Assembly: GCA_017302715.1 (NCBI GenBank)
Contig: JAFLCD010000001.1
Location: 447,009 to 511,008 of the forward strand
Reading direction: 5' to 3'
Source of the DNA: Deltaproteobacteria bacterium
GTDB lineage: Bacteria > Bdellovibrionota > UBA2394
DNA length: 64,000 nucleotides
Shown here: positions 1 to 64,000 of the stretch, piece after piece
How positions within the stretch are numbered: the stretch's first letter is position 1
How the letters are laid out: each line of letters starts with the position of its first letter
Made by a program: the position numbers and the translations under genes
Notes under the pieces: generated by a model
Told to the model about the DNA's origin: nothing
The model's input: only the letters and a program-made list of their open reading frames with translations
The model's database searches: none

Positions 1-828
1 GCGGCGGCGAAGCCCGCCACTGCAGCGGCTCCGGCGGCTCCTGTTGAAGAAACGATGGGTATTGTCGCGGACGATGATTTTGAAATTCGCCAAGGTCTCG
101 AAGAAGTCGAATTCTTTAAAGCTCAAGGATTAAAAGATGAAGCTCATGCTTTACTCAAGAGCCTTAAAGAAAAATTTCCTCAGTCGGCACATTGGGGTGG
201 AGACGCAGCTGCCAAAGCTCCAGCGAAATCTGCTGCTAATAACGACAAGGTAAAGCAGAAGAAGCTCGAGATCGAAACTCTTGGAACTAAAGTGAAAATG
301 ACAGTTCAAGAGGATGAGCGAGATGAAAGCGATCATGATTTTTACGATCTGGCTCAAGAACTCGACGCTGAACTTAAAGAAGTTTCGAAATCTCAATCCA
401 CTCCTCCAGCAGAAGTAAAAGATGTTTTTAGCGCTTTCAAAAAAGGTGTAGCCGAGAGCGTGAGCGCGGATGATTTTCAAACCCATTTTGATTTAGGCAT
501 TGCATATCGCGAAATGGGATTATTTGATGATGCTATCGAAGAATTTAAATTGGTGGGCAAAGTGGATGGTCAAAAGGTTTCTTCACTTTATCAAATTGGA
601 TTGAGCCTCGCCGCAAAAGGTGAATTCAAAAAAGCCAAAGAAAGTTTTGATGCTGCTTTGAAAGAGCCTAATCTTGTGGATCAAGAAAAGCTGAGCGTAA
701 CTTTTGAACTCGCTGAAGTTTTATTGAAACTTGAAGACCCGGCCAAAGCAAAAAAACTTTTACAAGAAGTTCAAAAGATCGATCCTGAATTTCGTGAAGT
801 CGCCGATCGCATTCGTCAGATTGGGTAG
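1..828 (+). CDS. TPR-repeat protein, 5' end outside window
   Basis: The reading frame is open from the first base, so the start lies upstream and only the C-terminal 275 residues are visible. They begin with an Ala/Pro-rich linker of low complexity. An acidic/lysine-rich stretch follows, then at least two tetratricopeptide-type helical hairpins near the end (FDLGIAYREMGLFDDAIEEF and a later AEVLLKLEDPAKAKKLL unit). TPRs are protein-protein interaction scaffolds; nothing visible says what the partner is. Linker plus C-terminal TPR block is common in deltaproteobacterial and Bdellovibrio-type motility or envelope scaffolds, but that is only analogy. The gene ends just before a 16-bp palindrome and converges with the lipoprotein gene on the other strand. 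Confidence 0.75.
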   Translation, partial: AAAKPATAAAPAAPVEETMGIVADDDFEIRQGLEEVEFFKAQGLKDEAHALLKSLKEKFPQSAHWGGDAAAKAPAKSAANNDKVKQKKLEIETLGTKVKMTVQEDERDESDHDFYDLAQELDAELKEVSKSQSTPPAEVKDVFSAFKKGVAESVSADDFQTHFDLGIAYREMGLFDDAIEEFKLVGKVDGQKVSSLYQIGLSLAAKGEFKKAKESFDAALKEPNLVDQEKLSVTFELAEVLLKLEDPAKAKKLLQEVQKIDPEFREVADRIRQIG

Positions 829-832
829 CAGA

Positions 833-848
833 TTGGTCCCGGGACCAA
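833..848. repeat. 16-bp perfect palindrome with CCCGGG core
   Basis: TTGGTCCCGGGACCAA is its own reverse complement. It lies in the 22-bp gap between two convergent stop codons. There is no loop and no adjacent T-run, so it is not a classical terminator, though as RNA it could fold between neighbouring copies. A sister palindrome with the same CCCGGG centre lies at 1498-1515. Confidence 0.7.
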
Positions 849-850
849 AG

Positions 851-1351
851 TTACCTAATAGTAAAACTTCGAATTAATTTTCCATTTGAATCTTGGCAGT
901 TTCCGTAATTCGCTGAATCAGTAAGCATTAAGGCGCTATTGATAAAAGTATAGGTTGAAGTTTGCTTATTTCCTGAAGCGGCTTTTTCGATACAGGGATC
1001 TAAAGTATTGCAAGCGGCGGAGCAGGTGATAGCACCTTTGATAATGACAATCGTGTCAGCAGAAAGTTCATCCACGGTGTCATTGGAGAAGCTACTACAA
1101 GTACTTGAATAAATCGTTTCAAGTACAGCTTTGGTGCCGACTAAATTAAGTGTCATCGGAAAATAGTTATAGGCTTCTTGAGCGGCTGCTGATTTAGAGC
1201 CTAAGTTACAAAATGAATCTGTAAAGTCGTAATCGCCATCGATACTAAATGCGAATTTCTTAGAAGTTGCGGCAGTATTTTTATCGCTGCCGCATCCAAT
1301 GGCGATAATTGAAATGATTCCAATGAATAAAAATTTATTTAATTGAGTCAT
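851..1351 (-). CDS. Small lipoprotein of unknown function
   Basis: This 166-residue protein begins MTQLNKFLFIGIISIIAIGCG: a Lys-containing n-region, a hydrophobic core and a lipobox with Cys20. That is the pattern of a type II (lipoprotein) signal peptide, so the mature protein should be lipid-anchored in the cell envelope. The mature part holds several cysteines (for example SACNTLDPC) that could form disulfides after export. I recognise no domain. AAGGGA sits upstream of the ATG as a ribosome binding site. The gene stands alone, convergent with the TPR gene and flanked on both sides by CCCGGG palindromes. Confidence 0.75.
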   Translation of the reverse strand: MTQLNKFLFIGIISIIAIGCGSDKNTAATSKKFAFSIDGDYDFTDSFCNLGSKSAAAQEAYNYFPMTLNLVGTKAVLETIYSSTCSSFSNDTVDELSADTIVIIKGAITCSAACNTLDPCIEKAASGNKQTSTYTFINSALMLTDSANYGNCQDSNGKLIRSFTIR

Positions 1352-1497
1352 ATATTTAATCCCTTATGTAGTGAGTCTTAATTCCTCCATTTTTTAAGCA
1401 AGTTATATGCCAGACTCAACCCAGCTAAGCTCTCTATTTTATTGGTCTTTAGATTATGAAAATTTAGAAATGTGGTGCAAGGATGTCGCAGGATGGA

Positions 1498-1515
1498 TTT
1501 GTGCCCGGGCACAAA
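1498..1515. repeat. 18-bp perfect palindrome with CCCGGG core
   Basis: TTTGTGCCCGGGCACAAA is a perfect palindrome in the gap upstream of the lipoprotein gene. It matches 833-848 in overall design (TT-GT-CCCGGG-AC-AA). Its AAA side overlaps the T-run (read on the minus strand) of the terminator at 1513-1540. Confidence 0.65.
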
Positions 1516-1540
1516 AAAGAGGGCCCCATTCAGGGGCCTC
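1513..1540 (-). terminator. Intrinsic terminator of the 73-residue protein gene
   Basis: Read on the minus strand, GAGGCCCC pairs across a 5-nt loop with GGGGCCCTC (one bulged C) and is followed by six T. It lies 31 bp downstream of the stop codon of the small gene at 1571-1792. Confidence 0.8.
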
Positions 1541-1570
1541 TTCTCTTTTGTTGTTTTAAATCGATTTTAG

Positions 1571-1792
1571 TTATCGATTATATTGATTGGGCGATCGTGG
1601 ATTTTCATCGTCCTTAAATTTTTGACTTGGACTCCATTCACTTTCCGATTTTTTATTTTTTTCAGCATTATTTCTGTCACCAGTGGTTGTGTAATCTGGA
1701 TTTGTGATGAATGGATCATCTTTTTTATTTGTTCGGTCGGATGAAGTTTGATTTTTTTGTTTTTGTTGTTCTTGATTGAGGGTGTTTTTCAT
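1571..1792 (-). CDS. Small, highly hydrophilic (disordered) protein
   Basis: This 73-residue protein is almost entirely Lys, Asn, Ser, Asp, Gln and Pro, with no hydrophobic core, no signal peptide and no Cys. It is predicted to be intrinsically disordered. The gene looks real because a strong ribosome binding site (GAAGGAG, 8 nt from ATG) precedes it and a strong intrinsic terminator follows it. It lies 77 bp downstream of the oxidoreductase gene on the same strand. A second tiny disordered protein (3095-3238) lies on the other side of that oxidoreductase with the same strong signals. Function is unknown. Confidence 0.6.
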   Translation of the reverse strand: MKNTLNQEQQKQKNQTSSDRTNKKDDPFITNPDYTTTGDRNNAEKNKKSESEWSPSQKFKDDENPRSPNQYNR

Positions 1793-1869
1793 TTGCAGGC
1801 TCCTTCTTTTTAAATTACCTACTCAGACTAACTCTCAATTTAAAAAATAAAATCTATCCTAAGTTCTAT

Positions 1870-3000
1870 CTAAGAATGTGGGGGCTCTGCGTGAACAAGC
1901 TCGGCCTTCTCCAGAGGTGGCACTTTAATGCTTTGATTAACGCTAGGTTGATTTTTTTTGGATTCCAAACTTTCTAATCGAATAGGAATATTTCTTTCGG
2001 CAGAGGCATACAAAGCTTGAATAATTTTTACATCTCTTAACCCTTCTTCGCCTGAAGGCTCGACGTCTTTATTTTTTAAAATACAGTCTGAAAAATAAAT
2101 AAGTTCAGGGCCAAACTGATCGCGCTTGCTATATTTTGTTTTAGATTTTTTATCTCCAATTTTTAAAGAATGAGTGATAGCACTTTGCCATTCATACGCA
2201 TTTTCAACCTCGAGGCTGCCTTTAGTGCCTACGATTTTGTATACGGCTTGATCGGCTGAGCCAAAACTCGTAGTAAAAGTGGCCAGTCGATCCTCAGAAA
2301 ATCTGAGAACAGAAATCGTCATCTCATCTATCTTTTTGAATCGGGGATCTTCATTTTTGCTACTCATTGCAAAAACTTCTTCTGGCTCAGCTTGAAATAA
2401 ATTTCTCGCTGCGTTTAAGCAGTAAATTCCTATGTCGTATAAGGTTCCCCCACCCATGTTGATATCCTGTGTACGAATATTGGGAGCTTTAATTTGCATT
2501 GAAAATGTAGATTCAAAATATTTTGGCGCACCGATTTTATTTTTTCTAAGAAGATCTATGGCTTTAAGATTAGCTTCTTCAAAGTGAAGTCGATAAGCAG
2601 TCATTAATTTAATATTATTTTGTTTAGCCATTCTAATCATGCTCTCGCATTCAGCAACGGTGACGGCTAAAGGCTTTTCACAGAGCACATGTATTCCCAA
2701 TCGAGCTGCACGCTCGGTATATTCTCGATGCAGATGATTGGGTAAAGCGATGTAAACCGCGTCGATTTCTCCGCTTTGCAAAATAGCTTCATAGTCGTTG
2801 TAAGTGCCATTGAGCTTAGTTTTGTATTTTCTACTTAATTCTTTTAATTTTTTTTGATCGTCAGAAATTAAACCGACGAGTTGAGAATTTTTCTTTGCAT
2901 TTTTAAATGCAGGCAGAACGGCAGCTTGAGCGATATAACCTAAGCCCACAACCGCGTAACGAATGCTTTTTGATGTAGATTTCATAAGATGAATTTTCAT
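1870..3000 (-). CDS. GFO/IDH/MocA family NAD(P)-dependent oxidoreductase
   Basis: The protein opens with a Rossmann fold (IRYAVVGLGYIAQAAVLPAF), followed by the family's EKP motif (HVLCEKPLAV), in which the Lys binds cofactor and substrate, and then the C-terminal alpha/beta substrate domain with GGGTLYDIGIYCLNAAR. Family members oxidise or reduce sugars, inositols and related polyols. The residues here do not fix the substrate. The ATG at 3000 (MKIHLMKST) was chosen; an ATG at 2985 is equally possible, since neither has a strong ribosome binding site. A longer frame upstream reads through the divergent small gene and was not used. The C-terminal 35 residues look like a disordered tail. Confidence 0.85.
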   Translation of the reverse strand: MKIHLMKSTSKSIRYAVVGLGYIAQAAVLPAFKNAKKNSQLVGLISDDQKKLKELSRKYKTKLNGTYNDYEAILQSGEIDAVYIALPNHLHREYTERAARLGIHVLCEKPLAVTVAECESMIRMAKQNNIKLMTAYRLHFEEANLKAIDLLRKNKIGAPKYFESTFSMQIKAPNIRTQDINMGGGTLYDIGIYCLNAARNLFQAEPEEVFAMSSKNEDPRFKKIDEMTISVLRFSEDRLATFTTSFGSADQAVYKIVGTKGSLEVENAYEWQSAITHSLKIGDKKSKTKYSKRDQFGPELIYFSDCILKNKDVEPSGEEGLRDVKIIQALYASAERNIPIRLESLESKKNQPSVNQSIKVPPLEKAELVHAEPPHS

Positions 3001-3094
3001 CTTTGCAGCTTGGATGTCGTCATACTTTGGTTGGAAGCTTTTAGATTTAAAAACCTCTAAATCGAGATCATTACAACCCCGAAAGGAGCAAAGT

Positions 3095-3238
3095 ATGAAT
3101 ACAAAAAATAGCAACGGTAGCAATGGCAAATCTGGTCGACGACAAGGCTCGCGATCCTCATCTTCAAACTCGCGATCTTCGTCTAGCAACCAATCTAATT
3201 CTGGTAATAAAAACTCTTCGAGAAAATCGAATAGTTAG
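3095..3238 (+). CDS. Tiny Ser/Asn/Arg-rich disordered protein
   Basis: This 47-residue protein is built of Ser, Asn, Gly, Arg and Lys (for example GSRSSSSNSRSSSSN) and has no hydrophobic residues to form a core. The ATG at 3095 was chosen because AAAGGAG sits 6 nt upstream; an earlier in-frame start lacks such a site. A strong terminator starts 10 nt after the stop, so this is a compact single-gene transcription unit. The basic, low-complexity composition would suit nucleic-acid binding or a stress-type disordered protein, but that is speculation. Confidence 0.6.
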   Translation: MNTKNSNGSNGKSGRRQGSRSSSSNSRSSSSNQSNSGNKNSSRKSNS

Positions 3239-3247
3239 TTTAATCAA

Positions 3248-3278
3248 TGGGGTCGGTAATTTAGCCCGACCCCATTTT
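3248..3278 (+). terminator. Intrinsic terminator with GGGGTCGG arm
   Basis: TGGGGTCGG (3248-3256) pairs with CCGACCCCA (3266-3274) and is followed by TTTT. It closes the 47-residue gene and also overlaps the last codons of the convergent membrane protein gene. The GGGGTCGG arm is the same as the outer end of the REP-like element and of the terminator at 43163. Confidence 0.85.
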
Positions 3279-3644
3279 AAACATCGTTACAAATCCGATA
3301 GTTCTTAAAAGAAAAACTAAAATTCCAAGCCATTTGTGAGTTTTTAATCTTAAGGTTCTCTTTCCCCAATACAACATCCATCCAAAATAAATCGTCGGAA
3401 AATAAAATAAAACGGCCATCAACGAAACGGCGATATGTATTTGTTGAACAAAGCCGAGTTTCATATCGATTGTTGTTTGAATGGCATCTCTTTGATACTC
3501 CAAAATGCCGACAATGCTTAAATCGATAAGCATTGCTAGGCTCATCCATCGAATATGCGCTAAACGATTTTTTTTTCGATTCAAAATTCCCATGACCATG
3601 CAAAAATAGGAAAAAGTGGCGATGGCCATATAGGGGGTAAACAT
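3261..3644 (-). CDS. Four-helix membrane protein with conserved-looking histidines
   Basis: This 127-residue protein has four hydrophobic segments, roughly residues 5-22, 32-50, 70-95 and 103-122, joined by short basic loops. Histidines sit near helix ends (RLAHIRW, QQIHIAVS, KTHKWLG). This pattern recalls small haem- or copper-related four-helix families such as DUF420/DUF2306, but I cannot assign it firmly. An overlapping frame at 3277-3648 lacks the hydrophobic periodicity and was rejected. The last residues (MGSG) are encoded inside the shared terminator. The gene is divergent from the pilin-like gene at 3721. Confidence 0.65.
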   Translation of the reverse strand: MFTPYMAIATFSYFCMVMGILNRKKNRLAHIRWMSLAMLIDLSIVGILEYQRDAIQTTIDMKLGFVQQIHIAVSLMAVLFYFPTIYFGWMLYWGKRTLRLKTHKWLGILVFLLRTIGFVTMFKMGSG

Positions 3645-3720
3645 TCAAAGATAAGTTAAACTTTGAATTTTACTTTGGCGAGCTTCTTGGGCTGGTCCAT
3701 AATGGGAGGGCGGAGGCTTC

Positions 3721-6084
3721 ATGACTTTTAAGCGCAAACAAAGTGGATTTACTCTTACAGAAATTTTAATTGGCCTGGGATTGATTTTGATCGTCGGGGG
3801 CTTCGCCGTCTTTGCAGGTATTCGCTTCATGAAGCGAAATGCCGATGTAAAATTTGAAGCGAAGCAATGGGAAGCTGTTCAAACATTTCGAAAGCGCGTT
3901 ACCGGATTACTCGAATCTTCTGTGTATGTTTCAACGCGAGAAACTGACAATCAACTTTTTGGAATTTCAAATACTTCGGGAGCAAACTCAAGCGATATGC
4001 TTCAACTCTATGCGTTTCCTGAAGACAGCACGGGCACATCTTATTCGGTAGTGAGTCAATTTGGATGTAGCAATGGACTTTGTTCTAGTCTGCGCCTGCA
4101 AGATAAAAATAATCCAAATCCCGCACTTCCTTATTTCAATGTGAATCAATTCATTTATCTCGCTTCTCCAGAAGCTACTTACCTTGTTCAAGTGGTGGGC
4201 GGAGGAGGAAACAGCAAAACAGATGTAAAGGTAATGCCGAGCTTGCCTCAATTTGGTGCCGGAATAAAACCAATAGCCGCGCGCGTGGATGTGCAAACCA
4301 TTTATTTGAAACCAAACGGTCGAGCTGCGGATTTAGTAAAAGCAAATGCTACAATTGCTCAAGTCAATGCGCAGAGCTCGTTTCCTGCAGAAATTTTGAT
4401 TCCGTCGGTGGATAGTTTTCAAGTTCTCTATTCTCTCAAACAAAAACGAACTCAAAATCGGCAAGATAGCTGTGCATGCAGCAATGAGATCCAAAATTTT
4501 CGCTGGAAAAACGGCTGGCTTAATCCTGAAGGTACAGCGGCCGACGCATGCAATGCCTGTAACTTTAATAATTTAATGAGAGTGACTTTTGATTTGAAAT
4601 ATTTTGTTCGCGACGATTTGTTGCCTGAGCATACAAAATCAGAAGCTTTTACTTCGGCCCCCACTCGTTTTGATCCTCAGAATTGGGGAAACTTTTCTTC
4701 TCTTAATCTTTCAGGCCCTACGACGGCAGCGGGTGAGTGCGACGATCACTTTGAAAATCGTCGCTGCAAACCGCAATGTACGGCGGAATATATGAAACAC
4801 AATTTTCAATTTGCTGGCGGAATGAAAAGTTCAGATTTTGTTGAAGGCAGTGATTATTGTAACTGCCAAGGTAAGGGATTTAATTTGGCCGAGATTACTC
4901 GGGATGATAGTCGATACGGAGCGTGCTGCAAGTATCGTGATACGTTGACTAGTCGAGCGGGTGCCGATCCAAAAAATACTTCGAGTAATCCTAATCGTTC
5001 GAATGTGGCGGCTCAATGTTCGTTTACTTGGTGTACTGCACCTTCTCGCACCGACAATCCGTGGCTGGGTCTCTGTAACGCAGACACCGTTTGCGGAGGA
5101 GTTTCTTTGGGACGAACTTGCATTTATCAAACCATGCGTCCTGATCTCTGCAATCCAGATGGTGGCAAAGGTGGAACCAGTGGATCGACTTCAGATTTTT
5201 ATCCTCCCAATCCCAATCTTGTAACGCTGACGCAAGTTTCAGATTCTTCGCATCCGCTTCCGATTACCGATGGAAATGGAAAATTTATTTCGGGACAAAC
5301 CGACTTAAAAGGTAATTCTCTCGATGGAAAAATTTTATCTAAAACGGATTCGAACGCTTGCGAGTGTGAACGACAGCTTTATCCAGATGGAGTGACTCGA
5401 ACGATTGCAGTTCCAAGTTCTTATGCAACCGCATTTCCTTCAACAACAGATACAAATTCTACAGCATGGTCCGGAAGTTTTTCTATACCAGGTCATCCGG
5501 CGCGGTGGTCTCCAGGTGGAGGTTCTCCTAATGCAAATGAACTTTTTCTTTATCAACCGGATCCTTATTCTGTTTCGAAGCCGGACGGATGGAGAGTTTG
5601 TTGGGATCAAGTGTGGGATAATCCAAAAACATCAACGGGCTCTACCAATCGTTGTCAATTTCAAGCTGACTCAAGTTCAGGAGAAAACATTATTTCGCCA
5701 AGTTCACCACTCGATCCCGGATATTCATGGAGCGGTGGTGGAGGAATGCCGGGTCAGCGCACAGGAGCTGGCATAAGTGCGAATCAAATATTTATGAATC
5801 GATGTGCAGCGGAGCGAGCGGGTTTACCTCATGATTTGAATGTGAAACTCGATTTCAATGGATTTGATGCAAAAAAATCGCCCACATTCACGACAGATGT
5901 GCCTGGAGGCCGACCGAGCTGTATTAGCCCTGAGCGAGCCGCCGCAAGTCAGGTGAATGTCGATTATTTTTCTAAGCTGCCTTCTCCTATTAATGATTAC
6001 TCGGGTCGCTTGGCGCAAATTCAGTCGGATTGTTCAGGCACAAGCGGTGGTGGCGGCCCAACTCCCGGAAGTGGCGGTTTGTAA
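3721..6084 (+). CDS. Very large Cys-rich type IV pilin-like protein (PilW-type N-terminus)
   Basis: The 787-residue protein begins MTFKRKQSG followed by FTLTEILIGLGLILIVGG. This is a textbook class III (prepilin) leader: cleavage after Gly9, Phe+1, Glu+5 and a hydrophobic helix that packs into a pilus or type II secretion pseudopilus. Most minor pilins are 150-350 residues. Here about 740 residues follow the helix, including a dense cysteine region (around residues 245-275 and 340-470, with CNACN, CNCQG, CCKY) that implies multiple disulfides outside the cell. It ends in a Gly/Pro-rich tail. CGGAGG lies 5 nt before the ATG. The next gene encodes a PilX-like partner. A tip or adhesin-type minor pilin is the likely role (inference). 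Confidence 0.8.
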   Translation: MTFKRKQSGFTLTEILIGLGLILIVGGFAVFAGIRFMKRNADVKFEAKQWEAVQTFRKRVTGLLESSVYVSTRETDNQLFGISNTSGANSSDMLQLYAFPEDSTGTSYSVVSQFGCSNGLCSSLRLQDKNNPNPALPYFNVNQFIYLASPEATYLVQVVGGGGNSKTDVKVMPSLPQFGAGIKPIAARVDVQTIYLKPNGRAADLVKANATIAQVNAQSSFPAEILIPSVDSFQVLYSLKQKRTQNRQDSCACSNEIQNFRWKNGWLNPEGTAADACNACNFNNLMRVTFDLKYFVRDDLLPEHTKSEAFTSAPTRFDPQNWGNFSSLNLSGPTTAAGECDDHFENRRCKPQCTAEYMKHNFQFAGGMKSSDFVEGSDYCNCQGKGFNLAEITRDDSRYGACCKYRDTLTSRAGADPKNTSSNPNRSNVAAQCSFTWCTAPSRTDNPWLGLCNADTVCGGVSLGRTCIYQTMRPDLCNPDGGKGGTSGSTSDFYPPNPNLVTLTQVSDSSHPLPITDGNGKFISGQTDLKGNSLDGKILSKTDSNACECERQLYPDGVTRTIAVPSSYATAFPSTTDTNSTAWSGSFSIPGHPARWSPGGGSPNANELFLYQPDPYSVSKPDGWRVCWDQVWDNPKTSTGSTNRCQFQADSSSGENIISPSSPLDPGYSWSGGGGMPGQRTGAGISANQIFMNRCAAERAGLPHDLNVKLDFNGFDAKKSPTFTTDVPGGRPSCISPERAAASQVNVDYFSKLPSPINDYSGRLAQIQSDCSGTSGGGGPTPGSGGL

Positions 6085-6101
6085 TATATATAGACGGGGG
6101 A

Positions 6102-6130
6102 TGACCTGGCACCTTTTTAACCCCACCCCT
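6102..6130 (-). repeat. REP-like element, half copy a
   Basis: This holds TGACCTGGCACC then TTTTTAACCCCACCCCT, the reverse orientation of the dispersed element found at 18834, 21034 and 45729. It fills the start of the 193-bp gap between the two pilin-like genes. Two small hairpins (GACA/TGTC at 6137-6149 and TGGCA/TGCCA at 6175-6188) lie further down the same gap. Confidence 0.75.
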
Positions 6131-6277
6131 CTTCGCGACAGTTTTTGTCATCTTTGCCTGCAGAGGTTTTCATATGGCATTTTTGCCAGACCCCATTTAT
6201 CTAATGATTTCATTGGCTTAGGTATACTTTTAGCCTGGCATCGAACTTGAAGTACTTCATGGGCAGGGAGTACGACT

Positions 6278-8410
6278 ATGAAGTCCAATTATTCTAAACA
6301 AGGTAACTCACTCGTTTTCGTTTTAATTTTTATCGCAATTCTTTCTATCGGAATGGCGTCGATTTTAAAGCATTCGTCGGGACAACGATCAACCGCAAAT
6401 GCTTCACACGATCAAGTCATTGCAAAGCAAGCGGCGAGCGAAGGACTTCAAATTGTAAAAAAACAAGTCGTCGATAGCATTCGATATTTTTCTGAAATGA
6501 AATTAACCAATGCGACTTCTGTTCAAAAAGCTTTTGCCGATTACGCAAACAACTACTCGGATAAATTTATTACTCACGACACCGACGAAGATTATCCTGC
6601 AGTTCCTTCAAGCTTTATCGATTTTGCAAGATCAGGTGGATTTCAAAGTACAGAATTAAAACCACAGTGGACGTCTGACAATATTACTTACAAATTTTCT
6701 GTGCGCTGCTTAAAAGACGAATCCAATCGTGGCGGAAACTCTGTAAAAAATCCAAGCGCTGCTTACTTTAGAGGTGATATCGACGGATGTCCGATGGATG
6801 CACTTGGAATGAAAGCTTTGCCTTCTGATAATATTGCTATCTCCGAATATTATCGAACAAAATGGTCTTCGACTCCGACCTCAGCCAATGGTTCGTGGCC
6901 AAGTGGAAAAACGGCTTACGACAACTGGGTAAAATTACCTAAACGAATTGAAATCGTTGTGAGCGCGAGAAAAGATAATAGCATTTCGACGATTCGAGAA
7001 ATTGCAACGATCGAACCTGTGATGTTGAATGATTATGCTTTTGCTTTAGGAAAAATTAATAACCCAGATCCTAAAAAACCTTTTACACTTTTTGGAAATC
7101 AATTTTTTGGTCGCGTACATTTTGATGTGGATCCTTCGACTCTTTCTCAAACATCTGACGGTCAGCCTTATCGTATTCGACTTAATGCAGAGACAGATGG
7201 ATTTGCATTTTATAGACCTTTCACTGCGGTTGGTGGACTTCATGTCGACGCGATTGATTCTCTTACCGATGCGAATGTGGCTCCTTATGTAGGAAATTCA
7301 GATAACAAAATTGAATTCTTTGCCGGATACGACACTTCAGCTCCCGCGATTAATATTCCTGATCAAATTAAAAATTCTGTAGCCGCCGCTCAAAAAATTC
7401 CTGATTCAGACAGTCATTTAAGATTTCAAAATCCAAAATGTTCACTCGAAGTAAAATCGGGTGCTTCTCCTAAAGCTCAAGTGAATTGTCCCGCCACTTC
7501 TGATCTTGCAGCAGTGAATAAACAAATCGATTTGTCTGCTTACAGCGCGACTTCTTTAGTTTTCGACAATTCTGTGACGGTGAAACAAAGTTTGATTAAA
7601 ACTCCTATCGCTGTCTATTCAGCGGGCGATATTGTTTTTGCAGGTGTTGTCGCTTACGATGCGGCCACAAATCCTGCTCAAGCGGGTAGAGTATTTATTC
7701 CTTCACTCAATAAAAACGCGACTCCTGACAACGTGGTTCACCCTCTTGATATCGCGGCTTCAGGAAATATGGGACCAATTGGGATGCCTGCACTTCATCA
7801 AAATCACGCTGCCTTAGCTCAGTGGGTGGCGAACGGAGATATTTCTATCGATGCGACTCAAGCTATTCCGATGAATCCACTTGCTCTTGATGAATATGGA
7901 AATGGCAGTGCCTTTGAAATGCCGAATGCCGGAGATAAAACTCTTTTGGCAGGCCAAAAAGTAAATGCGAATGATGGTCGTATGATGTTGATCGACGGAA
8001 AAATTCAAGCTGCTGGAAAATTTAATGTCATTACAGATCCAAACAAGACATTTGACGATGCACATAATTTAGACTCTGCAAAAAACTTTGGAGATTTAGT
8101 GATGCGCGGAGGAGTAACGGTTGGAGAAATCACTCAATTTAAAAGATCCTATACAGGTGGCAACTGCACGGAGTACGGCGGATGCTTTCAAGGTTTTGGG
8201 AAAGTAGATTCATGGTTTGATAATCGCTCTGACTTTAGCTCTAAATTTTCGAATCAGGCGCAATTACTCGGTCAATTAAACTGGTCCACCATTTCATATG
8301 AAAATTTTGAAAGCGGTAGTTTATTTGGTCGCGTCTCTGGAGATCTTGTCGCTGCGAATACAGATGAAGATATGCCAGCCGATGGCGGAGAATTTGTCGT
8401 TCATCATTGA
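6278..8410 (+). CDS. Large PilX-like pilus assembly protein
   Basis: This 710-residue protein starts MKSNYSKQG followed by NSLVFVLIFIAILSIGMASIL. It has a short basic leader ending in Gly and a single hydrophobic helix without Glu+5. That is typical of PilX/GspK-type minor pilins, which sit at the tip complex. The helix is followed by the usual ASHDQVIAKQAASEGLQ helix of PilX relatives. The remaining ~640 residues are a large extracellular region with few cysteines (clusters near CSLEV and NCTEYGGC). It is 193 bp downstream of the other giant pilin-like gene on the same strand, and the two probably assemble together. Typical PilX proteins are under 250 residues, so the extra region is unusual. 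Confidence 0.75.
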   Translation: MKSNYSKQGNSLVFVLIFIAILSIGMASILKHSSGQRSTANASHDQVIAKQAASEGLQIVKKQVVDSIRYFSEMKLTNATSVQKAFADYANNYSDKFITHDTDEDYPAVPSSFIDFARSGGFQSTELKPQWTSDNITYKFSVRCLKDESNRGGNSVKNPSAAYFRGDIDGCPMDALGMKALPSDNIAISEYYRTKWSSTPTSANGSWPSGKTAYDNWVKLPKRIEIVVSARKDNSISTIREIATIEPVMLNDYAFALGKINNPDPKKPFTLFGNQFFGRVHFDVDPSTLSQTSDGQPYRIRLNAETDGFAFYRPFTAVGGLHVDAIDSLTDANVAPYVGNSDNKIEFFAGYDTSAPAINIPDQIKNSVAAAQKIPDSDSHLRFQNPKCSLEVKSGASPKAQVNCPATSDLAAVNKQIDLSAYSATSLVFDNSVTVKQSLIKTPIAVYSAGDIVFAGVVAYDAATNPAQAGRVFIPSLNKNATPDNVVHPLDIAASGNMGPIGMPALHQNHAALAQWVANGDISIDATQAIPMNPLALDEYGNGSAFEMPNAGDKTLLAGQKVNANDGRMMLIDGKIQAAGKFNVITDPNKTFDDAHNLDSAKNFGDLVMRGGVTVGEITQFKRSYTGGNCTEYGGCFQGFGKVDSWFDNRSDFSSKFSNQAQLLGQLNWSTISYENFESGSLFGRVSGDLVAANTDEDMPADGGEFVVHH

Positions 8411-8441
8411 TCCTAAGAAAAAAATTCATTAAGCCTAGTTC

Positions 8442-8987
8442 ATGGCCACAGAATCTAAGCCCATTGAACTAGGTGTAAGTTGTGCAAATTTTAATCTTCC
8501 TGGGGTCGATGGAAAAAATCACAGCTTAAATGATTATCAATCTTCTAAAGTTTTAGTGATCGCCTTTACTTGTAATCACTGCCCGTATGTTCAGGCATAT
8601 GAGAGTCGGCTCAATGATCTCGCGCAGAATTATAAATCTAAAGGCGTTTCGTTTGTGGCCATCAATGCGAATGACTCGCAATCTCATCCCGACGATTCTT
8701 TTCCTAAGATGAAGGAACGCGCAAAAACTTTAAATTTTCACTTTGATTATTTGCATGATGAGTCTCAAGCAGTAGCAAAATCTTTTAATGCTGCGTGCAC
8801 TCCTGAATTTTATGTTTACGATCAGCAGCGGAAACTTCGCTACCATGGCCGCTTAGATGATAATCAAAAAGATATCGCTTCGGTGAAAAAAACTTATCTT
8901 AAAGATGCCATCGAAGATCTTCTTGTAGGAAAAGATCCTCGTGAAACTCAAACCTCTGCGATTGGCTGCTCGATCAAGTGGAAGTAG
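8442..8987 (+). CDS. Thioredoxin-fold redoxin (AhpC/TSA-like)
   Basis: This 181-residue cytoplasmic protein has no signal peptide. It has a thioredoxin fold with the redox motif CNHC in FTCNHCPYVQAYE around residues 45-57, then FVAINAND and the cis-Pro region CTPEFYVYD. The C-terminal GCSIKWK is shared by the widespread thioredoxin-family group that carries CNHCPY. Members are thought to act as peroxidases or thiol-disulfide reductases; the substrate is unknown. It follows the PilX-like gene by 31 bp on the same strand and may be co-transcribed, although it is not an exported oxidase for pilin disulfides. Confidence 0.8.
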   Translation: MATESKPIELGVSCANFNLPGVDGKNHSLNDYQSSKVLVIAFTCNHCPYVQAYESRLNDLAQNYKSKGVSFVAINANDSQSHPDDSFPKMKERAKTLNFHFDYLHDESQAVAKSFNAACTPEFYVYDQQRKLRYHGRLDDNQKDIASVKKTYLKDAIEDLLVGKDPRETQTSAIGCSIKWK

Positions 8988-8997
8988 GTGCTGCGTT

Positions 8998-9993
8998 TTA
9001 AGAAGATAATCTGGGCAAAGCTTTTACAGCGCTCTCATATTCTTTAGCGAAATCTTCTAAAATACTTTGAATCGATTTGATCTCGTTAACGAGCTCCACT
9101 GTTTGACCTGCACACCAGAGACTTTTATAGGTTGAATTAAAAGCAGCGGCTTCTAAAAATTTCATTCCTCTAAATTGGATGAGCATTTTGACGTACTTTT
9201 TTAATTTTGAATTTTTACTAAGCATTCCTTCAAACCAATTTTGCTCAAGTCCCATTTTTTGAACGTAAGGCGTATTGATAACCGAGCAAGGAGTTCCAGA
9301 TATTTTTTTGGTCATTACAATATCTTCAGCTCCCGATTCTAAAATCGCGTTTTTATAATCTTCATGCACGGGCGACTCGTTTGAAGCGATGAATCTTGTT
9401 CCCACGCTCACTCCATCAGCGCCAAGAGCAAGCATTGACGCTAAACCAGCTCCATCGGCCACGCCACCGGCGGCAATCACAGGTACTTTAAATTTCTTCT
9501 TAAGCAGCGGAATCAAAATCGAAGCCGTAATGGGGCCGGCATGTCCACCTGCACCAGATGAAACAGCGATGAGACCATCCGCTCCAAGATCGACAGCTTT
9601 TTTTGCATGTTCAGATCCGACGACATCGCAAAAAACTTTTGCCCCAATTTTATGAGCTTCGGTGATGACTTCTTTGGGATTGCCTAGAGAAGTAATAAAA
9701 AAAGGAGTTCCCGCATCGAGTGAAAGTTTTAAATGCTCTTTCACATAAGGATTTGTTTTTTGAACAATTAAATTTACGCCAAAAGGCTTTTGAGTTCGCG
9801 CTCGAATGTTTTTTAAAGCTTCCGCAAATTTGGAGCTGGGGCGATAGTTAAGAGAAGGTACAACTCCTATGGCGCCGTTTTCTGCCGCCGAAACAAGCAT
9901 ATGTTCGTTACTCACCAAAAACATCGGTGCAACGATGATGGGTAAGCGAATTTTCATCAGAGAAGTGAACGAAGTCTCGATCGAAGCTGACAT
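8998..9993 (-). CDS. Nitronate monooxygenase / FabK-like FMN enzyme
   Basis: The 331-residue protein has a TIM-barrel FMN fold: MKIRLPIIVAPMFLVSNEHM at the N-terminus, GAIGVVPSL, FGVNLIV, then GADGLIAVSSGAGGHAG and the phosphate-binding VIAAGGVADGAGLASMLALGADGVSVGTRF. Nitronate monooxygenases oxidise alkyl nitronates; close relatives are FabK-type enoyl-ACP reductases, and sequence alone does not fully separate them. The His in GAGGHAG is the catalytic base of the nitronate monooxygenase group. The first 12 residues extend beyond the usual start, and an internal Met13 is possible. The gene is divergent from ddl. Confidence 0.85.
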   Translation of the reverse strand: MSASIETSFTSLMKIRLPIIVAPMFLVSNEHMLVSAAENGAIGVVPSLNYRPSSKFAEALKNIRARTQKPFGVNLIVQKTNPYVKEHLKLSLDAGTPFFITSLGNPKEVITEAHKIGAKVFCDVVGSEHAKKAVDLGADGLIAVSSGAGGHAGPITASILIPLLKKKFKVPVIAAGGVADGAGLASMLALGADGVSVGTRFIASNESPVHEDYKNAILESGAEDIVMTKKISGTPCSVINTPYVQKMGLEQNWFEGMLSKNSKLKKYVKMLIQFRGMKFLEAAAFNSTYKSLWCAGQTVELVNEIKSIQSILEDFAKEYESAVKALPRLSS

Positions 9994-10071
9994 TCTTTAA
10001 GCTTATCTAAAATTGTTTGGTCGACCTATAGGTTTCCGTTAGAATGGCAGAATGTGGAGAAAAAAACTTTT

Positions 10072-11121
10072 ATGAAAAAAGTTTTATTTGTTATCGGCGG
10101 TCGCTCGGGTGAACACGAAATTTCCTTGATTTCAGGAAAACATCTTCTTAAGGCTCTTGATCGAAAACTTTTTGAGCCTTTGCTGATGATTATTCAAAAA
10201 GATGGTGTGATGACCTTAGGAAAAGAATCCGATCTTGAAGTTCTTTCGGATAATCCAAAAAAAGTAAAAACTCCTCAAGGCGTTCAAGTCAGCATTCGAC
10301 CTTATAAGTTAAATGGAAAACAGCCGGCACTTATCGCTGGCGATAAAGTTTATGAATTTGATTTAGCTTTTCCGATTTTACATGGTCCTGGTGGGGAAGA
10401 TGGAACTATCCAAGGTCTTTTCGAACTTTCAGAAATTCCCGTGGTCGGTTGTGGTGTGCGTGCGTCAGCGATTTGCATGGATAAAGGTTTAACGAAAAGA
10501 ATTTGCATGCAAGCTCGATTGCCTGTCGTACCTTTTGAAGAAATTTATCGAGAAGATTTCGTAAAAAGAAATGAAGCGAAAGAATTACCTTGGCCTTTTC
10601 CTGTTTTTGTAAAGCCGGCGAATCTTGGAAGCAGTCTTGGAGTTTCAAAAGTTAATTCAGAAACTGAATTAAAATCTGCTTTAGATTCAGCTTTTAAACT
10701 CGATGACAAAGTTTTGGTAGAGCCAGCGATCTCCGGCCGCGAACTTGAAATTGCTATTTTAGGAAAACGCGGCGAGCTCATCGCGAGTCCCGCGGGGGAA
10801 GTGCGCTGCCGACCTGGAGAATTTTATTCTTACGACGCAAAATATGTAGATCCTGATGCTGCAGAAATTTTGATTCCTACAAAACTTTCAGACCAAGAAC
10901 TTAAAGATATTCAGCAGATTTCAAAAAATATTTTCAACGCACTTCAGTGTCACGGAATGGCGCGCATCGATTTTTTCATGAATGAAAATGGCGCGTTTTT
11001 GATGAACGAAGTAAACACGATTCCTGGCTTCACCCCGATCAGCATGTATCCAAAGCTGATGGGACTTGCTGGGGTTTCTTATAAGGATCTGATCACTCGG
11101 TTGATTGAGTTGGCGAATTAA
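10072..11121 (+). CDS. ddl: D-alanine--D-alanine ligase
   Basis: This enzyme joins two D-Ala with ATP to give the dipeptide used in peptidoglycan precursors. It is an ATP-grasp protein of 349 residues with the N-terminal GGRSGEHEIS signature, AFPILHGPGGEDGTIQGLFE, FVKPANLGSSLGVSKV for ATP binding and MARIDFFMNENGAFLMNEVNTIPGFTPISMYPKL carrying the metal-binding acid/Asn residues and substrate loop. The ATG at 10072 (MKKVLFV) was chosen over a GTG 18 nt upstream because the family begins there and GGAG lies in front of it. The next gene begins 72 bp later, after a possible hairpin at 11140-11166. Confidence 0.93.
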   Translation: MKKVLFVIGGRSGEHEISLISGKHLLKALDRKLFEPLLMIIQKDGVMTLGKESDLEVLSDNPKKVKTPQGVQVSIRPYKLNGKQPALIAGDKVYEFDLAFPILHGPGGEDGTIQGLFELSEIPVVGCGVRASAICMDKGLTKRICMQARLPVVPFEEIYREDFVKRNEAKELPWPFPVFVKPANLGSSLGVSKVNSETELKSALDSAFKLDDKVLVEPAISGRELEIAILGKRGELIASPAGEVRCRPGEFYSYDAKYVDPDAAEILIPTKLSDQELKDIQQISKNIFNALQCHGMARIDFFMNENGAFLMNEVNTIPGFTPISMYPKLMGLAGVSYKDLITRLIELAN

Positions 11122-11139
11122 AGACCTTTAAACCCATTT

Positions 11140-11166
11140 TAAACGCCTTTTCACTTTTGGCGTTTA
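11140..11166. other. Inverted repeat after ddl
   Basis: TAAACGCC and GGCGTTTA form an 8-bp stem with an 11-nt loop. No T-run follows, so it is at best a weak terminator or processing site between ddl and the next gene. The right arm overlaps a possible promoter region (TTGGCG, then TATTAAT) for the 11193 gene. Confidence 0.4.
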
Positions 11167-11192
11167 GCACAGAAATTGCATATTAATACCTG

Positions 11193-14100
11193 ATGTGGTT
11201 TTGGCGGTCTTTTTTCATTCTTATTAGCTTTTTGATTGTTTCAGAAACTCATGCATTTTCGTCAACTTGCGCGGATGATCCTCAGCAAGAGCAGGACAAT
11301 TTTAAAAAACTCAACGAGAAGTTAGATCAGATTTTAGTTGAAGGCGAAAAGAAGCTTGAAGAGAAGAAGATAGCTAAAATCTCTGTCGATACTAAAGATC
11401 AGGCATTTGAATTTTTACTTTCGAACGACGAAGAAAAAGCGAATCAGGCCGGCGAATATATTTTTAAAAATCTAAATCCTCTCTATGGTGACGAAGTTAT
11501 CAATTTTCTCGAAAAAAATCAGGCGATGCTCAGTTCCGATATTTCTATCGATATTCTCTATAGGCTAAATAGCTTTTCCATTACTTTTCCTCAGCGAAAA
11601 AAAGAATGGAAAAATCTAAAGAAGGCGGAAGAGCTTGCTTTTTCTATCTTAGAAAAAGGCGATCTTAAAAAACAAACACAACTTTATTTTGAGTTGAATT
11701 TAATAAAATTAAATCAATTTCTTAAAAAAAATATTAACCACTTAAAAGATGTTCAAGGATCTTCAGAAATGCGCGAGAAATCCGCTAGAATTCTCGTTTC
11801 ATTTTCTAAAAGCATGGGAATGAGACCGAGCGCCCGAGTCCCTGATTTTTTACTGAAAGATTTAGAGCAAACTTTTAACGATTTGCTTTTTGATACGAAT
11901 GAAAACCTTTCAAATGCAGCAGTCTCCACTTTAAATGAGATCGCAACTTATCGATCTTTTAAAAATATTCTGAAAGCTGCGCAGGACGGTAAAGATTTGA
12001 ATGGGGCTCTCGATCGAATTTTGTATTCCATTAATCGAGCGGAGAACTCTGGTAATGAAGCAAATGTACGCAGCTTTTTAAAAGTGGACGCCGATCAAAT
12101 GCCATTCTTAATAAGTCTTTTTAAAGAATCTCCTTTTTCGAAAAAAACTGAATTAGTGACAGCTGCTTTTCATGAAAATCTTACTTTGACACTTCCGTTT
12201 TTAGATGAACTTTTTGAAGTAATAAAAACTTGCGAGGACGATTTAAGGAAGCCTAACCGAGTATCCAGTGTTTCTCATTTAATTAATTTACTTAATGACG
12301 AAGATTTATCTATTCGAATGCTTCAAGAGATTCAGATCATCCAAAATTTAAATCAAATGAATCGTAAACTCTATACAGTTTTACGAAATGTGGGCGTGAA
12401 CGGTTTAAGAAATAAACCAAAGCTAATAGATGAGCTTTTCAAAGTTCTTTTCAATTCAAATACTGAGGATGTATGCGCAGAAGAAATTCTAAATAGTTTC
12501 GATTCATCTTTAGACAGTACCTACCTCTCAAAGCTGAAGGAGCTTTTTCAAGTAGTGAGGGTGGGAAATGATCAATCCTATATATTTAAACTTTCAAATT
12601 TAATTTTGAAGCTTGAGAACGGAGATAAGATAGATGCTCTTAGAAAAATTTTTAAGCTCAATAAATTAAGGGCACTTAATATGCAGGATTTAATGGCCAG
12701 ATATTGCCCTTACTCTGCAAGCACCTGTTTGAATCTTTTTATGGAATTGATGGATGATCCCGACTACCCACGTCGTTCTAAAAATGACATTGCGATGTCT
12801 TTGGTAGATCCCTTGACATCTTTTCGTATGCCAAAGGATGGAGTTCATCGCATGTTAAATAAATTTTTCGATGAACAATTAGAGCGAGCAAAAGATTTAA
12901 ATGAAGAGGATATTAGGGTTTTAATAAGCATTCTCAATCGATTCATTGAAGAATCGGGAAGTTTCATTAAATCTAAAGATTATTTCGAACGAATTAAAAA
13001 ATCGGAAAATATTTTTCTTCTGAGCTCGGTAGTGAAAAGCTGTCTTCTGTCGCCGTTTTTACTCAGCGACAAATATGCATTTGATTTTATAATCTCTACG
13101 TTCGAAATGCCGGGGATGAAAGAGAACTTAGACCCGTTGACCATCAACTGGAGTCTATATGTCCTTGCTAGCGGAAAATCTGAACTTAAACTTTCTAAGT
13201 CTCGTATTCGAAAGATTGAAAATATATTTTTAGATAATTTAACAAATGCTGCTTTTCGAGATCCCTCTAAGTTTAGAGGTTTTTTATTCAGTTTTAATTT
13301 TTTAAATAACTTTCCAAGGCTCTCTTCTAGAAGGGCGGCCGCTCACATTATCGATCATCACTTTATAACTGGTGTGCCTCCTGAGCTAACGGAAAATAAA
13401 ATTTATATTTTGACTCAATCTTTTTTGAGCCTTGAGAAAGAGGCTGAGATGGATAATGAAGGCTCTAAGCTTGTCGCAAAATATCGAGCATCTATTTACC
13501 GTGATCAAGGGCAGGGAATTGAGCCATTGCCAAATCTTACCGAAGGTTTGAAATCACGAAACGAAAGTTTCAAGAAGTTTGCTGAGTTTCTTTTTCTGTA
13601 TCGAGCTTCAGACGTCGTGGCCGATCAAGCGATTAAAGACCTACGCCGAAATCTAAAAATCGAAGACCTTTCAAAAGACGATTTTAATCATTTGCTAGAT
13701 TTAATTACAGAGAGAAACGGAATTTCGAGTGAAGGAATCAAGTTTGTTCAAGAATTGGCGAATTCAAAAATCTTGGATGCGGGCGCTAAATCAAAAATTT
13801 TAGGTGCTATAAAATCAAATTGGTTCGAAACTTCTCAAGATCTTTGGCCAATGATTTTAAAAATGAATGTAGATATAGAATTTCAAAAAGATAGAGCGGC
13901 GGCCGTCGACTACTTATTAGGTCAAAGTTCTTATGAAAAAATTTTAGAACTCGTGAATTCCTCGGACGCGCAAGTTTCAAATGAAATTCTTTCGGTCGTT
14001 TCTAGAAAGCCAGGGGATGGATCATCTTATTTTGATGAACTTACCTCCGAACAAAAGCAAACTCTCTTAAAGTCAGTTCGTCATCTTTATCACGGAGAAG

Positions 14101-14399
14101 ATGGTGAGCATGGAATTTGGGCCGAGACTCGCTCACCTCGAGCAGAAGCTCTCGGATTTTTCTTACTTTCAGTTTCGGACTCAAAAGGATTAGTCGCTGA
14201 CGAGAATTCCGAAAACTTGCTTTTATCAAAAGATCAGTTAAAAAAAGAACTCGAGAACTTAGAAACTTCAAAAAGTCCGCGTAAGGCCGAATGGCTTAAA
14301 AAAATCCAAGAAGCAAAAGCGCCTCATCAGGCCGAAATTCTAGCGATGGCCTTTAACTGCTTTGAGTATCTTGAAATTTCTGCTGAAAGTAAAAGATAG
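11193..14399 (+). CDS. Giant secreted helical-repeat protein, function unknown
   Basis: This 1068-residue protein has an N-terminal signal peptide (MWFWRSFFILISFLIVSETHAFS, cleavage probably after HAF or AFS), so it is exported. The rest is overwhelmingly helical, rich in Leu, Lys, Glu, Asp and Phe, with repeated amphipathic helices resembling HEAT/armadillo-like solenoids. I recognise no catalytic motif. It overlaps the next gene by one base (TAGTG), so the two are translationally coupled and probably work together. A third protein of similar build is encoded at 31303-33501. Proteins of this kind are frequent in Bdellovibrio-type predators, but a role in predation is only inferred. Confidence 0.75.
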   Translation: MWFWRSFFILISFLIVSETHAFSSTCADDPQQEQDNFKKLNEKLDQILVEGEKKLEEKKIAKISVDTKDQAFEFLLSNDEEKANQAGEYIFKNLNPLYGDEVINFLEKNQAMLSSDISIDILYRLNSFSITFPQRKKEWKNLKKAEELAFSILEKGDLKKQTQLYFELNLIKLNQFLKKNINHLKDVQGSSEMREKSARILVSFSKSMGMRPSARVPDFLLKDLEQTFNDLLFDTNENLSNAAVSTLNEIATYRSFKNILKAAQDGKDLNGALDRILYSINRAENSGNEANVRSFLKVDADQMPFLISLFKESPFSKKTELVTAAFHENLTLTLPFLDELFEVIKTCEDDLRKPNRVSSVSHLINLLNDEDLSIRMLQEIQIIQNLNQMNRKLYTVLRNVGVNGLRNKPKLIDELFKVLFNSNTEDVCAEEILNSFDSSLDSTYLSKLKELFQVVRVGNDQSYIFKLSNLILKLENGDKIDALRKIFKLNKLRALNMQDLMARYCPYSASTCLNLFMELMDDPDYPRRSKNDIAMSLVDPLTSFRMPKDGVHRMLNKFFDEQLERAKDLNEEDIRVLISILNRFIEESGSFIKSKDYFERIKKSENIFLLSSVVKSCLLSPFLLSDKYAFDFIISTFEMPGMKENLDPLTINWSLYVLASGKSELKLSKSRIRKIENIFLDNLTNAAFRDPSKFRGFLFSFNFLNNFPRLSSRRAAAHIIDHHFITGVPPELTENKIYILTQSFLSLEKEAEMDNEGSKLVAKYRASIYRDQGQGIEPLPNLTEGLKSRNESFKKFAEFLFLYRASDVVADQAIKDLRRNLKIEDLSKDDFNHLLDLITERNGISSEGIKFVQELANSKILDAGAKSKILGAIKSNWFETSQDLWPMILKMNVDIEFQKDRAAAVDYLLGQSSYEKILELVNSSDAQVSNEILSVVSRKPGDGSSYFDELTSEQKQTLLKSVRHLYHGEDGEHGIWAETRSPRAEALGFFLLSVSDSKGLVADENSENLLLSKDQLKKELENLETSKSPRKAEWLKKIQEAKAPHQAEILAMAFNCFEYLEISAESKR

Positions 14400-16510
14400 T
14401 GAAAACTCGTTCTTTTATTTTATGGACTATTTTAGTTCTGCTTTTTTCTCAGAACTCTCTTTTCGCAGACGATCACAATGCTTTACCACCAGAGAAAGTA
14501 ACAAATTTAGCTCATGGATCTCGAATTATTGATTTGAATACAATTAGTACCTTAGATGCCGAGTACATTCGTCGCGAGATCAGTAGTAACAATCTTTATT
14601 TTAGAAAGTTTGGAAATTTTTTAATAGTGAGTGGAGATATAACCTTTTTTATTTTGCAAAATGTTTTTGAAGAAGCTGAGAAACTGACAGATCCAAAATT
14701 GCAGAGTGAGTTTCGACATTACGCTGAATTTGCGGCACATCATTCCATAAAATTTTTTGCTAAATTTGAGCAAGATGCTGTGGCTTCTTTCGGCCAAAAT
14801 GAAGGTATTTTGTTTTCTTATTTATCAAAAATAAATCTTTCAACTTTTGTTCATGAAGTAGGTCATGCCGAAACAGATCTTTATATGGATCATTTAGACA
14901 AATTCATTTCAAGGAGGGCTTGGGTTTATCCGGCATCTTTAACAGGACCTGGTGTTCTCGGGGCATTAAGAGGGTTTTTTCATGTTTTGGATGAGATACA
15001 TTCCTGGAGAATCGGCGGCAGATTTGGTGAGCTCGAAGCTTTATCCGATTCAAAGATTATAGATAATATTAAACGCTTATATCCAAAATTTTTTGGCTCT
15101 CAAGAGGTCACTAAGTTTTTTCAAATATGGAATGAGCAAGATTTAAGAAGTCAGGATGTTTATGACTTGATTCGGTCTGAAGTTTTTTCACTTAACGAAA
15201 AAAGTCTTTCAGAAATTATTCAGATGGGAACTGAGGGATTAGAAAATGCAGATTTAGAAAAGCAAATTAATTTTATTCGAATTGTCTCTAAGCGCTATGT
15301 TCGTATTAAAGCAGCAAGCATGCCCGAAGATATTCTTCGGCTGCTCTATTCTTATGCTTCCATTGGAATCAATAAAGGAATTAGGGAGCATGCTACCGAA
15401 TATTATAACTGGTACTTAAGAGTAGTTGATGAAGAGCCTCTGCTTCGAAGCGTTGAATCTGATTTTTCTTTATTTCCTAGCGATGCACCGTTTGCCGTTA
15501 AGTGGAAAAAATTCTTAGAGAAGCCCACTCGAGAAATTTGGGAAATAGATAAAAAAGAATTTTTAGATCAGGTCGGATTTGAACAAATGAGGGGTTTGCT
15601 TGATCATTATCTAAAATCTGATCTTGAATCTCAGAAAGAATTTAATAATTTTATTATAGCTCTTTTAAAATCAAATGGATTTCGTCATTTAAAAAAAGGC
15701 CTTCAATCTGAGCCAATTCCCTTTTCTAAGAATAACTGGTTTGTCTCCGAACAAATGGATGCATGGCTTGCTCTCCATGTCTCTCGTCTACCCATTCAAT
15801 TACTTGAAATTTTTGTTCACCGATTTACTCCAACTGAGTTGCCGGAGTTTTTTAATATGATGAAGGTGAAATTGATGGACGGGAGCACTTCCATTCCCGT
15901 TGGCGATATCTATTTACTTCTTGTTCCTGGTTCTCGAGAGGTAGCCTTTGACTGGGCGAAACCTCTTGTTGATGTTGTTTTAAAAAGTTCTAACGCCGCT
16001 GACTTTGTCTTAGAGAGAGTCGCCGATTTTTATCGAGTAGGAGTGGTCTCAGAATTAGAATTGCCTCAATTTTTATCTAATAGACTTGATAAAAAAATGA
16101 GAGGTCTAACAATGACTTCGATTTCAAAATTTAGTTCTGCGCAGCGAGAGGTTTACGATCAAGCCATCGAAGATCTTTGGGCAATGCTTGGAAATAAAAA
16201 CAGAGATGTAAGATTAGCCGCCCAGTTTGCCATTCTTAATGTACCTGCTTATCTTTTGGGGCTTGAAAAGAAAGTTCATGCAGAGCTTGAAATTTTTGAA
16301 TCATTGCGACGTGAATATCTGCCGATTTTTATTCAAGCCGCTCAACCTGGCTTTTTTTCTCCAGAAGTAGAAGCGATCGCATCACTTTTAAGGCGCACCT
16401 TTGACCTTCAAGAAATTCAGCCAAATACGTCGCGGGAGGGCGAGTATGAGTTGAAGAGGCATAATTTCGGTGGTTGCGAGGCTTTTGTGCGTAGATTTGG
16501 CGCAGAATAA
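14399..16510 (+). CDS. Large secreted protein with HEVGH putative metalloprotease motif
   Basis: The 703-residue protein starts at a GTG that shares its G with the previous stop codon. A signal peptide (MKTRSFILWTILVLLFSQNSLFAD) is evident. Residues 152-156 read HEVGH in the context STFVHEVGHAETDLYMDH, which fits the HExxH zinc site. E199 in LDEIHSW could be a third ligand, as in gluzincins. The remaining ~450 residues are helical and resemble the preceding protein. If active, it would be an exported zinc peptidase with a solenoid tail, but no known peptidase family is recognised and the motif could be fortuitous. Coupled translation with the 11193 gene suggests a complex. Confidence 0.7.
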   Translation: MKTRSFILWTILVLLFSQNSLFADDHNALPPEKVTNLAHGSRIIDLNTISTLDAEYIRREISSNNLYFRKFGNFLIVSGDITFFILQNVFEEAEKLTDPKLQSEFRHYAEFAAHHSIKFFAKFEQDAVASFGQNEGILFSYLSKINLSTFVHEVGHAETDLYMDHLDKFISRRAWVYPASLTGPGVLGALRGFFHVLDEIHSWRIGGRFGELEALSDSKIIDNIKRLYPKFFGSQEVTKFFQIWNEQDLRSQDVYDLIRSEVFSLNEKSLSEIIQMGTEGLENADLEKQINFIRIVSKRYVRIKAASMPEDILRLLYSYASIGINKGIREHATEYYNWYLRVVDEEPLLRSVESDFSLFPSDAPFAVKWKKFLEKPTREIWEIDKKEFLDQVGFEQMRGLLDHYLKSDLESQKEFNNFIIALLKSNGFRHLKKGLQSEPIPFSKNNWFVSEQMDAWLALHVSRLPIQLLEIFVHRFTPTELPEFFNMMKVKLMDGSTSIPVGDIYLLLVPGSREVAFDWAKPLVDVVLKSSNAADFVLERVADFYRVGVVSELELPQFLSNRLDKKMRGLTMTSISKFSSAQREVYDQAIEDLWAMLGNKNRDVRLAAQFAILNVPAYLLGLEKKVHAELEIFESLRREYLPIFIQAAQPGFFSPEVEAIASLLRRTFDLQEIQPNTSREGEYELKRHNFGGCEAFVRRFGAE

Positions 16511-16570
16511 GCCCCAGATTTACCCTCTTCCAGTCTTGCACTGACGCGTTTAAGAATGCTTAAGTAGGGT

Positions 16571-17530
16571 GTGCCTCGCCCCTTAAAGCCATTTAAAACA
16601 GCTTCTGTTCCTTTGGGGACGGAGTCGACTGTTCCGGCCAGTGAACTCAAAAAACCGGATTGGTTTAAAGTTCGTTTGTCTGAAAACGAACGCTACCAAA
16701 CGATTGAAGGTCTCGTGAAAGAGCACGGACTTGCGACCGTTTGTCGTGAGGCGCGTTGTCCTAATATATATGAGTGTTGGAACGCAGGCACCGCTACTTT
16801 TATGTTGATGGGTGAGGAATGCACTCGCGCTTGCAAATTTTGTCATGTCAAAACTGGAAATCCAAAACTTTGGTTAGACGTAGAAGAGCCTAAAAAAATT
16901 GCGAACTCCGTTAAAACTTTGGGTTTGAATTACGTCGTCTTAACTTCGGTGAATCGTGACGATCTTCCTGATGAGGGTGCAAAACATTTTGCAGATACAG
17001 TTCGTGAAATTAAAAATCTCAATCCAGAAATTTTGGTAGAAACTTTAACTCCCGATTTTCGTCGCACTCGCGAAGCTGCGATTCAGACGATGATTGACTC
17101 AGGTGTAAATGTTCTCGCGCACAATATCGAAACGGTCAGTCGATTGGTTCCGAGCGTTCGCGATGCTCGATGCCGACACGAAATTTCTTTGAATTACCAT
17201 CGCATCGCGAAGCAACTGAAGTCGGATATGATTACCAAATCTTCGATCATGATGGGACTTGGCGAAACAAACGATGAAGTTTTAGAAGCCATGCACGAAC
17301 TTCGCGAAGCTGATGTTGATATTTTAACTTTGGGTCAATATTTGCAGCCCACGAAAAATCATCATCCGGTTTTTCGTTATGTGCATCCGGATGAATTTAA
17401 GATGCTCGAACAAAAAGGTTTAGAAATGGGATTTAAATTTGTGGCGTCTGGTCCGATGGTCAGAAGTTCTTATCGGGCGGCCGAATTTTTTATTGAAAAA
17501 ATGGCTCGGGAACGAGTCGCAGCGAATTGA
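16571..17530 (+). CDS. lipA: Lipoyl synthase
   Basis: This radical SAM enzyme inserts two sulfurs into protein-bound octanoate to make lipoate. Both iron-sulfur clusters are visible. Cys58, Cys63 and Cys69 (CREARCPNIYEC) hold the auxiliary cluster that donates sulfur; Cys84, Cys88 and Cys91 (CTRACKFC) are the radical SAM cluster. The C-terminal VASGPMVRSSYRA ending with the conserved RSSY is present. The 319-residue length is normal. Translation begins at GTG, as no in-frame ATG lies nearby, with a short AGTAGGG in front. It is the first gene of a lipoate/2-oxoacid dehydrogenase cluster, 9 bp before the E2 gene. Confidence 0.95.
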   Translation: MPRPLKPFKTASVPLGTESTVPASELKKPDWFKVRLSENERYQTIEGLVKEHGLATVCREARCPNIYECWNAGTATFMLMGEECTRACKFCHVKTGNPKLWLDVEEPKKIANSVKTLGLNYVVLTSVNRDDLPDEGAKHFADTVREIKNLNPEILVETLTPDFRRTREAAIQTMIDSGVNVLAHNIETVSRLVPSVRDARCRHEISLNYHRIAKQLKSDMITKSSIMMGLGETNDEVLEAMHELREADVDILTLGQYLQPTKNHHPVFRYVHPDEFKMLEQKGLEMGFKFVASGPMVRSSYRAAEFFIEKMARERVAAN

Positions 17531-17539
17531 GGTAATAAA

Positions 17540-18829
17540 ATGAGTACGTTCAAATTGCCAGAATTAGGTGAAGGACTTTCGGAAGGCGAAATCGTCGCAT
17601 GGAGAGTTAAAGAAGGCGACACCATCAAGGCCGATAGCACGATGGTTGAAGTCATGACCGACAAGGCGACGGTAGAAGTTCCCGCTCCGCGAAGTGGAAT
17701 TGTAAAAAAACTTTATTATCAAGTAGGTCAGCTTGCAAAAGTGGGCGGACCCTTAATTGATATCGAAGAGACGGGTGCTAAAGAAGAATCAAAATCTTCG
17801 GAGACTCCTGCTGCAAAAACTCAGAACGCGCCTGCACCAACTCCATCGGCCCCAGCTTCAAGTCAAAGTGCTCCAGCTCCTGCGCAGAGAGAGCCCCAAG
17901 CCCGCACAGGATCAGCGATGGAGACCGCGCGCGTTTTAGCTTCGCCGGCTGTTCGAAGAATGGCTCGCGAGATGAGCGTTGATTTAGCGAATATTCGCGG
18001 TAGCGGAGAGCGCGGAAGAATTTTGCGAAATGATTTAGTCGCGACCACTCCGGCAACCACTTCGGCCACTTCTTCAGCAGTCGCGCGATCGAATTGGGCT
18101 GAGGGTTCCAAAAATTTAGAAGAGAGAATTCCTTTTATCGGAATTCGTAGAAAAATTGCCGATCGTTTATCAGAGTCGATGTTCACCGCCGTTCATTTTA
18201 CTCACTTTGACGAATGCGATTTTACAGAAGTGATGAAGCTGCGTGATGAGGCCAATGCGTATGCTGATAAAAATAAAATGGGCGTTCGTTTAAGTTTCTT
18301 ACCTTTCTTTATTAAGGCCTCAATTGCAGCGATGAGAAAGTTTCCGATTCTCAATTCTTCGCTCGATGAAGAGCGAAACGAAGTGGTGATTAAACATTAT
18401 TATCATTTTGGAATTTCGGTTCAAACAGACAATGGCTTAATGGTCGCTGTGGTTCGAGATTGTGATAAAAAAGATATTTATCAATTGGCGAAAGAAATTA
18501 AAGAAGTCGCCGATCGCGCTCGTTCCGGAAAAGCTTCGCTGCAAGATTTAACGGGCTCGACGATTACGATTACGAATCCCGGAAATATCGGCGGACTCTA
18601 CGCAACGCCGGTTATTAATTTTCCTGAAGCTGTCATTTTGGGAATGTTCCAAATTAAAAAACGACCAATCGTTAAAGAAGTCGATGGCGAAGAAACCATC
18701 GTCGCTCGACCGATGATGTATACCAATATTACGTGTGATCATCGCATCGTCGATGGCGCGATCGCAGCCGGATATTTAAAGCAATTTTGTGAATATATCG
18801 AAAACCCAGCAAAAATAGCATTTATGTAA
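17540..18829 (+). CDS. Dihydrolipoamide acyltransferase (E2) of a 2-oxoacid dehydrogenase complex
   Basis: E2 transfers an acyl group from its lipoyl arm to CoA. The domains appear in order. The lipoyl domain (residues 1-80) has Lys42 in MTDKATVEV. An Ala/Pro-rich flexible linker (about 85-125) follows, then the peripheral-subunit-binding domain (about 130-165, ASPAVRRMAREMSVDL). The catalytic domain ends with His401 and Asp405 in DHRIVDG. GAGGT lies ahead of the ATG. Whether the complex uses pyruvate or branched-chain oxoacids cannot be told, as the E1 genes are not in this window. It lies between lipA, which makes its cofactor, and lipoamide dehydrogenase. Confidence 0.92.
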   Translation: MSTFKLPELGEGLSEGEIVAWRVKEGDTIKADSTMVEVMTDKATVEVPAPRSGIVKKLYYQVGQLAKVGGPLIDIEETGAKEESKSSETPAAKTQNAPAPTPSAPASSQSAPAPAQREPQARTGSAMETARVLASPAVRRMAREMSVDLANIRGSGERGRILRNDLVATTPATTSATSSAVARSNWAEGSKNLEERIPFIGIRRKIADRLSESMFTAVHFTHFDECDFTEVMKLRDEANAYADKNKMGVRLSFLPFFIKASIAAMRKFPILNSSLDEERNEVVIKHYYHFGISVQTDNGLMVAVVRDCDKKDIYQLAKEIKEVADRARSGKASLQDLTGSTITITNPGNIGGLYATPVINFPEAVILGMFQIKKRPIVKEVDGEETIVARPMMYTNITCDHRIVDGAIAAGYLKQFCEYIENPAKIAFM

Positions 18830-18833
18830 TTTT

Positions 18834-18910
18834 AGGGGTCGGGTCGGAAAGGTGCCAGGTCAGCTCCGTAAATTTGATAGCTGACCTGGCACCTTTCCGA
18901 CCCGACCCCC
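18834..18910. repeat. Full REP-like element: perfect 31-bp inverted repeat (copy b)
   Basis: The left arm at 18835-18865 and the right arm at 18879-18909 are exact reverse complements over 31 bp, separated by 13 bp (CCGTAAATTTGAT). The arms contain GGGGTCGGG, then AAAGGTGCCAGGTCAGCT. Outside the arms, TTAG and CTAA continue the symmetry after a two-base insertion. It sits between the E2 stop and the lpd start. Transcribed, it would form a very stable hairpin that could separate expression of the two genes or protect the upstream mRNA. Half copies occur at 6102, 21034 and 45729. Confidence 0.95.
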
Positions 18911-18927
18911 CTAATGAAAGGAAGTTT

Positions 18928-20400
18928 ATGAAAAAATTTGATGCAGTGGTGATTGGAGCTGGCCCTGGTGGCTATGTAGCGGCGATTCGCTTGGCCCAAC
19001 TTGGAAAAAAAACTGCGCTCATCGACAGAGATAATTTGGGCGGAACCTGTTTGAACTGGGGATGTATTCCTTCGAAAGCTTTAATTCACGCCGCACATCT
19101 TTATGAGACCATGCATGGCTCGGCTAAAGAAATGGGATTTTCTTTTAAAGAGCTCTCTCTCGATTTTAAAAAATTAAATGAATGGAAAAACGGCGTTGTT
19201 CAAAAACTCACCGGCGGAATCGGCGGCCTCTGCAAGCGTCACGGCATCGAAGTTTTTATCGGCACGGCTGAGTTTAAATCGGCGAAGCAACTTGAAGTCA
19301 CTTTGAACGATTCAAAATCTAAAGAGACGATTGAATTTGAAAAAGCCATTATCGCAACGGGTTCGGAGTCTGCCAGTCTGCCAGGTGTAACGATCGATGG
19401 AAAAACAATCGTTACGAGCAAAGAAGCTTTAAACCTTCCTGAAATTCCAAAAAGACTTATTTTGATTGGCGGTGGCGTTATTGGGTTAGAACTCGGATGT
19501 TTTTATTCGATGATCGGCTCTGAGGTTGTGATTTTAGAATATGCTTCTCAACTTCTACCAGGAACTGATCTCGATCTCGTCAAAGTCGTTGAAAAAGCAA
19601 TGCTTGCTCGCGGCGCTCAAATTTTTACAGGCTTCAAAGTTTCTGGCGCAGAAGTTAAAGGTAAAAAAGCCATCGTTAAAGGCACCGATGCTGAAGGAAA
19701 AACTCAGACCTTTGAAGGCGATGTGGTTTTAGTTAGCACGGGTCGAAGACCTTTCACTAAATTTTTAGGTTTAGAAAAAACAGGGGTGAAATTGGATGCG
19801 AAAGGATTTATTCCTGTAAATAAATCTCTCCAAACTTCAGTTCCAAGTTTATACGCGATTGGAGATTGCACTCCAGGAATGGCGCTTGCACATCGCGCTT
19901 CACATGAGGCGATGATTGCGGCCACTCACTTAGCGGGAGATTCTCATGCGCGAGTGGATTATCGAGTAATTCCTGCCGCGATTTTTACAGATCCAGAAAT
20001 CGCGAGCGTTGGAATTTCAGAAGCCGAAGCGAAGGCAAAAAATTTAGATGTGAAAGTAGGAAAATTTCCATTTGCAGCTTTAGGTCGAGCGCTCGCAAAC
20101 GGGCATCCAGAGGGATTTTGTAAGATTATCGGCGATGCCAAAACGAATGATGTGCTTGGCGTTCATATCGTAGGTCCCGATGCAGGAAATCTCATTGCCG
20201 AAGCGGCACTCGCGATCGAGATGGGTGCAAGTGTTGAAGACTTAGCGCTCACCATTCATACGCATCCAACTTTTCCGGAAGCGATTATGGAAGCGGCTGA
20301 TGCTTATTTTGGACATGCGATTCATGTTTATCAACCTCCACATAAACCTGCGGCTGCCGGTGGAAAGTCCCCCAATGTTTCGCAAGTGGGACATGCTTAA
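18928..20400 (+). CDS. lpd: Dihydrolipoamide dehydrogenase (E3)
   Basis: E3 reoxidises the dihydrolipoyl arm of 2-oxoacid dehydrogenases with FAD and NAD. The 490-residue protein has the FAD-binding GAGPGGYVAAI at the start, the redox disulfide Cys41/Cys46 in GGTCLNWGCIPSK, the NAD-binding GGGVIGLELG, the second FAD motif LYAIGDCTPGMALAHRASHE and the C-terminal catalytic HTHPTFPEA. The start at 18928 follows AAAGGAAG. A longer frame would begin inside the inverted repeat and translate it, so it was rejected. The last ~20 residues are a Pro/Gly-rich tail. The gene is in the lipA-E2-lpd-lipB cluster. Confidence 0.94.
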   Translation: MKKFDAVVIGAGPGGYVAAIRLAQLGKKTALIDRDNLGGTCLNWGCIPSKALIHAAHLYETMHGSAKEMGFSFKELSLDFKKLNEWKNGVVQKLTGGIGGLCKRHGIEVFIGTAEFKSAKQLEVTLNDSKSKETIEFEKAIIATGSESASLPGVTIDGKTIVTSKEALNLPEIPKRLILIGGGVIGLELGCFYSMIGSEVVILEYASQLLPGTDLDLVKVVEKAMLARGAQIFTGFKVSGAEVKGKKAIVKGTDAEGKTQTFEGDVVLVSTGRRPFTKFLGLEKTGVKLDAKGFIPVNKSLQTSVPSLYAIGDCTPGMALAHRASHEAMIAATHLAGDSHARVDYRVIPAAIFTDPEIASVGISEAEAKAKNLDVKVGKFPFAALGRALANGHPEGFCKIIGDAKTNDVLGVHIVGPDAGNLIAEAALAIEMGASVEDLALTIHTHPTFPEAIMEAADAYFGHAIHVYQPPHKPAAAGGKSPNVSQVGHA

Positions 20401-20415
20401 GTCGGTGAGATAAAA

Positions 20416-21084
20416 ATGCGTTCACTTGAAGTGATTTCATTTATTTCTGAAACTCCGACGCCTTATGAACAGGTTTGGGAATTTCAAAAAAAACGAGTGG
20501 ATGAAATCGCTGCTGGTCACGCGAGCGAATGTCTTATCTTTTGCGAACATCCACTTACTATCACCTCGGGAAGACGTGCTGTTAAAGAAAATATCATCGA
20601 TCCTCTTGCTCCTGTTTTTGAAATTGAACGCGGTGGCGATGTGACTTTGCATTCAAAAGGTCAGCTTGTGATTTATCCTCTCGTTAAACTTCATGGAGAA
20701 AATTTTCCTGGAGGACTTTCGGAATATCTGCGTTTTTGTGAGCAGGCACTCATTAATATTTTGCAAAGCTTTGGATTGGAAACAGGCAGATTCGGTCCCA
20801 CTGGTGTTTGGATCAAAGATCTTCAAGGTCGCACCAAAAAAATCGCGAGCATCGGGATCGCTGTTCGAAGATGGATCACTTATCACGGCATTGCGATTAA
20901 TATTTCAAATGACCTCAACGAATTTCAAAAAATTCGTCCCTGCAATTTCGATTCTTCGGTGATGACTTCTCTGACTGAACAGGGTGTGCAAATTTCTCTC
21001 AAAGAATTTGCGCAGCTGATTGAAGATGAATTTAGGGGTCGGGACGCAAAGGTGCCAGGCCAGTTATCAAATTTACGGAACTAA
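20416..21084 (+). CDS. lipB: Octanoyl-[acyl carrier protein] transferase
   Basis: LipB moves octanoate from ACP to the lipoyl domain, the step before LipA. The 222-residue protein shows the family's EHPLTITSGRR and GGDVTLHSKGQLVIYPL motifs. A Lys in RTKKIASIGIAVRRWITYHG and the Cys in RPCNFDSSVMTSL are the catalytic pair. The final 16 residues and the stop codon are encoded by a REP-like element (21034-21078), so the native C-terminus has been replaced by repeat-derived sequence. All catalytic residues lie before that point. The stop overlaps the stop of the convergent cNMP-binding gene (CTAA). Confidence 0.92.
   Translation: MRSLEVISFISETPTPYEQVWEFQKKRVDEIAAGHASECLIFCEHPLTITSGRRAVKENIIDPLAPVFEIERGGDVTLHSKGQLVIYPLVKLHGENFPGGLSEYLRFCEQALINILQSFGLETGRFGPTGVWIKDLQGRTKKIASIGIAVRRWITYHGIAINISNDLNEFQKIRPCNFDSSVMTSLTEQGVQISLKEFAQLIEDEFRGRDAKVPGQLSNLRN
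21034..21078 (+). repeat. REP-like element, half copy c, inside the end of lipB
   Basis: AGGGGTCGGG, then AAAGGTGCCAGGCCAGTT and ATCAAATTTACGG match one arm plus the central 13 bp of the full copy at 18834 (read on the opposite strand). It is translated as the last 16 residues of LipB, and the stop codon lies just beyond it. Confidence 0.9.
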
Positions 21085-21509
21085 GAAAATAATTTTGGTG
21101 GTGGGATCATTTCGTTAAGTTGTTGTGCAAATTTGGCGCAAATCGATTCCATAAGTTTAAGCGAAACGAGAGGAGCCACTTTTCGCATAGTGGTCCAGTT
21201 TTCAAAACTCAAAAAAATAAGTTCAGAATTTTGTAGTGCATCGGCACTTGCCAATTTTTGAGTAGGATAAATCAGAGAAAGTTCTCCAAAAGAATCTCCA
21301 GGCTTCAATTGCTGACTTAAATTTTCATAATTCAGTCTGACAAGTCCCGAATCGACAATAAACAATCCACGCTCTTTCGAGCGCGCCACAAAAAGTGGAT
21401 CGCCCGTTTTTACTTCTTTTTTTTCCATGAAATGCGCCAACGCCGAGCGTTCCTCTAAACTCCAGGTCTGAGTGAGGCTCGCTTTATCTAGAGTCGTAAA
21501 TTTGCCCAT
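21081..21509 (-). CDS. Stand-alone cyclic-nucleotide-binding domain protein
   Basis: The 142-residue protein is a single CRP-like beta-roll: GDPLFVARSKERGLFIVDSGLVRL, then the phosphate-binding cassette GDSFGELSLIYPTQKLASADA, then a C-helix region. CRP/FNR proteins normally have Arg in the cassette where cAMP phosphate binds; here the position appears to be QKLAS, so nucleotide binding is doubtful. There is no helix-turn-helix, so it is not a DNA-binding regulator by itself. It may be a signalling adaptor. It is convergent with lipB, sharing overlapping stop codons. Confidence 0.75.
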   Translation of the reverse strand: MGKFTTLDKASLTQTWSLEERSALAHFMEKKEVKTGDPLFVARSKERGLFIVDSGLVRLNYENLSQQLKPGDSFGELSLIYPTQKLASADALQNSELIFLSFENWTTMRKVAPLVSLKLMESICAKFAQQLNEMIPPPKLFS

Positions 21510-21609
21510 ATCTGGTTTTATCTAGCCTTGAATTTTTTTCATAGTTAGAAGCTTGATCCTTGTTTCCTTTTTCATAAACCCAGTCTAGAACGTGTTTAAA
21601 GGGTTTTTA

Positions 21610-21638
21610 GCAAGGCACGGGCCTTGCAGTTTTTATTT
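21610..21638 (+). terminator. Terminator-like hairpin in the leader of the 21646 gene
   Basis: GCAAGGC, a 4-nt loop and GCCTTGC are followed by AGTTTTTATTT, which has the form of an intrinsic terminator on the plus strand. No complete plus-strand gene ends just before it (lipB ends 526 bp upstream), and the next ATG is 8 nt after it. It could be an attenuator in the leader of the following gene or the end of a short untranslated RNA. Confidence 0.6.
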
Positions 21639-21645
21639 AGGTTGG

Positions 21646-22032
21646 ATGAAAAATCGAATTAAATTTTTAATCGCCTTTCTCATTTTATCGAGTGTTGCGG
21701 CAGATATTTTTGCTGACTCTTGCCCAGGTTTATTGAGTCGCCTTCAATCTTCGGTTTCAGAATTTCGAGCGAGTCGAAAAGGCCGCGTTATCATGGCCGG
21801 AACACTTGTAAATTTGATGGCCGCCTCTCCGTTATTCAAAGTGCCTACAGAGTTTTTTGAAGGCTCTTACGAACGTCAACCCTATTATTTACTTCGTCCT
21901 TCGACAGATCCTTTGACAGGGGAATCTGTGCTCGAAGTTTTTGATCGCAATGACCCAACAAAAAGAACTTTAGCGCATACGACGGGCTCTAATGCTTCTT
22001 TAATCGATTCGCCCAGGGTCGATAGAGAATAG
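21646..22032 (+). CDS. Small exported protein of unknown function
   Basis: The 128-residue protein has a signal peptide (MKNRIKFLIAFLILSSVAADIFADS), cleaved probably before DSCPG. The mature part has one Cys and a strand-rich C-terminal region (PYYLLRPSTDP, VLEVFDRNDP). No family is recognised. The ATG at 21646 was chosen because an earlier in-frame GTG would read through a terminator-like hairpin and lacks a signal-peptide pattern. Its last 15 codons overlap the 3' end of the convergent VanZ gene, so it could be a truncated remnant of a longer gene. Confidence 0.5.
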   Translation: MKNRIKFLIAFLILSSVAADIFADSCPGLLSRLQSSVSEFRASRKGRVIMAGTLVNLMAASPLFKVPTEFFEGSYERQPYYLLRPSTDPLTGESVLEVFDRNDPTKRTLAHTTGSNASLIDSPRVDRE

Positions 22033-22387
22033 TCGTAGCTGCTCCTGCAATTCCCGAAAATAAATCTAAGAGTACATCACTCACCGTAGAATTTCTGCCA
22101 GGAACGTAAGACTGATGCCATTCATCAGAAATCGCGTAAATTAAAACACAGGCCGCAGAAATAAGAATGGGTTTAATAAAAGCTCGATGTTTCGCATCTA
22201 AAGGAAATTTCCACGTCAGTGCGCGGCATAATAAAAATCCCATTAAAAAATAAGCGACGATATGGCCGATCAAATGCGCAAAAGGAAACTCAATTTTTTT
22301 AAGTTCATAATCAGGAGTGCTTGAGAATAAAAAAATTCCAATCAAGATTGCCCCAAATGGAATCCAGTAACGGAGAATTTTTTTCAA
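21989..22387 (-). CDS. VanZ-like membrane protein
   Basis: The 132-residue protein has four hydrophobic helices and the VanZ family signature SDEWHQSYVPGRNSTVSDVLLD around residues 90-112. VanZ in Enterococcus gives low-level teicoplanin resistance, but most bacterial VanZ-like proteins have no known role beyond the cell envelope. Its ATG overlaps the miaB stop by 4 nt, so it is translated with miaB. The final codons overlap the end of the convergent 21646 gene. Confidence 0.85.
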   Translation of the reverse strand: MKKILRYWIPFGAILIGIFLFSSTPDYELKKIEFPFAHLIGHIVAYFLMGFLLCRALTWKFPLDAKHRAFIKPILISAACVLIYAISDEWHQSYVPGRNSTVSDVLLDLFSGIAGAATTILYRPWANRLKKH

Positions 22388-23742
22388 GCCGACCTTCGAG
22401 CTCCTTGTAATGGAACTATTCCCGATGGAATCAACTCACCACTCAGCCAAGAATGAGTAGCGTCAAATATTTTTGTATATCGAAGCTCGCCCACTTTGAA
22501 TTGAGCGTCCGTTGGTAAATGAACCACACGATTTTTTCGAGTTCGACCTGTCCAAAATTCTGCATTTGTTTTTGAAGGACCTTCGAGCATGATCTCCACC
22601 ATATTTCCGATGTCCTCTTTATATTTTTTCGCTCCGAATGTGCGCTGAAATTGAATCAACTCTTGGATGCGATCCGCCTTTTCATCAAAACTGACATCGT
22701 CAACCCAGGCTTCTGATCGGGTGTAGGGACGCGCACTGTATTTGAATGCATAAATATTATCGAACTCTACTTCTTTGATAACTCTCAAGGTATCTTCGAA
22801 ATCCTGACGAGTTTCGCCAGGAAATCCCACGATAATATCGGTCGAGAGCGCGATGTCAGGGCGATATCTTTTTACCATCTCAATTTTCTTGAGATAAGTA
22901 TCTGCGGTATAAAATCGGCGCATTTTTCTCAAAACCGAATCGCTTCCCGATTGAAAAGGTAAATGTAAATATTCGCAAAGCACGGGCAGCTCAGAAAAGG
23001 CTCGCGCCAAATTTTCATCAAAGTCTCTCGGATGAGAAGTGGTGTAGCGAAGTCGCTTCAAACCTTTTAAAGATTTTTCAGATTCTTCCTGAAACAAAAC
23101 CATCAAATCGTAAAGTGAAGTAAACGCGCCTTGTTTATTTTTTCCCCAGTAAGAATTCACATTTTGTCCGAGCAACATGATTTCTTGAACACCTTTTTGA
23201 GTGAGCGCCGCCGCTTCTTTTAAAATATCTTCAGGTGTGCGGCTGTATTCTCGCCCACGAGTAAAAGGAACAATGCAGTAAGAACAAAATTTATCGCAAC
23301 CATTGGTGATTGTAATAAAGGCCTGAGCTTGAGCTTCAGGACGAGAGCGAGGGAGTAAAACATCCTCCTCTTCAGCACTTGGCCACTGATTTTCATATTC
23401 AGAAATCATTTCAGGCAAATCGCGATAATTATTTGTTCCAAAAACAAAATCTAAAAAGGGATAGCGGGACCGAAGTTTGCTACCTTCGGTTTGACCAACA
23501 CATCCACCAAAGGCCAAAACTTTTGAAGGATCTTGTTTTTTAAGCGCGGCGAATCTACCGAGCTGACTGAGAGCTTTGTTTTCAGATTTCTCTCGCACTG
23601 AACACGAATTGATGACGATCAAATGCGCCTTATCGGGAGATTCAGCTCTCTCGAATCCCTTTGTCGCAAGCACCTGCAACATTTGCTGAGTATCGTACTC
23701 ATTCATCTGGCAGCCATAAGTTTGAATAAAGACTTTGCGCAT
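22384..23742 (-). CDS. miaB: tRNA-2-methylthio-N6-dimethylallyladenosine synthase
   Basis: MiaB methylthiolates i6A37 in tRNAs that read U-starting codons. The 452-residue protein has the three-part architecture. The N-terminal UPF0004 domain has cluster ligands Cys11, Cys47 and Cys81. The radical SAM domain has Cys149, Cys153 and Cys156 (CDKFCSYC, followed by IVPFTRGRE), and a C-terminal TRAM domain covers roughly residues 375-440. Its length and the MRKVFIQTYGCQMNEYD start are typical of MiaB rather than MtaB or RimO. It is cotranscribed with the VanZ gene. Confidence 0.95.
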   Translation of the reverse strand: MRKVFIQTYGCQMNEYDTQQMLQVLATKGFERAESPDKAHLIVINSCSVREKSENKALSQLGRFAALKKQDPSKVLAFGGCVGQTEGSKLRSRYPFLDFVFGTNNYRDLPEMISEYENQWPSAEEEDVLLPRSRPEAQAQAFITITNGCDKFCSYCIVPFTRGREYSRTPEDILKEAAALTQKGVQEIMLLGQNVNSYWGKNKQGAFTSLYDLMVLFQEESEKSLKGLKRLRYTTSHPRDFDENLARAFSELPVLCEYLHLPFQSGSDSVLRKMRRFYTADTYLKKIEMVKRYRPDIALSTDIIVGFPGETRQDFEDTLRVIKEVEFDNIYAFKYSARPYTRSEAWVDDVSFDEKADRIQELIQFQRTFGAKKYKEDIGNMVEIMLEGPSKTNAEFWTGRTRKNRVVHLPTDAQFKVGELRYTKIFDATHSWLSGELIPSGIVPLQGARRSA

Positions 23743-23765
23743 TTTTAACAGTGCTAGCAGGTCAG

Positions 23766-24224
23766 TTACGAATCTTCAATTCGAACCCTGTCGCAGAGTT
23801 CGTTTGCGGGTCGCTCTACAGGTGGAAAATGAGGAGCTATACGCCTAGCCACTAAATCCAAGGCCTGTAAGAAGGTTTCCCCAGCCCTCTCATGGTCAAA
23901 ATCTTCAGCTAACTTGGCACCCATTTCAGCCCATTCATTGGCGGGAACGTATGGAGTAATCCCTTCGTCGGCGAGCAAATAAACGGCCTTTTCATACTTA
24001 GATATATAGATAAGTAATCCGGTTCGTTGAAGGGTTTCAGAAATTCGATGTTTAACAAATTGTTTATGAGCGGCCATTTCAACAGCTCGAAGCTTTTTAG
24101 ACTTCGGTAAAAAATAAGAAAGCCATGAACTTCGCTTAGAAATCACAGCGACGATTTCGAGATTGCAGATTTTCTCAATCTCCGAAATTTTTTGTTCAAC
24201 CTTTTGTTTAAATTCTGAATTCAT
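23766..24224 (-). CDS. TPM-domain protein, soluble
   Basis: The 152-residue protein carries a TPM domain (LEIVAVISKRSSW, then TGLLIYISKYEKAVYLLADEGITPYVP) like the adjacent YgcG-type protein, but has no signal peptide and no Gly-rich tail. The role of TPM domains is unsettled; plant TLP18.3 has phosphatase activity and bacterial members are envelope-associated. The ATG at 24224 (MNSEFKQK) was preferred to a TTG at 24245 that overlaps the upstream gene. The LemA - YgcG-type TPM - second TPM order is a common bacterial arrangement. Confidence 0.8.
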   Translation of the reverse strand: MNSEFKQKVEQKISEIEKICNLEIVAVISKRSSWLSYFLPKSKKLRAVEMAAHKQFVKHRISETLQRTGLLIYISKYEKAVYLLADEGITPYVPANEWAEMGAKLAEDFDHERAGETFLQALDLVARRIAPHFPPVERPANELCDRVRIEDS

Positions 24225-24238
24225 TTTATTCCAAAAAT

Positions 24239-24970
24239 TTACCAACTACCTGATGATCCACCGCCACTAAAACCGCCGCCGCCTCCGGACCAACCGCCGC
24301 CAAAGCCACCACCGCCTCGCCCCCATGAGCCCGAGCTATAACCACCACTACCAAAACCCGAACCTCCGCGCCCACCTTGCGATCTTGACCAGAGTTGAAA
24401 TCCAAAGATGGCTCCAAAAATTAAAACGAAAAGAAAGAGAGAAATATAATCGTTATCTTTTCGAACCGGCTTTCTGTCGGCATCTGTAACGACTCGGTCG
24501 CCTTTAGCATATTGATAAAGAGTGGTAGCGGTATTTTTTATTCCTCCAAAATAATCTTTCTGACGAAAGCTTGGATTCAAAACAGAATCTATAATGCGAC
24601 CTGCAAGCGCGTCGGGAATATTTCCTTCTAAACCTTGCCCGATTTCGATCCGCACCCTTCTCTCTTTAGGTGCGATTAGCAAAATCAAACCATTATCCTC
24701 TTTTTTTGTGCCAAGCTTCCATTTATCCGCCGCGCGAATTCCAACCGATTCAATCGGTTCAGATTGAAGATCTGGAACGATCCAAACTTGCATTTGCATG
24801 ATGGGAGGATAAGTTTTCAGAAGTGAATTGAGTTCATCTGTTTGAGCTCGAGATAAAATTTGAGCTTCGTCGATGACGGGATTTGTCAGCGCAGGAATTT
24901 GAACTTCAGCGAAAACAAAAGAGCTGCCAAAACTTATCAGCAGAATTGTCGATAGAAAAAAAAATCGCAT
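24239..24970 (-). CDS. YgcG-type TPM-domain membrane protein
   Basis: The 243-residue protein has a signal peptide (MRFFFLSTILLISFGSSFVFAE) and a periplasmic TPM domain (residues about 28-150, with VIDEAQILS, LILLIAPKERRVRIEIGQGLEG and the FGGI region). One transmembrane helix (YISLFLFVLIFGAIFGFQLW) follows, then a Gly/Ser-rich tail ending GGGSSGSW. This is the standard YgcG layout. It is encoded directly after LemA (10 bp apart) and before a second TPM gene, matching the conserved LemA-TPM pairing whose function remains unclear. Confidence 0.88.
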   Translation of the reverse strand: MRFFFLSTILLISFGSSFVFAEVQIPALTNPVIDEAQILSRAQTDELNSLLKTYPPIMQMQVWIVPDLQSEPIESVGIRAADKWKLGTKKEDNGLILLIAPKERRVRIEIGQGLEGNIPDALAGRIIDSVLNPSFRQKDYFGGIKNTATTLYQYAKGDRVVTDADRKPVRKDNDYISLFLFVLIFGAIFGFQLWSRSQGGRGGSGFGSGGYSSGSWGRGGGGFGGGWSGGGGGFSGGGSSGSW

Positions 24971-24980
24971 TAAAATCTAA

Positions 24981-25580
24981 TTAAAATTTCACCGTTGGTG
25001 GTTTTTTAATTTCAGTTTCATTCTCAACTGTGAATTGAGGCTTTTTAGAATGATGAAAGAAAATGGCATTCGTAATGCTAGTTGGAAAAACTCCGATTAA
25101 ATTATTAAAAACTTTTACCTGCTCAATATATCTCTGACGAGCAATGGTAATGCGATTTTCTGTTCCTTCGAGTTGAACTTGAAGATCTCTAAAATTTTGA
25201 TTCGCTTTAAGGTCGGGATAGCGTTCAGCCACAAGCATCAATCGAGATAAAGTTCCTCGGAGTTGAGATTGCGCAGCCTGAAATTTTTGTAAATTTTCTT
25301 CTGTCAAATCTTTCGCATCTATTTTGATAGAAGTGGCGGCAGCTCTTGCGCTGATCACGGCTTCTAAAGTTTCTCGCTCGTGTTTGGCGTAACCCTTAAC
25401 TACTTCTACTAAATTAGGAATTAAATCCGCGCGTCGCTGATATTGATTAAGGACTTCGGCCCAAGAAGCCTCCACTTCGTTGTTCTGCATAGGAATGCTT
25501 TGCACGCCACAGCCTGCAATGACGGTTAAGGTGAAGAGCGAAAAAATAGCTTTAAAAAAAGAAGAAGTTTTCATGCGCAT
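24981..25580 (-). CDS. lemA: LemA family protein
   Basis: The 199-residue protein has an N-terminal hydrophobic segment with a lipobox-like VIAGC (Cys24) and then the LemA core: NNEVEASWAEVLNQYQRRADLIPNLVEVVKGYAKHERETLEAVISARA, followed by long helices. The conserved QYQRRADLIPNLV is diagnostic. LemA proteins have an exterior N-terminus and a helical bundle; their role is unknown but they pair with TPM proteins, as here. Start codons at 25580 and 25574 are both plausible. The gene is divergent from the SDR gene with only 20 bp between starts, so the promoters must overlap. Confidence 0.9.
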   Translation of the reverse strand: MRMKTSSFFKAIFSLFTLTVIAGCGVQSIPMQNNEVEASWAEVLNQYQRRADLIPNLVEVVKGYAKHERETLEAVISARAAATSIKIDAKDLTEENLQKFQAAQSQLRGTLSRLMLVAERYPDLKANQNFRDLQVQLEGTENRITIARQRYIEQVKVFNNLIGVFPTSITNAIFFHHSKKPQFTVENETEIKKPPTVKF

Positions 25581-25600
25581 ACTATAGATTTAGGCCGATT

Positions 25601-26347
25601 ATGTTGTCACTTAAAGGAAAGCTCGTTTTAATTACAGGTGCTAGTGCCGGTTTTGGCCGTGCTACGGCGCTTAAAATGGCAGAATTGGGTGCAGACGTTT
25701 TAGCGGTGGCGAGACGAAAAGATAAGCTCACTGAGCTCACTCAAAAATTTTCAAATATTACGGCGGTTGAGCAAGATATCACTAAACCTCTGAGCACCTT
25801 AGAAAAAGTTATTCAAAATCGCTCGGTAGATATTTTGATCAACAATGCAGGCCTCGCTTTAGGTCGCGATCCTATTCACAAAGTGAAGATCGAAGATTTC
25901 GAAGCGATGATGGATCTCAATGTAAAAGCTCTCGTGCGGGTCACTCAACTTGTGCTTCCTAAAATGATCGAGAAAAAATCTGGGGATATCGTGAATCTTG
26001 GATCGATCGCAGGTTACTTCGCTTATGGTGGTGGCTCTATTTACAACGCTACTAAATTTGCGGTGCGCGCAATGACCGAAGCTTGGCGACAAGATTTGAG
26101 TGGAACAGGAATTCGCGTGATCGGAATTCATCCTGGAATGGCGGAGACAGAATTTAGTTTAGTGCGTTTTCGAGGTGATCACGATTTAGCAAGAAAACCT
26201 TACGAAGGTTTTCAACCGCTTACGCCAGAAGACGTAGCCGATTCGATCGTCTGGTCTTTGTTGCGGCCGAAGCATGTGAATATTCAATCGATGGTGATCA
26301 TGCCAACAGATCAAGCATCCATCGGAATGATCCATCGTCGAAGCTGA
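25601..26347 (+). CDS. Short-chain dehydrogenase/reductase (YdfG-like)
   Basis: The 248-residue NAD(P)-dependent enzyme has the classical SDR signatures: cofactor motif TGASAGFGRA (12-21), NNAG at 81-84 and a catalytic triad Ser135, Tyr148, Lys152 in YNATK. Arg38/Arg39 after the second strand favour NADP. The PG motif HPGMAETEFS follows. The closest style is YdfG (3-hydroxy acid / serine dehydrogenase), but the substrate is not determined by sequence. It is convergent with the J-domain gene; a weak GCCCC/GGGGC hairpin with a T-run follows the stop. Confidence 0.9.
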   Translation: MLSLKGKLVLITGASAGFGRATALKMAELGADVLAVARRKDKLTELTQKFSNITAVEQDITKPLSTLEKVIQNRSVDILINNAGLALGRDPIHKVKIEDFEAMMDLNVKALVRVTQLVLPKMIEKKSGDIVNLGSIAGYFAYGGGSIYNATKFAVRAMTEAWRQDLSGTGIRVIGIHPGMAETEFSLVRFRGDHDLARKPYEGFQPLTPEDVADSIVWSLLRPKHVNIQSMVIMPTDQASIGMIHRRS

Positions 26348-26388
26348 AATGCCCCAATCTGCTTTGTTGGACTACGTTCCTCGGGGCT

Positions 26389-26994
26389 TTATTTTTTGGT
26401 CTGATTTTTTTTAAGTTCAGTTTCAATGCGCTGGCTGAAATTGAGATATTCGGGATTCGAAGAATCTGTATTAAGCGCAATTTGAATATTCATCTTTGCA
26501 GATTGAAAATCTCTCGCAGCGAATGCAGTTTGAGCCAATTTAAAAAATCGGCTGCCAGCTCCGGCCGTTGCGCCCGTCGGACGAGGGCGAATGGAAGTGA
26601 TGGCGTTTTCGTCATCATCCGCTACTGCCTCATTTGAAAATTGAGGTCGATTCGTCAATTCTGAAGATGATTCTGGAGTGGGTACGGCTTTTGCCTTCGT
26701 CGTTGGCGCGGCAGAAGGAGAAGCTAAACGTTGACGATCATATTCTTGTCGCTTCGTTCGATTAGATAAAGTGCGATAAGCGTTTACCACTTTTGCGTAA
26801 ATCTCTTTAGAGAGATCCGAGCTCTTTGGATCGTTGGCGGCGTAATAGCGATCAGGATGAAAAAGCAAAGCTTCGCGATGAAATGCCGTTTGAATATCGT
26901 CCTCACTCGCAACAGTCGAGATCTTTAAAATTTGATAATGTGAAAGCGATCCGATCACTGATTTGACCGTTTCTAATTCAACAAGTGATAGCAC
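26389..26994 (-). CDS. J-domain protein paired with divergent Hsp70
   Basis: The 201-residue protein has an N-terminal J-domain (residues about 18-78) with the essential HPD at 46-48 (LLFHPDRYY), which stimulates Hsp70 ATPase. A disordered Ser/Pro/Thr linker (80-145) follows, then a TPR-like pair of helices (FFKLAQTAFAARDFQSAKMNIQIAL) at the C-terminus. It lacks the zinc-finger and substrate domains of DnaJ, so it is a specialised class C J protein. It starts at GTG with GGAG 7 nt upstream and follows the Hsp70 gene by 12 bp. It is probably the dedicated co-chaperone of that Hsp70. Confidence 0.85.
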   Translation of the reverse strand: MLSLVELETVKSVIGSLSHYQILKISTVASEDDIQTAFHREALLFHPDRYYAANDPKSSDLSKEIYAKVVNAYRTLSNRTKRQEYDRQRLASPSAAPTTKAKAVPTPESSSELTNRPQFSNEAVADDDENAITSIRPRPTGATAGAGSRFFKLAQTAFAARDFQSAKMNIQIALNTDSSNPEYLNFSQRIETELKKNQTKK

Positions 26995-27006
26995 GAATAC
27001 TCCAAA

Positions 27007-29022
27007 TTAAAAATTAACCGGCTGAGATTCCTGAACCATGGATGAATAAAGATAAAGTTTTCCTGGCAACTGGTCATGTGGAAAATAAGGCTGAATCCAA
27101 AATCCGTTTTCTTGCAATTTTGGTAAATCCACTTGTCCAAAAACAAAAGATCCATCTTTTAATTTGAATTGATAGAGTTGCCCCGTCAGTTCGTTATGAA
27201 TCGCAGCAGGTCGTTGAGTCACAGCTTCAATGTATCGAGGTATATTTGCAAAATCTTCTATCGAAATAAACCACGCGCATTTCGAAGTTTCGATTTTTTT
27301 CGCGTCTACTTTTGATCCTTCAGGAAAAACGCTGAGCTCAGAAGCCTTTGGATCGAGATCGCGAATGAATCCGTCTTCATAGACATGTCCACCAACAGAT
27401 GGAACACAAATCACAACTTTTTGCGCATCTTTCATATCGCTCTTGAGTTGAACTTCGCGATGCTGATTAGAACGCTCAGTAGATTCAGAAAGTTTTTTCT
27501 CATCCATGGTCGCTGAAAGTTTTACTTTGAGTCCTGCGGATGTGCCGGTCTCTTTATCTTTTGCACTTACTTCCACAATTCCATCGCTGTTGATCGAAAA
27601 GAAAACTTCGATAGCGGCCAATCCCGCTTTTGCCTTTTTAAATCCTGAAAATTCAAATTCACCCAGTTCGCTCGATTCTTCTTCGCGACGATTTTTTCCC
27701 TGAAAAATTCGGATATTCACAGTCTCTTGATTGTCGCGAGTGGTTGTAAAAACTTCAGAAGCTTGAATCGGAATCGGCGAATTAGCTTCGACGATGGTTT
27801 CGGTGTATCCACCAACCGTGGCGATGCCGAGATCGAGTGGAGTAACATCGAGAAGCAGAGCTTTTTTCTGTGTGTTTGTTCCCGTTAATCCTTGAGCTTG
27901 AATGGATGCACCTAAGGCCACGACTTCATCAGGATTGTGATCTCGAAGTGGCATTTTTCCAAAGTAAGAAGCGGCCGCTTCAAAAATCAGCGACATTTTT
28001 GTAGGACCACCGACTAAAATAACAGCGTCGAGTTCGGATGCCTTAAGTCCCGCCGTTCTTAAGCCTTCATCACATACTGTAAAAGTGCGTTGAATGAGAT
28101 CTTGAGTGCTCTCTCTAAAAATTTCTCGCGAAAGGGTGAATTGCAAATCGATGGGCTGACCATCTTGTTGAACAATTCCTGGAATATAAATATCGGTTTT
28201 CTCGGCGTAGCTGAGGCGACGTTTTGCTTTTTCAGCATTTGATCTCAAAATCGGCAAGGCTTGAGGAATGGCTCTTAAATCGATTTTGGTTCGCTTTAGA
28301 AAATTTTCGGCGCAGAGATCGATAATTCGATCATCAAAGTCGTCTCCACCTAAAAATGTATCTCCCGCGGTAGCGATGACTTCAAAGACTTGATCTTTCA
28401 GCGTTAAAATCGAAAGGTCAAAAGTTCCACCGCCTAAATCGTAAATGGCAACGGTTTCGCGCAAGCCTTTTCCAAATCCGTAGGCAAGTGCCGCAGCTGT
28501 TGGTTCGTTAATGATACGTAAAGCATCTAAGCCAGCGATTTTGCAAGCGTCTTTGGTTGCTTGACGTTGGTTATCGTTAAAGTGAGCTGGCACTGTGATC
28601 ACAGCTTCGGTAACTTCTTCGCCAAATTTTTTGGTGGCGATATCTTTCATATGCCGCAGAATCATTGCCGAAATTTCTTGTGGTGAATAAAGCTGGCCGT
28701 CGATTTCGATCGCGATATTTTGATCAGCGCCTTCAACCAACTTAAATGGCAGTAACGTTTGAGCTTTTTTAACTTCGGGCGAGAAAATTTTTCGACCGAT
28801 CAAGCGCTTAATAGAAGAAATTGTTTTTTTTGGATTCGCAAATATTTGCGCTTTGGCATCGTGACCAACCAAAACCATCTTATCTTTTCCAAAAGAAATG
28901 ATGGAGGGAGTAAGCCGATGTCCTTGAACATCTGGAATTATTTGATGTTTTCCGCCAAAAAATGCAGCGACAGAAGAGTTACTTGTTCCAAGATCGATTC
29001 CGACAACAGGTGCAGAGCTCAT
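27007..29022 (-). CDS. Hsp70-family chaperone with non-canonical C-terminus
   Basis: The 671-residue protein has an intact nucleotide-binding domain (residues 1-380: GIDLGTSNSS, VPAHFNDNQRQATKDA, YDLGGGTFDLS, ILVGGPTKMS). A recognisable substrate-binding beta domain follows (about 390-510, LLDVTPLDLGI, NSPIP, QGKNRREEESSELGEF). After about residue 515 the expected alpha-helical lid and acidic tail are missing. In their place is an alpha/beta-looking module (535-671) with VVICVPSVGG, AWFISIEDFAN and LYQFKLKDGSFVFGQVDLP. It is thus a paralog of DnaK with a replaced C-terminus and a linked J protein. No GrpE is nearby. Confidence 0.9.
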   Translation of the reverse strand: MSSAPVVGIDLGTSNSSVAAFFGGKHQIIPDVQGHRLTPSIISFGKDKMVLVGHDAKAQIFANPKKTISSIKRLIGRKIFSPEVKKAQTLLPFKLVEGADQNIAIEIDGQLYSPQEISAMILRHMKDIATKKFGEEVTEAVITVPAHFNDNQRQATKDACKIAGLDALRIINEPTAAALAYGFGKGLRETVAIYDLGGGTFDLSILTLKDQVFEVIATAGDTFLGGDDFDDRIIDLCAENFLKRTKIDLRAIPQALPILRSNAEKAKRRLSYAEKTDIYIPGIVQQDGQPIDLQFTLSREIFRESTQDLIQRTFTVCDEGLRTAGLKASELDAVILVGGPTKMSLIFEAAASYFGKMPLRDHNPDEVVALGASIQAQGLTGTNTQKKALLLDVTPLDLGIATVGGYTETIVEANSPIPIQASEVFTTTRDNQETVNIRIFQGKNRREEESSELGEFEFSGFKKAKAGLAAIEVFFSINSDGIVEVSAKDKETGTSAGLKVKLSATMDEKKLSESTERSNQHREVQLKSDMKDAQKVVICVPSVGGHVYEDGFIRDLDPKASELSVFPEGSKVDAKKIETSKCAWFISIEDFANIPRYIEAVTQRPAAIHNELTGQLYQFKLKDGSFVFGQVDLPKLQENGFWIQPYFPHDQLPGKLYLYSSMVQESQPVNF

Positions 29023-29132
29023 AGTTTAATTCTACCAAACATTTGAATGAATTCGCTGAGAAAAATTAGTTTCGTTCTTAGCTTTTAAGTGTTGACCGAA
29101 AGAAGATTTGCGAGCCAAGTTCGATTTCTGGA

Positions 29133-30095
29133 ATGAAATTAATTTCTCTCAATGCATGGCTTGAACAAAAGGCGCGAAATTCTGAAAAGAAGCGTCATTA
29201 TAAAGACGCGATTTCTCGTTGGGATAATCTTTTGATTCGCATGACGCGCGTTTCTGCGAACTCTGACAGCTCTTCGGTGGGCGGCGCCGCTGCAGCGGAT
29301 GTTTCGGAGCTCGCGCAAATTCATTATCGCTTAGGTATGGCGCATCGTGCATTAAAAGATCTTTCGAAATCTATTTATCATTTAAAATATTCTATTCGAC
29401 TCGACTCTTCTGTGCCGCGTTATTATGAAGCTTTCGGAAAAGCTCATTTGGCGGAGGGTCATTGGTTGGTTGCTCAAGAGCAATTCGAAAAAGCGGTAAG
29501 TTTAGATCCGAAAAATAGAATTTATCTGCGTCAGTACGCTTGGGTTTTGATGATGATGGGAAGAAAAGATGAAGCTCGAAGTTTTTCGATGAAAGCTTTG
29601 AGTTTAAAACCTAGCGACAAAGAAAGTCAGTGGCATCTGGTTCGTATTTATATGGAGAGCGAAATGCCACTTCACGCTTATGAACTTTTGAAAATCATGA
29701 AGCGGGGAGCGAAGCGCGATCAAAAGCGAGTTGAAGAATTACTCGAAGAATGCCGAAATAAATTAGAAGGAACTTTTGAAGGTTCTGTCATTCGATGTTT
29801 ACGCGCAGGAATGAAGTGTGATGGTAAACCTTTTACCATTGCTCAACTGCGTGAAGCCGAGCAGATGTGGAAAGATTATTGTCTTTCTAAATATTTTAGA
29901 AAAGAGGCTCAAGGTTTGCCCAATGTTTGGGCCGCGGCAGCTGCATGGCTTGTCTATTATTTAAACCATGAAGCCGATTCTTCGTTTACAGCCGATGCTG
30001 ACTTTATATTTTCTCGATTTGCCGCCTCTTCTGTAGAAGTTTGGCCTTGTATTAAGCGACTTCAGGAAGTTTTTCCGATACAAAAGAGAGCATGA
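29133..30095 (+). CDS. TPR-repeat protein
   Basis: The 320-residue protein has no signal peptide. Tetratricopeptide units run through residues about 65-190 (IHYRLGMAHRALKDLSKSIYHLKYSIRLD, RYYEAFGKAHLAEGHWLVAQEQFEKAVSLDP, YAWVLMMMGRKDEARSFSMKALSLKP). A helical C-terminal domain (about 215-315) with WAAAAAWLVYYLNHE is reminiscent of TPR adaptor folds. It overlaps the ilvA start (ATGA) and is divergent from the Hsp70 gene with 110 bp between; a chaperone-related scaffold role is possible but unproven. Confidence 0.75.
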   Translation: MKLISLNAWLEQKARNSEKKRHYKDAISRWDNLLIRMTRVSANSDSSSVGGAAAADVSELAQIHYRLGMAHRALKDLSKSIYHLKYSIRLDSSVPRYYEAFGKAHLAEGHWLVAQEQFEKAVSLDPKNRIYLRQYAWVLMMMGRKDEARSFSMKALSLKPSDKESQWHLVRIYMESEMPLHAYELLKIMKRGAKRDQKRVEELLEECRNKLEGTFEGSVIRCLRAGMKCDGKPFTIAQLREAEQMWKDYCLSKYFRKEAQGLPNVWAAAAAWLVYYLNHEADSSFTADADFIFSRFAASSVEVWPCIKRLQEVFPIQKRA

Positions 30096-31306
30096 GCGTT
30101 TCCTTAAAAGCTATAGAAGAAGCTTACCAAAAAATCAGAGACAATAATCGACGTACTCCTCTTTTTCGTTCTTTTAATTTTGAAAAAAGGGTGGGCAGCA
30201 AACATCCCATCTATTTTAAAGTTGAAAGTTTGCAATACACAGGCTCGTTTAAATCTCGCGGAGCTCTCAATAAACTTTTAAATGTTTTGGATTCAGCAAA
30301 AAAAAATGGAGTAATCACTGCCTCCGCTGGAAACCACGCACAGGGAGTTGCCTTTCACGCGCAGAGACTTGGAATCAACGCTAAAATTGTGATGCCTGTG
30401 ATGACACCTTTTGTGAAAGTAAATTCTACTAAACAATGGGGCCCCGAAATTGTTTTGTTCGGTGAATCTTATCAAGAAGCCTACGAAAAGGCGCTTGAGA
30501 TTCAAAAGCAAGAGAAGCGTGAGTATATTCACGCTTTCGATGATGAAGCCATTATCAACGGCCAAGGTTCTATTGCTTTAGAAATTTTAGAGGATTGCCC
30601 GCAAGCAGAAGTTTTTATTTCACCCATCGGTGGTGGAGGTTTGATTGCAGGTTGTGCTCAATATTTTAAAGAGAAAAAATCTTCTGTAAAAGTGGTAGGT
30701 GTTCAAGCCGACGGCTGCTCCACTTTTTTACCATCACTTAAAGCGGGATCGCCTGTGACTTTATCTAAAGTAAATACGATCGCCGAAGGTATGTCGCCAA
30801 AGCGAATGGGCGATCTGACGTTTAAAATTTGTCGCGAGTTGGTGAAAGAAACTCAGTTGGTTTCAGACGAAGAGATCGCCGAAGGCCTTTTGTGGCTTCT
30901 CGAAAATGAAAGACTTTTCGTTGAAGGTTGCGGTGGCGCAACCGTTGCCGCTGTGATGAAAAATCCTGCGCTGATCTCTGGGCCCACCGTTATTTTATTG
31001 AGCGGCGGAAATCTCGACGTAAATTTACTCGCTCGAATCATTGAGCGAGGACTCGTCAAAACGGGCCGTCTTGTGATGCTCGATGTGGTGATTCCTGATG
31101 TGCCAGGATCTTTACATCGATTGATCGAAACTTTTGCCGAACAAAAAGCAAGCATCGTTCAAATTTCTCACGAGAGAGTTTTTGGAGAAGCTTCTTTAAA
31201 AGAAGTGAACACCCGAATCACTTTAGAAACCCAAGGCGCCGACCACGTTGAGAGAGTAAAAAAATCTCTGCACGATCACGGTTGGGAATTTAAATTTTTA
31301 GGTTAA
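30092..31306 (+). CDS. ilvA: Threonine dehydratase (threonine ammonia-lyase)
   Basis: This PLP enzyme converts threonine to 2-oxobutanoate and ammonia. The 404-residue protein has PLP Lys54 in YTGSFKSRGALNKL, ASAGNHAQGVAFHA as the substrate/PLP loop, the phosphate-binding SPIGGGGLIAG, and a C-terminal ACT domain (about 325-404, VMLDVVIPDVPGSLHRLIETFAEQKASIVQI). Length and a single ACT domain match the IlvA/TdcB-like short form common in Gram-negative and Gram-positive bacteria. Translation is coupled to the TPR gene by a 4-nt overlap. It converges with the 31303 gene with 4-nt overlap. Confidence 0.92.
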   Translation: MSVSLKAIEEAYQKIRDNNRRTPLFRSFNFEKRVGSKHPIYFKVESLQYTGSFKSRGALNKLLNVLDSAKKNGVITASAGNHAQGVAFHAQRLGINAKIVMPVMTPFVKVNSTKQWGPEIVLFGESYQEAYEKALEIQKQEKREYIHAFDDEAIINGQGSIALEILEDCPQAEVFISPIGGGGLIAGCAQYFKEKKSSVKVVGVQADGCSTFLPSLKAGSPVTLSKVNTIAEGMSPKRMGDLTFKICRELVKETQLVSDEEIAEGLLWLLENERLFVEGCGGATVAAVMKNPALISGPTVILLSGGNLDVNLLARIIERGLVKTGRLVMLDVVIPDVPGSLHRLIETFAEQKASIVQISHERVFGEASLKEVNTRITLETQGADHVERVKKSLHDHGWEFKFLG

Positions 31307-33501
31307 GGGTTGCTATCTAGTTTGTGTAAAAGCTCATCTATTCTTTTGATGGCTTCAGAATAAATTTGTCTGTCTTTGCCAGAAGGCACTTTAGAGTTTT
31401 CTGTTTCTTCAAAAATCGCCTGCCCAACAGTCTCCCATGAAATTGGATCTCTCCATCTTAGTATGTTACCTCTAAAATTCTTTAATTTATTAAGTAGTAA
31501 TTTTTTAATACTTTTTCTTTCAATTTCAAGAAGCATTTTTTCGAAAGCATCGACACCAAGGAGCATTGTGTTGGGATACATGGAAAGAGAAATAATTTTA
31601 TCGATATTTTGCTCTGCTTGTTTTGGAGAATCCGTTTTCATTTCATTTCGCAGATAAAGAATTTCTCTAAAAATAGCCTGTCGCACATTAGCTTGGAGTT
31701 CAAAGAGAGCTAATTTCACTTTTTTATTGGCTTGTTCATGCTCAATCTGTCGATCAACACTTCCTCTGAGATTATTGAGAATGACGGGGTCTTCAAAAAC
31801 ATATTTTCTCAGACTTTCATTTAAATCCGCGATATTTTGAAGGTAAACATTTTCTGTCGAGTCTAATGCTAATCCTAAAAATTCTTTCGTTAAGTCAGCT
31901 CTTTGCCTTGCATTCGCTAAAGTAAACTTCGTCGCCGTCTTGAATACTTGCATTTCGAATTCAGGAATATTTGGCATCCAATCGGAGTGTGAATCTTTTA
32001 AAGTAAATTCTGATAAAATAAATTCTTTGATGCCCGCAGGTAGGGAGTGTCTTAAATAAATTTTAAATAAAACCTCATCAATTAAAAATCTAGTCTCAAA
32101 GCTCTCTAAGCGCCGACTATCACTGAGTTCTGAAAGTATGGAGCGGATTTGATTATCCGTAAGCTCTTCAAGTTCAACTAATTTAGATAACTTTAACAAT
32201 ACTTCTTGGCGACGTCGCAAGGGAAGCGTTGATTCAAGGCTTCCAGGTTTTGAATCTAGAAGGGCTACAGAAATTTCATCCGAGAGATGGGTTTGATCTA
32301 TTGGTTCATGCTTAGTATTTTTTACAGACGTAAGGGTCGACTTTCTTCTGAGATGTGCTGCAACTTCGAACGCTTGAATTCCTATCGCATAATCATAAAA
32401 TTCTTGAGCAAATTCAAAAGCAACTTTTTCATTTAGTAGATTATCGAGGGATTGAATGTCATGGCGCTGAATAAATTGCCGTCCCGAAAGGCGAATATAA
32501 TGTTCGAAGCTTTTTTTGCTAACTCCCAGTTGATCAAGGCGACCATTCACTCTCGATCTATCATCCATCGATTTCCAAAAATCAAAGTCTCTGACAAAAT
32601 TTTTAGCTCTCCATTGCTCGGCCCCTAAGTTTTTTTGGTGGGAGCGAGCTTTTTCTCTGAGAAGAATCGTAGTTGCATAGAGACGAGCGCGAAGATTCAT
32701 TTCATTTTCATGACGGCTTGGATCAGAACTTCCATTTAAACTTCTAAAGAGAACGGCAGGATAAGGAAGATATTTTCCGTTGATATAACCCATCCCTTTA
32801 AATTCATGCGGATCAATAATTCCGAAGTGTTCATTCCATGCCAGACTATCTAAGATGCTTTGAGCGTCGGCAGTAGATAAAAGCTCACTCTCTAAATTGA
32901 GTTTATAGATTTTTTGATATTCGGCGAAGCGAGAATCCTTTTCGCCTTTTGCAGATTCCTTTTTCATCTTTACGATAAGATCTTCTATAGAATAATCCAA
33001 AACTTTTAGGAGAGTTCCATCATTTTCCAGACTTTTATAGGCATCTTCAAATACTTTTTGATTTTCACTTTTAGCTTCTTCTTTTGCTAACAAATATAGA
33101 TCAGCATACAAAGATTCAATTTGAGCCGAAAGTGCATTTCGAACATCTTGATGCTTCGCTGTTAATTCGATGAAGATATCTCTTAAAATATTTGTGGCTT
33201 CAACAGCTGTTGCGGGAACTTTCGCAGCTTCACGAAGTTCAGAAAGTCCATATTCAAAATTGCTTTGTAGAACGTCTGCCGGTTGACGCTTGATGGGTTT
33301 AAAAAATTCATAAATATCTTTTCTATACTGATCGAGCTGAGCGGTTCTTTTTTCAGATTCCGATAAAATGCGTGGGACGCTCGCACAATTTTTCTTTTTT
33401 GCATCGTCCGAAAAGGCTGAGCTAGGAATGGCGCTCGCCATTCCTAATGCGACGTAAAAATAGAATAAGCGCGCTGAGATACTATGAAGCCGAGCCACCA
33501 T
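31303..33501 (-). CDS. Large secreted helical protein, function unknown
   Basis: The 732-residue protein has an N-terminal signal peptide (ARLFYFYVALGMASAIPSSAFSD) and a mature chain that is nearly all helix, rich in Leu, Glu, Lys and Arg. One Cys sits near the mature N-terminus (KKKNCASVP). I recognise no domain or catalytic motif. Its build (signal peptide plus several hundred residues of HEAT-like helices) resembles the two proteins encoded at 11193-16510, so these may be paralogs. It is divergent from the 33628 gene and convergent with ilvA. Confidence 0.7.
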   Translation of the reverse strand: MVARLHSISARLFYFYVALGMASAIPSSAFSDDAKKKNCASVPRILSESEKRTAQLDQYRKDIYEFFKPIKRQPADVLQSNFEYGLSELREAAKVPATAVEATNILRDIFIELTAKHQDVRNALSAQIESLYADLYLLAKEEAKSENQKVFEDAYKSLENDGTLLKVLDYSIEDLIVKMKKESAKGEKDSRFAEYQKIYKLNLESELLSTADAQSILDSLAWNEHFGIIDPHEFKGMGYINGKYLPYPAVLFRSLNGSSDPSRHENEMNLRARLYATTILLREKARSHQKNLGAEQWRAKNFVRDFDFWKSMDDRSRVNGRLDQLGVSKKSFEHYIRLSGRQFIQRHDIQSLDNLLNEKVAFEFAQEFYDYAIGIQAFEVAAHLRRKSTLTSVKNTKHEPIDQTHLSDEISVALLDSKPGSLESTLPLRRRQEVLLKLSKLVELEELTDNQIRSILSELSDSRRLESFETRFLIDEVLFKIYLRHSLPAGIKEFILSEFTLKDSHSDWMPNIPEFEMQVFKTATKFTLANARQRADLTKEFLGLALDSTENVYLQNIADLNESLRKYVFEDPVILNNLRGSVDRQIEHEQANKKVKLALFELQANVRQAIFREILYLRNEMKTDSPKQAEQNIDKIISLSMYPNTMLLGVDAFEKMLLEIERKSIKKLLLNKLKNFRGNILRWRDPISWETVGQAIFEETENSKVPSGKDRQIYSEAIKRIDELLHKLDSNP

Positions 33502-33627
33502 AAGTAGATCTTAAGAATGCAAGAATTGTGCGAGCTCCATATGCGTTTAAATGACTTTTAATGGGCTTTAAGGCTTGGATGGCCAATAAATGGGGCATGA
33601 ATTTCGCCTTCCTGTGATATACTAAAG

Positions 33628-34263
33628 ATGGCCCTGCAAGCTCTGCTGGCGGGTAAGGGAGGGTGTTTGGACCAAGGTCCTCGTGACACATCTATTGTCG
33701 AAGGTAATCTTCAGCACTTTTTTGGATCTCTTCTTATTGCCGCTGCTGAAAATCAGAGGGCAAATATTTCTCCTCATGCTCTGGATTATTTAACGAAGCT
33801 TCTCGTTTACTTTCAAGAAACCGCTCAGCTCTTTAATCAAAAAGATGTTCGCATTCCAGTTCTCGCCGATATGTTGAGTGAAGCACTAGACGCAGATCTC
33901 TATCGACGAATCACATTGCTAAGACAAATGGGCGACACCTCTTTGATGGTGAGTGGATATTTTCCGGAATCCCTTTCGAGGCGATCTGTGGATCTCGCCT
34001 ATTACCAAAAAATGGGTGGCATCGCGTATTATCACTTGGGTTCTCTTTCAGAAGAAGAAAGTATTTATAACGAACTCAGCGAAAGATTTATTAAACTCAG
34101 CGAAATTTTAAATGAAGTTTCTGAGCAAACTCAGTCTAAAGATTATTCGATTTCTAAATTGCTCGAATTTTATTCTCAGACGGGATCAGATCGCATCTTT
34201 GAAAAGCTTAAAAAGCAAGGCGTTATTCCTTTTAAATCTCCAAAGAAGGATAGAATCCTTTGA
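33628..34263 (+). CDS. Unknown protein, coupled to next gene
   Basis: The 211-residue helical protein has no signal peptide or recognised domain. Segments such as LLIAAAENQRANISPHALDYLTKLLVYFQETAQLF and GGIAYYHLGSLSEEESIYNELSERFIKLSEILNEVSE suggest a helical bundle. There is no clear ribosome binding site at the ATG, but TATACT lies six bases upstream, so a leaderless transcript is possible. An alternative TTG at 33667 would lose 13 residues. The stop codon overlaps the TTG start of the next gene (TTGA), so both are likely made together. Confidence 0.65.
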   Translation: MALQALLAGKGGCLDQGPRDTSIVEGNLQHFFGSLLIAAAENQRANISPHALDYLTKLLVYFQETAQLFNQKDVRIPVLADMLSEALDADLYRRITLLRQMGDTSLMVSGYFPESLSRRSVDLAYYQKMGGIAYYHLGSLSEEESIYNELSERFIKLSEILNEVSEQTQSKDYSISKLLEFYSQTGSDRIFEKLKKQGVIPFKSPKKDRIL

Positions 34264-34865
34264 AAAAAAATTTAGATTTCGTCACTCAGATTCAATCAGG
34301 TCTTGAAACTCTCAATGGCATCTCAAATCCTCATGCCGCTGAGGATTTTATTATTGCCTCTGAAAAGCGAAATGCTCTTTTGATTAGTGAAATTGATCGC
34401 GAGGCAGACGTAGCTATTTGTTTGCAGAAAGAGATTCTTCAGAAATTCTCTGAAACTAAATTGCCAACCGATTTTAATTTAGAAGTTTTTCCTGAGCTTA
34501 GTATCGTGATCGAGGAGCTCAGTCATTTTAATACCTATTGCATTAAAGCGACTCAGGATGAGTCTGTTTCGGCACTTGAATTAGAAGTACAGGCAGAAGT
34601 TGATAAGTTTGGTTTGGCGCTGGGCTGGTTAGAGCAGCGAAACGAATTCGAGTTGCGTGAGAAAGTTTATGATCTTTTATTTAAAGAAGTCCAAATTGGA
34701 TCCTGGGTGAAAGATTCTGAGCTTGCTCGATATGCCGAAGCTCACCTTATTGCTAAAAATTTCTGTAAGCAAATTTTACAGTCTGGAAGCACCGTGGGAG
34801 TCCAAGAAAAATTTCAGAAATTTTTTGCTCTACCACTCTCCGATAAACTTACTTCTAAGTTTTAA
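34260..34865 (+). CDS. Unknown helical protein
   Basis: The 201-residue protein begins at a TTG that overlaps the preceding stop (TTGA), a pattern of translational coupling. It is acidic and helical (QSGLETLNGISNPHAAEDFIIASEKRN, LEVQAEVDKFGLALGWLEQRNEFELREKVYDLLF), with two Cys and no signal or membrane segment. No family is recognised. A run of eight A follows the start codon. A 5' UTR-like stretch of 154 bp separates it from the small coiled-coil gene at 35020. Confidence 0.6.
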   Translation: MKKNLDFVTQIQSGLETLNGISNPHAAEDFIIASEKRNALLISEIDREADVAICLQKEILQKFSETKLPTDFNLEVFPELSIVIEELSHFNTYCIKATQDESVSALELEVQAEVDKFGLALGWLEQRNEFELREKVYDLLFKEVQIGSWVKDSELARYAEAHLIAKNFCKQILQSGSTVGVQEKFQKFFALPLSDKLTSKF

Positions 34866-34949
34866 CGCAGAAAGTCTGTTAACTTTCCAACGCTTTTTCG
34901 TCAGCTTTTTGTCAGCGCAAAATAATGATGCGTAGCTCACGCCATCTGG

Positions 34950-34989
34950 ACTGAGTTTCTATGGCCGACGTCTTGCACCTTAACTCAGT
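34950..34989 (+). other. Inverted repeat in the leader of the coiled-coil gene
   Basis: ACTGAGTT (34950-34957) and AACTCAGT (34982-34989) are exact reverse complements with a 24-nt loop, ending 30 nt before the ATG at 35020. It may be a regulatory hairpin or an operator. The 154-bp gap between 34865 and 35020 otherwise holds a tandem GCTTTTT-GTCA repeat around 34900. Confidence 0.4.
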
Positions 34990-35019
34990 GCCAAAGAAAA
35001 ACGGCAGAAAGGCGTGCTC

Positions 35020-35235
35020 ATGAATCTCAGACAAACTGAATTAGATTCTAAAGTAGAAGGAGAAGATAGTCCTATCGGTGGATCGAATTTTCTCGTTAGC
35101 GCTGTGATGCTTTTAAAAAAGCAAAAGAAAGATCTTCAATCGGAAGTATCTAAATTGAGAGAAAAAGTTTCTCAACTCGAAAATCAAAACGCTGCATTTA
35201 TGAATGTTAGCGCCGACAGGCTTCTAAAAATTTAG
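35020..35235 (+). CDS. Small coiled-coil protein
   Basis: The 71-residue protein has an N-terminal polar stretch and then a heptad-patterned coiled coil (LLKKQKKDLQSEVSKLREKVSQLENQNAAF, residues about 32-61). Such proteins often act as adaptors or dimerisation modules; no family is recognised. AAAGG lies 10 nt ahead of the ATG. Its final nine codons overlap the end of the convergent peptidase C26 gene. Confidence 0.55.
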   Translation: MNLRQTELDSKVEGEDSPIGGSNFLVSAVMLLKKQKKDLQSEVSKLREKVSQLENQNAAFMNVSADRLLKI

Positions 35236-35914
35236 GAATAATTGGATCATCTTTAAGTCTTTCGGGATGCCATTGCACTCCCCAGGCAAAAGGATGGTCC
35301 TTCATTCTTACCGCTTCAATAATTCCATCGTCCGCATAAGCTTCTGCCACTAATTTTTCAGACAACCTATCGATCGCCTGATGATGAGTGGAGTTCACTT
35401 TGAGTTTTCTTGGAGCATCTTTAGAAATAAAAGTGGAATGCTCATCTATAAATTTAATCCAATGAGTCGGAATGTTTCCCGCTTCTTTTTGATCATGCAA
35501 AATCTCAGAGGGCTTATCTTGAGGAATATCTTGATGCAAACTTCCGCCTAAAAAAACGTTGAGCATTTGAAGACCCCAACAAATCGTAAGAATAGGCTTT
35601 TTAGTTTTTAAAAATTTTTCAAGAACGGCGTATTCAAACTCGCATCGCTCTGCAAGAATTTTTACGCAGTCGTACTTTTTTTCTTGTCCATAAAGTTTGG
35701 GCTCGAGGTCTCCAATACCGCCGGGAATAAGAAGTCCATCAGCTTCAGCCAAGCGATCATTTAAAATTTCTTCATCGTAAAGCAGAGGAAGTATTTGAAC
35801 GTTTCGAGAGTGAAGAGCGTTCACCATATCGGGCTTCAAAAAAAATCCGAATTTTAAATCGTAATCAAAGGGAACAGCGATCTTAAGAGATTTGTCTTTT
35901 TTCGAGGATTTCAT
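35207..35914 (-). CDS. Peptidase C26 / gamma-glutamyl hydrolase-type class I amidotransferase
   Basis: The 235-residue protein has the glutamine amidotransferase-like triad: nucleophile Cys112 in LTICWGLQMLNVFLGG, and His216 and Glu218 in WGVQWHPERL. It resembles PuuD, which hydrolyses gamma-glutamyl-GABA, and other C26 enzymes that cut gamma-glutamyl bonds. It has no synthetase partner. It overlaps nagZ by 32 bp and is the last gene of an ampG-nagZ operon, so its natural substrate may be a muropeptide, in which D-Glu is joined to diaminopimelate through its gamma-carboxyl. That substrate is an inference from context. Confidence 0.82.
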   Translation of the reverse strand: MKSSKKDKSLKIAVPFDYDLKFGFFLKPDMVNALHSRNVQILPLLYDEEILNDRLAEADGLLIPGGIGDLEPKLYGQEKKYDCVKILAERCEFEYAVLEKFLKTKKPILTICWGLQMLNVFLGGSLHQDIPQDKPSEILHDQKEAGNIPTHWIKFIDEHSTFISKDAPRKLKVNSTHHQAIDRLSEKLVAEAYADDGIIEAVRMKDHPFAWGVQWHPERLKDDPIIPKFLEACRR

Positions 35915-36983
35915 GAGCTTTCTCAGATGTTTCTAGAATTTGTTTTTTCCAAGACGCAAATTTTGCCAACTCAGTTGAAGAATTGAAAAAACCCGCTGAC
36001 CTTTTCAGTCGTTTCTCTAAATTTTCTTCGTCTGAAAAATTTTTCACTTTGTTTTCAGAGTGCCGAATTGTTTCTTCGAGACATTGAACAGATTTTTCAA
36101 GAGTGTCGCAGATTAAAATAAAGTCATATTCGCAATCATAAGCCGTTAACCAAGGTTTGCGTTCGCTTACGGCTTTCATGCTAAGAAGATCGTCTGAAAT
36201 CCATGCGAGATTTTTTGAAAACTCTTTTTTTGATTTGCTTAAAAAATCTTTATCCAAAGATAAAATCCCTTCTGGATCTTCTTTAAAAGAGGCATGAATC
36301 GTCATGATAGCGTCAGCTTCGCTTTGTAGTTTCAAAAAGATGGGTTTATCGTCTCTCTCAACTTCTTGCTTCGTCTTAAAGTAGGTTGCGATTTTTTCAT
36401 GCGAATCAAATGAAGTGGGCCCGTGACCCGGAAAATGTTTAAGAGTTGTCGCTACTTTTTGTGAGCGAAAAGCTCTGCAAAAACTTTGAATATAAGGAAG
36501 CGCAGCTGTCTCAGAACTTCCGAAGCTGCGATCTCCTACGACAGCTTTATTGGTCGAATCTATATGCAAATCGCAGACGGGTGCGAAATTAAGATTCACT
36601 CCCGAGATCGTCATCTGATTTGCTACCAGCGAATAGAACTCTTCAAGAACCACTAAATCTTTTGCAGACGAAGTAAAAGTCTGGGTAATTTTTTGTGCAG
36701 AAGGCAAATCGATAAAAGGTTTTCGAAGCCGTCTTACTCGTCCGCCTTCTTGATCGACGGCAATAAATTGCACGCGAGATTTAACTTTTGTTAAAAATTC
36801 ATGAAAAATTTCGCCAGCAGATTCAGGATCCTTCCAAATATTATCGGCGGCGTCGTGAGGTGAGTTGAATAAAGCTAAACCCGCTACAGGAAATTCTTTT
36901 AAAAAACTTTCAAGCTCAGGCGTGAATTTGAAATCTTTTACGCCGACAATAAAAAATTTAGAAATATCTTTAAAGTTTTTCAC
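35883..36983 (-). CDS. nagZ: Beta-N-acetylhexosaminidase, glycoside hydrolase family 3
   Basis: NagZ removes N-acetylglucosamine from anhydro-muropeptides in the cytoplasm during wall recycling. The 366-residue protein lacks a signal peptide and shows VDQEGGRVRRL (76-86), the family's KHFPGHG at 182-188 with its acid/base His, and WISDDLLSMKAV, whose Asp is the expected nucleophile. The C-terminal ~100 residues are helical and extend past the minimal NagZ barrel. It overlaps ampG (ATGA) and the C26 gene, forming one tightly packed operon. Confidence 0.9.
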   Translation of the reverse strand: MKNFKDISKFFIVGVKDFKFTPELESFLKEFPVAGLALFNSPHDAADNIWKDPESAGEIFHEFLTKVKSRVQFIAVDQEGGRVRRLRKPFIDLPSAQKITQTFTSSAKDLVVLEEFYSLVANQMTISGVNLNFAPVCDLHIDSTNKAVVGDRSFGSSETAALPYIQSFCRAFRSQKVATTLKHFPGHGPTSFDSHEKIATYFKTKQEVERDDKPIFLKLQSEADAIMTIHASFKEDPEGILSLDKDFLSKSKKEFSKNLAWISDDLLSMKAVSERKPWLTAYDCEYDFILICDTLEKSVQCLEETIRHSENKVKNFSDEENLEKRLKRSAGFFNSSTELAKFASWKKQILETSEKAHEILEKRQIS

Positions 36984-38209
36984 TTGGCTTCGCCTTCAGG
37001 AAACCAGAGCTTATAACGTCTCAATAAAATAAGACTTGGAATGGCAATGACGATTGAAAGAATAAAATAATTTTCCCAGCCAATAGCTTTGGCGATGTAG
37101 CCCATCGGAGAGCTGAAAACGACTCGGGTAAGCGCCATAATGCTTGTCAGAAGAGCGAACTGAGTAGCGGTAAACTTCTTATTACAGAGACTCATGATAA
37201 AGGCCGCATACGCTGCATTGCCCATCCCACTACAAAAGTTTTCAACCGTGATTGCGGTGACAAACATAGGATAGTTATGTCCGACATACGAAAGAATTAA
37301 AAAAGAAATTCCTGCGAGACTTTGAGAAATTCCAAAAACCCAAAGAGCTTTTTCAATTCCCATTTTAACCATCCAGATTCCACCAACTAAAGTTCCAACC
37401 AAAGTGGCAACGAGTCCGAAAATTTTAAAAACGGCTCCAATATCTGTTTTTGTAAATCCAATCTCCAGTAAGAATGGAGTCATCAGCGCATACAAAACGA
37501 CAACATCTAATTTATAAATCGTAATAAAAGTTAAAATTTCCCAAGCTCGTTTGCGTCCAAAGAAATCAGCCAGTGGTAGCCAAAAAGCTTCTTGAAGATT
37601 TTTAGGTTTACCTTGGGTCTCAGGCTCTTCGGCAAAAAAGTTGCAGATAACGCCCACAAGCAATGATCCCGCCATGACTAAATAAACCGTCGACCAAGGA
37701 AGAAGATCGGCCATCATCAGCGCGATCGCTCCGGAGGTGAGCATGGCGAGGCGATAACCCAGAGTGGCAACTCCAGCGCCCATTCCAAATTCTTCTGTTT
37801 TTAAAATTTCTGTTCGATAAGCATCGACGACGACATCTTGGCTGGCGCTAAAAAAAGAAACGAGCAAAGCAAGAATGGCAATCATTGCTAAATGAGTTGT
37901 AGGATTTGAAAATCCCATCGCTATGATGGCGAAAATCAAAGCGACTTGAGTAACCAAAATCCATCCGCGCCTTCGTCCAAGAAAAGGTGGAACATATCGA
38001 TCCATCAAAGGGGACCATAAAAATTTGAGAGTATAAGGAAGTCCTACGTACGAAAATAATCCAATAATCCCCAGATCAATTTTTTCAGTGGCCATCCACG
38101 CTTGAAGAGTCGTGCCCGTAAGAGCGAGTGGGATTCCGGATGAAAATCCCATTAAAAAGATAACGAGCATTCGAGGATTCGTTAAAGCTCGGATGGCTTG
38201 TATGGACAT
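36980..38209 (-). CDS. ampG: AmpG-like muropeptide permease (MFS)
   Basis: The 409-residue protein is a 12-helix major facilitator with AmpG hallmarks: MLVIFLMGFSSGIPLALTGTTLQAWMATEKID at the N-terminus, LKFLWSPLMDRYVPPFLGRRRGW in the first cytoplasmic loop, and SASQDVVVDAYRTEIL. AmpG imports GlcNAc-anhydroMurNAc peptides. The following nagZ overlaps it by 4 nt and supports this substrate. The upstream zinc-ribbon/TPR gene ends only 7 bp before it, so that gene may be in the same transcript. Confidence 0.92.
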   Translation of the reverse strand: MSIQAIRALTNPRMLVIFLMGFSSGIPLALTGTTLQAWMATEKIDLGIIGLFSYVGLPYTLKFLWSPLMDRYVPPFLGRRRGWILVTQVALIFAIIAMGFSNPTTHLAMIAILALLVSFFSASQDVVVDAYRTEILKTEEFGMGAGVATLGYRLAMLTSGAIALMMADLLPWSTVYLVMAGSLLVGVICNFFAEEPETQGKPKNLQEAFWLPLADFFGRKRAWEILTFITIYKLDVVVLYALMTPFLLEIGFTKTDIGAVFKIFGLVATLVGTLVGGIWMVKMGIEKALWVFGISQSLAGISFLILSYVGHNYPMFVTAITVENFCSGMGNAAYAAFIMSLCNKKFTATQFALLTSIMALTRVVFSSPMGYIAKAIGWENYFILSIVIAIPSLILLRRYKLWFPEGEAK

Positions 38210-38216
38210 TCAAGTA

Positions 38217-40091
38217 CTACTGTAACGAAGAAATCCAGCCTTCGACCAGCTGTTTGTCTTCGCTCTGAGGTTTGAGTTGTAGATAAATCTTTAGCGATCG
38301 CAACGCTCTTTCTTTGTCCTGCTTCGACATATAAATTCGACCTAACTGTCGGTAAGAATCCGCTAAGTCTGGATTTAAGCGCAAAGATTTTTGGTAGAGA
38401 ACCATCGCTTCATCATCTCGATTCTGTTGCTGAAGTGAAAGTGCCTGATCGTAAACTTTTTCAGCATCGCTTCTTTCGCGATTAATCATTTTATTTTGAG
38501 CGATTAGTTGTTGAGAAGCCTTTGGAAGATGCTTTGAATCTTTTTTCTCTTTTAATTTTTTCGCCGCTTTTTCATTGAGTGCTTTTGTCGTTTCTGCAAC
38601 ATGAGCGGGTGCTGCTGCGGCAGGTTTGTTGACGATCGTTGCAGTAGGTGAGGGAGGTTTAGCAGCTTCCTTTTTCTCGCCATCGGCAGTTAAACCTTTT
38701 CTCGCCAATTTTTTATCAATGACTTTATAGAGATTAGGCATGCGATTTGTATTTTGCATGGATGCGCGATGTTTCTGATAAGCTTTCAAAAGTTCTTGGC
38801 TATAGCGCTCCCCTAAAATGCGTTGAGCTTCTTCAGGAGATTCTAAATAAAGATTGAGAGTCGCCATCATGGCCAAATGATAGTCTTGAGTTTCGGTCAG
38901 AAGTTTTTTTGCGGTCTCCATGGTTTTTTTAGCATCTTGAATTCGCGAATCGGCTACGAGTTTAGCCAATTGATATTCTTGATCTGCGCGATTTCCAACG
39001 GGCCATCTTGCCGCTAAATCTGAAACGGTTTGATAGTCATCATTCCAAAGGGCGTAAGTTGAAAGTCCGTAAAATCCGTAAACATCATTGGGAAGTGAAG
39101 CGATCAATCCTGAAGAAAATCCGAGTCCACTTGCGATTTGATCATCCGCTCCGTTTAAAATTCCATTCAATATTAAAGCTTCAGCAATCGCCGCTCGATT
39201 TTCTGGCTTCTTTTGTTCGGCAGAAGGTTTCGAAGCCATTTGAGTAAGAAAATCTTGGTAGACGTTTGGATCTGCTCGATACCAATTAGCTGGCCGCAAA
39301 ATCACAACACGATTTGCATTCGCTGGAGTGCCTATATTTTCTTTAGAAAAATTTTGTCGCTGAGGAACATTCGTGAAAGTGAAATAAGCGGCAGTAAGTA
39401 AAATAACAACCACAGCTCCAATCGCCATTTTTTTGGAACGATTGTTGGGCTTAGCCATATGCTGAAGCGCAAAAAAAGTAGCGTCTCCAAACGGCAATGG
39501 CTTTTCTTCTTCTTTTATTTTTTGAGATTCGTGAGATGTGGCTTCTTCATCTAAAGAATCTTGAGCAGAAACCTCTGCTTGTTTTGTTCCAAAACCAAAA
39601 GCATCCTGGCTCACTTCGTCGCTTGCAGAGTCCGCAGAATCAGATAAAAAACTTTCTTCTTCAGAAATAGATTTCTCTTCAACTTTTCGTCGAGAAATCG
39701 AACCTAGCGTCGCTGGTTTTGCACGTGCTGTTGCCTCTTCATCAATGGGTGGAGTGGGTGCAGGCGGAGCTTTGAATGGTTCTTCTAATGCAAGCTTAGA
39801 TTTTTGAACCAGGGGCTCAGGATTTTCGCGATTATATTTAGAAAAAATGGCATCGTTGTTGGTTTCTTTAACTTTAGGCTTAGGAGCTTGAGTTGGTCTT
39901 ACTGATTTTTCACTTCGTTTAAAAAATTCAGTGTGATCTTCTTCTTCAGAATGTTCTTCTTCTGCAGGTGGTGGCGGATAAACGCGAAAAGTATTCTGAC
40001 AGCGCGGACAACGCACTTTCGTTCCTGTCGACTTAATTTTATCGTCCGACAGTTGATACTTACTTGAACATTTAGAGCAAGCGACAAGCAT
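38217..40091 (-). CDS. Zinc-ribbon and TPR membrane protein
   Basis: The 624-residue protein begins with an MJ0042-type zinc ribbon (CSKCSSKYQLSDDKI, then VRCPRCQNTFRV, residues 5-37). A long acidic, Pro-rich disordered region follows up to about residue 215. One transmembrane helix (MAIGAVVVILLTAAYFTF) comes next, then an outer part with helical repeats and a C-terminal TPR (DEAMVLYQKSLRLNPDLADSYRQLGRIYMSKQDKERALRSLKIYLQLKP). This layout is common in myxobacteria and Bdellovibrio-type genomes, where such proteins are implicated in motility or envelope complexes; the role here is unknown. It precedes ampG by 7 bp. Confidence 0.82.
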   Translation of the reverse strand: MLVACSKCSSKYQLSDDKIKSTGTKVRCPRCQNTFRVYPPPPAEEEHSEEEDHTEFFKRSEKSVRPTQAPKPKVKETNNDAIFSKYNRENPEPLVQKSKLALEEPFKAPPAPTPPIDEEATARAKPATLGSISRRKVEEKSISEEESFLSDSADSASDEVSQDAFGFGTKQAEVSAQDSLDEEATSHESQKIKEEEKPLPFGDATFFALQHMAKPNNRSKKMAIGAVVVILLTAAYFTFTNVPQRQNFSKENIGTPANANRVVILRPANWYRADPNVYQDFLTQMASKPSAEQKKPENRAAIAEALILNGILNGADDQIASGLGFSSGLIASLPNDVYGFYGLSTYALWNDDYQTVSDLAARWPVGNRADQEYQLAKLVADSRIQDAKKTMETAKKLLTETQDYHLAMMATLNLYLESPEEAQRILGERYSQELLKAYQKHRASMQNTNRMPNLYKVIDKKLARKGLTADGEKKEAAKPPSPTATIVNKPAAAAPAHVAETTKALNEKAAKKLKEKKDSKHLPKASQQLIAQNKMINRERSDAEKVYDQALSLQQQNRDDEAMVLYQKSLRLNPDLADSYRQLGRIYMSKQDKERALRSLKIYLQLKPQSEDKQLVEGWISSLQ

Positions 40092-40118
40092 AGAGAACCA
40101 CTACCTATTTTATCATGC

Positions 40119-40640
40119 TTACGAGGGTTTAGAGCGCTTCTGCTGCTTCATTTGTTTTAAAAGTGTTTCACGACGCCGAGCGGCCCATGCGTAATTTGCT
40201 TTTTCTAATTTCGTTTTTAAAATTAGCGGAGGAACTTCCGTAGGTTTTTTGGCACTATCAAGAGCGACAAAGCTTAAGTAGGCCGTCACACATTCTTTTT
40301 TTACGCCCGTTAGAGGATTTTGCGTTGTGACGTTGACGGCGATAGTCATCGAAGTCTTTCCGGTGTGCACGACGCGAGCAAGCAAAGTGACCATATCGCC
40401 TATCATGATCGGTGCTAAAAAATTCAGCGCATCAACACTGGCTGTCACCGCTATTCGTCGTGAATGCCGCTGAGCGCAGATGGCTGCTGCGATATCGATC
40501 CAGCTCATCAGCACTCCTCCGAAAATTGTTCCGAGCGCATTGGCATGAGAAGGCAAAACGATATCATTCATTTCGACATTGGATTCAGAGGCAGATCGAG
40601 GTTGCAAATTCTCTGCAGAATTTTTCTTCAATTTCTTCAT
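40119..40640 (-). CDS. Acyl-CoA thioesterase, hotdog fold (YciA-like)
   Basis: The 173-residue protein has the hotdog domain of the YciA/BFIT class: VLPSHANALGTIFGGVLMSWIDIAAAICAQRHS, with the helix and catalytic acid Asp in the WIDIAA segment, then TASVDALNFLAPIMIGDMVTLLARVVHTGKTSM. These enzymes hydrolyse acyl-CoAs. The ATG at 40640 was chosen; a TTG at 40676 would overlap the ferredoxin gene's end. Both genes lie on the minus strand and the ferredoxin stop is 30 bp upstream of the ATG. Confidence 0.88.
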   Translation of the reverse strand: MKKLKKNSAENLQPRSASESNVEMNDIVLPSHANALGTIFGGVLMSWIDIAAAICAQRHSRRIAVTASVDALNFLAPIMIGDMVTLLARVVHTGKTSMTIAVNVTTQNPLTGVKKECVTAYLSFVALDSAKKPTEVPPLILKTKLEKANYAWAARRRETLLKQMKQQKRSKPS

Positions 40641-40669
40641 GGAGTTAAGATTACCGAACTTGCGGCGAC

Positions 40670-40957
40670 TTACCAATAAGAGGTTGTAATTTCGATATCA
40701 CCCAGCACTTTGCATTGACACGCGATGCGTTCTTTTAGTTGCAAATTATTTCTGGAATTCAATTCTATTTCACGATCGTTTGGACGAGACAAATTTTTCT
40801 CGCCATTTAACACACTGACTTTGCAGCTCGCACAAAGACCTTTTCCGCCGCACGCACTTCCAACGGCAATGCCTTGGCTTTGAAGGAAAGCGAGTAAATT
40901 GCATCGCTTAGGCGCTTCTAAAACAAGGTTCTGAGGTTGAAGAACAATTTTTGGCAT
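40670..40957 (-). CDS. [2Fe-2S] ferredoxin
   Basis: The 95-residue protein is a plant/adrenodoxin-type [2Fe-2S] ferredoxin. Cluster ligands are Cys36, Cys42, Cys45 (SACGGKGLCASC) and Cys80 (IACQC; Cys82 is a less likely alternative). It is an electron carrier for an unidentified oxygenase or reductase. The neighbouring thioesterase offers no obvious redox partner. Confidence 0.9.
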   Translation of the reverse strand: MPKIVLQPQNLVLEAPKRCNLLAFLQSQGIAVGSACGGKGLCASCKVSVLNGEKNLSRPNDREIELNSRNNLQLKERIACQCKVLGDIEITTSYW

Positions 40958-41076
40958 CTACTACTATTAAAGACCGGATAAACACGAAGCACAAGTAGAA
41001 GACCAGTGCTCGCTAAACCGCTTAAGAACTGGGGCTCCGCAGACTGCTCAATTTTAAAAAAACATCTTAGAATAAA

Positions 41077-41307
41077 ATGATGAAGAAGAGCTCTGGGCAA
41101 ATACAATTTTTCTTAGGTCATTGCAATAAATGCGGAGAAGGTTTTGAGTCTCAATCTAAAAGCGATGACCTAGAAGGCGTTGTATTTAAATGTCGCAAAG
41201 TTCTTTGTACGGGTCGAGTGACACTTGGCACGGCTCAAAAAACTTCGTCAGTGAATGCGTCTCCTCTTCTTGAAAAAAAAGATGAGACTCCTCGTCGCTA
41301 CTGTTAA
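41077..41307 (+). CDS. Small zinc-ribbon-like protein
   Basis: The 76-residue protein has paired cysteines (CNKCGEGFES, then FKCRKVLCTG), compatible with a zinc ribbon of C-x2-C ... C-x4-C form, plus a C-terminal Cys. The tail is polar and disordered. Its function is unknown; single zinc ribbons often bind nucleic acid or act as subunits. It abuts the end of the convergent cupredoxin-like gene, with stop codons one base apart. Confidence 0.55.
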   Translation: MMKKSSGQIQFFLGHCNKCGEGFESQSKSDDLEGVVFKCRKVLCTGRVTLGTAQKTSSVNASPLLEKKDETPRRYC

Positions 41308-42045
41308 CTATTCGACTTCAGGCTTAGTCCACTTCCAATTTATTCTTAAAGATTTTCCTGCAGATTGAAGGGGTTGCTCAATTTCTTTGTAACCTAAAGT
41401 TTCATGCCAAAGATGAACTTTGAAATTTCCTTCAGGCACTTTTTTTAGTTGGGCGACTCCATCTTTATTCGTGATTCCGTAAAAATGGTGAGGTGCGACG
41501 ATGACGAAACTTTTCATCCAGGGATGAAAATCGCAAACGATAGGAACAATTTCAGGCTTTTCAAACTTAATTTGAATCTGGCGTAAGTTTGGGGGGTGAG
41601 CTCGGTAAGAGGGGGGGTTTTGAGTTCCTTTGGCTCGAATGCCATTTAAAATTTTATCTCGATTTAAAAAAGTGACCGAACCACCCTGAGGAATAATCGT
41701 CATGCGAGGAGAAAATTCGCAACCTTCTTCGGTAATAATCTCCGTTCGATCCGCGTTCTCTTCTGCCTTCCAAATATCTTGAATATCGCCCGTGATCCAT
41801 ACGACCACATTTTTTATCCCGCGCTCAGAGTTCAAGATTAAACTTTGAGGCGCCCGTGTTGTTCCGCAAACCTCGGGATCCATTTTTACAGGAAATGCAG
41901 AGGGGGGGAGAAAGCTTTCATCGGCAGTGACCGCAATCTGAATATCTGCGAATTTTTTTTCTGGTTTCGAAGAATCCGCCGAGGTAGTGCTAACATGAAG
42001 CAAAAATAGTGTGAGAAAAGATAGATATCGACCGTGAAAAGCCAT
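41308..42045 (-). CDS. Exported cupredoxin-like protein with three C-tracts
   Basis: The 245-residue protein has a signal peptide (MAFHGRYLSFLTLFLLHVSTTSAD). A cupredoxin domain follows with the type 1 copper pattern CDFHPWMKSFV at about residues 160-170 and an upstream His/Cys region, then a carboxypeptidase-regulatory-like beta domain (NKDGVAQLKKVPEGNFKVHLWHETLGY). Homologs are labelled methylamine-utilisation-like or plastocyanin-like. The ATG at 42045 follows AGAGGG closely. The coding strand has C-runs of 6, 7 and 7 (at 41591, 41611 and 41902 on the plus strand) encoding Pro-Pro, unusual in this AT-rich sequence. Confidence 0.75.
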   Translation of the reverse strand: MAFHGRYLSFLTLFLLHVSTTSADSSKPEKKFADIQIAVTADESFLPPSAFPVKMDPEVCGTTRAPQSLILNSERGIKNVVVWITGDIQDIWKAEENADRTEIITEEGCEFSPRMTIIPQGGSVTFLNRDKILNGIRAKGTQNPPSYRAHPPNLRQIQIKFEKPEIVPIVCDFHPWMKSFVIVAPHHFYGITNKDGVAQLKKVPEGNFKVHLWHETLGYKEIEQPLQSAGKSLRINWKWTKPEVE

Positions 42046-42052
42046 CCCTCTT

Positions 42053-42715
42053 ATGAAAACACAAATCTTTAGGATTGTCTTCGAAGACGAGAGCTTGCTC
42101 ATCATTGAAAAGCAACAACCTTTCTTGTCTCAGCGCGCCGATCGCGGGCAGGGTGAGGGCCTCGACGAATTTGTAAGTCGTCAATTAGGAATAAAAATAT
42201 TTCCTGTTCATCGCCTCGACCGAGAGGTTTTGGGGCTCATGATCTATGCGAGGAGCTCTAAAATAGCCGAAGCTTTAAGTCTGATTTTTAAAAATCGCGA
42301 GATCAAAAAAGTTTATGAGGCAGTTGTTCGAGGCAAAGTTTCAAAAGATCAAGACACTTTAGTGCATTATTTAAAGAAGAATCAGAAAACGAATTATGTA
42401 ACCGTCTTCACAAAACCAACACCTGAAGCCAAGAGAGCAGAGCTGACATATCAAGTCATCGATCGAGATTCTTCATCGACGAGATTGTTGATCAGCCTCA
42501 AGACAGGCCGTAGTCATCAAATTCGGGTTCAGCTCGCAAAAATCGGTCACCCCATCTTGGGAGATTTTCGCTACGGAAAGAAAAATTCAGATGACGAAAG
42601 CACAGAAGATTCTATTCATCTTCGCTCTGTCTTTTTATCTTTCACGCATCCTTCTACAGGAGAAAATGTGAGCGCGAGCTTGATCGATGAAGGAATGATT
42701 GAAAAAATTCTTTGA
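42053..42715 (+). CDS. RluA-family pseudouridine synthase (short form)
   Basis: The 220-residue protein is a pseudouridine synthase of the RluA class: catalytic Asp56 in FPVHRLDREVLGLM, KVYEAVVRGKV and RSHQIRVQLAKIGHPILGDFRYG. It lacks an S4 domain. Members isomerise uridines in rRNA or tRNA; the target is not predictable. The start lies 7 bp from the start of the divergent cupredoxin-like gene, so each gene's promoter must lie inside the other gene or the true start is different. Confidence 0.88.
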   Translation: MKTQIFRIVFEDESLLIIEKQQPFLSQRADRGQGEGLDEFVSRQLGIKIFPVHRLDREVLGLMIYARSSKIAEALSLIFKNREIKKVYEAVVRGKVSKDQDTLVHYLKKNQKTNYVTVFTKPTPEAKRAELTYQVIDRDSSSTRLLISLKTGRSHQIRVQLAKIGHPILGDFRYGKKNSDDESTEDSIHLRSVFLSFTHPSTGENVSASLIDEGMIEKIL

Positions 42716-42788
42716 AGACTCGGGCGAATTCGTGCAAACTCGATGCTTAGTTAACTGGTATATTTTAAAACTAACGAAGGGGCAATTT

Positions 42789-43139
42789 ATGGCAGCAAAG
42801 AAAAAAGCAAAAAAGAAAACGACAACAAAAGCAAAAAAGACAACCGCTAAGAAAACTAAAAAACCAGCGGGACGCACAATGAAGGCTCGCAAACCAAATG
42901 CAGGCTTCATGAAGCCAATGACTCCATCGACAACTTTGTCGACAATCGTTGGTGGAACTCCACTGCCTCGCACTGAAGTTACAAAAAAACTTTGGGCTTA
43001 TATCAAACGAAATAATTTACAAGATCAGCAAGAAAAACGAATGATCATTGCTGATGATAAATTGAAAGCAGTTTTTGGCGGTAAAGGACGAGTCTCGATG
43101 TTCGAAATGACTAAACTCGTTTCTAAACACCTATCGTAA
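42789..43139 (+). CDS. SWIB-domain protein with histone H1-like Lys/Ala tail
   Basis: The 116-residue protein starts with a Lys/Ala/Thr-rich tail (MAAKKKAKKKTTTKAKK and more, residues 1-32) like bacterial histone H1-like proteins. It continues into a SWIB/MDM2 domain (about 48-116, TPLPRTEVTKKLWAYIKRNNLQDQQEKRMIIADDKLKAVFGG). Free-standing SWIB proteins occur in Chlamydia, plants and Bdellovibrio-type bacteria and probably act in chromatin or topoisomerase-related functions. The ATG at 42789 was chosen because AAGGGG sits 7 nt upstream. A strong terminator follows 23 bp after the stop. Confidence 0.88.
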   Translation: MAAKKKAKKKTTTKAKKTTAKKTKKPAGRTMKARKPNAGFMKPMTPSTTLSTIVGGTPLPRTEVTKKLWAYIKRNNLQDQQEKRMIIADDKLKAVFGGKGRVSMFEMTKLVSKHLS

Positions 43140-43162
43140 TTTTTGTATTTTATTTGTATTTT

Positions 43163-43192
43163 AGGGGTCGGCGAAAACCGACCCCTTTTCTT
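43163..43192 (+). terminator. Intrinsic terminator of the SWIB gene, GGGGTCGG arm
   Basis: AGGGGTCGG (43163-43171), loop CGAAAA, CCGACCCCT (43178-43186) and a T-rich run. The sequence before the stem (TTTTAGGGGTCGG) matches the outer end of the REP-like element. Confidence 0.9.
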
Positions 43193-43201
43193 TTTTAATT
43201 C

Positions 43202-44299
43202 TTATTCATCATCGATATCTAGGCGGACCAAAACAGGAAAGTGATCGGCTGCGCCGGTGGCTTCAGTCTCATCTGTACTTGGTTTGTAAGGAAGTGGAGC
43301 GCCTGTGCGAAGATTGACAAAATTTTTCATCTTCACGATCTGAAAGCTATTGGGGCGATATCTAAAACCTTCATCATCAAATAATCCTTTTGAAAGTAAA
43401 ATGTGATCGAACTGAAGATATTTTTTTTCTCTATCATAGTAATAAGTGAAGCGAGCTCTTTTAAACGCCTCGGATTTATTTTCATCTGCAATCTCGAGGA
43501 ATGCTGGATGATTAAGTAAGTCATAGCTGCTTTCCCAAAAGAGTTTCCCTTTTTCCCCATCGATTAAATCTTGTGGATTCGCTGTAATTCCTAAAGTCTT
43601 TAAAGACTCATCTTCGGGTTCATCATTTAAATCTCCAAGGGCGATGATATCGGCCTCTGGATTTTCTGTAACAATTTGCAAAACTCTTCGTCGTAAAATT
43701 TGTGCAGCTAACTTTCGTTTGTCGCTTCCATCATCTTTTTCTGGCAAACGAGAGAGACGGCTTTTCCAATGATTTGTAAAAACAATCAGCGGATGGCCGT
43801 TTATTTCGAGAGGAATTTCAAGAATGAATCTTCCTCCAAAATAAGTTTCGTGGTGAAACGGTTTTGCAGCCAATTTAAGCCGCGTTAAAAGTGCGGTTCG
43901 GATTCCTCGTGGATCTGGATCTTTAGGATCGACGACGGCTTGAGTATATTTACATTCTTTAAGAGGTCCATTTTTGAACAACTTAAGTACATTGGCATTT
44001 TCAATTTCGCTGAGAGCGAGAACATCAGGACAAATCTGACCGTCAGGATTTTTAATACCTTTTACGATGGTGCTAAGATTAGACATTTTTTCTTTGAGCC
44101 TTTGCGGAGTCCAACCAGCTCGTCCATCTGGAGTGAATTCCTCGTCCCGCTTACCTTCGTCATGCACTGTGTCGAAAAGATTCTCGACATTGTATTGCAT
44201 CACTGAAATCGTCCTCGCATTACCCGCATATAGCGGAAGAAGAACGGAGATGATTACTAAAACACCATAAGTCAGTAGATCATTTTTTTTAGAATACAA
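43202..44299 (-). CDS. Exported endonuclease/exonuclease/phosphatase-family protein
   Basis: The 365-residue protein has a signal peptide (LTYGVLVIISVLLPLYAGNA) and an EEP domain: SVMQYNVENLFDTVHDEGKRDEEF with the metal-binding Asn/Glu, LALSEIENANVLKLF, TNHWKSR, IALGDLNDEPED and the C-terminal ADHFPVLVRL with catalytic Asp-His. Such exported EEP proteins resemble secreted DNases or phosphatases, but the substrate is not determined. Only a TTG fits the start and the codons after it contain a run of eight A, so the N-terminus is uncertain. Convergent with the SWIB gene. Confidence 0.85.
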   Translation of the reverse strand: MYSKKNDLLTYGVLVIISVLLPLYAGNARTISVMQYNVENLFDTVHDEGKRDEEFTPDGRAGWTPQRLKEKMSNLSTIVKGIKNPDGQICPDVLALSEIENANVLKLFKNGPLKECKYTQAVVDPKDPDPRGIRTALLTRLKLAAKPFHHETYFGGRFILEIPLEINGHPLIVFTNHWKSRLSRLPEKDDGSDKRKLAAQILRRRVLQIVTENPEADIIALGDLNDEPEDESLKTLGITANPQDLIDGEKGKLFWESSYDLLNHPAFLEIADENKSEAFKRARFTYYYDREKKYLQFDHILLSKGLFDDEGFRYRPNSFQIVKMKNFVNLRTGAPLPYKPSTDETEATGAADHFPVLVRLDIDDE

Positions 44300-44437
44300 G
44301 ATGTAGTGGCCCCCCTAAAAAAATCTTACGTGACGTGTTGAAAGTCTGCGATAAGTTTATGAAAAAAATAAATAACACATTGCATTATCAGTTAAGAGTT
44401 CAACAAATTCGCGTTGTTGAGGAAAAATAACTTGTTT

Positions 44438-45730
44438 ATGAGTTTTAATTATAAATTTTTTTCAGAGGTTTTTTTAGGACTTTTAATCCTATCTTTTTCT
44501 TCAGCTTTTGCCGGAGCTGATATTTTAGAAAAAATAGAAATCGTCGGGAACACGAAAACAGATTCCTTTTTAATCGAAAAAATGACCGATTTAGAAATCG
44601 GACAGGAACTTACGAATGCTCTGATCGAAAATGCGAAGGCTAATGTTTCTTCGTCAGGCGTTTTTGAAAGCGTGAATGTTGAGAATAAACCTGGCTCCGA
44701 TATGGGTCATCGCATTCTCGTTTTTTATGTGAAAGAAAAAATTACTTGGTTTATTGTCCCTGCCTTTTCATTTTCGCAGACAGATTTGGCTTTTGGATTG
44801 GTGGCAGGGGAGACCAATTTATTTGGTCTTATGAAAAAGCTCGCGATCTTTAGCGATTACAGCAGTAGCGCAAAACGTTTGGCTGGCGGATACCGAGACA
44901 ACGGAATGTTTGGAACTCATATCACTCTCTCGGTCGATGGAATTCTTCGCACAGACGATATGGCGGAATTCACGGACCGCAAAGTGGTGAGAAGAGTGCG
45001 CGTGACGGAATACGGCGGAACTTTTCTTCCAGGCTATCGGCTCCATGATAATGTGGTGGCTTCTTTGGGAGTTTATTTTCGACACGTTCAACAGAGGTTG
45101 AGATTTTCTGAACCCGCTCAAGATATGCGCGAGCCTGTTTTCAAAAAGGGAAAAGACATCGCAATGGTAGCCGAGATCGAATTTAAAAATACTCGTACGC
45201 ACAACGGTTTATCGGATGGAACAGAGATCAAGCTCTCTAGCCAATTTTCAGATGAAAGATATTTTAGTGATTTCGATTACAACAAGCAGCTCATCTATAT
45301 CACTCACGGCATTAATTTCTGGAATGAACAGGCAAACTCGACCACTCGCGGCTCCATTCAGCTGGGTAAGAATCTTCCTTATTATATAGAGCTGATGGCT
45401 GGGGGTACCAATCTGCGTGGATTTTTAAGTCGTCAATTTAGAGGCGATACTAAATATGCTTGGGGCCAAGAATTCATGTTACCCATTTATGACTTCAGCA
45501 GATTTATTTTAAGAACTAATCTCTTTTGGGACTCCACGATTATTTATTTTAAAAAGGACAACGAGGGAAATGGCGACGGCTTTAGTCGACAGAAGTGGCA
45601 TAACGGCCTTGGAGGCGGTTTTAGAATTTATCTCAAAGGTGTGGCGGTCCCACTTTTTGGCTACGATATGGCCTGGGGAATCGAAGACCGCGCCTACGGC
45701 TACTATTTAAGTGTCGGCGCTATATTTTAG
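44438..45730 (+). CDS. Omp85/BamA-like outer membrane protein with a single POTRA
   Basis: The 430-residue protein has a signal peptide (VFLGLLILSFSSAFAG) and one POTRA domain (about 28-108, ILEKIEIVGNTKTDSFLIEKM, then SGVFESVNVEN). A surface-antigen type beta barrel follows, ending with Phe as outer membrane proteins do. GTNLRGFLSRQFRGD matches the L6-type (V)RGF motif of Omp85 proteins. BamA has five POTRAs and about 800 residues, so this is a reduced paralog whose cargo is unknown. The ATG at 44438 is used, but the TTG at 44432 has better spacing to GAGGA. The stop codon lies in a REP-like element. Confidence 0.82.
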   Translation: MSFNYKFFSEVFLGLLILSFSSAFAGADILEKIEIVGNTKTDSFLIEKMTDLEIGQELTNALIENAKANVSSSGVFESVNVENKPGSDMGHRILVFYVKEKITWFIVPAFSFSQTDLAFGLVAGETNLFGLMKKLAIFSDYSSSAKRLAGGYRDNGMFGTHITLSVDGILRTDDMAEFTDRKVVRRVRVTEYGGTFLPGYRLHDNVVASLGVYFRHVQQRLRFSEPAQDMREPVFKKGKDIAMVAEIEFKNTRTHNGLSDGTEIKLSSQFSDERYFSDFDYNKQLIYITHGINFWNEQANSTTRGSIQLGKNLPYYIELMAGGTNLRGFLSRQFRGDTKYAWGQEFMLPIYDFSRFILRTNLFWDSTIIYFKKDNEGNGDGFSRQKWHNGLGGGFRIYLKGVAVPLFGYDMAWGIEDRAYGYYLSVGAIF

Positions 45731-45767
45731 GGTCGGGTTAAAAAGGTGCCAGGTCAGCTCATCAAAT
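45729..45767 (+). repeat. REP-like element, half copy d
   Basis: AGGGTCGGG, AAAAAGGTGCCAGGTCAGCT and CATCAAAT match one arm and part of the centre of the full copy at 18834. It begins within the stop codon of the Omp85-type gene and lies 59 bp before tRNA-Pro. Confidence 0.9.
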
Positions 45768-45825
45768 AAATATAAGAGAGAACTTTGTGCTCTCGCCAAG
45801 CTGGTATATGTTTTTTGAATTGTCT

Positions 45826-45900
45826 CGGAGCGTAGCTCAGCCTGGCTAGAGCACCAGTTTTGGGAACTGGGAGTCGGAGGTTCGAATCCTCTCGCTCCGA
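45826..45900 (+). tRNA. tRNA-Pro (anticodon TGG)
   Basis: A complete cloverleaf folds from this 75-nt stretch: acceptor CGGAGCG with CGCTCCG plus discriminator A, D-stem GCTC/GAGC, anticodon stem CCAGT/ACTGG with loop TTTGGGA (anticodon TGG), and T-arm GGAGG-TTCGAAT-CCTCT. CCA is not encoded. It reads CCA and, by wobble, other proline codons. Confidence 0.97.
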
Positions 45901-45937
45901 TTCTTTACTTCGTCTTTTTTGCCCCAGGACAGGTCGC

Positions 45938-46831
45938 CTAATTCAACGAAAAACTATTCATCAGTTTTGCGGCTAAAGGATTTTCGAGTTTTCGCTGAGC
46001 GGAGACGAGCCAAACTTCTTCGTAGACTCCTTCAAGGCGGCCAAATTTTAAAAGATCAACTTCTTTGCGGTTAGCGCCTACTTCAGAAAAAGGAGCGAGC
46101 CCAATTCCTTGAGCTGCGAGCAATTTTTGTAAACTCGAATCCTGAGTTTCGGCGACCGGATTAATGTAAATATTTTTCAATTTAAAATAATGGTTGAGAT
46201 CGTGTCTTAATTTGCTGTGCGCTGTTGGCAGTACAAACGGTTTTCCGTTGAGCGATTGCGGAAAAGATTTTATTTGAGACTTGAATTTGGCAGCTCCAAA
46301 AATAGAGACGGGAAGTTTCGCCACCGATTTTGAGAAGACCTGTCTCTGCTCGAGGGCGGGAGGTGGATAATTAGAAAGAATCAAATCGATTTTGTAAGCA
46401 TAGAGCTCACGAAAAAGTTCATCTCCTTTGCCTTCCAAAATAGAAACCGTGCAAGAGGGCGCGAGTTTGTAAGCTTCGACCACCAGTGATTGAATGATTC
46501 TTTTTGGAACGGAATCAAGCGCTCCAATTTGTATGTGAATTTTATTATCGACGCTTCTATCTTGAAGCACTTCGATCATCTCATCGCCGAGGCGAAAAAT
46601 TTCATTGGCGTAGTCGAGGGCTGATCGACCCGCTTCTGTAAGAACCATCATTCGATTGCGTCTTTCGAAAAGTGGTTTTCCAATCATCTCTTCGAGTTGC
46701 TTTAATTGAGTGCTGAGCGTGGGCTCGCCCAATCGCAATTTTTTAGCCGCTTTGGCGATGCCACCCTCCAGCGCTATGGTTCGAAAATAATAAAGATGAT
46801 GATAATTAAGCCAATGTGCTGCGCGGTCCAT
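45938..46831 (-). CDS. LysR-family transcriptional regulator (NhaR-like)
   Basis: The 297-residue protein has a LysR winged helix (LNYHHLYYFRTIALEGGIAKAAKKLRLGEPTLSTQLKQLEEMIGKPLFERRNR) followed by a periplasmic-binding-like effector domain. NYHHLYYFRTIALEG is characteristic of the NhaR branch, which in E. coli answers to sodium. It is divergent from htpX with 109 bp between, so it could regulate htpX or itself (inference). Confidence 0.88.
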   Translation of the reverse strand: MDRAAHWLNYHHLYYFRTIALEGGIAKAAKKLRLGEPTLSTQLKQLEEMIGKPLFERRNRMMVLTEAGRSALDYANEIFRLGDEMIEVLQDRSVDNKIHIQIGALDSVPKRIIQSLVVEAYKLAPSCTVSILEGKGDELFRELYAYKIDLILSNYPPPALEQRQVFSKSVAKLPVSIFGAAKFKSQIKSFPQSLNGKPFVLPTAHSKLRHDLNHYFKLKNIYINPVAETQDSSLQKLLAAQGIGLAPFSEVGANRKEVDLLKFGRLEGVYEEVWLVSAQRKLENPLAAKLMNSFSLN

Positions 46832-46940
46832 ATTCTTGCCTACCTTAAGCTTCGTTTTTAAGAAAGTATTTGATCGTATTTATCATATTTTTAGAAGTAT
46901 TCGTTAAGGATATAGTGAGCGCATTGGAGGCTACATTTAT

Positions 46941-47849
46941 ATGATGTGGTTAAAACGTATCGGTCTATTTTTAACAGTTAATGCTCTCGTCGTTTTGACG
47001 ATTTCACTCCTTCTTAATCTTTTTGGAGTGCAGCCGCATATCACGGCCTACGGACTTAATTATGGTTCTTTGATTGTCTTTTGTTTGCTGTGGGGTATGG
47101 GCGGCGCTTTTATTTCTCTCGCTATGTCACGTGTGATGGCGAAATGGATGATGGGCGTAAAAATAATCCCGCCCGATACCACAGATTTCCAAGCGCGAGA
47201 ATTGCTCGAGACGGTTCATGATTTAGCAAGAGCCGCAAATTTGCCCGTGATGCCTCAGGTGGGAGTTTATGAATCCGCAGAAGTGAATGCCTTTGCAACT
47301 GGACCTACGAAGTCGAGATCTCTTGTCGCCGTTTCAAGCGGTCTACTTCAGCGAATGAAAGTCGATGAAGTCAGAGGTGTTTTAGGACACGAAGTCGCGC
47401 ACATTGCTAACGGCGATATGGTGACGATGACTCTTATTCAGGGGGTCGTGAATGCGTTTGTCATGTTTCTTGCTCGAGTGATTGCGTTTGCGCTGACGAT
47501 GTCTGGACGCAAAGATGACGAAGAGGCAAGTCAGGGAACACCTTTTGCGTATTACGCAGTTCAAATGGTTCTTGAAATAGTTTTCATGATTTTAGGTTCG
47601 ATGGTGGTCGCGTGGTTTTCACGCTACCGAGAATTTAGAGCAGACCAAGGAGGCGCGCAATTGGCGGGAAGAGAGAATATGATTTTAGCCTTAGAATCTC
47701 TCAAGCGAACATTCGAAGATGTTGATCCGGCCGCGCAGCCTGCCGTTCAAGCTTTAAAAATTTCAAGTAGACCTGGTGGAATTATGAAACTTTTTTCAAC
47801 GCATCCTCCGCTTGAAGAACGAATCAAGCGCTTAAGAGTATTTGCGTAG
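46941..47849 (+). CDS. htpX: Zinc metalloprotease HtpX
   Basis: This integral inner-membrane protease takes part in membrane protein quality control. The 302-residue protein has N-terminal transmembrane helices (7-30 and 40-65), the zinc site HEVAH (His150, Glu151, His154) and two further hydrophobic segments, then FRADQGGAQLAGRENM, whose Glu/Asp region holds the third ligand area, and STHPPLEERIKRL near the end. Lengths and motifs are typical. GGAGG lies 10 nt from the ATG. The zinc-ribbon gene follows by 17 bp. Confidence 0.93.
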   Translation: MMWLKRIGLFLTVNALVVLTISLLLNLFGVQPHITAYGLNYGSLIVFCLLWGMGGAFISLAMSRVMAKWMMGVKIIPPDTTDFQARELLETVHDLARAANLPVMPQVGVYESAEVNAFATGPTKSRSLVAVSSGLLQRMKVDEVRGVLGHEVAHIANGDMVTMTLIQGVVNAFVMFLARVIAFALTMSGRKDDEEASQGTPFAYYAVQMVLEIVFMILGSMVVAWFSRYREFRADQGGAQLAGRENMILALESLKRTFEDVDPAAQPAVQALKISSRPGGIMKLFSTHPPLEERIKRLRVFA

Positions 47850-47866
47850 TTACGGAGAAAATAAAA

Positions 47867-48118
47867 ATGAGATGCCCCCTTTGTGTAGAAACGACTTTAG
47901 AAATGTCGATGCGACAAGAAATTGAAATTGATTATTGCCCCAAGTGCCGAGGAGTGTGGCTCGATAGAGGTGAGCTTGAAAAACTCATCGAGCGAGCCGC
48001 TTCTCCTCAGTACTCCCCTCAATATGGTCAAGAAAAGCGTTCAAGTTATCACGACGACGATGATGATGACCGGGGTCGCGGCAGAAAAAGATCTTTTCTT
48101 TCTGAACTTTTTGACTAG
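47867..48118 (+). CDS. zf-TFIIB type zinc-ribbon protein
   Basis: The 83-residue protein has the zf-TFIIB motif: MRCPLC at the N-terminus, then YCPKCRGVWLDRGELEKL (about residues 23-41). The rest is an acidic (HDDDDDD) and basic (RGRGRKR) tail. Such small proteins are widespread and of unknown function. It is between htpX and the TerC gene and probably in the same operon. Confidence 0.85.
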   Translation: MRCPLCVETTLEMSMRQEIEIDYCPKCRGVWLDRGELEKLIERAASPQYSPQYGQEKRSSYHDDDDDDRGRGRKRSFLSELFD

Positions 48119-48151
48119 TCGAAAAGATTTTTAGATGAATAGATTGAAAGG

Positions 48152-49099
48152 ATGACACAACTTACATCTGATATTTCCGTCGCTCCCACTTGGCTGTGGG
48201 CAGCTTTTTCCGTCGGTATTTTAATTCTTTTGATTATTGATTTAAGTCTTTTTGGAAAAAGCTCACATAAAAACCCTCGTAAAATAGCGCTTATCGAAAG
48301 TGGAATTTGGATCGCCATCGCTTTGCTTTTTAATCTTTGGTTTGGATTTACATACGGAAAAGAACTCGGGCTTGAGTTTTTTACCGGATATCTCGTTGAG
48401 AAGAGTTTAAGTGTCGATAATTTATTTATCATTCTTTTGATTTTTAGCGCGTTTAAAATTCCGGGCGCGTTTCAGCATCGAATTTTATTTTATGGAGTGC
48501 TTGGAGCGATTGTGCTTCGAGCTTTCTTTATTATTTTGGGAGCGCAGCTCTTGCAGTGGTTTCATTGGATTCTCTATATTTTTGGCGCCATTTTGGTTGT
48601 TACGGCGATTAAGTTTTTACGAGATACGAAAGAAAAGACAGATGTAACAGAGAGTTGGTCTTTTCGATTTTTGAAGCGCATTATTCCTACGACTTCGGTT
48701 TGCAGTGAGAATCGCTTTTTTGTGATGGAAAATGGAATTCGAAAAGCTACTCCCTTATTTTTAGCACTCGTAATGATTGAAATGACGGACCTGATTTTTG
48801 CAGTGGATTCTATTCCTGCGGTTTTTGCGATTACTCAGGATGCGTTTGTGGCTTTTGGTTCAAATATTTTAGCGGTTTTAGGGCTGCGAGCTCTTTATTT
48901 TGTCCTGGCAGATTGGGTTGGGAAGCTTCGGTATCTTAAGCCCGCACTAGCTGCGGTTTTGGGATTTATAGGAATTAAAATGCTTCTAATAGATTTTTTC
49001 AAAATTCCCAGCTCAGTCTCGCTGATCGTTATCTTTTCCATTTTATTTATCGCGGCAGTTGGTAGCTGGTACGTAGCGCGAAAAGAAGCGCCATGCTAA
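48152..49099 (+). CDS. TerC-family integral membrane protein
   Basis: The 315-residue protein has about nine transmembrane helices and TerC family motifs: VEKSLSVDNLFIILLIFSAF, RILFYGVLGAIVLRAFFI and EMTDLIFAVDSIPAVFAITQDAFVAFGSNILAVLGLRALYF, whose acidic residues in membrane helices bind metal. Many TerC proteins export Mn(II) or influence metal loading; others relate to tellurite resistance. GAAAGG lies directly ahead of the ATG. It overlaps the next gene by 7 nt. Confidence 0.92.
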   Translation: MTQLTSDISVAPTWLWAAFSVGILILLIIDLSLFGKSSHKNPRKIALIESGIWIAIALLFNLWFGFTYGKELGLEFFTGYLVEKSLSVDNLFIILLIFSAFKIPGAFQHRILFYGVLGAIVLRAFFIILGAQLLQWFHWILYIFGAILVVTAIKFLRDTKEKTDVTESWSFRFLKRIIPTTSVCSENRFFVMENGIRKATPLFLALVMIEMTDLIFAVDSIPAVFAITQDAFVAFGSNILAVLGLRALYFVLADWVGKLRYLKPALAAVLGFIGIKMLLIDFFKIPSSVSLIVIFSILFIAAVGSWYVARKEAPC

Positions 49100-49410
49100 A
49101 ACTTCAAATACTAAAAGCATTTATTGTGATCGGTTACTTCGAAGGAATTTCTTTTCTGCTCTTGTTGGGCGTCGCTATGCCGCTAAAATATATATGGGAA
49201 TCTCCAGAGTGGGTTCGAATAATTGGCATGGCTCACGGCGTTCTGTTTTTACTTTATATTGCCATCGCAACACTGGCGGCCATTCAACTCGAATGGAGTA
49301 AAAAGAAATTATTTTTTAGCTACGCGGCAGCCGTCTTGCCGCTTGGGCCCTTCTTATTTGATAAATGGTTCCTTACAAAATCAGATTGGACGAAGGCTTC
49401 AGAGTCTTAA
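49093..49410 (+). CDS. DUF3817-family membrane protein
   Basis: The 105-residue protein has three hydrophobic helices and the DUF3817 pattern: FEGISFLLLLGVAMPLKY, MAHGVLFLLYIAI and GPFLFDKWFL. Its function is unknown. It overlaps the TerC gene by 7 bp and shares its promoter. The gap that follows (49411-49490) holds the Fur box of the next operon. Confidence 0.85.
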   Translation: MLKLQILKAFIVIGYFEGISFLLLLGVAMPLKYIWESPEWVRIIGMAHGVLFLLYIAIATLAAIQLEWSKKKLFFSYAAAVLPLGPFLFDKWFLTKSDWTKASES

Positions 49411-49457
49411 CTTCAACTTAAGAACAATTCGGTTGATCCATTTAGAGGTAATCACGT

Positions 49458-49476
49458 ATTGAGAATGATTATCAAT
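49458..49476 (+). promoter_or_regulatory. Fur box in front of the PhnDCE-type operon
   Basis: ATTGAGAATGATTATCAAT is a 19-bp near-perfect palindrome (only the G at 49463 breaks symmetry). It matches the Fur 7-1-7 consensus TGATAAT-N-ATTATCA at 14 of 15 key positions. It lies 15 bp before the ATG of the substrate-binding protein gene, just upstream of the AAGGAG ribosome binding site. A Fur family gene is present in this window at 63228. Confidence 0.82.
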
Positions 49477-49490
49477 AAGGAGTATTCAAA

Positions 49491-50378
49491 ATGTTTAAAA
49501 AATTAGTCCACTTTGTTTTTTTGTTTGTCATGGTTTTTGCACTCACCCCCAAAGTTTTTGCAGATAAAAATATTACGCCCATCGTCTTTGCGTTGAAGCC
49601 CGATAAAAATCCAGACGCGATGATTGAAGAAAGAAAATCTTTAGAAGCTTTTCTTTCAAAAGAATTGCAAGCGCCTGTGAAGGTGATTGTGCCGTTGAGT
49701 TCAGCCGTTATTCTTGAAGGTTTCGCCAATGGGAGCATTGATCTCGCATTTTTGAGTTCTCTCGATATGTTAAATGCGATTGATCAAAAGTCGGCTCAAA
49801 CTCTCTTAGGAGTAAAGATAGATGGAAAAACTTTTTATGAAAGTTATTGGGTAAGTCTAAAAGATAAACCTTACAAAAATATTAAAGATCTTCGCGGCAA
49901 ACCCATTGCCTTTGCGAGCCGAACAAGTACGTCAGGTTATTTAATTCCCCATGCGAGCTTGATTAAGAAAGGATTTTTGAAAGAGAAAGAAAATCCCGAA
50001 ACCTTTTTTGGAAAAGGAAATGTTTGGTATGGCACGGGATACGTTTCAGGAATTGAACAAGTTCTTCAAGGCCAAGCCGAGGCCGCTGCCGTTAGCGATT
50101 ATGTGATCAATAAAGATAAATATTTAACACCAGAACAGAAGGCGAAATTAAAGATTGTGGATCGACAAGGTCCTATTCCAACGCATGTGATTGCGATTCG
50201 ATCTACTTTAGATAAAAAGAATCAGGATCGTCTTCGAGCGGCATTGAAGAAAATGAATATCGATCAGAATATATCTCTCAGAGATAAACTCTTTAATTCA
50301 ACTCTTGCCGAAATAAAGCAAGAGAAGCACCTAGCGGGAACTAAAGAAGCTTTGCAACTTACTGGGGCAAAACTTTGA
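49491..50378 (+). CDS. PhnD-type ABC transporter substrate-binding protein
   Basis: The 295-residue protein has a signal peptide (MFKKLVHFVFLFVMVFALTPKVFAD). The type 2 periplasmic binding fold of the PhnD/PtxB family follows: PIVFALKPDKNPDAM, IDLAFLSSLDML, KPIAFASRTSTSGYLIPHASLIKKGF and GQAEAAAVSDYVI. Family members bind phosphonate, phosphite or phosphate. A strong ribosome binding site (AAGGAG) is downstream of a Fur box, so expression probably rises under iron starvation. That does not fit a phosphonate role and suggests another ligand (inference). ATPase and permease genes follow directly. Confidence 0.88.
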   Translation: MFKKLVHFVFLFVMVFALTPKVFADKNITPIVFALKPDKNPDAMIEERKSLEAFLSKELQAPVKVIVPLSSAVILEGFANGSIDLAFLSSLDMLNAIDQKSAQTLLGVKIDGKTFYESYWVSLKDKPYKNIKDLRGKPIAFASRTSTSGYLIPHASLIKKGFLKEKENPETFFGKGNVWYGTGYVSGIEQVLQGQAEAAAVSDYVINKDKYLTPEQKAKLKIVDRQGPIPTHVIAIRSTLDKKNQDRLRAALKKMNIDQNISLRDKLFNSTLAEIKQEKHLAGTKEALQLTGAKL

Positions 50379-50379
50379 A

Positions 50380-51027
50380 GTGATTCACTCCGCTTCTTTA
50401 TTAAAAATTCAAGCGGGTGGATTGAAGCGCGGAGAGAGGTGGCTCTTTCGAGATTTGAATCTTGAAATTCCGAAGGGCCACTTTTTAGGAGTCCAAGGCC
50501 CATCTGGAATTGGAAAGACCAGCCTGCTTGAAATAATGGCTCGCACTTCGATTCTGACAGAGGGAAGGTTAGAGCGATCTTCTTCTATCGCTTGGATCGA
50601 TCAGCACTCTTCGTTAACTGCAAATCTTTCGGTCGAAGAAAATATTTTGCTGGGTGGTTTGCATAGACGTCGATGGTTTCAAACTCTTTTTGGGCTCTCC
50701 TCTTTAAAGACAGATGAAATCTCTGAGATTTTAAAATCTCTCGATCTTCAAGTTTCGCCGCATTCTAAAGTAGGATTGCTTTCAGGCGGCGAACGTCAAA
50801 GAGTTTCGATTGCAAGAGCGCTTTTTCAAAACGCTGATCTTCTGCTTGCCGATGAACCCGTGTCGATGCTGCCGGATACACTTCAAACTAAATCTCTTCA
50901 GCTTTTAAAAGATAGAACCGTCGAAGGTACGAGTGTCATCTGTGCTCTTCACAATGAGCAACTTCTTAAGATGTATGCGGATCAAATTTTGGTGATCGAT
51001 CAAAGCGGATGGAGATTGATTTCGTGA
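50380..51027 (+). CDS. PhnC-type ABC transporter ATPase
   Basis: The 215-residue protein has Walker A GPSGIGKTSLLE, Q-loop IAWIDQHSS, signature LSGGERQRVSIARALF and Walker B ADLLLADEP, with a switch His in ALHNEQL. It is shorter than many PhnC proteins (about 250 residues). It begins with GTG immediately after the substrate-binding protein stop (one base between). It would energise the transporter with the following permease. Confidence 0.92.
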   Translation: MIHSASLLKIQAGGLKRGERWLFRDLNLEIPKGHFLGVQGPSGIGKTSLLEIMARTSILTEGRLERSSSIAWIDQHSSLTANLSVEENILLGGLHRRRWFQTLFGLSSLKTDEISEILKSLDLQVSPHSKVGLLSGGERQRVSIARALFQNADLLLADEPVSMLPDTLQTKSLQLLKDRTVEGTSVICALHNEQLLKMYADQILVIDQSGWRLIS

Positions 51028-51043
51028 TTGTGAAAGATAAATT

Positions 51044-51826
51044 ATGAAAGACAGATTGATTTTTCAGAGATCCATTTCTTTTTATTTTTCATTTCTTGTT
51101 ATTGCGTCTGCTGTTTTGTGGTCCCTTCTTTCTTTTGATCTGCCAGATAGAGAATTAAATTATTTTGAAAACGGAGTGCGCTTTTTAAAAAGATTTTTTC
51201 CGCCTGATTTTTCTATATGGCGAACTGTGCTTGAGAGTTTTTTAGAAACTCTTCGCATCGCCATTTTAGCAACCCTTCTGGCAATTATTTTCTCTATTCC
51301 CATTGCTTTCTGCGGATCGAGACTTCATCGAAATGCATGGCTACGCTATTTGATACGATTCTCTTTAAATGCGATTCGCACTATTCCTAGTTTAATTTGG
51401 GCGCTTCTAGCTGTGGCTCTTGTGGGACCACATCCTTTAGCAGGTGTGATTGCGTTAAGTTTTTATAGCTTAGGTTATTTGGGAAAATTTTTTATCGATG
51501 CATTGAATGCAGTTGATTTAAATATTGCTCGTCATCTGCGAGCAACCGGCGCGCACAATATTCAAGCATTTCAGTATGGTATTTTCGCTTCGGTTAAACC
51601 CGTGATCGTCAGCCATTCGCTTTGGATGCTGGAGTATAATATTCGGTCGGCTTCCATCATTGGATATGTAGGAGCGGGAGGCCTAGGAACTTTGCTTCAC
51701 CAATACCAAGAATATTATCAATGGAACCGATTCTGTACGGTTCTGATTGTTATTTTTATTGTCGTTCTTCTCTTAGATGCTGCAAACGAAATTTATCGTA
51801 AAAAGCATCTCGTAGAGAGAACTTAA
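51044..51826 (+). CDS. PhnE-type ABC transporter permease
   Basis: The 260-residue protein has about six transmembrane helices, TLRIAILATLLAIIFSIPIAFCG and RTIPSLIWALLAVALVGPHPLAGVIALSFYSLGYLGKFFIDALNAVD. It also has the EAA-like loop GAHNIQAFQYGIFASVKP, in which the permease contacts the ATPase. It completes a three-gene importer. It converges with mscL with 6 bp between stops. Confidence 0.9.
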   Translation: MKDRLIFQRSISFYFSFLVIASAVLWSLLSFDLPDRELNYFENGVRFLKRFFPPDFSIWRTVLESFLETLRIAILATLLAIIFSIPIAFCGSRLHRNAWLRYLIRFSLNAIRTIPSLIWALLAVALVGPHPLAGVIALSFYSLGYLGKFFIDALNAVDLNIARHLRATGAHNIQAFQYGIFASVKPVIVSHSLWMLEYNIRSASIIGYVGAGGLGTLLHQYQEYYQWNRFCTVLIVIFIVVLLLDAANEIYRKKHLVERT

Positions 51827-51832
51827 AAATAA

Positions 51833-52132
51833 TTATTTCTTCGCCACTTTTTCTTCGCGCAAAACAAATTTTGCAAACATAAAAACGACGAATGCAACGA
51901 TAAGAAAATCGATTGCTGCTCCTAAGACTTTTCCGTAAAGAATTCCGTCGTAACTAAGTTTACGAATATCATCGACGTTGGCAGCTTTCAGGGCCGGTTG
52001 AAAAATGAGCGGCATCAATAAATCGTTCACAAGACTCGAGATCAAATCGTTGAGTTTTCCTCCGATCACAACAGCAATTGCGAGTCCGATGACGCCGTAA
52101 GTTTTTAAAAACTGAAAAAATTCCTTAGTCAT
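51833..52132 (-). CDS. mscL: Large-conductance mechanosensitive channel
   Basis: MscL releases solutes under hypo-osmotic shock. The 99-residue protein is short but keeps the order of the family. The N-terminal amphipathic helix and first membrane helix read KEFFQFLKTYGVIGLAIAVVIGGKLNDLISSLVNDLLMPLI; a short periplasmic loop and a second helix (AIDFLIVAFVVFMFAKFV) follow, then a charged tail. E. coli MscL has 136 residues; the loop and C-terminal bundle are reduced here. GAGAGGA precedes the ATG. Confidence 0.88.
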   Translation of the reverse strand: MTKEFFQFLKTYGVIGLAIAVVIGGKLNDLISSLVNDLLMPLIFQPALKAANVDDIRKLSYDGILYGKVLGAAIDFLIVAFVVFMFAKFVLREEKVAKK

Positions 52133-52274
52133 AAATTTCCTCTCAGATACCTAAAGAACAGAATTTCAAGGCAAATGTCAGCGAGAAAAGATCATTTTCT
52201 TGGGGCGGAGCAGAATCTAATTTCCTTTGAGATTGTGATCTCTCACCTGAAAATAGAAGGTGGGGGAGGTTCGC

Positions 52275-53867
52275 ATGGGGAGCGCGTTTGATCGTGCTTT
52301 GCGAGGATCGTTTGTCGCATTTTCTGGATTCGTTCAGCTTACCTGCTTTCAGGATTTTTTAGATCGTCCTCCTGCGGGTTCAATCTGCAAAGAACATATG
52401 TTCTATGTCGATGCGACAAATGAATTCATTTCAGAAACTTCATGCCATCTCAAAAATAATCAAACTGTTTATGCCTATCAAAAGGATTCTGAGCTTCTGC
52501 TAGATATCAAAGGTGCGTCGGGTGGACAAATAGTAGGCCAAGAGGAACAATCCAATCGCACTGAAATTTTTCAAGATTGCGACAGTATGAGATCTCGCAT
52601 AGAGAATTTATCTCTTTTTGAATCTAGAAAATTTTCTATTCCTACAAATCACGAATTTGTTTCAAAAGAAAGTGTATTGCTCGTGGCTTCAGAGCAAACG
52701 TGTGCGCTTCTCGACAATGATTTGCAAGATTATATTCATACGTATCTCAGTGAAGGGCGAAATGAATCTCGAACACTTTGCATTCCTCAAGATCTCATTC
52801 AAAAAAAAGATCCATCCTTGATTCGTACTTTTTTAAAAGATCAAGTTTCAGGAATAAATGGAGTTATTCTTTTAGGTTCGGATATTCCGCCGTTTGAGTT
52901 TTTTTTAAGATCGGGTTTAGGAACTCAGTGGGTCTCTTACGATTACGGAACAACAGATTTACCTTACGGAGAATTTAATTCTCATTTCTGGAGTAAGCCG
53001 CGTTCAAAGCATTCTCCTGGAATTGCAGAAAATATTTATAAGTCCGAAAATTTTATTTATAAAATGACGTCTCCAACTTCGTTTACTTACGATCTTGATA
53101 GATTTGTTTCTAACTTTGGAAACGGGGCGTACCAACAGAAACTTTGGGTGAGTCGATGGCTATCGATGGCTGTGACGCCCGAAAATTTAAAATCAGAATT
53201 TAGAAATTTTTTAAACAGACGAAAAAATTATAAGCCTTATGATTCTCAGCGATTAGTTTTATCTCGAGGAGCTGAGAGCTTTATGTTGAATCCTGGAGAT
53301 CATAGTTTTTATTCAACGCTTTCAGATGACGTAAAATTTTGGAATTTTTTCGCGAATTTTCAAAACGAGGCGCTGATTTATCCTGAGTCAGATATGGCGA
53401 GCTTGATTAAGCAGATGGATCCGTCCACGACGATTCTCTCTTTAACCGAGCATGGAAATGCAGAAGCTATGGGAAATATTTTTCCTCAAACCATTCTGTC
53501 GCTTTCAAAACTTCCTGCGCTCGTTAATTTTGGCGGATGTGAGACGGGGGCGTGGGGATACGCGGCCGGTTCGGAGACCTCGCTCTTAGCAAGTGTCTTT
53601 AGTATTTCAGAGCCACCAATTGGAGTGATCGCAAGCCAAGGCATCACTTCGATGCCTACGTTTGGAAGGCCCGATATCGTGAACGCCGAAATTTTACTCA
53701 GCCGATGGAAGTCTGGGCAAAGCTTGGGTTCGCGCCTCATTGAAACTTTTGAAGCCAATCTTGAAGACTGGAGAACGAGACCGTTCTCGTCATTTCAACC
53801 CGCTGCTTTTCCAGCTCAACTTTTTCACACCGTTTCTATTTTCGGCGATGGTACCTTGGAAAACTAA
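52275..53867 (+). CDS. Gingipain-like (peptidase C25, clan CD) cysteine peptidase
   Basis: The 530-residue protein shows, in order, the markers of C25 peptidases: VILLGSDIPPFEF near residue 197 (like the LLVGD-IPP of gingipains), the catalytic His393-Gly394 in LSLTEHGNAEAMG, catalytic Cys422 in LVNFGGCETGAWGYA, and a terminal SIFGDGTLEN like the family's GDP-L ending. Gingipains cut after Arg or Lys; specificity here is unknown. The ATG at 52275 follows GGGGGAGG with good spacing. A hydrophobic stretch near the N-terminus may be an export signal but is not a classical signal peptide. It converges with the P1 nuclease with overlapping stops (CTAA). Confidence 0.72.
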   Translation: MGSAFDRALRGSFVAFSGFVQLTCFQDFLDRPPAGSICKEHMFYVDATNEFISETSCHLKNNQTVYAYQKDSELLLDIKGASGGQIVGQEEQSNRTEIFQDCDSMRSRIENLSLFESRKFSIPTNHEFVSKESVLLVASEQTCALLDNDLQDYIHTYLSEGRNESRTLCIPQDLIQKKDPSLIRTFLKDQVSGINGVILLGSDIPPFEFFLRSGLGTQWVSYDYGTTDLPYGEFNSHFWSKPRSKHSPGIAENIYKSENFIYKMTSPTSFTYDLDRFVSNFGNGAYQQKLWVSRWLSMAVTPENLKSEFRNFLNRRKNYKPYDSQRLVLSRGAESFMLNPGDHSFYSTLSDDVKFWNFFANFQNEALIYPESDMASLIKQMDPSTTILSLTEHGNAEAMGNIFPQTILSLSKLPALVNFGGCETGAWGYAAGSETSLLASVFSISEPPIGVIASQGITSMPTFGRPDIVNAEILLSRWKSGQSLGSRLIETFEANLEDWRTRPFSSFQPAAFPAQLFHTVSIFGDGTLEN

Positions 53868-54898
53868 AAATAATCGGGAGCGATAAAATCCGGAGCGAGC
53901 GGATAGCGAAACGATCTATAGGATTTAATTTTTGGCCGGCCTGCCTCTCGATAAATTTGATCCCAAAATTCCGCTAACAAAAGTGAAGCTCTTGCCATTT
54001 GATCTACAATAAGTGGTTCGAATTTTTTTGCCACTTTTTCTGGAGCTTCGCGTTTGGCATAGATTTTAAATTCCATTCCATATTTGTTAATGGAAGTTCG
54101 AGATGGTTTTAAAATTTTATCTATATCTTCTAATTTTTTCAGATCATTTCTGGCTGAAACACTTAAGTCGCGCATTCGTTCAATCACGGATTTTTTAGAA
54201 AGCTTTTCTTTTCTATTCAGACGAGCTTTAGAATAAATTTTTTCGACTAAATTTAGATCGAGCTCATCCACAATTTGAGTTTCATAGTATGAATGAATGC
54301 CTCCGCGCTTTTTTGCCCACCCATCGTAATCCAGAACATTATGATAGGGTTGCGCCGCGTCTCCTACAAAATGCCCCATCACGCCCATTGCTACTAACAT
54401 TTGATAAATAGCTTCATTGTAGGGGAAGTCATCGTCTTGTTTATCTTCTCGCGTTTTTGGTTTCTCTTCGCCTACAGCTTGGCCTGCATTTTTGAGAGCC
54501 AGTTTATAAAACTGATCTGCTCTCCACCAAACAGAGCCCATTTTTTCATTGAGATCCTTAGGCTTGATTCCTAACTTTTTTGCAATCGCTTTGAAATCAG
54601 ATGAAAGATTTTCGAGAGTAGTTTCTGCCACTTCAGGATTTAAATAGTGGCTAGGATTTCCTACGGAAAGTTTTGCGGCCTCTAAAGACCTCCAATGAAT
54701 ATCGGGGATATTGCAGAGATGTCCGAGTTGATGTCCTCTCGCCTCCAAAAATTCTTTAAAGTCTTTTTCTTCGACGAGTCGGCTTGCGGCTTCACAAATG
54801 GCGTGATGTCCTCGTTCGCCCCAGGCGAATGCGGCTGAACTTGAAATCAGAACAACTAAAATAAAAGAATTAAAAATAAAAAATGGCATGCCCTTCAT
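53864..54898 (-). CDS. S1/P1-type nuclease (phospholipase C/P1 nuclease family)
   Basis: The 344-residue protein has a signal peptide (MPFFIFNSFILVVLISSSAAFA) so the mature protein begins with Trp26, which in P1 nuclease coordinates zinc through its main chain. His31/His32 in WGERGHHAICEAA, NIPDIHWRSL and GHFVGDAAQPYHN supply further zinc ligands. Such enzymes degrade single-stranded DNA or RNA and remove 3'-phosphate outside the cell. Its start codon lies in the loop of the fadL terminator hairpin. It converges with the C25-like peptidase. Confidence 0.88.
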   Translation of the reverse strand: MKGMPFFIFNSFILVVLISSSAAFAWGERGHHAICEAASRLVEEKDFKEFLEARGHQLGHLCNIPDIHWRSLEAAKLSVGNPSHYLNPEVAETTLENLSSDFKAIAKKLGIKPKDLNEKMGSVWWRADQFYKLALKNAGQAVGEEKPKTREDKQDDDFPYNEAIYQMLVAMGVMGHFVGDAAQPYHNVLDYDGWAKKRGGIHSYYETQIVDELDLNLVEKIYSKARLNRKEKLSKKSVIERMRDLSVSARNDLKKLEDIDKILKPSRTSINKYGMEFKIYAKREAPEKVAKKFEPLIVDQMARASLLLAEFWDQIYREAGRPKIKSYRSFRYPLAPDFIAPDYF

Positions 54899-54914
54899 TG
54901 TGAGGACATGCCAT
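54871..54914 (-). terminator. fadL terminator hairpin spanning the nuclease start codon
   Basis: On the minus strand, ATGGCATG (54914-54907) pairs with CATGCCAT (54890-54883) and is followed by TTTTTTATTTTT. It lies 32 bp after the fadL stop. The 16-nt loop contains the ATG (54898) of the P1 nuclease gene, and the right arm encodes its Met4. It can act as terminator and as a structure controlling translation of the next gene. Confidence 0.72.
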
Positions 54915-54945
54915 CAAGTCTGTCTAAAGAAAAGAAATCCTTCTC

Positions 54946-56211
54946 TTAAAACTTAAATTGGTAATCAAGCACGGCAAAGAAGACTCTAAGCGCGTACTTT
55001 CCTTTAAAAACCTTAAGATCCAACGCTGGAGTTTCAATATCCGTCGAGACATGGCTGTATTGACCATAATTAAGTGCCATCCCAAAAATATGTTTGCCGA
55101 TATCATACTGTCCACCAAGTGCAGCTCCGTAGTAGTCAGCCGAAGGAGCCAGCGCTGGGTTAGGAGTGGTTTTGCTGGTAACTGTTTTGTCCCACACAAC
55201 TCCCGCTCCTGTTCTAAGTTTTCTCTGATTTGCTAATTGAAAAGTATATTCACTTCCTACGTGAATCGTATGTCCATCTTTATAATTAAGCGGTCCTTTA
55301 GTTTGCTCTGCCGTAAAAATATTAGTGTCGATAACTGGAGCATCTTCTTTAATGACTGAATTTTCTGTGTATTCATAAGTTACAACGCTTAAGAAGCGAT
55401 CTTTGATCCATTCATAGGATGCGCCAACTTGTAATTGAGCAGGAATAGAAATCTTTTGAGTTGTGCGTGCATCGACTCCTGTAGGACTTGCAGCAGAAAG
55501 AATATTTGTATTTCCCGAAAGTTCGAGATCGAGTTGAGGGCGATAGGTAACTCCAAAAGAGAGCCCGCCGATATCATTGACCAAGGCTCCCACTTTAAGT
55601 CCTTGAGCATCCCAGGTGGAAACAGAACTGTCGAGAACAGCAGAGTAAGTCGCATCCGCAAAAACTCCGATAGTTTTATCGTATCGTGTATAAGCCACTT
55701 TATAAGTTGCTCCCAACGAAAAGTGATCGTGGAGTTTTACAGAAACAGCGGGGGCAATTTCAATTCGAACCAATTGATTGCCGTATTCTTTTCCTAAAAA
55801 GTTAGGTCCGTAGTTAATGTTCTTATATTTTCCACCTTGAAGTGCGGTTGGATAAACGGCGAATCCAAAAGAGATGCGATCCGTCCAAGGGTAAACAGCT
55901 CCCATATAAAAGAGGGGACCGTAATTGATATCTGTTTTTCTCTGTTGGTTGTCGGCTCCGATAGGAGCTTCGTATCCAAACATCAATGTGCTGGAGTTGA
56001 AAGCTAAGCTTGGACGCTTCACATACGCCATCGTTGCAGGATTATAAAAAGGTCCGTAAGCATCATCGACGATCGTGACGTGATTTCCACCCATCGAGAC
56101 GTAGCGAGAGCCGTAAAGTAAGTCTAAATCAAGACCCCCGGCCTTCACTTGAAGTGAAACAAAACTTAACAAAACAAAAATAAATAAAAATGCGATTCTT
56201 TTCATGAACAT
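54946..56211 (-). CDS. FadL/OmpP1-type outer membrane transporter
   Basis: The 421-residue protein has a signal peptide (MKRIAFLFIFVLLSFVSLQVKAG). The FadL-type N-terminal hatch follows (GGLDLDLLYGSRYVSMGGNHVTIVDDAYGPFYNPATMA), with the conserved NPA motif, then a beta barrel ending in Phe. FadL-type proteins bring hydrophobic compounds across the outer membrane. The ATG at 56211 was chosen on a GGAAG site; an ATG at 56205 is next. A longer frame upstream would overlap the divergent phoB start and is unlikely. Confidence 0.85.
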   Translation of the reverse strand: MFMKRIAFLFIFVLLSFVSLQVKAGGLDLDLLYGSRYVSMGGNHVTIVDDAYGPFYNPATMAYVKRPSLAFNSSTLMFGYEAPIGADNQQRKTDINYGPLFYMGAVYPWTDRISFGFAVYPTALQGGKYKNINYGPNFLGKEYGNQLVRIEIAPAVSVKLHDHFSLGATYKVAYTRYDKTIGVFADATYSAVLDSSVSTWDAQGLKVGALVNDIGGLSFGVTYRPQLDLELSGNTNILSAASPTGVDARTTQKISIPAQLQVGASYEWIKDRFLSVVTYEYTENSVIKEDAPVIDTNIFTAEQTKGPLNYKDGHTIHVGSEYTFQLANQRKLRTGAGVVWDKTVTSKTTPNPALAPSADYYGAALGGQYDIGKHIFGMALNYGQYSHVSTDIETPALDLKVFKGKYALRVFFAVLDYQFKF

Positions 56212-56271
56212 AATCTTGATCTTCCATGAATCAATTGAAAAGCAAAATTGTCTAGGTAAGATGAAATCTGG

Positions 56272-56979
56272 GTGAAAAATCAAACGCGTTCTATTTTGAT
56301 TGTCGATGATGAAGCTGATATTCGCGAGCTTTTAAAATACAATCTCGAGCAAGAAGGTTTTCAAGTTCATCTTCATGGAGACGGTGAAGAGGCTTTTAAA
56401 TTTTTAAAACAGACTAAAGTCGATCTTATTTTACTCGATCTGATGCTTCCGAGTTTGCCGGGACTTGAATTTTGCAAGCGTCTTAAAAAAGATTCTGAAC
56501 TTGAGACAATTCCAATCATTATGATCACGGCGAAGAGCACTGAGACAGATATCATCGTTGGGTTAGAGCTCGGGGCTGACGATTATATTACGAAACCGTT
56601 TTCTCCTAAAGAAGTAGTGGCTCGCATTCGCGCCATCTTTAGACGTCTCGAAGAAAAACGTTCGGTCGAATCCCCTAAAGAATCTAGATTTCAAAATCTG
56701 CATATGGATTTTTCTCGCCACGAAGTCAAAGTCGACGGCAAAGAAATTAAATTAACGATGACGGAGTTTAAAATTTTACAATGTCTGATGAGTCGCATCG
56801 GACATGTTTTTAGTCGCGATGAACTTATTGAATTTGCTCTTGGAAAAAATATTTCTGTCGTCGATCGAACAATTGATGTGCATATCACCAATCTGCGAAA
56901 AAAAATTGGCATCTATGGCGCTTTCATTGAGAGCATTCGAGCTGTGGGGTATCGTTTTAAAGAAGCCCCCGAAAATTAA
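56272..56979 (+). CDS. phoB: PhoB-like response regulator
   Basis: The 235-residue protein has a receiver domain with phosphoacceptor Asp56 (LILLDLMLP), Thr/Lys signature ITAKS and KPFSPKE. A winged-helix OmpR/PhoB domain follows (TMTEFKILQCLMSR, VFSRDELIEFALG, VVDRTIDVHITNLRKKIG, IESIRAVGYRF). Position in front of phoR and pstSCAB-phoU identifies it as the phosphate-starvation regulator. It starts at GTG. The histidine kinase gene begins 3 bp after its stop. Confidence 0.92.
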   Translation: MKNQTRSILIVDDEADIRELLKYNLEQEGFQVHLHGDGEEAFKFLKQTKVDLILLDLMLPSLPGLEFCKRLKKDSELETIPIIMITAKSTETDIIVGLELGADDYITKPFSPKEVVARIRAIFRRLEEKRSVESPKESRFQNLHMDFSRHEVKVDGKEIKLTMTEFKILQCLMSRIGHVFSRDELIEFALGKNISVVDRTIDVHITNLRKKIGIYGAFIESIRAVGYRFKEAPEN

Positions 56980-56981
56980 AA

Positions 56982-57779
56982 ATGATTTCATTTACTCTCA
57001 TCGTTTTGATCGCTGTGATTCTCGGCTTGATATGGAAGCTGTTAGATCTGCGTTCTGAGCTGCGTGAGCAAGTTCAAGAAAATGACGAATTGAGAAAACG
57101 CGGAAGTGATTTTGTCGCCAATGTGTCTCATGAGCTTAAAACTCCCCTGACATCGATCAAAGGCTATACCGAAACTTTAAAGGGAATGATTTCAAAAGAT
57201 CCCGAGAAAGCGCGAGAATTTTTAACAAAGATAGAAGAAAATTCGGAGCGATTAAGTTCTTTGATTAACGACATATTGGATCTATCAAAAATCGAATCGC
57301 CTAATATTCATCTCGAAGTTGAAAAGTTTTCTGTGCAGCCCTTGCTCGATGAAATTCGCGATCAGTTTGTGCACAGACTCAGTCAGCGCCAGCAAAGATT
57401 GGTGATAAATTCTGAAGTCGAAGAACTTGCAGCCGATAGAAAATTGGTCGATCAAGCTCTTTCGAATCTCATTGAAAATGCGCACCGCTATTGTCCTGAA
57501 GGAGCATTGATCGAAGTGGTGGCGACAAAAACTTCGGAGGCCGGCCATTCGTACTCGCTTTTTGAAGTGATCGATAATGGACCAGGAATTTCTCAAGGCG
57601 ATCTTCCCCGCATCTTTGAAAGATTTTATAGAGCCGATAAATCTCGTAACCGTCTCTCTGGTGGAACAGGTCTTGGTCTTGCCATCGTTAAGCACATCAT
57701 GGTTTCTCATGGTGGCTTGGTTCGAGCATCAAGTGAAAAGGGCAGGGGCTCACGTTTTAGCCTGTTCTTTCCGAGTTAA
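56982..57779 (+). CDS. phoR: PhoR-like sensor histidine kinase (short)
   Basis: The 265-residue protein has a single N-terminal transmembrane helix (FTLIVLIAVILGLIW), then the dimerisation box with His50 (FVANVSHELKTPLTSIKGY) and the ATP-binding HATPase domain (NLIENAHRYCPEG, FEVIDNGPGISQ, GGTGLGLAIVKHI). E. coli PhoR has 431 residues with a PAS domain; here the PAS and any periplasmic domain are absent. Sensing therefore probably relies on contact with the Pst-PhoU complex encoded next door. It is in one operon with phoB. Confidence 0.9.
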   Translation: MISFTLIVLIAVILGLIWKLLDLRSELREQVQENDELRKRGSDFVANVSHELKTPLTSIKGYTETLKGMISKDPEKAREFLTKIEENSERLSSLINDILDLSKIESPNIHLEVEKFSVQPLLDEIRDQFVHRLSQRQQRLVINSEVEELAADRKLVDQALSNLIENAHRYCPEGALIEVVATKTSEAGHSYSLFEVIDNGPGISQGDLPRIFERFYRADKSRNRLSGGTGLGLAIVKHIMVSHGGLVRASSEKGRGSRFSLFFPS

Positions 57780-57782
57780 ACT

Positions 57783-57804
57783 CCTTAACACAACCTTAAT
57801 AGAG
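57783..57804 (+). promoter_or_regulatory. Putative PhoB-binding direct repeats upstream of pstS
   Basis: Two consecutive 11-bp units, CCTTAACACAA and CCTTAATAGAG, share CCTTAA at the same phase. PhoB and PhoP bind 11-bp direct repeats, and TTAACA-5 nt-TTAATA resembles the TT(A/C)ACA repeats of Bacillus PhoP. It lies 55 bp ahead of the pstS ATG, in the gap between phoR and pstS. Binding is inferred. Confidence 0.5.
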
Positions 57805-57859
57805 TTTAGGTTTCGTGGAGCTTGAGCCTTCGGTATCAATCTATTTATTGGAGGTTTTT

Positions 57860-58885
57860 ATGAAGAGAGTTTTTTCTTATTTATTAGCTTTTGGTTTGAT
57901 CGGATTTTCAGCGAATGCGGCGCAGACTACACCCTCGCAATCGCTCACCGGGCAAATTAATATCGACGGATCGGCCACGGTATTTCCGATTTCCGAAGGT
58001 GTTGGTGAAGACTTTCAGAAAACTCAAAAAAATCTTCGAGTAAAAGTTGCTTCTTCAGGAACAGGTGGTGGCTTTCAAAAATTTTGTAGAGGGGAGGCAG
58101 ATATCACAGGAGCTTCTCGACCGATTGAAGCTGTTGAGCTTGAACTTTGTGCAAAAAATAAAACTTCATTCGTTGAGCTTCCTATCGCTTACGATGGAAT
58201 CGCCATTGTCGTAAATCCAAATAATACCACCGCAAAAACAATGACGACCGCTCAACTCAAAAAACTTTGGGAGCCCGGATCAAAAGTAAAAACTTGGGGT
58301 GAACTAGGTGGAGCTTTTGCTGCCGATGCGAATCTTAAAGATAAAGAGATTAAAATCTATGGTCCGGGACCTGAGCACGGAACTTTTGATTATTTTACAA
58401 AAGTAATTAACGGAAAAGAAAAAGCCATTCGCTCTGATTTCACCGCCAGTAATCCTGATGTAATTGTTTCTGCCATTGCAGGAAATAAACTTTCACTCGG
58501 TTATTTTGGATATGCTTATTATTTCGCGAACAAATCTAAATTGGGATTGGTCGGAGTCGATGCTGGTAAAGGCGCTGTTTTGCCAGATGCGCAAACCATT
58601 GCTTCTGGAAAATACGCTCCACTTTCGCGTCCTATTTTTATTTATGTTTCTGAAAAAGCTTTAGCTCGTCCTGAGGTGGCAGCTTTTATTGATTATTATA
58701 TTCAAAACGTTAGCAAAATTGCTCCCGAGGTTGGATATGTTTCTTTAGGTGCCGATATGTATAAATTAGTGGCACAACGTTTTGAAAACAAAGTGACGGG
58801 AACTCTTTATGATAAATCTAAAACGATTTCAGATGTTTCGTTGAAAACTCTTTTGAGCCAATCTAATACGAAAAAATTAAAATAA
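57860..58885 (+). CDS. pstS: Phosphate-binding protein PstS
   Basis: The 341-residue protein has a signal peptide (MKRVFSYLLAFGLIGFSANAAQ). PstS fold motifs follow: INIDGSATVFPISEGVGEDF, VKVASSGTGGGFQKFCRGEADITGASRPI and YDGIAIVVNP, including residues that hold phosphate. It binds phosphate in the periplasm for PstCAB. TGGAGG lies 7 nt before the ATG at 57860; an earlier in-frame ATG lacks a ribosome binding site. pstC follows by 6 bp. Confidence 0.94.
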   Translation: MKRVFSYLLAFGLIGFSANAAQTTPSQSLTGQINIDGSATVFPISEGVGEDFQKTQKNLRVKVASSGTGGGFQKFCRGEADITGASRPIEAVELELCAKNKTSFVELPIAYDGIAIVVNPNNTTAKTMTTAQLKKLWEPGSKVKTWGELGGAFAADANLKDKEIKIYGPGPEHGTFDYFTKVINGKEKAIRSDFTASNPDVIVSAIAGNKLSLGYFGYAYYFANKSKLGLVGVDAGKGAVLPDAQTIASGKYAPLSRPIFIYVSEKALARPEVAAFIDYYIQNVSKIAPEVGYVSLGADMYKLVAQRFENKVTGTLYDKSKTISDVSLKTLLSQSNTKKLK

Positions 58886-58891
58886 GACTGC

Positions 58892-59803
58892 ATGATTCAT
58901 TTGAAAAAATCCTGGCGATCTCCCTCGAGGTCGCCAGCTGAATTATTTTCTCATTTGGTTGTATGGCTTTGCGCGAGCATTTCTGTTGTTACAACGATCG
59001 GAATCATCGCTGTCTTATGCAAAGAAGTTTTTGCTTTTTTTAGTCACGTTTCTCTTTGGGAATTTTTTACTGGAACAGAGTGGACTCCACTCATTGAACC
59101 CAGAAAATTTGGAATCTGGCCTCTTATCTCGGGAACTTTGCTGATTGGTTTAGGTGCTTCTATTTTTGCGGTTCCTATTGGCGCGATCACAGCACTTTTT
59201 TTGAGTGAGTACGTGAAAGGAACTCCACGAATTATTTTGAAATCTGTTCTCGAAGTTTTGGCGGGAATTCCAACTGTCGTTTACGGATTCTTCGCCGTAT
59301 TTTTTATTACACCGCAATTACAAAAATTTATTCCGGATCTCGATACTTTTAATGCACTCAGTGCGGCGATCGTTGTAGCTATGATGATTATTCCAACCAT
59401 TTCTTCGATCAGTCAGGATGCTTTTGAAGCTGTTCCAAAATATTTGCGTGAAGCGGCTTACGGGCTTGGGGCAAGAAAATATCAAGTCGCCACAACGGTT
59501 GTTTTTCCAGCGGCTCTTTCGGGCTTTGTCGCTTCCGTTATTTTAGGATTTTCTCGGGCGATTGGTGAAACCATGGCAGTAACTTTGGCTGCGGGAGCTA
59601 CGCCGCGACTTACTTTAAATCCGCTTCAAAGTATTCAAACGATGACGGCCTTTATTGTTCAAGTGAGTTTAGGGGACACGCCTGCTGGAACGATTGAGTA
59701 TCAAAGTATTTTTGCGGTCGGTCTGGTTTTGTTTTTGATGACTCTCGGTGCGAATCTTGTAGCGCAGTGGATCGTTAAAAGATTTCAGGAGAAGTATCGC
59801 TAA
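58892..59803 (+). CDS. pstC: Phosphate ABC transporter permease PstC
   Basis: The 303-residue protein has six transmembrane helices, the EWTPL-like periplasmic segment (TGTEWTPLIEPRKFGIWPLISGTL), a permease core (VLEVLAGIPTVVYGFFAVFF) and the EAA-like loop EAAYGLGARKYQVATTVVFPAALSGFVASVILGFSRAIGETMAV. It forms the membrane channel with PstA; its stop overlaps the pstA ATG (TAATG). Confidence 0.94.
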   Translation: MIHLKKSWRSPSRSPAELFSHLVVWLCASISVVTTIGIIAVLCKEVFAFFSHVSLWEFFTGTEWTPLIEPRKFGIWPLISGTLLIGLGASIFAVPIGAITALFLSEYVKGTPRIILKSVLEVLAGIPTVVYGFFAVFFITPQLQKFIPDLDTFNALSAAIVVAMMIIPTISSISQDAFEAVPKYLREAAYGLGARKYQVATTVVFPAALSGFVASVILGFSRAIGETMAVTLAAGATPRLTLNPLQSIQTMTAFIVQVSLGDTPAGTIEYQSIFAVGLVLFLMTLGANLVAQWIVKRFQEKYR

Positions 59804-60657
59804 TGATGAGTTGGTGGGACAAAGTAAAATCCGCGAGCGTAAAGACGGCAGGCATTCTTGCGCTTTTCATCTCTCTTTTGTGTTTGGGATTTTTGCTTTG
59901 GGATGTTTTTTCGAAAGGTTGGAATACTTTGAGCTGGGATTTTTTATTTAGAATTCCATCTCGGCGTCCTGAAGAGGCCGGAATCAAGCCCGCCATTTTA
60001 GGAACCCTCTGGGTGATGACGATGACAACGATTCTTGCTGTGCCGGCCGGAATTCTCACGGGAATTTATTTAGAAGAATATGCTCAGCCGAATTGGTTTA
60101 CGAAATTTATTCGAATCAATATTGCCAATCTCGCAGGTGTTCCTTCGGTTGTTTACGGAATGCTCGGCCTCGCTGTTTTTGTTCGCACAATGGGTTTAGG
60201 CAGATCAGTTTTAGCAGGAGCGATGACGATGGGACTTTTGATTTTGCCGACGATTATTATCGCGACATCTGAAGCGTTGAAAGCCGTTCCCGATTCGATT
60301 CGCTTTGGAGCTTATGGAGTAGGGGCCTCTCGACGGCAAGTAATTTGGTATCATGTGCTTCCGGAGGCTTTGCCCGGAATTTTAACGGGAATTATTTTGT
60401 CTCTCTCTCGAGCCATTGGTGAATCTTCACCGCTAATTTTAATTGGAGCACTTTCATTTGTTACATTCGCTCCTCAGAATTTATTGGATGGATTTACGGT
60501 ACTTGCGATTCAGATTTTTAATTGGGCTGGACGACCTCAGGAAGAGTTTCACCATATTGCAGCTTCAGCGATTATTGTTCTCTTGATTGTGACTTTAAGT
60601 CTGAATACGTTAGCTATTTTCTTACGAACCCGAATGAGTAGACGCAAGGAAGGATAA
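59803..60657 (+). CDS. pstA: Phosphate ABC transporter permease PstA
   Basis: The 284-residue protein is the second phosphate permease subunit. It has six membrane helices, [50 protein letters not shown] and [44 protein letters not shown] as the ATPase-contact loop. It overlaps pstC and precedes pstB by 2 bp. Confidence 0.94.
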
Positions 60658-60659
60658 GG

Positions 60660-61451
60660 ATGCCCTCTCGAGAAGCCATGATTGAACAGGAACTTTTGGT
60701 GACCCCGCGAATTCTCACCGATCGTTTGACTGTCAAATACGGTGAAAAAGTGGCAGTGAAAGAAGTCTCCCTTTCTTTTTATCAGCGAAAAGTAGCGGCT
60801 CTCATCGGGCCTTCGGGTTGTGGAAAATCCACTTACCTTCGTTCGCTCAATCGAATGAATGATTTTATTTTAAATATTTCGATTGAAGGAAAAGTTTTGC
60901 TCGACGGTCAGGATATTTACGAAAGAAAAGTAGATCCTGTTTTGGTTCGTCGACATATCGGAATGGTTTTTCAAAAGCCTAATCCATTTCCTAAGACCAT
61001 TTTTGAAAATGTTGCTTGGGGACCTAAGCGCGCAAAATTTCCTAAAAAAGATTTGCCACAACTTGTTGAGGACTCACTTAAACAGGCCGCCCTTTGGGAA
61101 GAAGTAAAAGATCGACTAAATACTTCGGCGCTTGGACTTTCGGGCGGACAGCAGCAGCGGCTTTGCATTGCACGAGCTATTGCGATGAAGCCCTCGGTTC
61201 TTTTGATGGATGAACCTTGTTCAGCTTTAGATCCTATCGCGACGAGCCGAATCGAAGATTTGATTCAAGAGCTCAAAGAGAAATTTACGATCATTATGGT
61301 CACTCATAATATGCAACAAGCGGCGCGAGTTTCGGATGTAACTGCGTTCTTCTTGCATGGAAATTTAATTGAGTACGGAGCTACTAAAGAATTTTTTACC
61401 AGACCTCAGAAGATAGAAACTGAAAATTACCTGACTGGTAAATTTGGCTAA
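60660..61451 (+). CDS. pstB: Phosphate ABC transporter ATPase PstB
   Basis: The 263-residue ATPase has Walker [20 protein letters not shown] (the RSLNRMND is diagnostic for PstB), Q-loop [18 protein letters not shown], signature [16 protein letters not shown], Walker [14 protein letters not shown] and switch His in [14 protein letters not shown]. It energises phosphate uptake. phoU follows by 24 bp. Confidence 0.96.
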
Positions 61452-61475
61452 TCTTCTGTAAATTGAAAGTTGATC

Positions 61476-62159
61476 ATGAAACATACTTCTCAACAATTTG
61501 AAGATGATCTTACAAGACTCAAAGATACTTTACTGCTGATGGGCGGCATGATTGAGTCGATGCTTCAAGAAACCAACCAAGCTTTGCTCGACAATGATTC
61601 AGCTGCCGCTTTTAAAATTATTGAGCGCGACAAACAGCTCGATCAAATGGAAAAGAAAGTAGACGAGCTTGCGATTCAAATTTTAGCGCTTCGTCAACCG
61701 ACGGCGATCGATCTTCGCTTTGTAACTGCTTCGATGAAAATTTGTACCGATCTCGAAAGAATGGGCGATAGTCTCGTCAATATTTGTGAGCGCATCACTG
61801 AGCTCGCCAAGTTTCCTCCGCTGAAGCCTTACAAAGATCTTCCAAAAATGGTGAAGCTCACTTCGGTAATGATCACGAAAGCTCTCGATGCTTTCGTCAA
61901 TCAGTCGCTTGATCTTGCGAGCGATGTTTTAAAAAGTGACGATGAGATTGATGAACTCACTTCATTGATTCATCGCGAGCTGATTGAAATGATGAAAAAT
62001 GATTCGAACGCGGTGGAGCGAGCCATCAAACTGATGTCGATTTCTAAATATTTAGAAAGAATGGCCGATCACGCGACTAATATTTCTGAACAAGTTATTT
62101 TTATGGTGAAGGGTTTAGATATCCGACATTCAGGTCCGCCAAAATCTATTCCAGATTAA
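61476..62159 (+). CDS. phoU: Phosphate regulatory protein PhoU
   Basis: PhoU dampens PhoR signalling and Pst activity when phosphate is plentiful. The 227-residue helical bundle has both family repeats: ERDKQLDQMEKKVDELAIQILALRQPTAIDLRFVTASMKICTDLERMGDSLVNI and the C-terminal RAIKLMSISKYLERMADHATNISEQVIFMVKG. The acidic residues bind metal. The ATG at 61476 was chosen over a TTG two codons upstream. It is the last gene of the phoBR-pstSCAB-phoU unit. Confidence 0.95.
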   Translation: MKHTSQQFEDDLTRLKDTLLLMGGMIESMLQETNQALLDNDSAAAFKIIERDKQLDQMEKKVDELAIQILALRQPTAIDLRFVTASMKICTDLERMGDSLVNICERITELAKFPPLKPYKDLPKMVKLTSVMITKALDAFVNQSLDLASDVLKSDDEIDELTSLIHRELIEMMKNDSNAVERAIKLMSISKYLERMADHATNISEQVIFMVKGLDIRHSGPPKSIPD

Positions 62160-62179
62160 TTTTTTTATTCGTCCAAAAA

Positions 62180-62566
62180 TTAAGCGGGCTGAATAATTCC
62201 CTGCTCAGAAAGCTTTTCTAATTTTTCAATGACGGGTTTGATGAGAGCTCGGTGTGCTTCGATAAATTCGATGCCGTAAAAAACCACGGCCTTGTTTGCA
62301 ACAACGATTGGTTTTGCATAAACCAAATTGCCTTGAATCTCGAGAGGCTTTTCAAGTGTCTCCTCCATTTCAAAAATAGAAAAAACTCTTCTCGGCGGAG
62401 TAAGTGAAGCTTCGTTCTCAACCCCATAGAATCCGCAGCCACCTAAACCTAAGGTGACAATCATATGGTCTTGATCGTGCTTATCAAGTTTGGCTCTAAT
62501 TTTATTGAAATGTGCGACCTTAAATCTTGGAAAGCGTCGCGCATCGATTCCCCCTTGAACGGACAT
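62180..62566 (-). CDS. PilZ-like domain protein (degenerate)
   Basis: The 128-residue protein looks like a PilZ domain. Residues 10-15 read RRFPRF, resembling the RxxxR that contacts c-di-GMP, and residues 38-46 read TLGLGGCGF where a PilZ domain would have (D/N)xSxxG. The Asp/Asn and Ser are replaced, so c-di-GMP binding is uncertain. The beta strands (NLVYAKPIVVANKAVVFYGIEF) fit the barrel. It is convergent with phoU and divergent from the MshEN protein gene. Confidence 0.65.
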   Translation of the reverse strand: MSVQGGIDARRFPRFKVAHFNKIRAKLDKHDQDHMIVTLGLGGCGFYGVENEASLTPPRRVFSIFEMEETLEKPLEIQGNLVYAKPIVVANKAVVFYGIEFIEAHRALIKPVIEKLEKLSEQGIIQPA

Positions 62567-62596
62567 CTATTTATTGTACAGAAGTCGTCACGTTGC

Positions 62597-62608
62597 GGCC
62601 GCGCGGCC
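62597..62608. repeat. 12-bp GC palindrome GGCCGCGCGGCC
   Basis: This perfect palindrome stands out in the 224-bp AT-rich gap (62567-62790) between two divergent genes. A (C)TTGGCAC sequence at 62734 recalls a sigma-54 -24 element but lacks a proper -12 GC. Nothing else in the gap is clear. Confidence 0.5.
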
Positions 62609-62790
62609 AAGTGTGGAGGTCATGTGCATAGAAAGTGACACTACGCCAAATTTCCAACGTTTAAGTGTGCTTTTAAATGCGCGATATTTTGCGACGTTTT
62701 AAATGATTTCAAGGGGTTAGCTGGTCTTTTGGGCTTGGCACAAAACGTGAAATAGATAGTTTCATACGAACTGCCAAGGGAGGGATTTCG

Positions 62791-63231
62791 ATGAACACTA
62801 AGCAAGACGCACTTACGATACCAACTTTCGATTTGCAAGCTCACCATAGCAAAGTCAATGTACCCACCGATTTTGATATGCGAGATCTCGCAAAAAAATA
62901 TTCTGTATTTCCTCTACGAGTGATCACGCAGAACGGTCGAAAGCGATTGTTGTTAGCGATGCGAAATCCATTTGATCATCGCGCAGTTCTGGACGCTGAA
63001 TTTCGGGCAGGGATGACCGTGATTCAAGTGCAAGCTGATGAAGCTGATATCCAGTGGCTGATCCAGACTCACTATTATGGAAGACGGTTGAGTCCGGTTC
63101 CTAACGCCGCGGATAGATCTTTAACGTTCAATGTTTTTGAACAACTTGAAATGACGACTGATTCACAAAAACAACCTGATTGGATTAATCATTTGCTTCA
63201 ACCTTTTGTGAACGACAATAAAGACAATTAA
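62791..63231 (+). CDS. Stand-alone MshEN (GspE N-terminal) domain protein
   Basis: The 146-residue protein is centred on an MshEN domain (about residues 27-100): LAKKYSVFPLRVITQNGRKRLLLAMRNPFDHRAVLDAEFRAGMTVIQVQADEADIQWLIQTHYYG. In MshE and other pilus/secretion ATPases this N-terminal domain binds c-di-GMP. Here no ATPase domain follows; the last ~40 residues are a polar tail. It may be an adaptor that senses c-di-GMP. GGGAGGGA precedes the ATG. Its last codons overlap the convergent fur gene. Confidence 0.72.
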   Translation: MNTKQDALTIPTFDLQAHHSKVNVPTDFDMRDLAKKYSVFPLRVITQNGRKRLLLAMRNPFDHRAVLDAEFRAGMTVIQVQADEADIQWLIQTHYYGRRLSPVPNAADRSLTFNVFEQLEMTTDSQKQPDWINHLLQPFVNDNKDN

Positions 63232-63668
63232 TTCTTGGGTTTGCAGCCGGCACGGTTGCACTCGCCATAGAGTTCCATGCGGTGGTCAAGAAGCGTAAAT
63301 CCAAGTTTCTTGGCCACTTCTTTTTGAAGAGTTTCGATTTTATCATTTTCGAATTCAAAAATTCTCTGACATCGCAAGCAAACAAAATGATCGTGATGAG
63401 CTTTCGAAGCCACTTCGTACCTCGCACCGCCATCTCGCATTTGAGTTTCAGTTAAAAAATTTTGTCTCTGAAGTAAACTGACGGTTCGATAAATCGTCGC
63501 GACGCCGACGCCTTTTATTTTTTCTTGAACTTCCGCAGCCAAGCTTTGAATCGTCCAGTGACCGCGATGAGCTAAAATAAATTCGACAAGGTCTTTTCGA
63601 GTTTTAGTTAAGCGAAAGCCAGAAGCTTTTAATTTTTCAAAAACAGATTGGCTTTGGCTGACTGGCAT
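63228..63668 (-). CDS. fur: Fur-family transcriptional regulator
   Basis: The 146-residue protein has a winged helix (SGFRLTKTRKDLVEFILAHRGHWTIQSLAAEV, GVATIYRTVSLLQRQNFL) and the metal-binding dimer domain. Its key residues are HHDHFVCLRCQRIFEF (His91, His92, His94, Cys97, Cys100) and a second Cys pair region near the C-terminus (CNRAGC). It is typical of Fur/PerR/Zur; ferric uptake repression is the likeliest role because a Fur box lies at 49458. Its ATG overlaps the stop of the upstream aminotransferase gene (TAATG). Confidence 0.88.
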   Translation of the reverse strand: MPVSQSQSVFEKLKASGFRLTKTRKDLVEFILAHRGHWTIQSLAAEVQEKIKGVGVATIYRTVSLLQRQNFLTETQMRDGGARYEVASKAHHDHFVCLRCQRIFEFENDKIETLQKEVAKKLGFTLLDHRMELYGECNRAGCKPKN

Positions 63669-64000
63669 TATGAATTATCCGACATCGCAGCTTTAGCTAA
63701 AGTTTTTCCAAGATCCCAAACGCCTCCAGGAAATTTATGAGCTGATTGTAAAACTTTTTCAAAACTCGAAACAAAATAATCGATATCTTCTTGGCTCGTC
63801 ACAAGGGGAGGAAGAAGTTTTACGATATCTTGGTGATGACCTGAGGTCTGAGTAAGAATTCTAAAATCTTTCATCAGCGGAACAATAATCAATTGAGGAA
63901 ATAAATCTTTGCTGAGCGTGTGAAGCAGAGACCACCCCATTTTAAGTTGCATGGATTTAGGGGCTTGAAACTCAATACCGATCATGCAACCTCTGGCGCG
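63668..64000 (-). CDS. Class III aminotransferase, C-terminal part (N-terminus outside window)
   Basis: The frame is open to the end of the window on the minus strand. Only the C-terminal 110 residues are visible: RARGCMIGIEFQAP, like the VRGxGLMxGIEF of class III PLP-dependent aminotransferases (ornithine/acetylornithine/diaminobutyrate type). A segment with ILTQTSGHHQDIVKLLPPLVTSQEDIDYFVSSFEKVL follows, the standard end of that family, then a short tail. Substrate unknown. Its stop overlaps the fur start, so fur is translationally coupled to it, which is an unusual arrangement. Confidence 0.78.
   Translation of the reverse strand, partial: RARGCMIGIEFQAPKSMQLKMGWSLLHTLSKDLFPQLIIVPLMKDFRILTQTSGHHQDIVKLLPPLVTSQEDIDYFVSSFEKVLQSAHKFPGGVWDLGKTLAKAAMSDNS

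Follow-up and report, generated by a model that had tools for sequence, protein, structure and literature searches.

The repeat at positions 18835-18909 of the window (the whole 64-kb stretch of DNA that was analysed) is best read, with a probability of about 0.87, as a miniature element that is non-autonomous and consists of two oppositely oriented terminal inverted repeats (TIRs) matching those of a Y1/HUH transposase gene present in one copy, a TIRYT related to the RAYT genes; the element would be moved by that transposase via its hairpin. The evidence comes from the architecture of the repeat family, from the gene that carries the same TIR and from relatives in which other TIRYTs are paired with other repeats.

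The repeat family in the window and in the genome

A search of the window with the core GGTGCCAGGTCAGCT, allowing up to three mismatches, returned six matches, against 0.47 expected and a maximum of three in 100 shuffles. Five of these belong to the family and lie in four places (6099-6113, minus strand; 18851-18865, plus; 18879-18893, minus; 21051-21065, plus; 45745-45759, plus), and the sixth, at 23907 with two mismatches, was rejected as a chance match, being without the GGGGTCGGG part and within an ORF. Pattern search and shuffles thus confirm the four window copies, one of them complete, that the first-pass annotation had reported.

The complete copy consists of a left arm, or TIR, at 18835-18865 (plus strand, with the B-type stem GGGGTCGGGTCGGAAAGGTGCCAGGTCAGCT), a 13-bp centre (loop) at 18866-18878, CCGTAAATTTGAT, and a right arm at 18879-18909 (minus strand); the arms are complementary at 31 of 31 positions (100%), which confirms the perfect inverted repeat of 31 bp flanking 13 bp of centre, and as RNA the copy gives a folding energy of -71.2 kcal/mol (z = -13.7). 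The centre given in the proposed consensus is not a feature of the whole family: ATCAAATTTACGG occurs only in this copy and, inverted, at 21035-21082, and the centres of the other dimers in the genome are mostly unrelated.

The complete copy lies between two co-directional genes, that for the dihydrolipoamide acyltransferase (E2; 17540-18829, plus strand), named by its sequence and by its position before lpd, conserved in relatives, and that for dihydrolipoamide dehydrogenase (lpd; 18928-20400, plus). Downstream follows lipB, encoding the octanoyltransferase (20416-21084, plus), the 3' end of which is made up by a partial element at 21035-21082 (plus). This is an inverted copy of arm and centre without the second arm, 48 nt long and 90% identical to 18862-18909. 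The remaining two copies are solo arms of the A type: GGGGTGGGGTTAAAAAGGTGCCAGGTCAT at 6101-6129 (minus), 16 bp past the stop of an ORF ending at 6084, and a second at 45730-45759 (plus), the first base of which is shared with the TAG stop of an ORF at 44414-45730. The statement that all copies lie at gene ends therefore holds, but the copy at 21035 is inside the lipB ORF, where it is translated as the last ~16 codons and the stop and takes the place of a variable C-terminal tail. Related dimers with a shared centre ~2 kb apart were seen both here (18835-18909 and 21035-21082) and elsewhere in the genome (C4:3353-3428 and 5325-5400), hinting at local copying.

The genome holding the window (G000) is a 2.39-Mb draft in 19 contigs. 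The core, with up to two mismatches, gave 42 matches in it, a few of them by chance, against one for a reversed-pattern control, and a 31-position model of the arm gave 45 matches at E ≤ 5, 32 of them at E < 1e-6. Merged, these amount to ~45 arms at ~27 sites, comprising ~14 inverted dimers (one of which is the transposase element described below), two 46-bp mini-hairpins, and single or broken arms. The first-pass annotation had called for such a genome-wide search, with about ten copies as the floor for such a family; ~27 sites, nearly all of them intergenic, lie above that floor, a modest copy number for a REP family. Each arm has a constant outer part, GGGGTCGGG, a variable stretch and a constant inner part, GGTGCCAGGTCAGC. 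The variable stretch is TTAAAAA (type A), TCGGAAA (B) or CCCCGAA (E), or takes one of two longer forms, C, with a GC-rich hairpin of its own, and D, with a tandem duplication of the inner motif; in four dimers (L016, L028, L030 and L039) an A-type arm stands opposite a C- or D-type arm. The two mini-hairpins, at C2:58679-58724 (L007) and C4:36051-36096 (L012), lie at unrelated sites and have the identical internal deletion of a dimer, which suggests that the short form itself moved.

The E2-lpd spacer is free of the element in four same-family relatives, where it measures 16-42 bp, compared with 98 bp here, of which 75 bp are the element and 23 bp lie outside it; the lpd orthologs of these relatives are 70-82% identical, with no element ahead of the start codon. 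This comparison with genomes of other genera, coarser than base-level resolution, would fit a clean insertion into the gap that separates a stop codon from the ribosome-binding site following it.

A transposase gene with the same repeat, and its relatives

A search of the genome with Pfam PF01797 found two Y1 genes. One, a single-copy gene at C14:130255-130920 (minus strand) that scores over the PF01797 cut-off, lies in an element at C14:130243-131072 and has the arm on both sides as a perfect inverted pair of 37 bp, AATTAGGGGTCGGGTTAAAAAGGTGCCAGGTCAGCTC; its last codons and stop fall in the downstream arm. The check for a RAYT-like gene with the same hairpin in its flanks, which the first-pass annotation had suggested, is thus answered by this 37-bp pair. 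The product retains the HUH motif NHFH and the tyrosine motif RYIHLNP, and NHFH or NHYH together with the YIH tyrosine is conserved in all four aligned TIRYTs. It matches NF047646, the NCBI equivalog model for RAYTs, with E = 2e-18 and 66.5 bits, below the curated cut-off of 80. No C-terminal match to Bac_DnaA_C, HTH_23 or HTH_28 was found in it with Pfam at E up to 1; Bac_DnaA_C is present in one of the four aligned members (G016). A sequence search of the PDB gave no match at E up to 0.001, and viral contigs searched with the inner arm gave none.

The second RAYT-like Y1 gene (C3:24373-24933) lies within C3:16526-28730 (locus L032), a region in which ~half of the 30 exact matches to CTCCGTCCCCA in this genome are also found, several of the copies being inside ORFs; one copy is in the window, at 16614-16624 (minus). 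Gene and repeat are probably a second, separate repeat/transposase pair.

Two genomes from sister genera of the same family, G003 and G004, have TIRYTs that are 42-46% identical, with different TIRs (GGGGTCGGGAGACGAAAGTGCCAGACTAGA in G003 and GGGGTCAGGGCGGTTAAGTGCCAGGTAA in G004), and each repeat is abundant only in the genome with the matching gene. The TIR core of G004 has 31 matches there (control, 4) and none in the genome holding the window; that of G003 has 50 matches at home (control, 2), none in G004 and one, with three mismatches, in the genome holding the window. The core from the window, with up to one mismatch, has 39 matches in its own genome, no more than one in any relative from the same family and no more than five in any of the 96 other genomes. 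Dimers examined in G002, G003 and G004 are near-perfect hairpins of ~27-31 bp, mostly with short centres. G002 has its own hairpin family, GGGGTCAAACCGGTTAGGAGCCAGGTTA, with ~19 arms (for example L218-L221); in this genome, which is 76% complete, no close TIRYT was found, the nearest being ~30% identical and having other TIRs, a point that speaks against the main reading.

Over a wider set of homologous TIRYT loci, inverted repeats of 15 bp or more flanked the gene at 45 of 74, against 46 of 1455 shuffled pairings (3%), and many TIRs at distant loci include GGGGTCA. The stop codon lies within the downstream TIR at 25 of 43 TIRYT loci (L065-L068 and L125-L204), or at 23 of 41 distinct loci once two duplicates are removed, and in all four family and phylum members examined the TIR encodes the end of the transposase or its stop codon. 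From the cognate pairing, together with the element-free orthologous spacers, we strongly infer that the element is mobilised in trans by the TIRYT.

Placement, stem symmetry and alternative origins

Neighbouring ORFs were called for 25 of the sites. Only the lipB copy is clearly intragenic, one further copy is in a questionable ORF of 101 aa, and overlaps of 1-36 bp with alternative starts or stops occur at a few sites; the chance of an intergenic position for random stretches of the window is ~4%. At least 12 of the 25 have one edge no more than 8 bp behind a stop codon, against a background of 8.5% (p = 3e-7, a value to be taken as indicative, given that the background is only the 3.6 kb of intergenic DNA in the window and that the element itself completes some of the stops, as TA/GGGG). 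Among 35 arms, A occupies the position just before the arm (-1) in 18, and T occupies -3 in 22.

The two arms of a dimer also resemble each other more than chance pairing would give: they are of the same type in nine of 14 dimers (permutation p = 0.008), and of the stem changes relative to the consensus 14 are matched on the opposite arm and four are not, compared with 4.8 matched after re-pairing (p = 0.005). G004 shows five matched changes against 2.1 expected (p = 0.02). This symmetry fits both dimers copied as units and a requirement for the hairpin, without separating the two; a small number of source elements may have passed on the symmetric changes, and shared descent of the B-type dimers would make the independent changes fewer than these counts.

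Stem symmetry, a very stable hairpin (-71 kcal/mol) and a position right behind stop codons at about half of the sites are also what would be expected of a selected RNA or DNA structure, such as an mRNA 3'-end stabiliser, a terminator or a protein-binding palindrome, that is immobile now and linked to the transposase only by history. We consider this improbable, as neither a T-run nor a terminator call was found at the element, which is therefore not an intrinsic terminator, an Rfam search gave no match, the element is absent from the lpd spacers of relatives, each genus has a repeat sequence of its own that goes with its transposase, and several copies are solo or broken.

The dispersed intergenic inverted dimers, accompanied by one RAYT-like gene that matches the NF047646 model of REP-associated tyrosine transposases, recall the canonical GTAG-tagged REPs and REPINs moved by RAYTs in Escherichia coli and Pseudomonas. 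An assignment to that class is nevertheless very unlikely: the arms (consensus GGGGTCGGGTTAAAAAGGTGCCAGGTCAGCT) have no GTAG or GTGG tetranucleotide foot, the symmetry is between the arms and not inside one arm, and the TIRs overlap the end of the gene, as in TIRtrons. The REP/MITE family with a RAYT-type transposase proposed by the first-pass annotation is accordingly supported in kind and refined to the TIR/TIRYT ('TIRtron') type, because no GTAG guide hairpin is present in the arms, which have GGGGTC as their terminal motif, and the NF047646 score of the gene is below the cut-off. Finally, a MITE of an unrelated DDE-type insertion sequence, for which the small size and the perfect terminal inverted repeats might speak, can hardly be the origin, since the flanks of 14 paired sites compared by eye showed no target-site duplications and, among the genes found, only a Y1 transposase has these TIRs.

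Relation to described elements and significance

The repeat belongs to a kind of element described before, the TIR/TIRYT or 'TIRtron' branch, within which it forms a new family. In the literature searched, the term TIRYT was found only in Di Nocera et al. 2013 (PMC3733652) and Quentin et al. 2018 (PMC6006769). The former, in the sections drawn on here, describes TIRYTs, or TIRtrons, as RAYT-like genes with flanking TIRs unrelated to GTAG REPs, some of these TIRs having a GGGGWSAS motif and some forming dispersed families of singles and dimers, and suggests that TIRYTs produce the TIR families. The element studied here agrees with those sections in its Y1 gene with long GGGG-type TIRs and an overlapped 3' end ('3'ov'), and in a moderately abundant TIR family of singles and dimers; its TIR sequence, GGGGTCGGG..GGTGCCAGGTCAGC, differs from those described there and is new. 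Its GGGGTCGG matches GGGGWSAS at seven of eight positions, and GGGGTCAG of G004 fits fully. The text of that paper does not mention Bdellovibrio or Myxococcus, and the cross-genus cognate matrix, the element-free orthologous spacers and the variant stems go beyond its sections considered here.

Quentin et al. 2018 (PMC6006769), in the parts considered, place 20 of 26 TIRYTs in TnpA_REP subclass 2.1 and report that their searches near subclass 2.1 TIRYT genes gave no REP-like sequences. The relative G016 is like that subclass, as described there, in having its Bac_DnaA_C domain, whereas the TIRYTs of the genome holding the window, G003 and G004 are short (218-222 aa) and without a C-terminal HTH by Pfam. 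The same parts of these two papers report no tests of TIRYT activity. With the REPINs and RAYTs of Bertels and Rainey 2011 (PMC3116915) and Nunvar et al. 2010 (PMC2817692) the family shares intergenic inverted dimers of a short repeat and one transposase per repeat type, but it has no GTAG-tagged hairpin, its arm is not palindromic and its copies number tens rather than hundreds.

For movement by the TIRYT we propose the following scheme, in which we infer the hairpin as the recognised form, the cleavage chemistry and any effect on mRNA. When the site becomes single-stranded, the two arms would pair as a long hairpin, and the transposase would recognise the arm by its conserved outer GGGGTCGGG and inner GGTGCCAGGTCAGC, the intervening stretch being tolerated. 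The catalytic tyrosine would nick the foot of the hairpin and the strand would be rejoined at a new AT-rich site, without duplication of the target. Single arms, mini-hairpins and copies of one arm with the centre would be partial or deletion products. Tolerated sites would be intergenic, often right behind a stop codon, where the transcribed hairpin would join the mRNA, here between E2 and lpd.

A more far-reaching joint reading, which we regard as tentative and rather doubtful, is that each genus of the family has a one-to-one code between transposase and terminal repeat that has repeatedly switched; as the TIR also encodes the end or stop of the transposase, recognition site and protein C-terminus would change together, and an insertion preference for T at -3 and A at -1 would aim the hairpins at stop codons, making them genome-wide 3' elements of mRNAs.

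The comparison provides unusually clean evidence for the matching of transposase and repeat, with transposases 42-46% identical, three repeats, and copies only in the matching genome, and with this pairing defined substrates could be used to test the recognition code. The placement of the copies right behind stop codons, among them the one in the E2-lpd operon, offers a natural set for the effects that mobile hairpins may have on mRNA.

Follow-up and report, generated by a model that had tools for sequence, protein, structure and literature searches.

The operon and its genes

The operon lies in a window of 64,000 nucleotides, the whole stretch of DNA that was analyzed, from Deltaproteobacteria bacterium (Bdellovibrionota; UBA2394; assembly GCA_017302715.1, contig JAFLCD010000001.1), whose genome is 2.39 Mb in size and 96% complete. 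Genes for a substrate-binding protein (SBP), an ABC ATPase and an ABC permease follow one another in a row on one strand behind a Fur box (Table 1). The SBP scored 158.5 bits against PF12974 (cut-off 27) and 142.6 bits against TIGR01098, the general model for phosphate, phosphite and phosphonate SBPs (cut-off 112.05), and stayed below the PhnD equivalog TIGR03431 (111.6 bits, cut-off 261.1). The ATPase, which carries the motifs GPSGIGKT, LSGGERQR and LLLADEP, fell below the PhnC equivalog TIGR02315 (118.5 bits, cut-off 266.1), and the permease exceeded the PhnE equivalog TIGR01097 (236.7 bits, cut-off 216.7). The genome encodes no second PF12974 protein, and a model search of this 96% complete genome that detected the E. 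coli control returned no PhnJ (C-P lyase). No TonB receptor adjoins the operon, the sole plug-domain protein of the genome being encoded elsewhere, and a scan of the + strand 5' of the operon found no promoter consensus.

Table 1. Coordinates of the importer operon and associated features in the window.
Feature	Position	Strand	Basis
Fur box, 7-1-7 core TGAGAATGATTATCA	49460..49474 (extended 49457-49477)		Pattern match and footprints in relatives
AAGGAG ribosome-binding site	49477..49482	+	Sequence; 8 bases before ATG, between Fur box and ATG 49491
Periplasmic SBP, 295 aa, PhnD-like fold, signal-peptide-like N-terminus	49491..50378	+	Pfam/NCBIfam models, predicted structure
ABC ATPase, 215 aa, PhnC-like, below PhnC equivalog cut-off	50380..51027	+	PF00005
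ABC permease, 260 aa	51044..51826	+	PF00528; above PhnE equivalog cut-off
Fur-family regulator, 146 aa, likely repressor	63228..63668	-	Best model ferric uptake regulator, below cut-off

These scores bear on the main alternative to an iron importer, namely a Fur-controlled importer of phosphate, phosphite, phosphonate or an organophosphate. Such a compound would be needed under iron shortage, as might hold for phosphate associated with ferric iron or for an iron chelator that contains phosphorus. The matches to PF12974, TIGR01098 and the PhnE model favor this alternative, while the scores below the PhnD and PhnC cut-offs and the lack of PhnJ in the genome oppose it; together with the pocket and gene company described below, they leave it unlikely.

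Two neighboring genes were also recorded. A TerC/Alx-type metal homeostasis gene (window 48152-49410, +), which overlaps a DUF3817 gene, lies just 5' of the Fur box, and a 535-aa ORF (window 52260-53864, +) matched no Pfam or NCBIfam model at E 0.001.

The Fur box in the window and the genome

The preliminary description reported a match to the Fur 7-1-7 consensus at 14 of 15 positions, directly ahead of the SBP gene. Both points hold: with N taken as matching, TGAGAATGATTATCA is one base off TGATAATNATTATCA, and 16 bp separate the end of the box from the ATG, the box lying in the interval between the stop of the DUF3817 gene (49410) and the SBP start. The core is contained in ATTGAGAATGATTATCAAT (49458-49476) and is the sole site in the window with zero mismatches to TGANAATNATTNTCA. 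When up to two mismatches were allowed, TGANAATNATTNTCA was no commoner in the window than expected by chance (10 found, 8.9 expected), so that only the near-perfect match is informative. The extended 21-mer TATTGAGAATGATTATCAATA matched at 49457-49477 only and had no match in 100 shuffles; a strict 19-bp Fur pattern with three mismatches allowed had none in the window.

Five places in the genome match TGANAATNATTNTCA perfectly, the window box included, four of them intergenic and one inside a gene. With up to one mismatch there are 38 places, compared with 10 for a reversed control pattern; 31 of the 33 one-mismatch Fur-like places were inspected, and 30 lay inside ORF calls. One of the other intergenic perfect sites precedes an FTR1/EfeU-type iron permease (L026:7671-9572), which has a cytochrome c domain in its N-terminal part. 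Another precedes a DUF6607 gene; this box, TGATAATCATTATCA (L008:1501-1515, G000:C17:80160), is fully palindromic, and its place ahead of the gene suggests that DUF6607 may be iron-related. The third (L007:1501-1515, G000:C17:69235) is identical to the window box over 22 bases and is flanked by a gene for a thioredoxin-like protein of 318 aa and by a divergent gene of 417 aa that has no family match.

The second Fur-family protein of the genome is PerR-like and adjoins a gene that was read from sequence as AhpC-like (alkyl hydroperoxide reductase-like), and the 7-1-7 sites of Fur relatives resemble one another. Both facts speak for the possibility that the box is a chance match or a PerR, Zur or Mur site and that the operon does not respond to iron. 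This is hardly credible in view of the footprints in relatives, which far exceed those in shuffles, and of the same box standing before feoB in three fetched regions and before the FTR1 permease in this genome. The pho/pst genes, as read from the ORF list of the window, run from 56272 on; an E. coli-type Pho box was found neither near the operon nor at the pst genes themselves, which makes it a weak test of phosphate control.

A clade of related importers

Scanning a genome collection with the single SBP sequence found nothing; a profile scan of the GTDB species collection with alignment A4 yielded 49 further loci, distributed over Bdellovibrionota (G170 and G187), Acidobacteriota, Verrucomicrobiota, Planctomycetota and two Pseudomonadota bins (named Blastochloris and Caulobacterales). 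Close SBP homologs occur in two of 368 genomes of the phylum besides the organism's own (G170, 60%; G187, 55%); a third genome has a homolog at 33%, and the remaining matches are weaker PhnD-like paralogs. The ATPase and permease genes lie 3' of the SBP gene in 47 of the 49 loci. The exceptions are L099, with an ATPase only, where the contig ends, and L131, where neither gene adjoins the SBP. Alignment A5 comprises the window and 48 of the 49 loci, L098, whose match is interrupted by stops, being left out. A tree that also included eight other PhnD-like proteins groups the 49 SBPs of A5 into one clade (98/96), to which L052 is a long-branched sister. Because ORF calling in the GC-rich loci gave many antisense shadow ORFs, tblastn was used to count receptors, ATPases and permeases.

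As to gene company, 15 of the 49 loci have a TonB receptor no farther than 5 kb away, and in 11 of them it is adjacent and on the same strand, which is a further point against a phosphorus substrate. Five receptors were scanned, and their best models were TonB-siderophore TIGR01783 or FecA, all below the curated cut-offs. In G170, a TonB gene and a heme/hemoglobin-type receptor gene that exceeds its cut-off stand beside the operon, and the same 18 kb of G187 contain a TonB-ExbB set, an ExbD-like gene and FeoB, with ExbD and FeoA in this genome read from sequence. Three further neighbors were named from sequence rather than from a model: an MFS-like transporter gene directly 3' of the operon in six acidobacterial loci (L088, L090, L091, L093, L097 and L110), about 2.4-2.5 kb after the start of the SBP match; an ExbB-like gene 3' of the operon in L127 and L128; and a Dps-like gene by L103.

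The receptor genes raise a second alternative, in which the operon imports some other TonB-receptor ligand during iron shortage, such as a heme fragment, a cobalamin precursor or an iron-free organic chelator. The PhnD-fold pocket is small and the five scanned receptors, which come from loci other than G170, are nearer to siderophore/FecA than to heme models, so that this alternative is distinctly improbable. In its favor are the heme/hemoglobin-type receptor of G170 and the variety of ligands known for the PhnD fold, which include glycerol-1-phosphate (PMC12718374) and, by the title of entry 7t1m, a sterol.

Footprints of the box in relatives

The exact half-site pattern TGAnA-N5-TnTCA occurs within 300 bp 5' of the SBP gene in 18 of 50 loci, a total that includes the window, although the window's own box is one base off this rule. 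Under the same rule, 200 dinucleotide shuffles averaged 0.055 and never exceeded 1, and the remaining 641 kb of sequence contained 13 matches. It replaced an earlier, stricter palindrome rule (9 of 50 loci) and was chosen after sites such as TGAGACTTGCTCTCA had been seen, so that the count is not blind. When windows were positioned by the homology match and 7-1-7 sites with no more than one mismatch were counted too, a box was found 5' of the SBP gene in 21 of 49 loci. In seven more, the SBP gene is preceded by a TonB-receptor gene with a box at its start; four of these seven are convincing, at -25 to -33 (L090, L091, L093 and L115), and three are weak. By the same rules, no box was found in 21 of the 49 loci, among them G170 and G187, the nearest relatives in the phylum. 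The boxes are spread over Acidobacteriota, Planctomycetota and several Verrucomicrobiota branches of the tree, loci inside one clade or branch not being independent of each other.

A search of three relatives' genomes with TGAGANTNANTCTCA matched no place but the sites of the SBP itself in two of them and none at all in the third. A wider pattern was then used across relatives' genomes, and 12 box places were fetched. Three of these stand before feoB (L160, L164 and L166) and three before TonB receptors (L156, L163 and L165), one (L161) had entered the count before as an SBP site, and five have no evident iron gene. These other box-bearing genes in the same genomes support the view that the box reads iron, and TGAGA-N5-TCTCA looks like the iron box of the Verrucomicrobiota. 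Paired Fur-type boxes were seen 5' of TonB-receptor genes in this phylum (L165:1154-1198 and L156:2015-2051).

The binding pocket

In the phosphite-binding relative TePtxB, the ligand contacts are Y55, Y100, S130, T131, S132 and H160, with a cap, Y208, that is held by D22; the ligand-binding His of the S-T-S-H arrangement is H157 in EcPhnD and H160 in TePtxB (PMC5700983). Profile alignment and the gap-free register of the helix after this His place TePtxB Y55, Y100, S130, T131 and S132 at residue 71, Y116, S146, T147 and S148 of the SBP, and H160, Y208 and D22 at Y184, H232 and D38. The resulting pocket signature consists of K36/K39, Y116, S146-T147-S148-G149, Y184 and H232. All of these residues, and W120, are invariant in the 49 members, and residue 71 is Ala or Ser in 36 of them.

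Y116 and S146-T147-S148 match the oxyanion-binding residues of PtxB, which again speaks for a phosphorus ligand. The other half of the pocket argues against one, since Tyr184 takes the place of the phosphonate/phosphite ligand-binding His, and His232 that of the PtxB cap Tyr or the PhnD Asp, in every one of the 49. Among 30 PhnD-like paralogs of the phylum, His stands at position 184 in 29, none of which has His at 232, one of these sequences being cut off before that position; L052 alone shares Tyr184 and His232. None of the 30 has a Fur box. The His at 184 and the different cap residue of the paralogs imply that the clade pocket lost the phosphonate His and gained a Tyr and a His, which would lie beside the retained oxyanion site.

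A confident AlphaFold2 model of the SBP (mean pLDDT 93.2, pTM 0.85) has as its best solved neighbors, among the matches listed, PtxB, ArrX, XAC2383, AioX, HtxB and PhnD, followed by transferrin lobes, with Z from 26.7 down to about 21. That PtxB, ArrX, XAC2383 and AioX are the closest solved structures among these matches can also be counted toward the phosphorus alternative. FbpA-type entries are not among the best 50 structure matches listed, which is no evidence of their absence, and neither PF01497 nor another iron-type SBP family is among the 23 Pfam families matched at E 1 by the 49 SBPs.

Comparison with transferrins

The likeness to transferrins lies in the type II lobe fold, with Z about 21 over 250 aligned residues, a fold that PhnD relatives share. 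The whole-family profile matches transferrin 6wb6 (E 8.1e-8) through residues 116-182, which hold the hinge strand and the anion helix. This motif is common to the whole PhnD family, so no claim of descent from transferrins is made. The region with Tyr184 and His232 alone matched no transferrin at E 10, and the transferrin profile PF00405 was matched by none of the 49 members at E 1. In hhalign comparison with hen and duck ovotransferrin, the local alignment pairs Y116 with Y431 (E 3.5e-4, probability 37.5) and the global one pairs H232 with H592 of hen ovotransferrin, in V-P-T-H (probability 11.5). Ovotransferrin D395 pairs with S89, which is Ser in 44 of 49 members, and Y524 was paired with Y184 by eye only, within one residue. 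Y431, H592, Y524 and D395 are iron ligands of ovotransferrin, and the letters at these positions agree with that numbering; for the C-lobe anion residues the letters did not agree, and their numbers are not used. The Arg that binds carbonate in transferrins is absent from the SBP.

A Tyr-Tyr-His-anion iron site is possible on this basis. In its most specific form, the SBP would be an analog of transferrin that arose within the PhnD family and holds Fe3+ on Tyr116, Tyr184 and His232 together with a synergistic oxyanion, which may be phosphate, carbonate or citrate, at S146-T147-S148-G149; a phosphorus importer would thereby have turned into a Fur-controlled ferric importer, found in at least four phyla and often behind FecA-like receptors. 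This form is put forward tentatively, and we would sooner doubt it than accept it. If true, it would illustrate how an oxyanion site can give rise to an iron site of the transferrin type without a change of fold.

Relation to known importers and proposed role

PhnDCE and PtxABC (PhnT family, TC 3.A.1.9) resemble the operon in fold, in the row of SBP, ATPase and permease, in the S-T-S motif and hinge Tyr and in the PhnE-type permease. The clade differs from them in its Fur box, its TonB-receptor company, Tyr184, His232 and the invariant K36 and K39; the position of TePtxB Tyr55 is mostly Ala or Ser, and the genome of the window lacks the PhnJ enzyme. The importer thus has the architecture of the phosphonate importer family and likely a different substrate. 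The FbpABC ferric-ion importers are alike in that a type II SBP is proposed to carry Fe3+ through the periplasm after a TonB receptor. FbpA combines Tyr, His and an oxyanion, as does the site proposed here, but belongs to another protein family. AioX and ArrX, which are sensors of arsenic compounds, are PhnD relatives that share the fold and the oxyanion site, whereas the SBP of the window has an ATPase and a permease of its own.

The genes, the box and its footprints, the gene company and the conserved residues together make it probable that the operon encodes a Fur-repressed ABC importer for iron starvation, with Fe3+ plus an oxyanion or a small ferric chelate as its ligand. Many relatives in three other phyla have an iron-control box of this kind and often adjoin iron receptors, so iron, not phosphorus, is most likely what the importer takes up. 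The pocket suggests Fe3+ with an anion, possibly bound in a transferrin-like manner, or a small ferric chelate. The earlier proposal of iron control gains support from the footprints across phyla, the box of the FTR1 permease, the feoB and TonB-receptor boxes in relatives and the changes in the pocket; on the same evidence, its suggestion of a different, perhaps iron- or siderophore-related ligand has become the best-supported reading, with the ligand itself deduced.

From this evidence we infer Fur binding, an iron response and transport as follows. Iron-loaded Fur on the box would block transcription of the three genes, and SBP, ATPase and permease would be made when iron is short. The PhnD-fold SBP, with Tyr184 and His232, would pick up periplasmic iron, either Fe3+ accompanied by a bound oxyanion or a small ferric chelate, which would then be carried inward by the PhnCE-like ATPase and permease. 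For many relatives, a FecA/siderophore-type TonB receptor encoded in the same operon would bring the ligand across the outer membrane.

Literature searches among open-licence PubMed Central papers returned none that describes a Fur- or iron-controlled PhnD-type importer in its title or opening abstract lines. If an iron importer is the right reading, the clade would add a class of iron importer to the PhnT family and would offer a path, open to testing, by which an oxyanion pocket could become an iron site. Because the SBP exceeds the cut-off of the general phosphate/phosphite/phosphonate model, surveys of bacteria in soil and water are likely to tally genes of the clade under phosphorus, whereas on this reading they would be iron genes.

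The Tyr/His pocket signature also occurs without a Fur box in a 33% relative (L081:7700-10005, -), whose ATPase and permease are fused into one protein of 475 aa.
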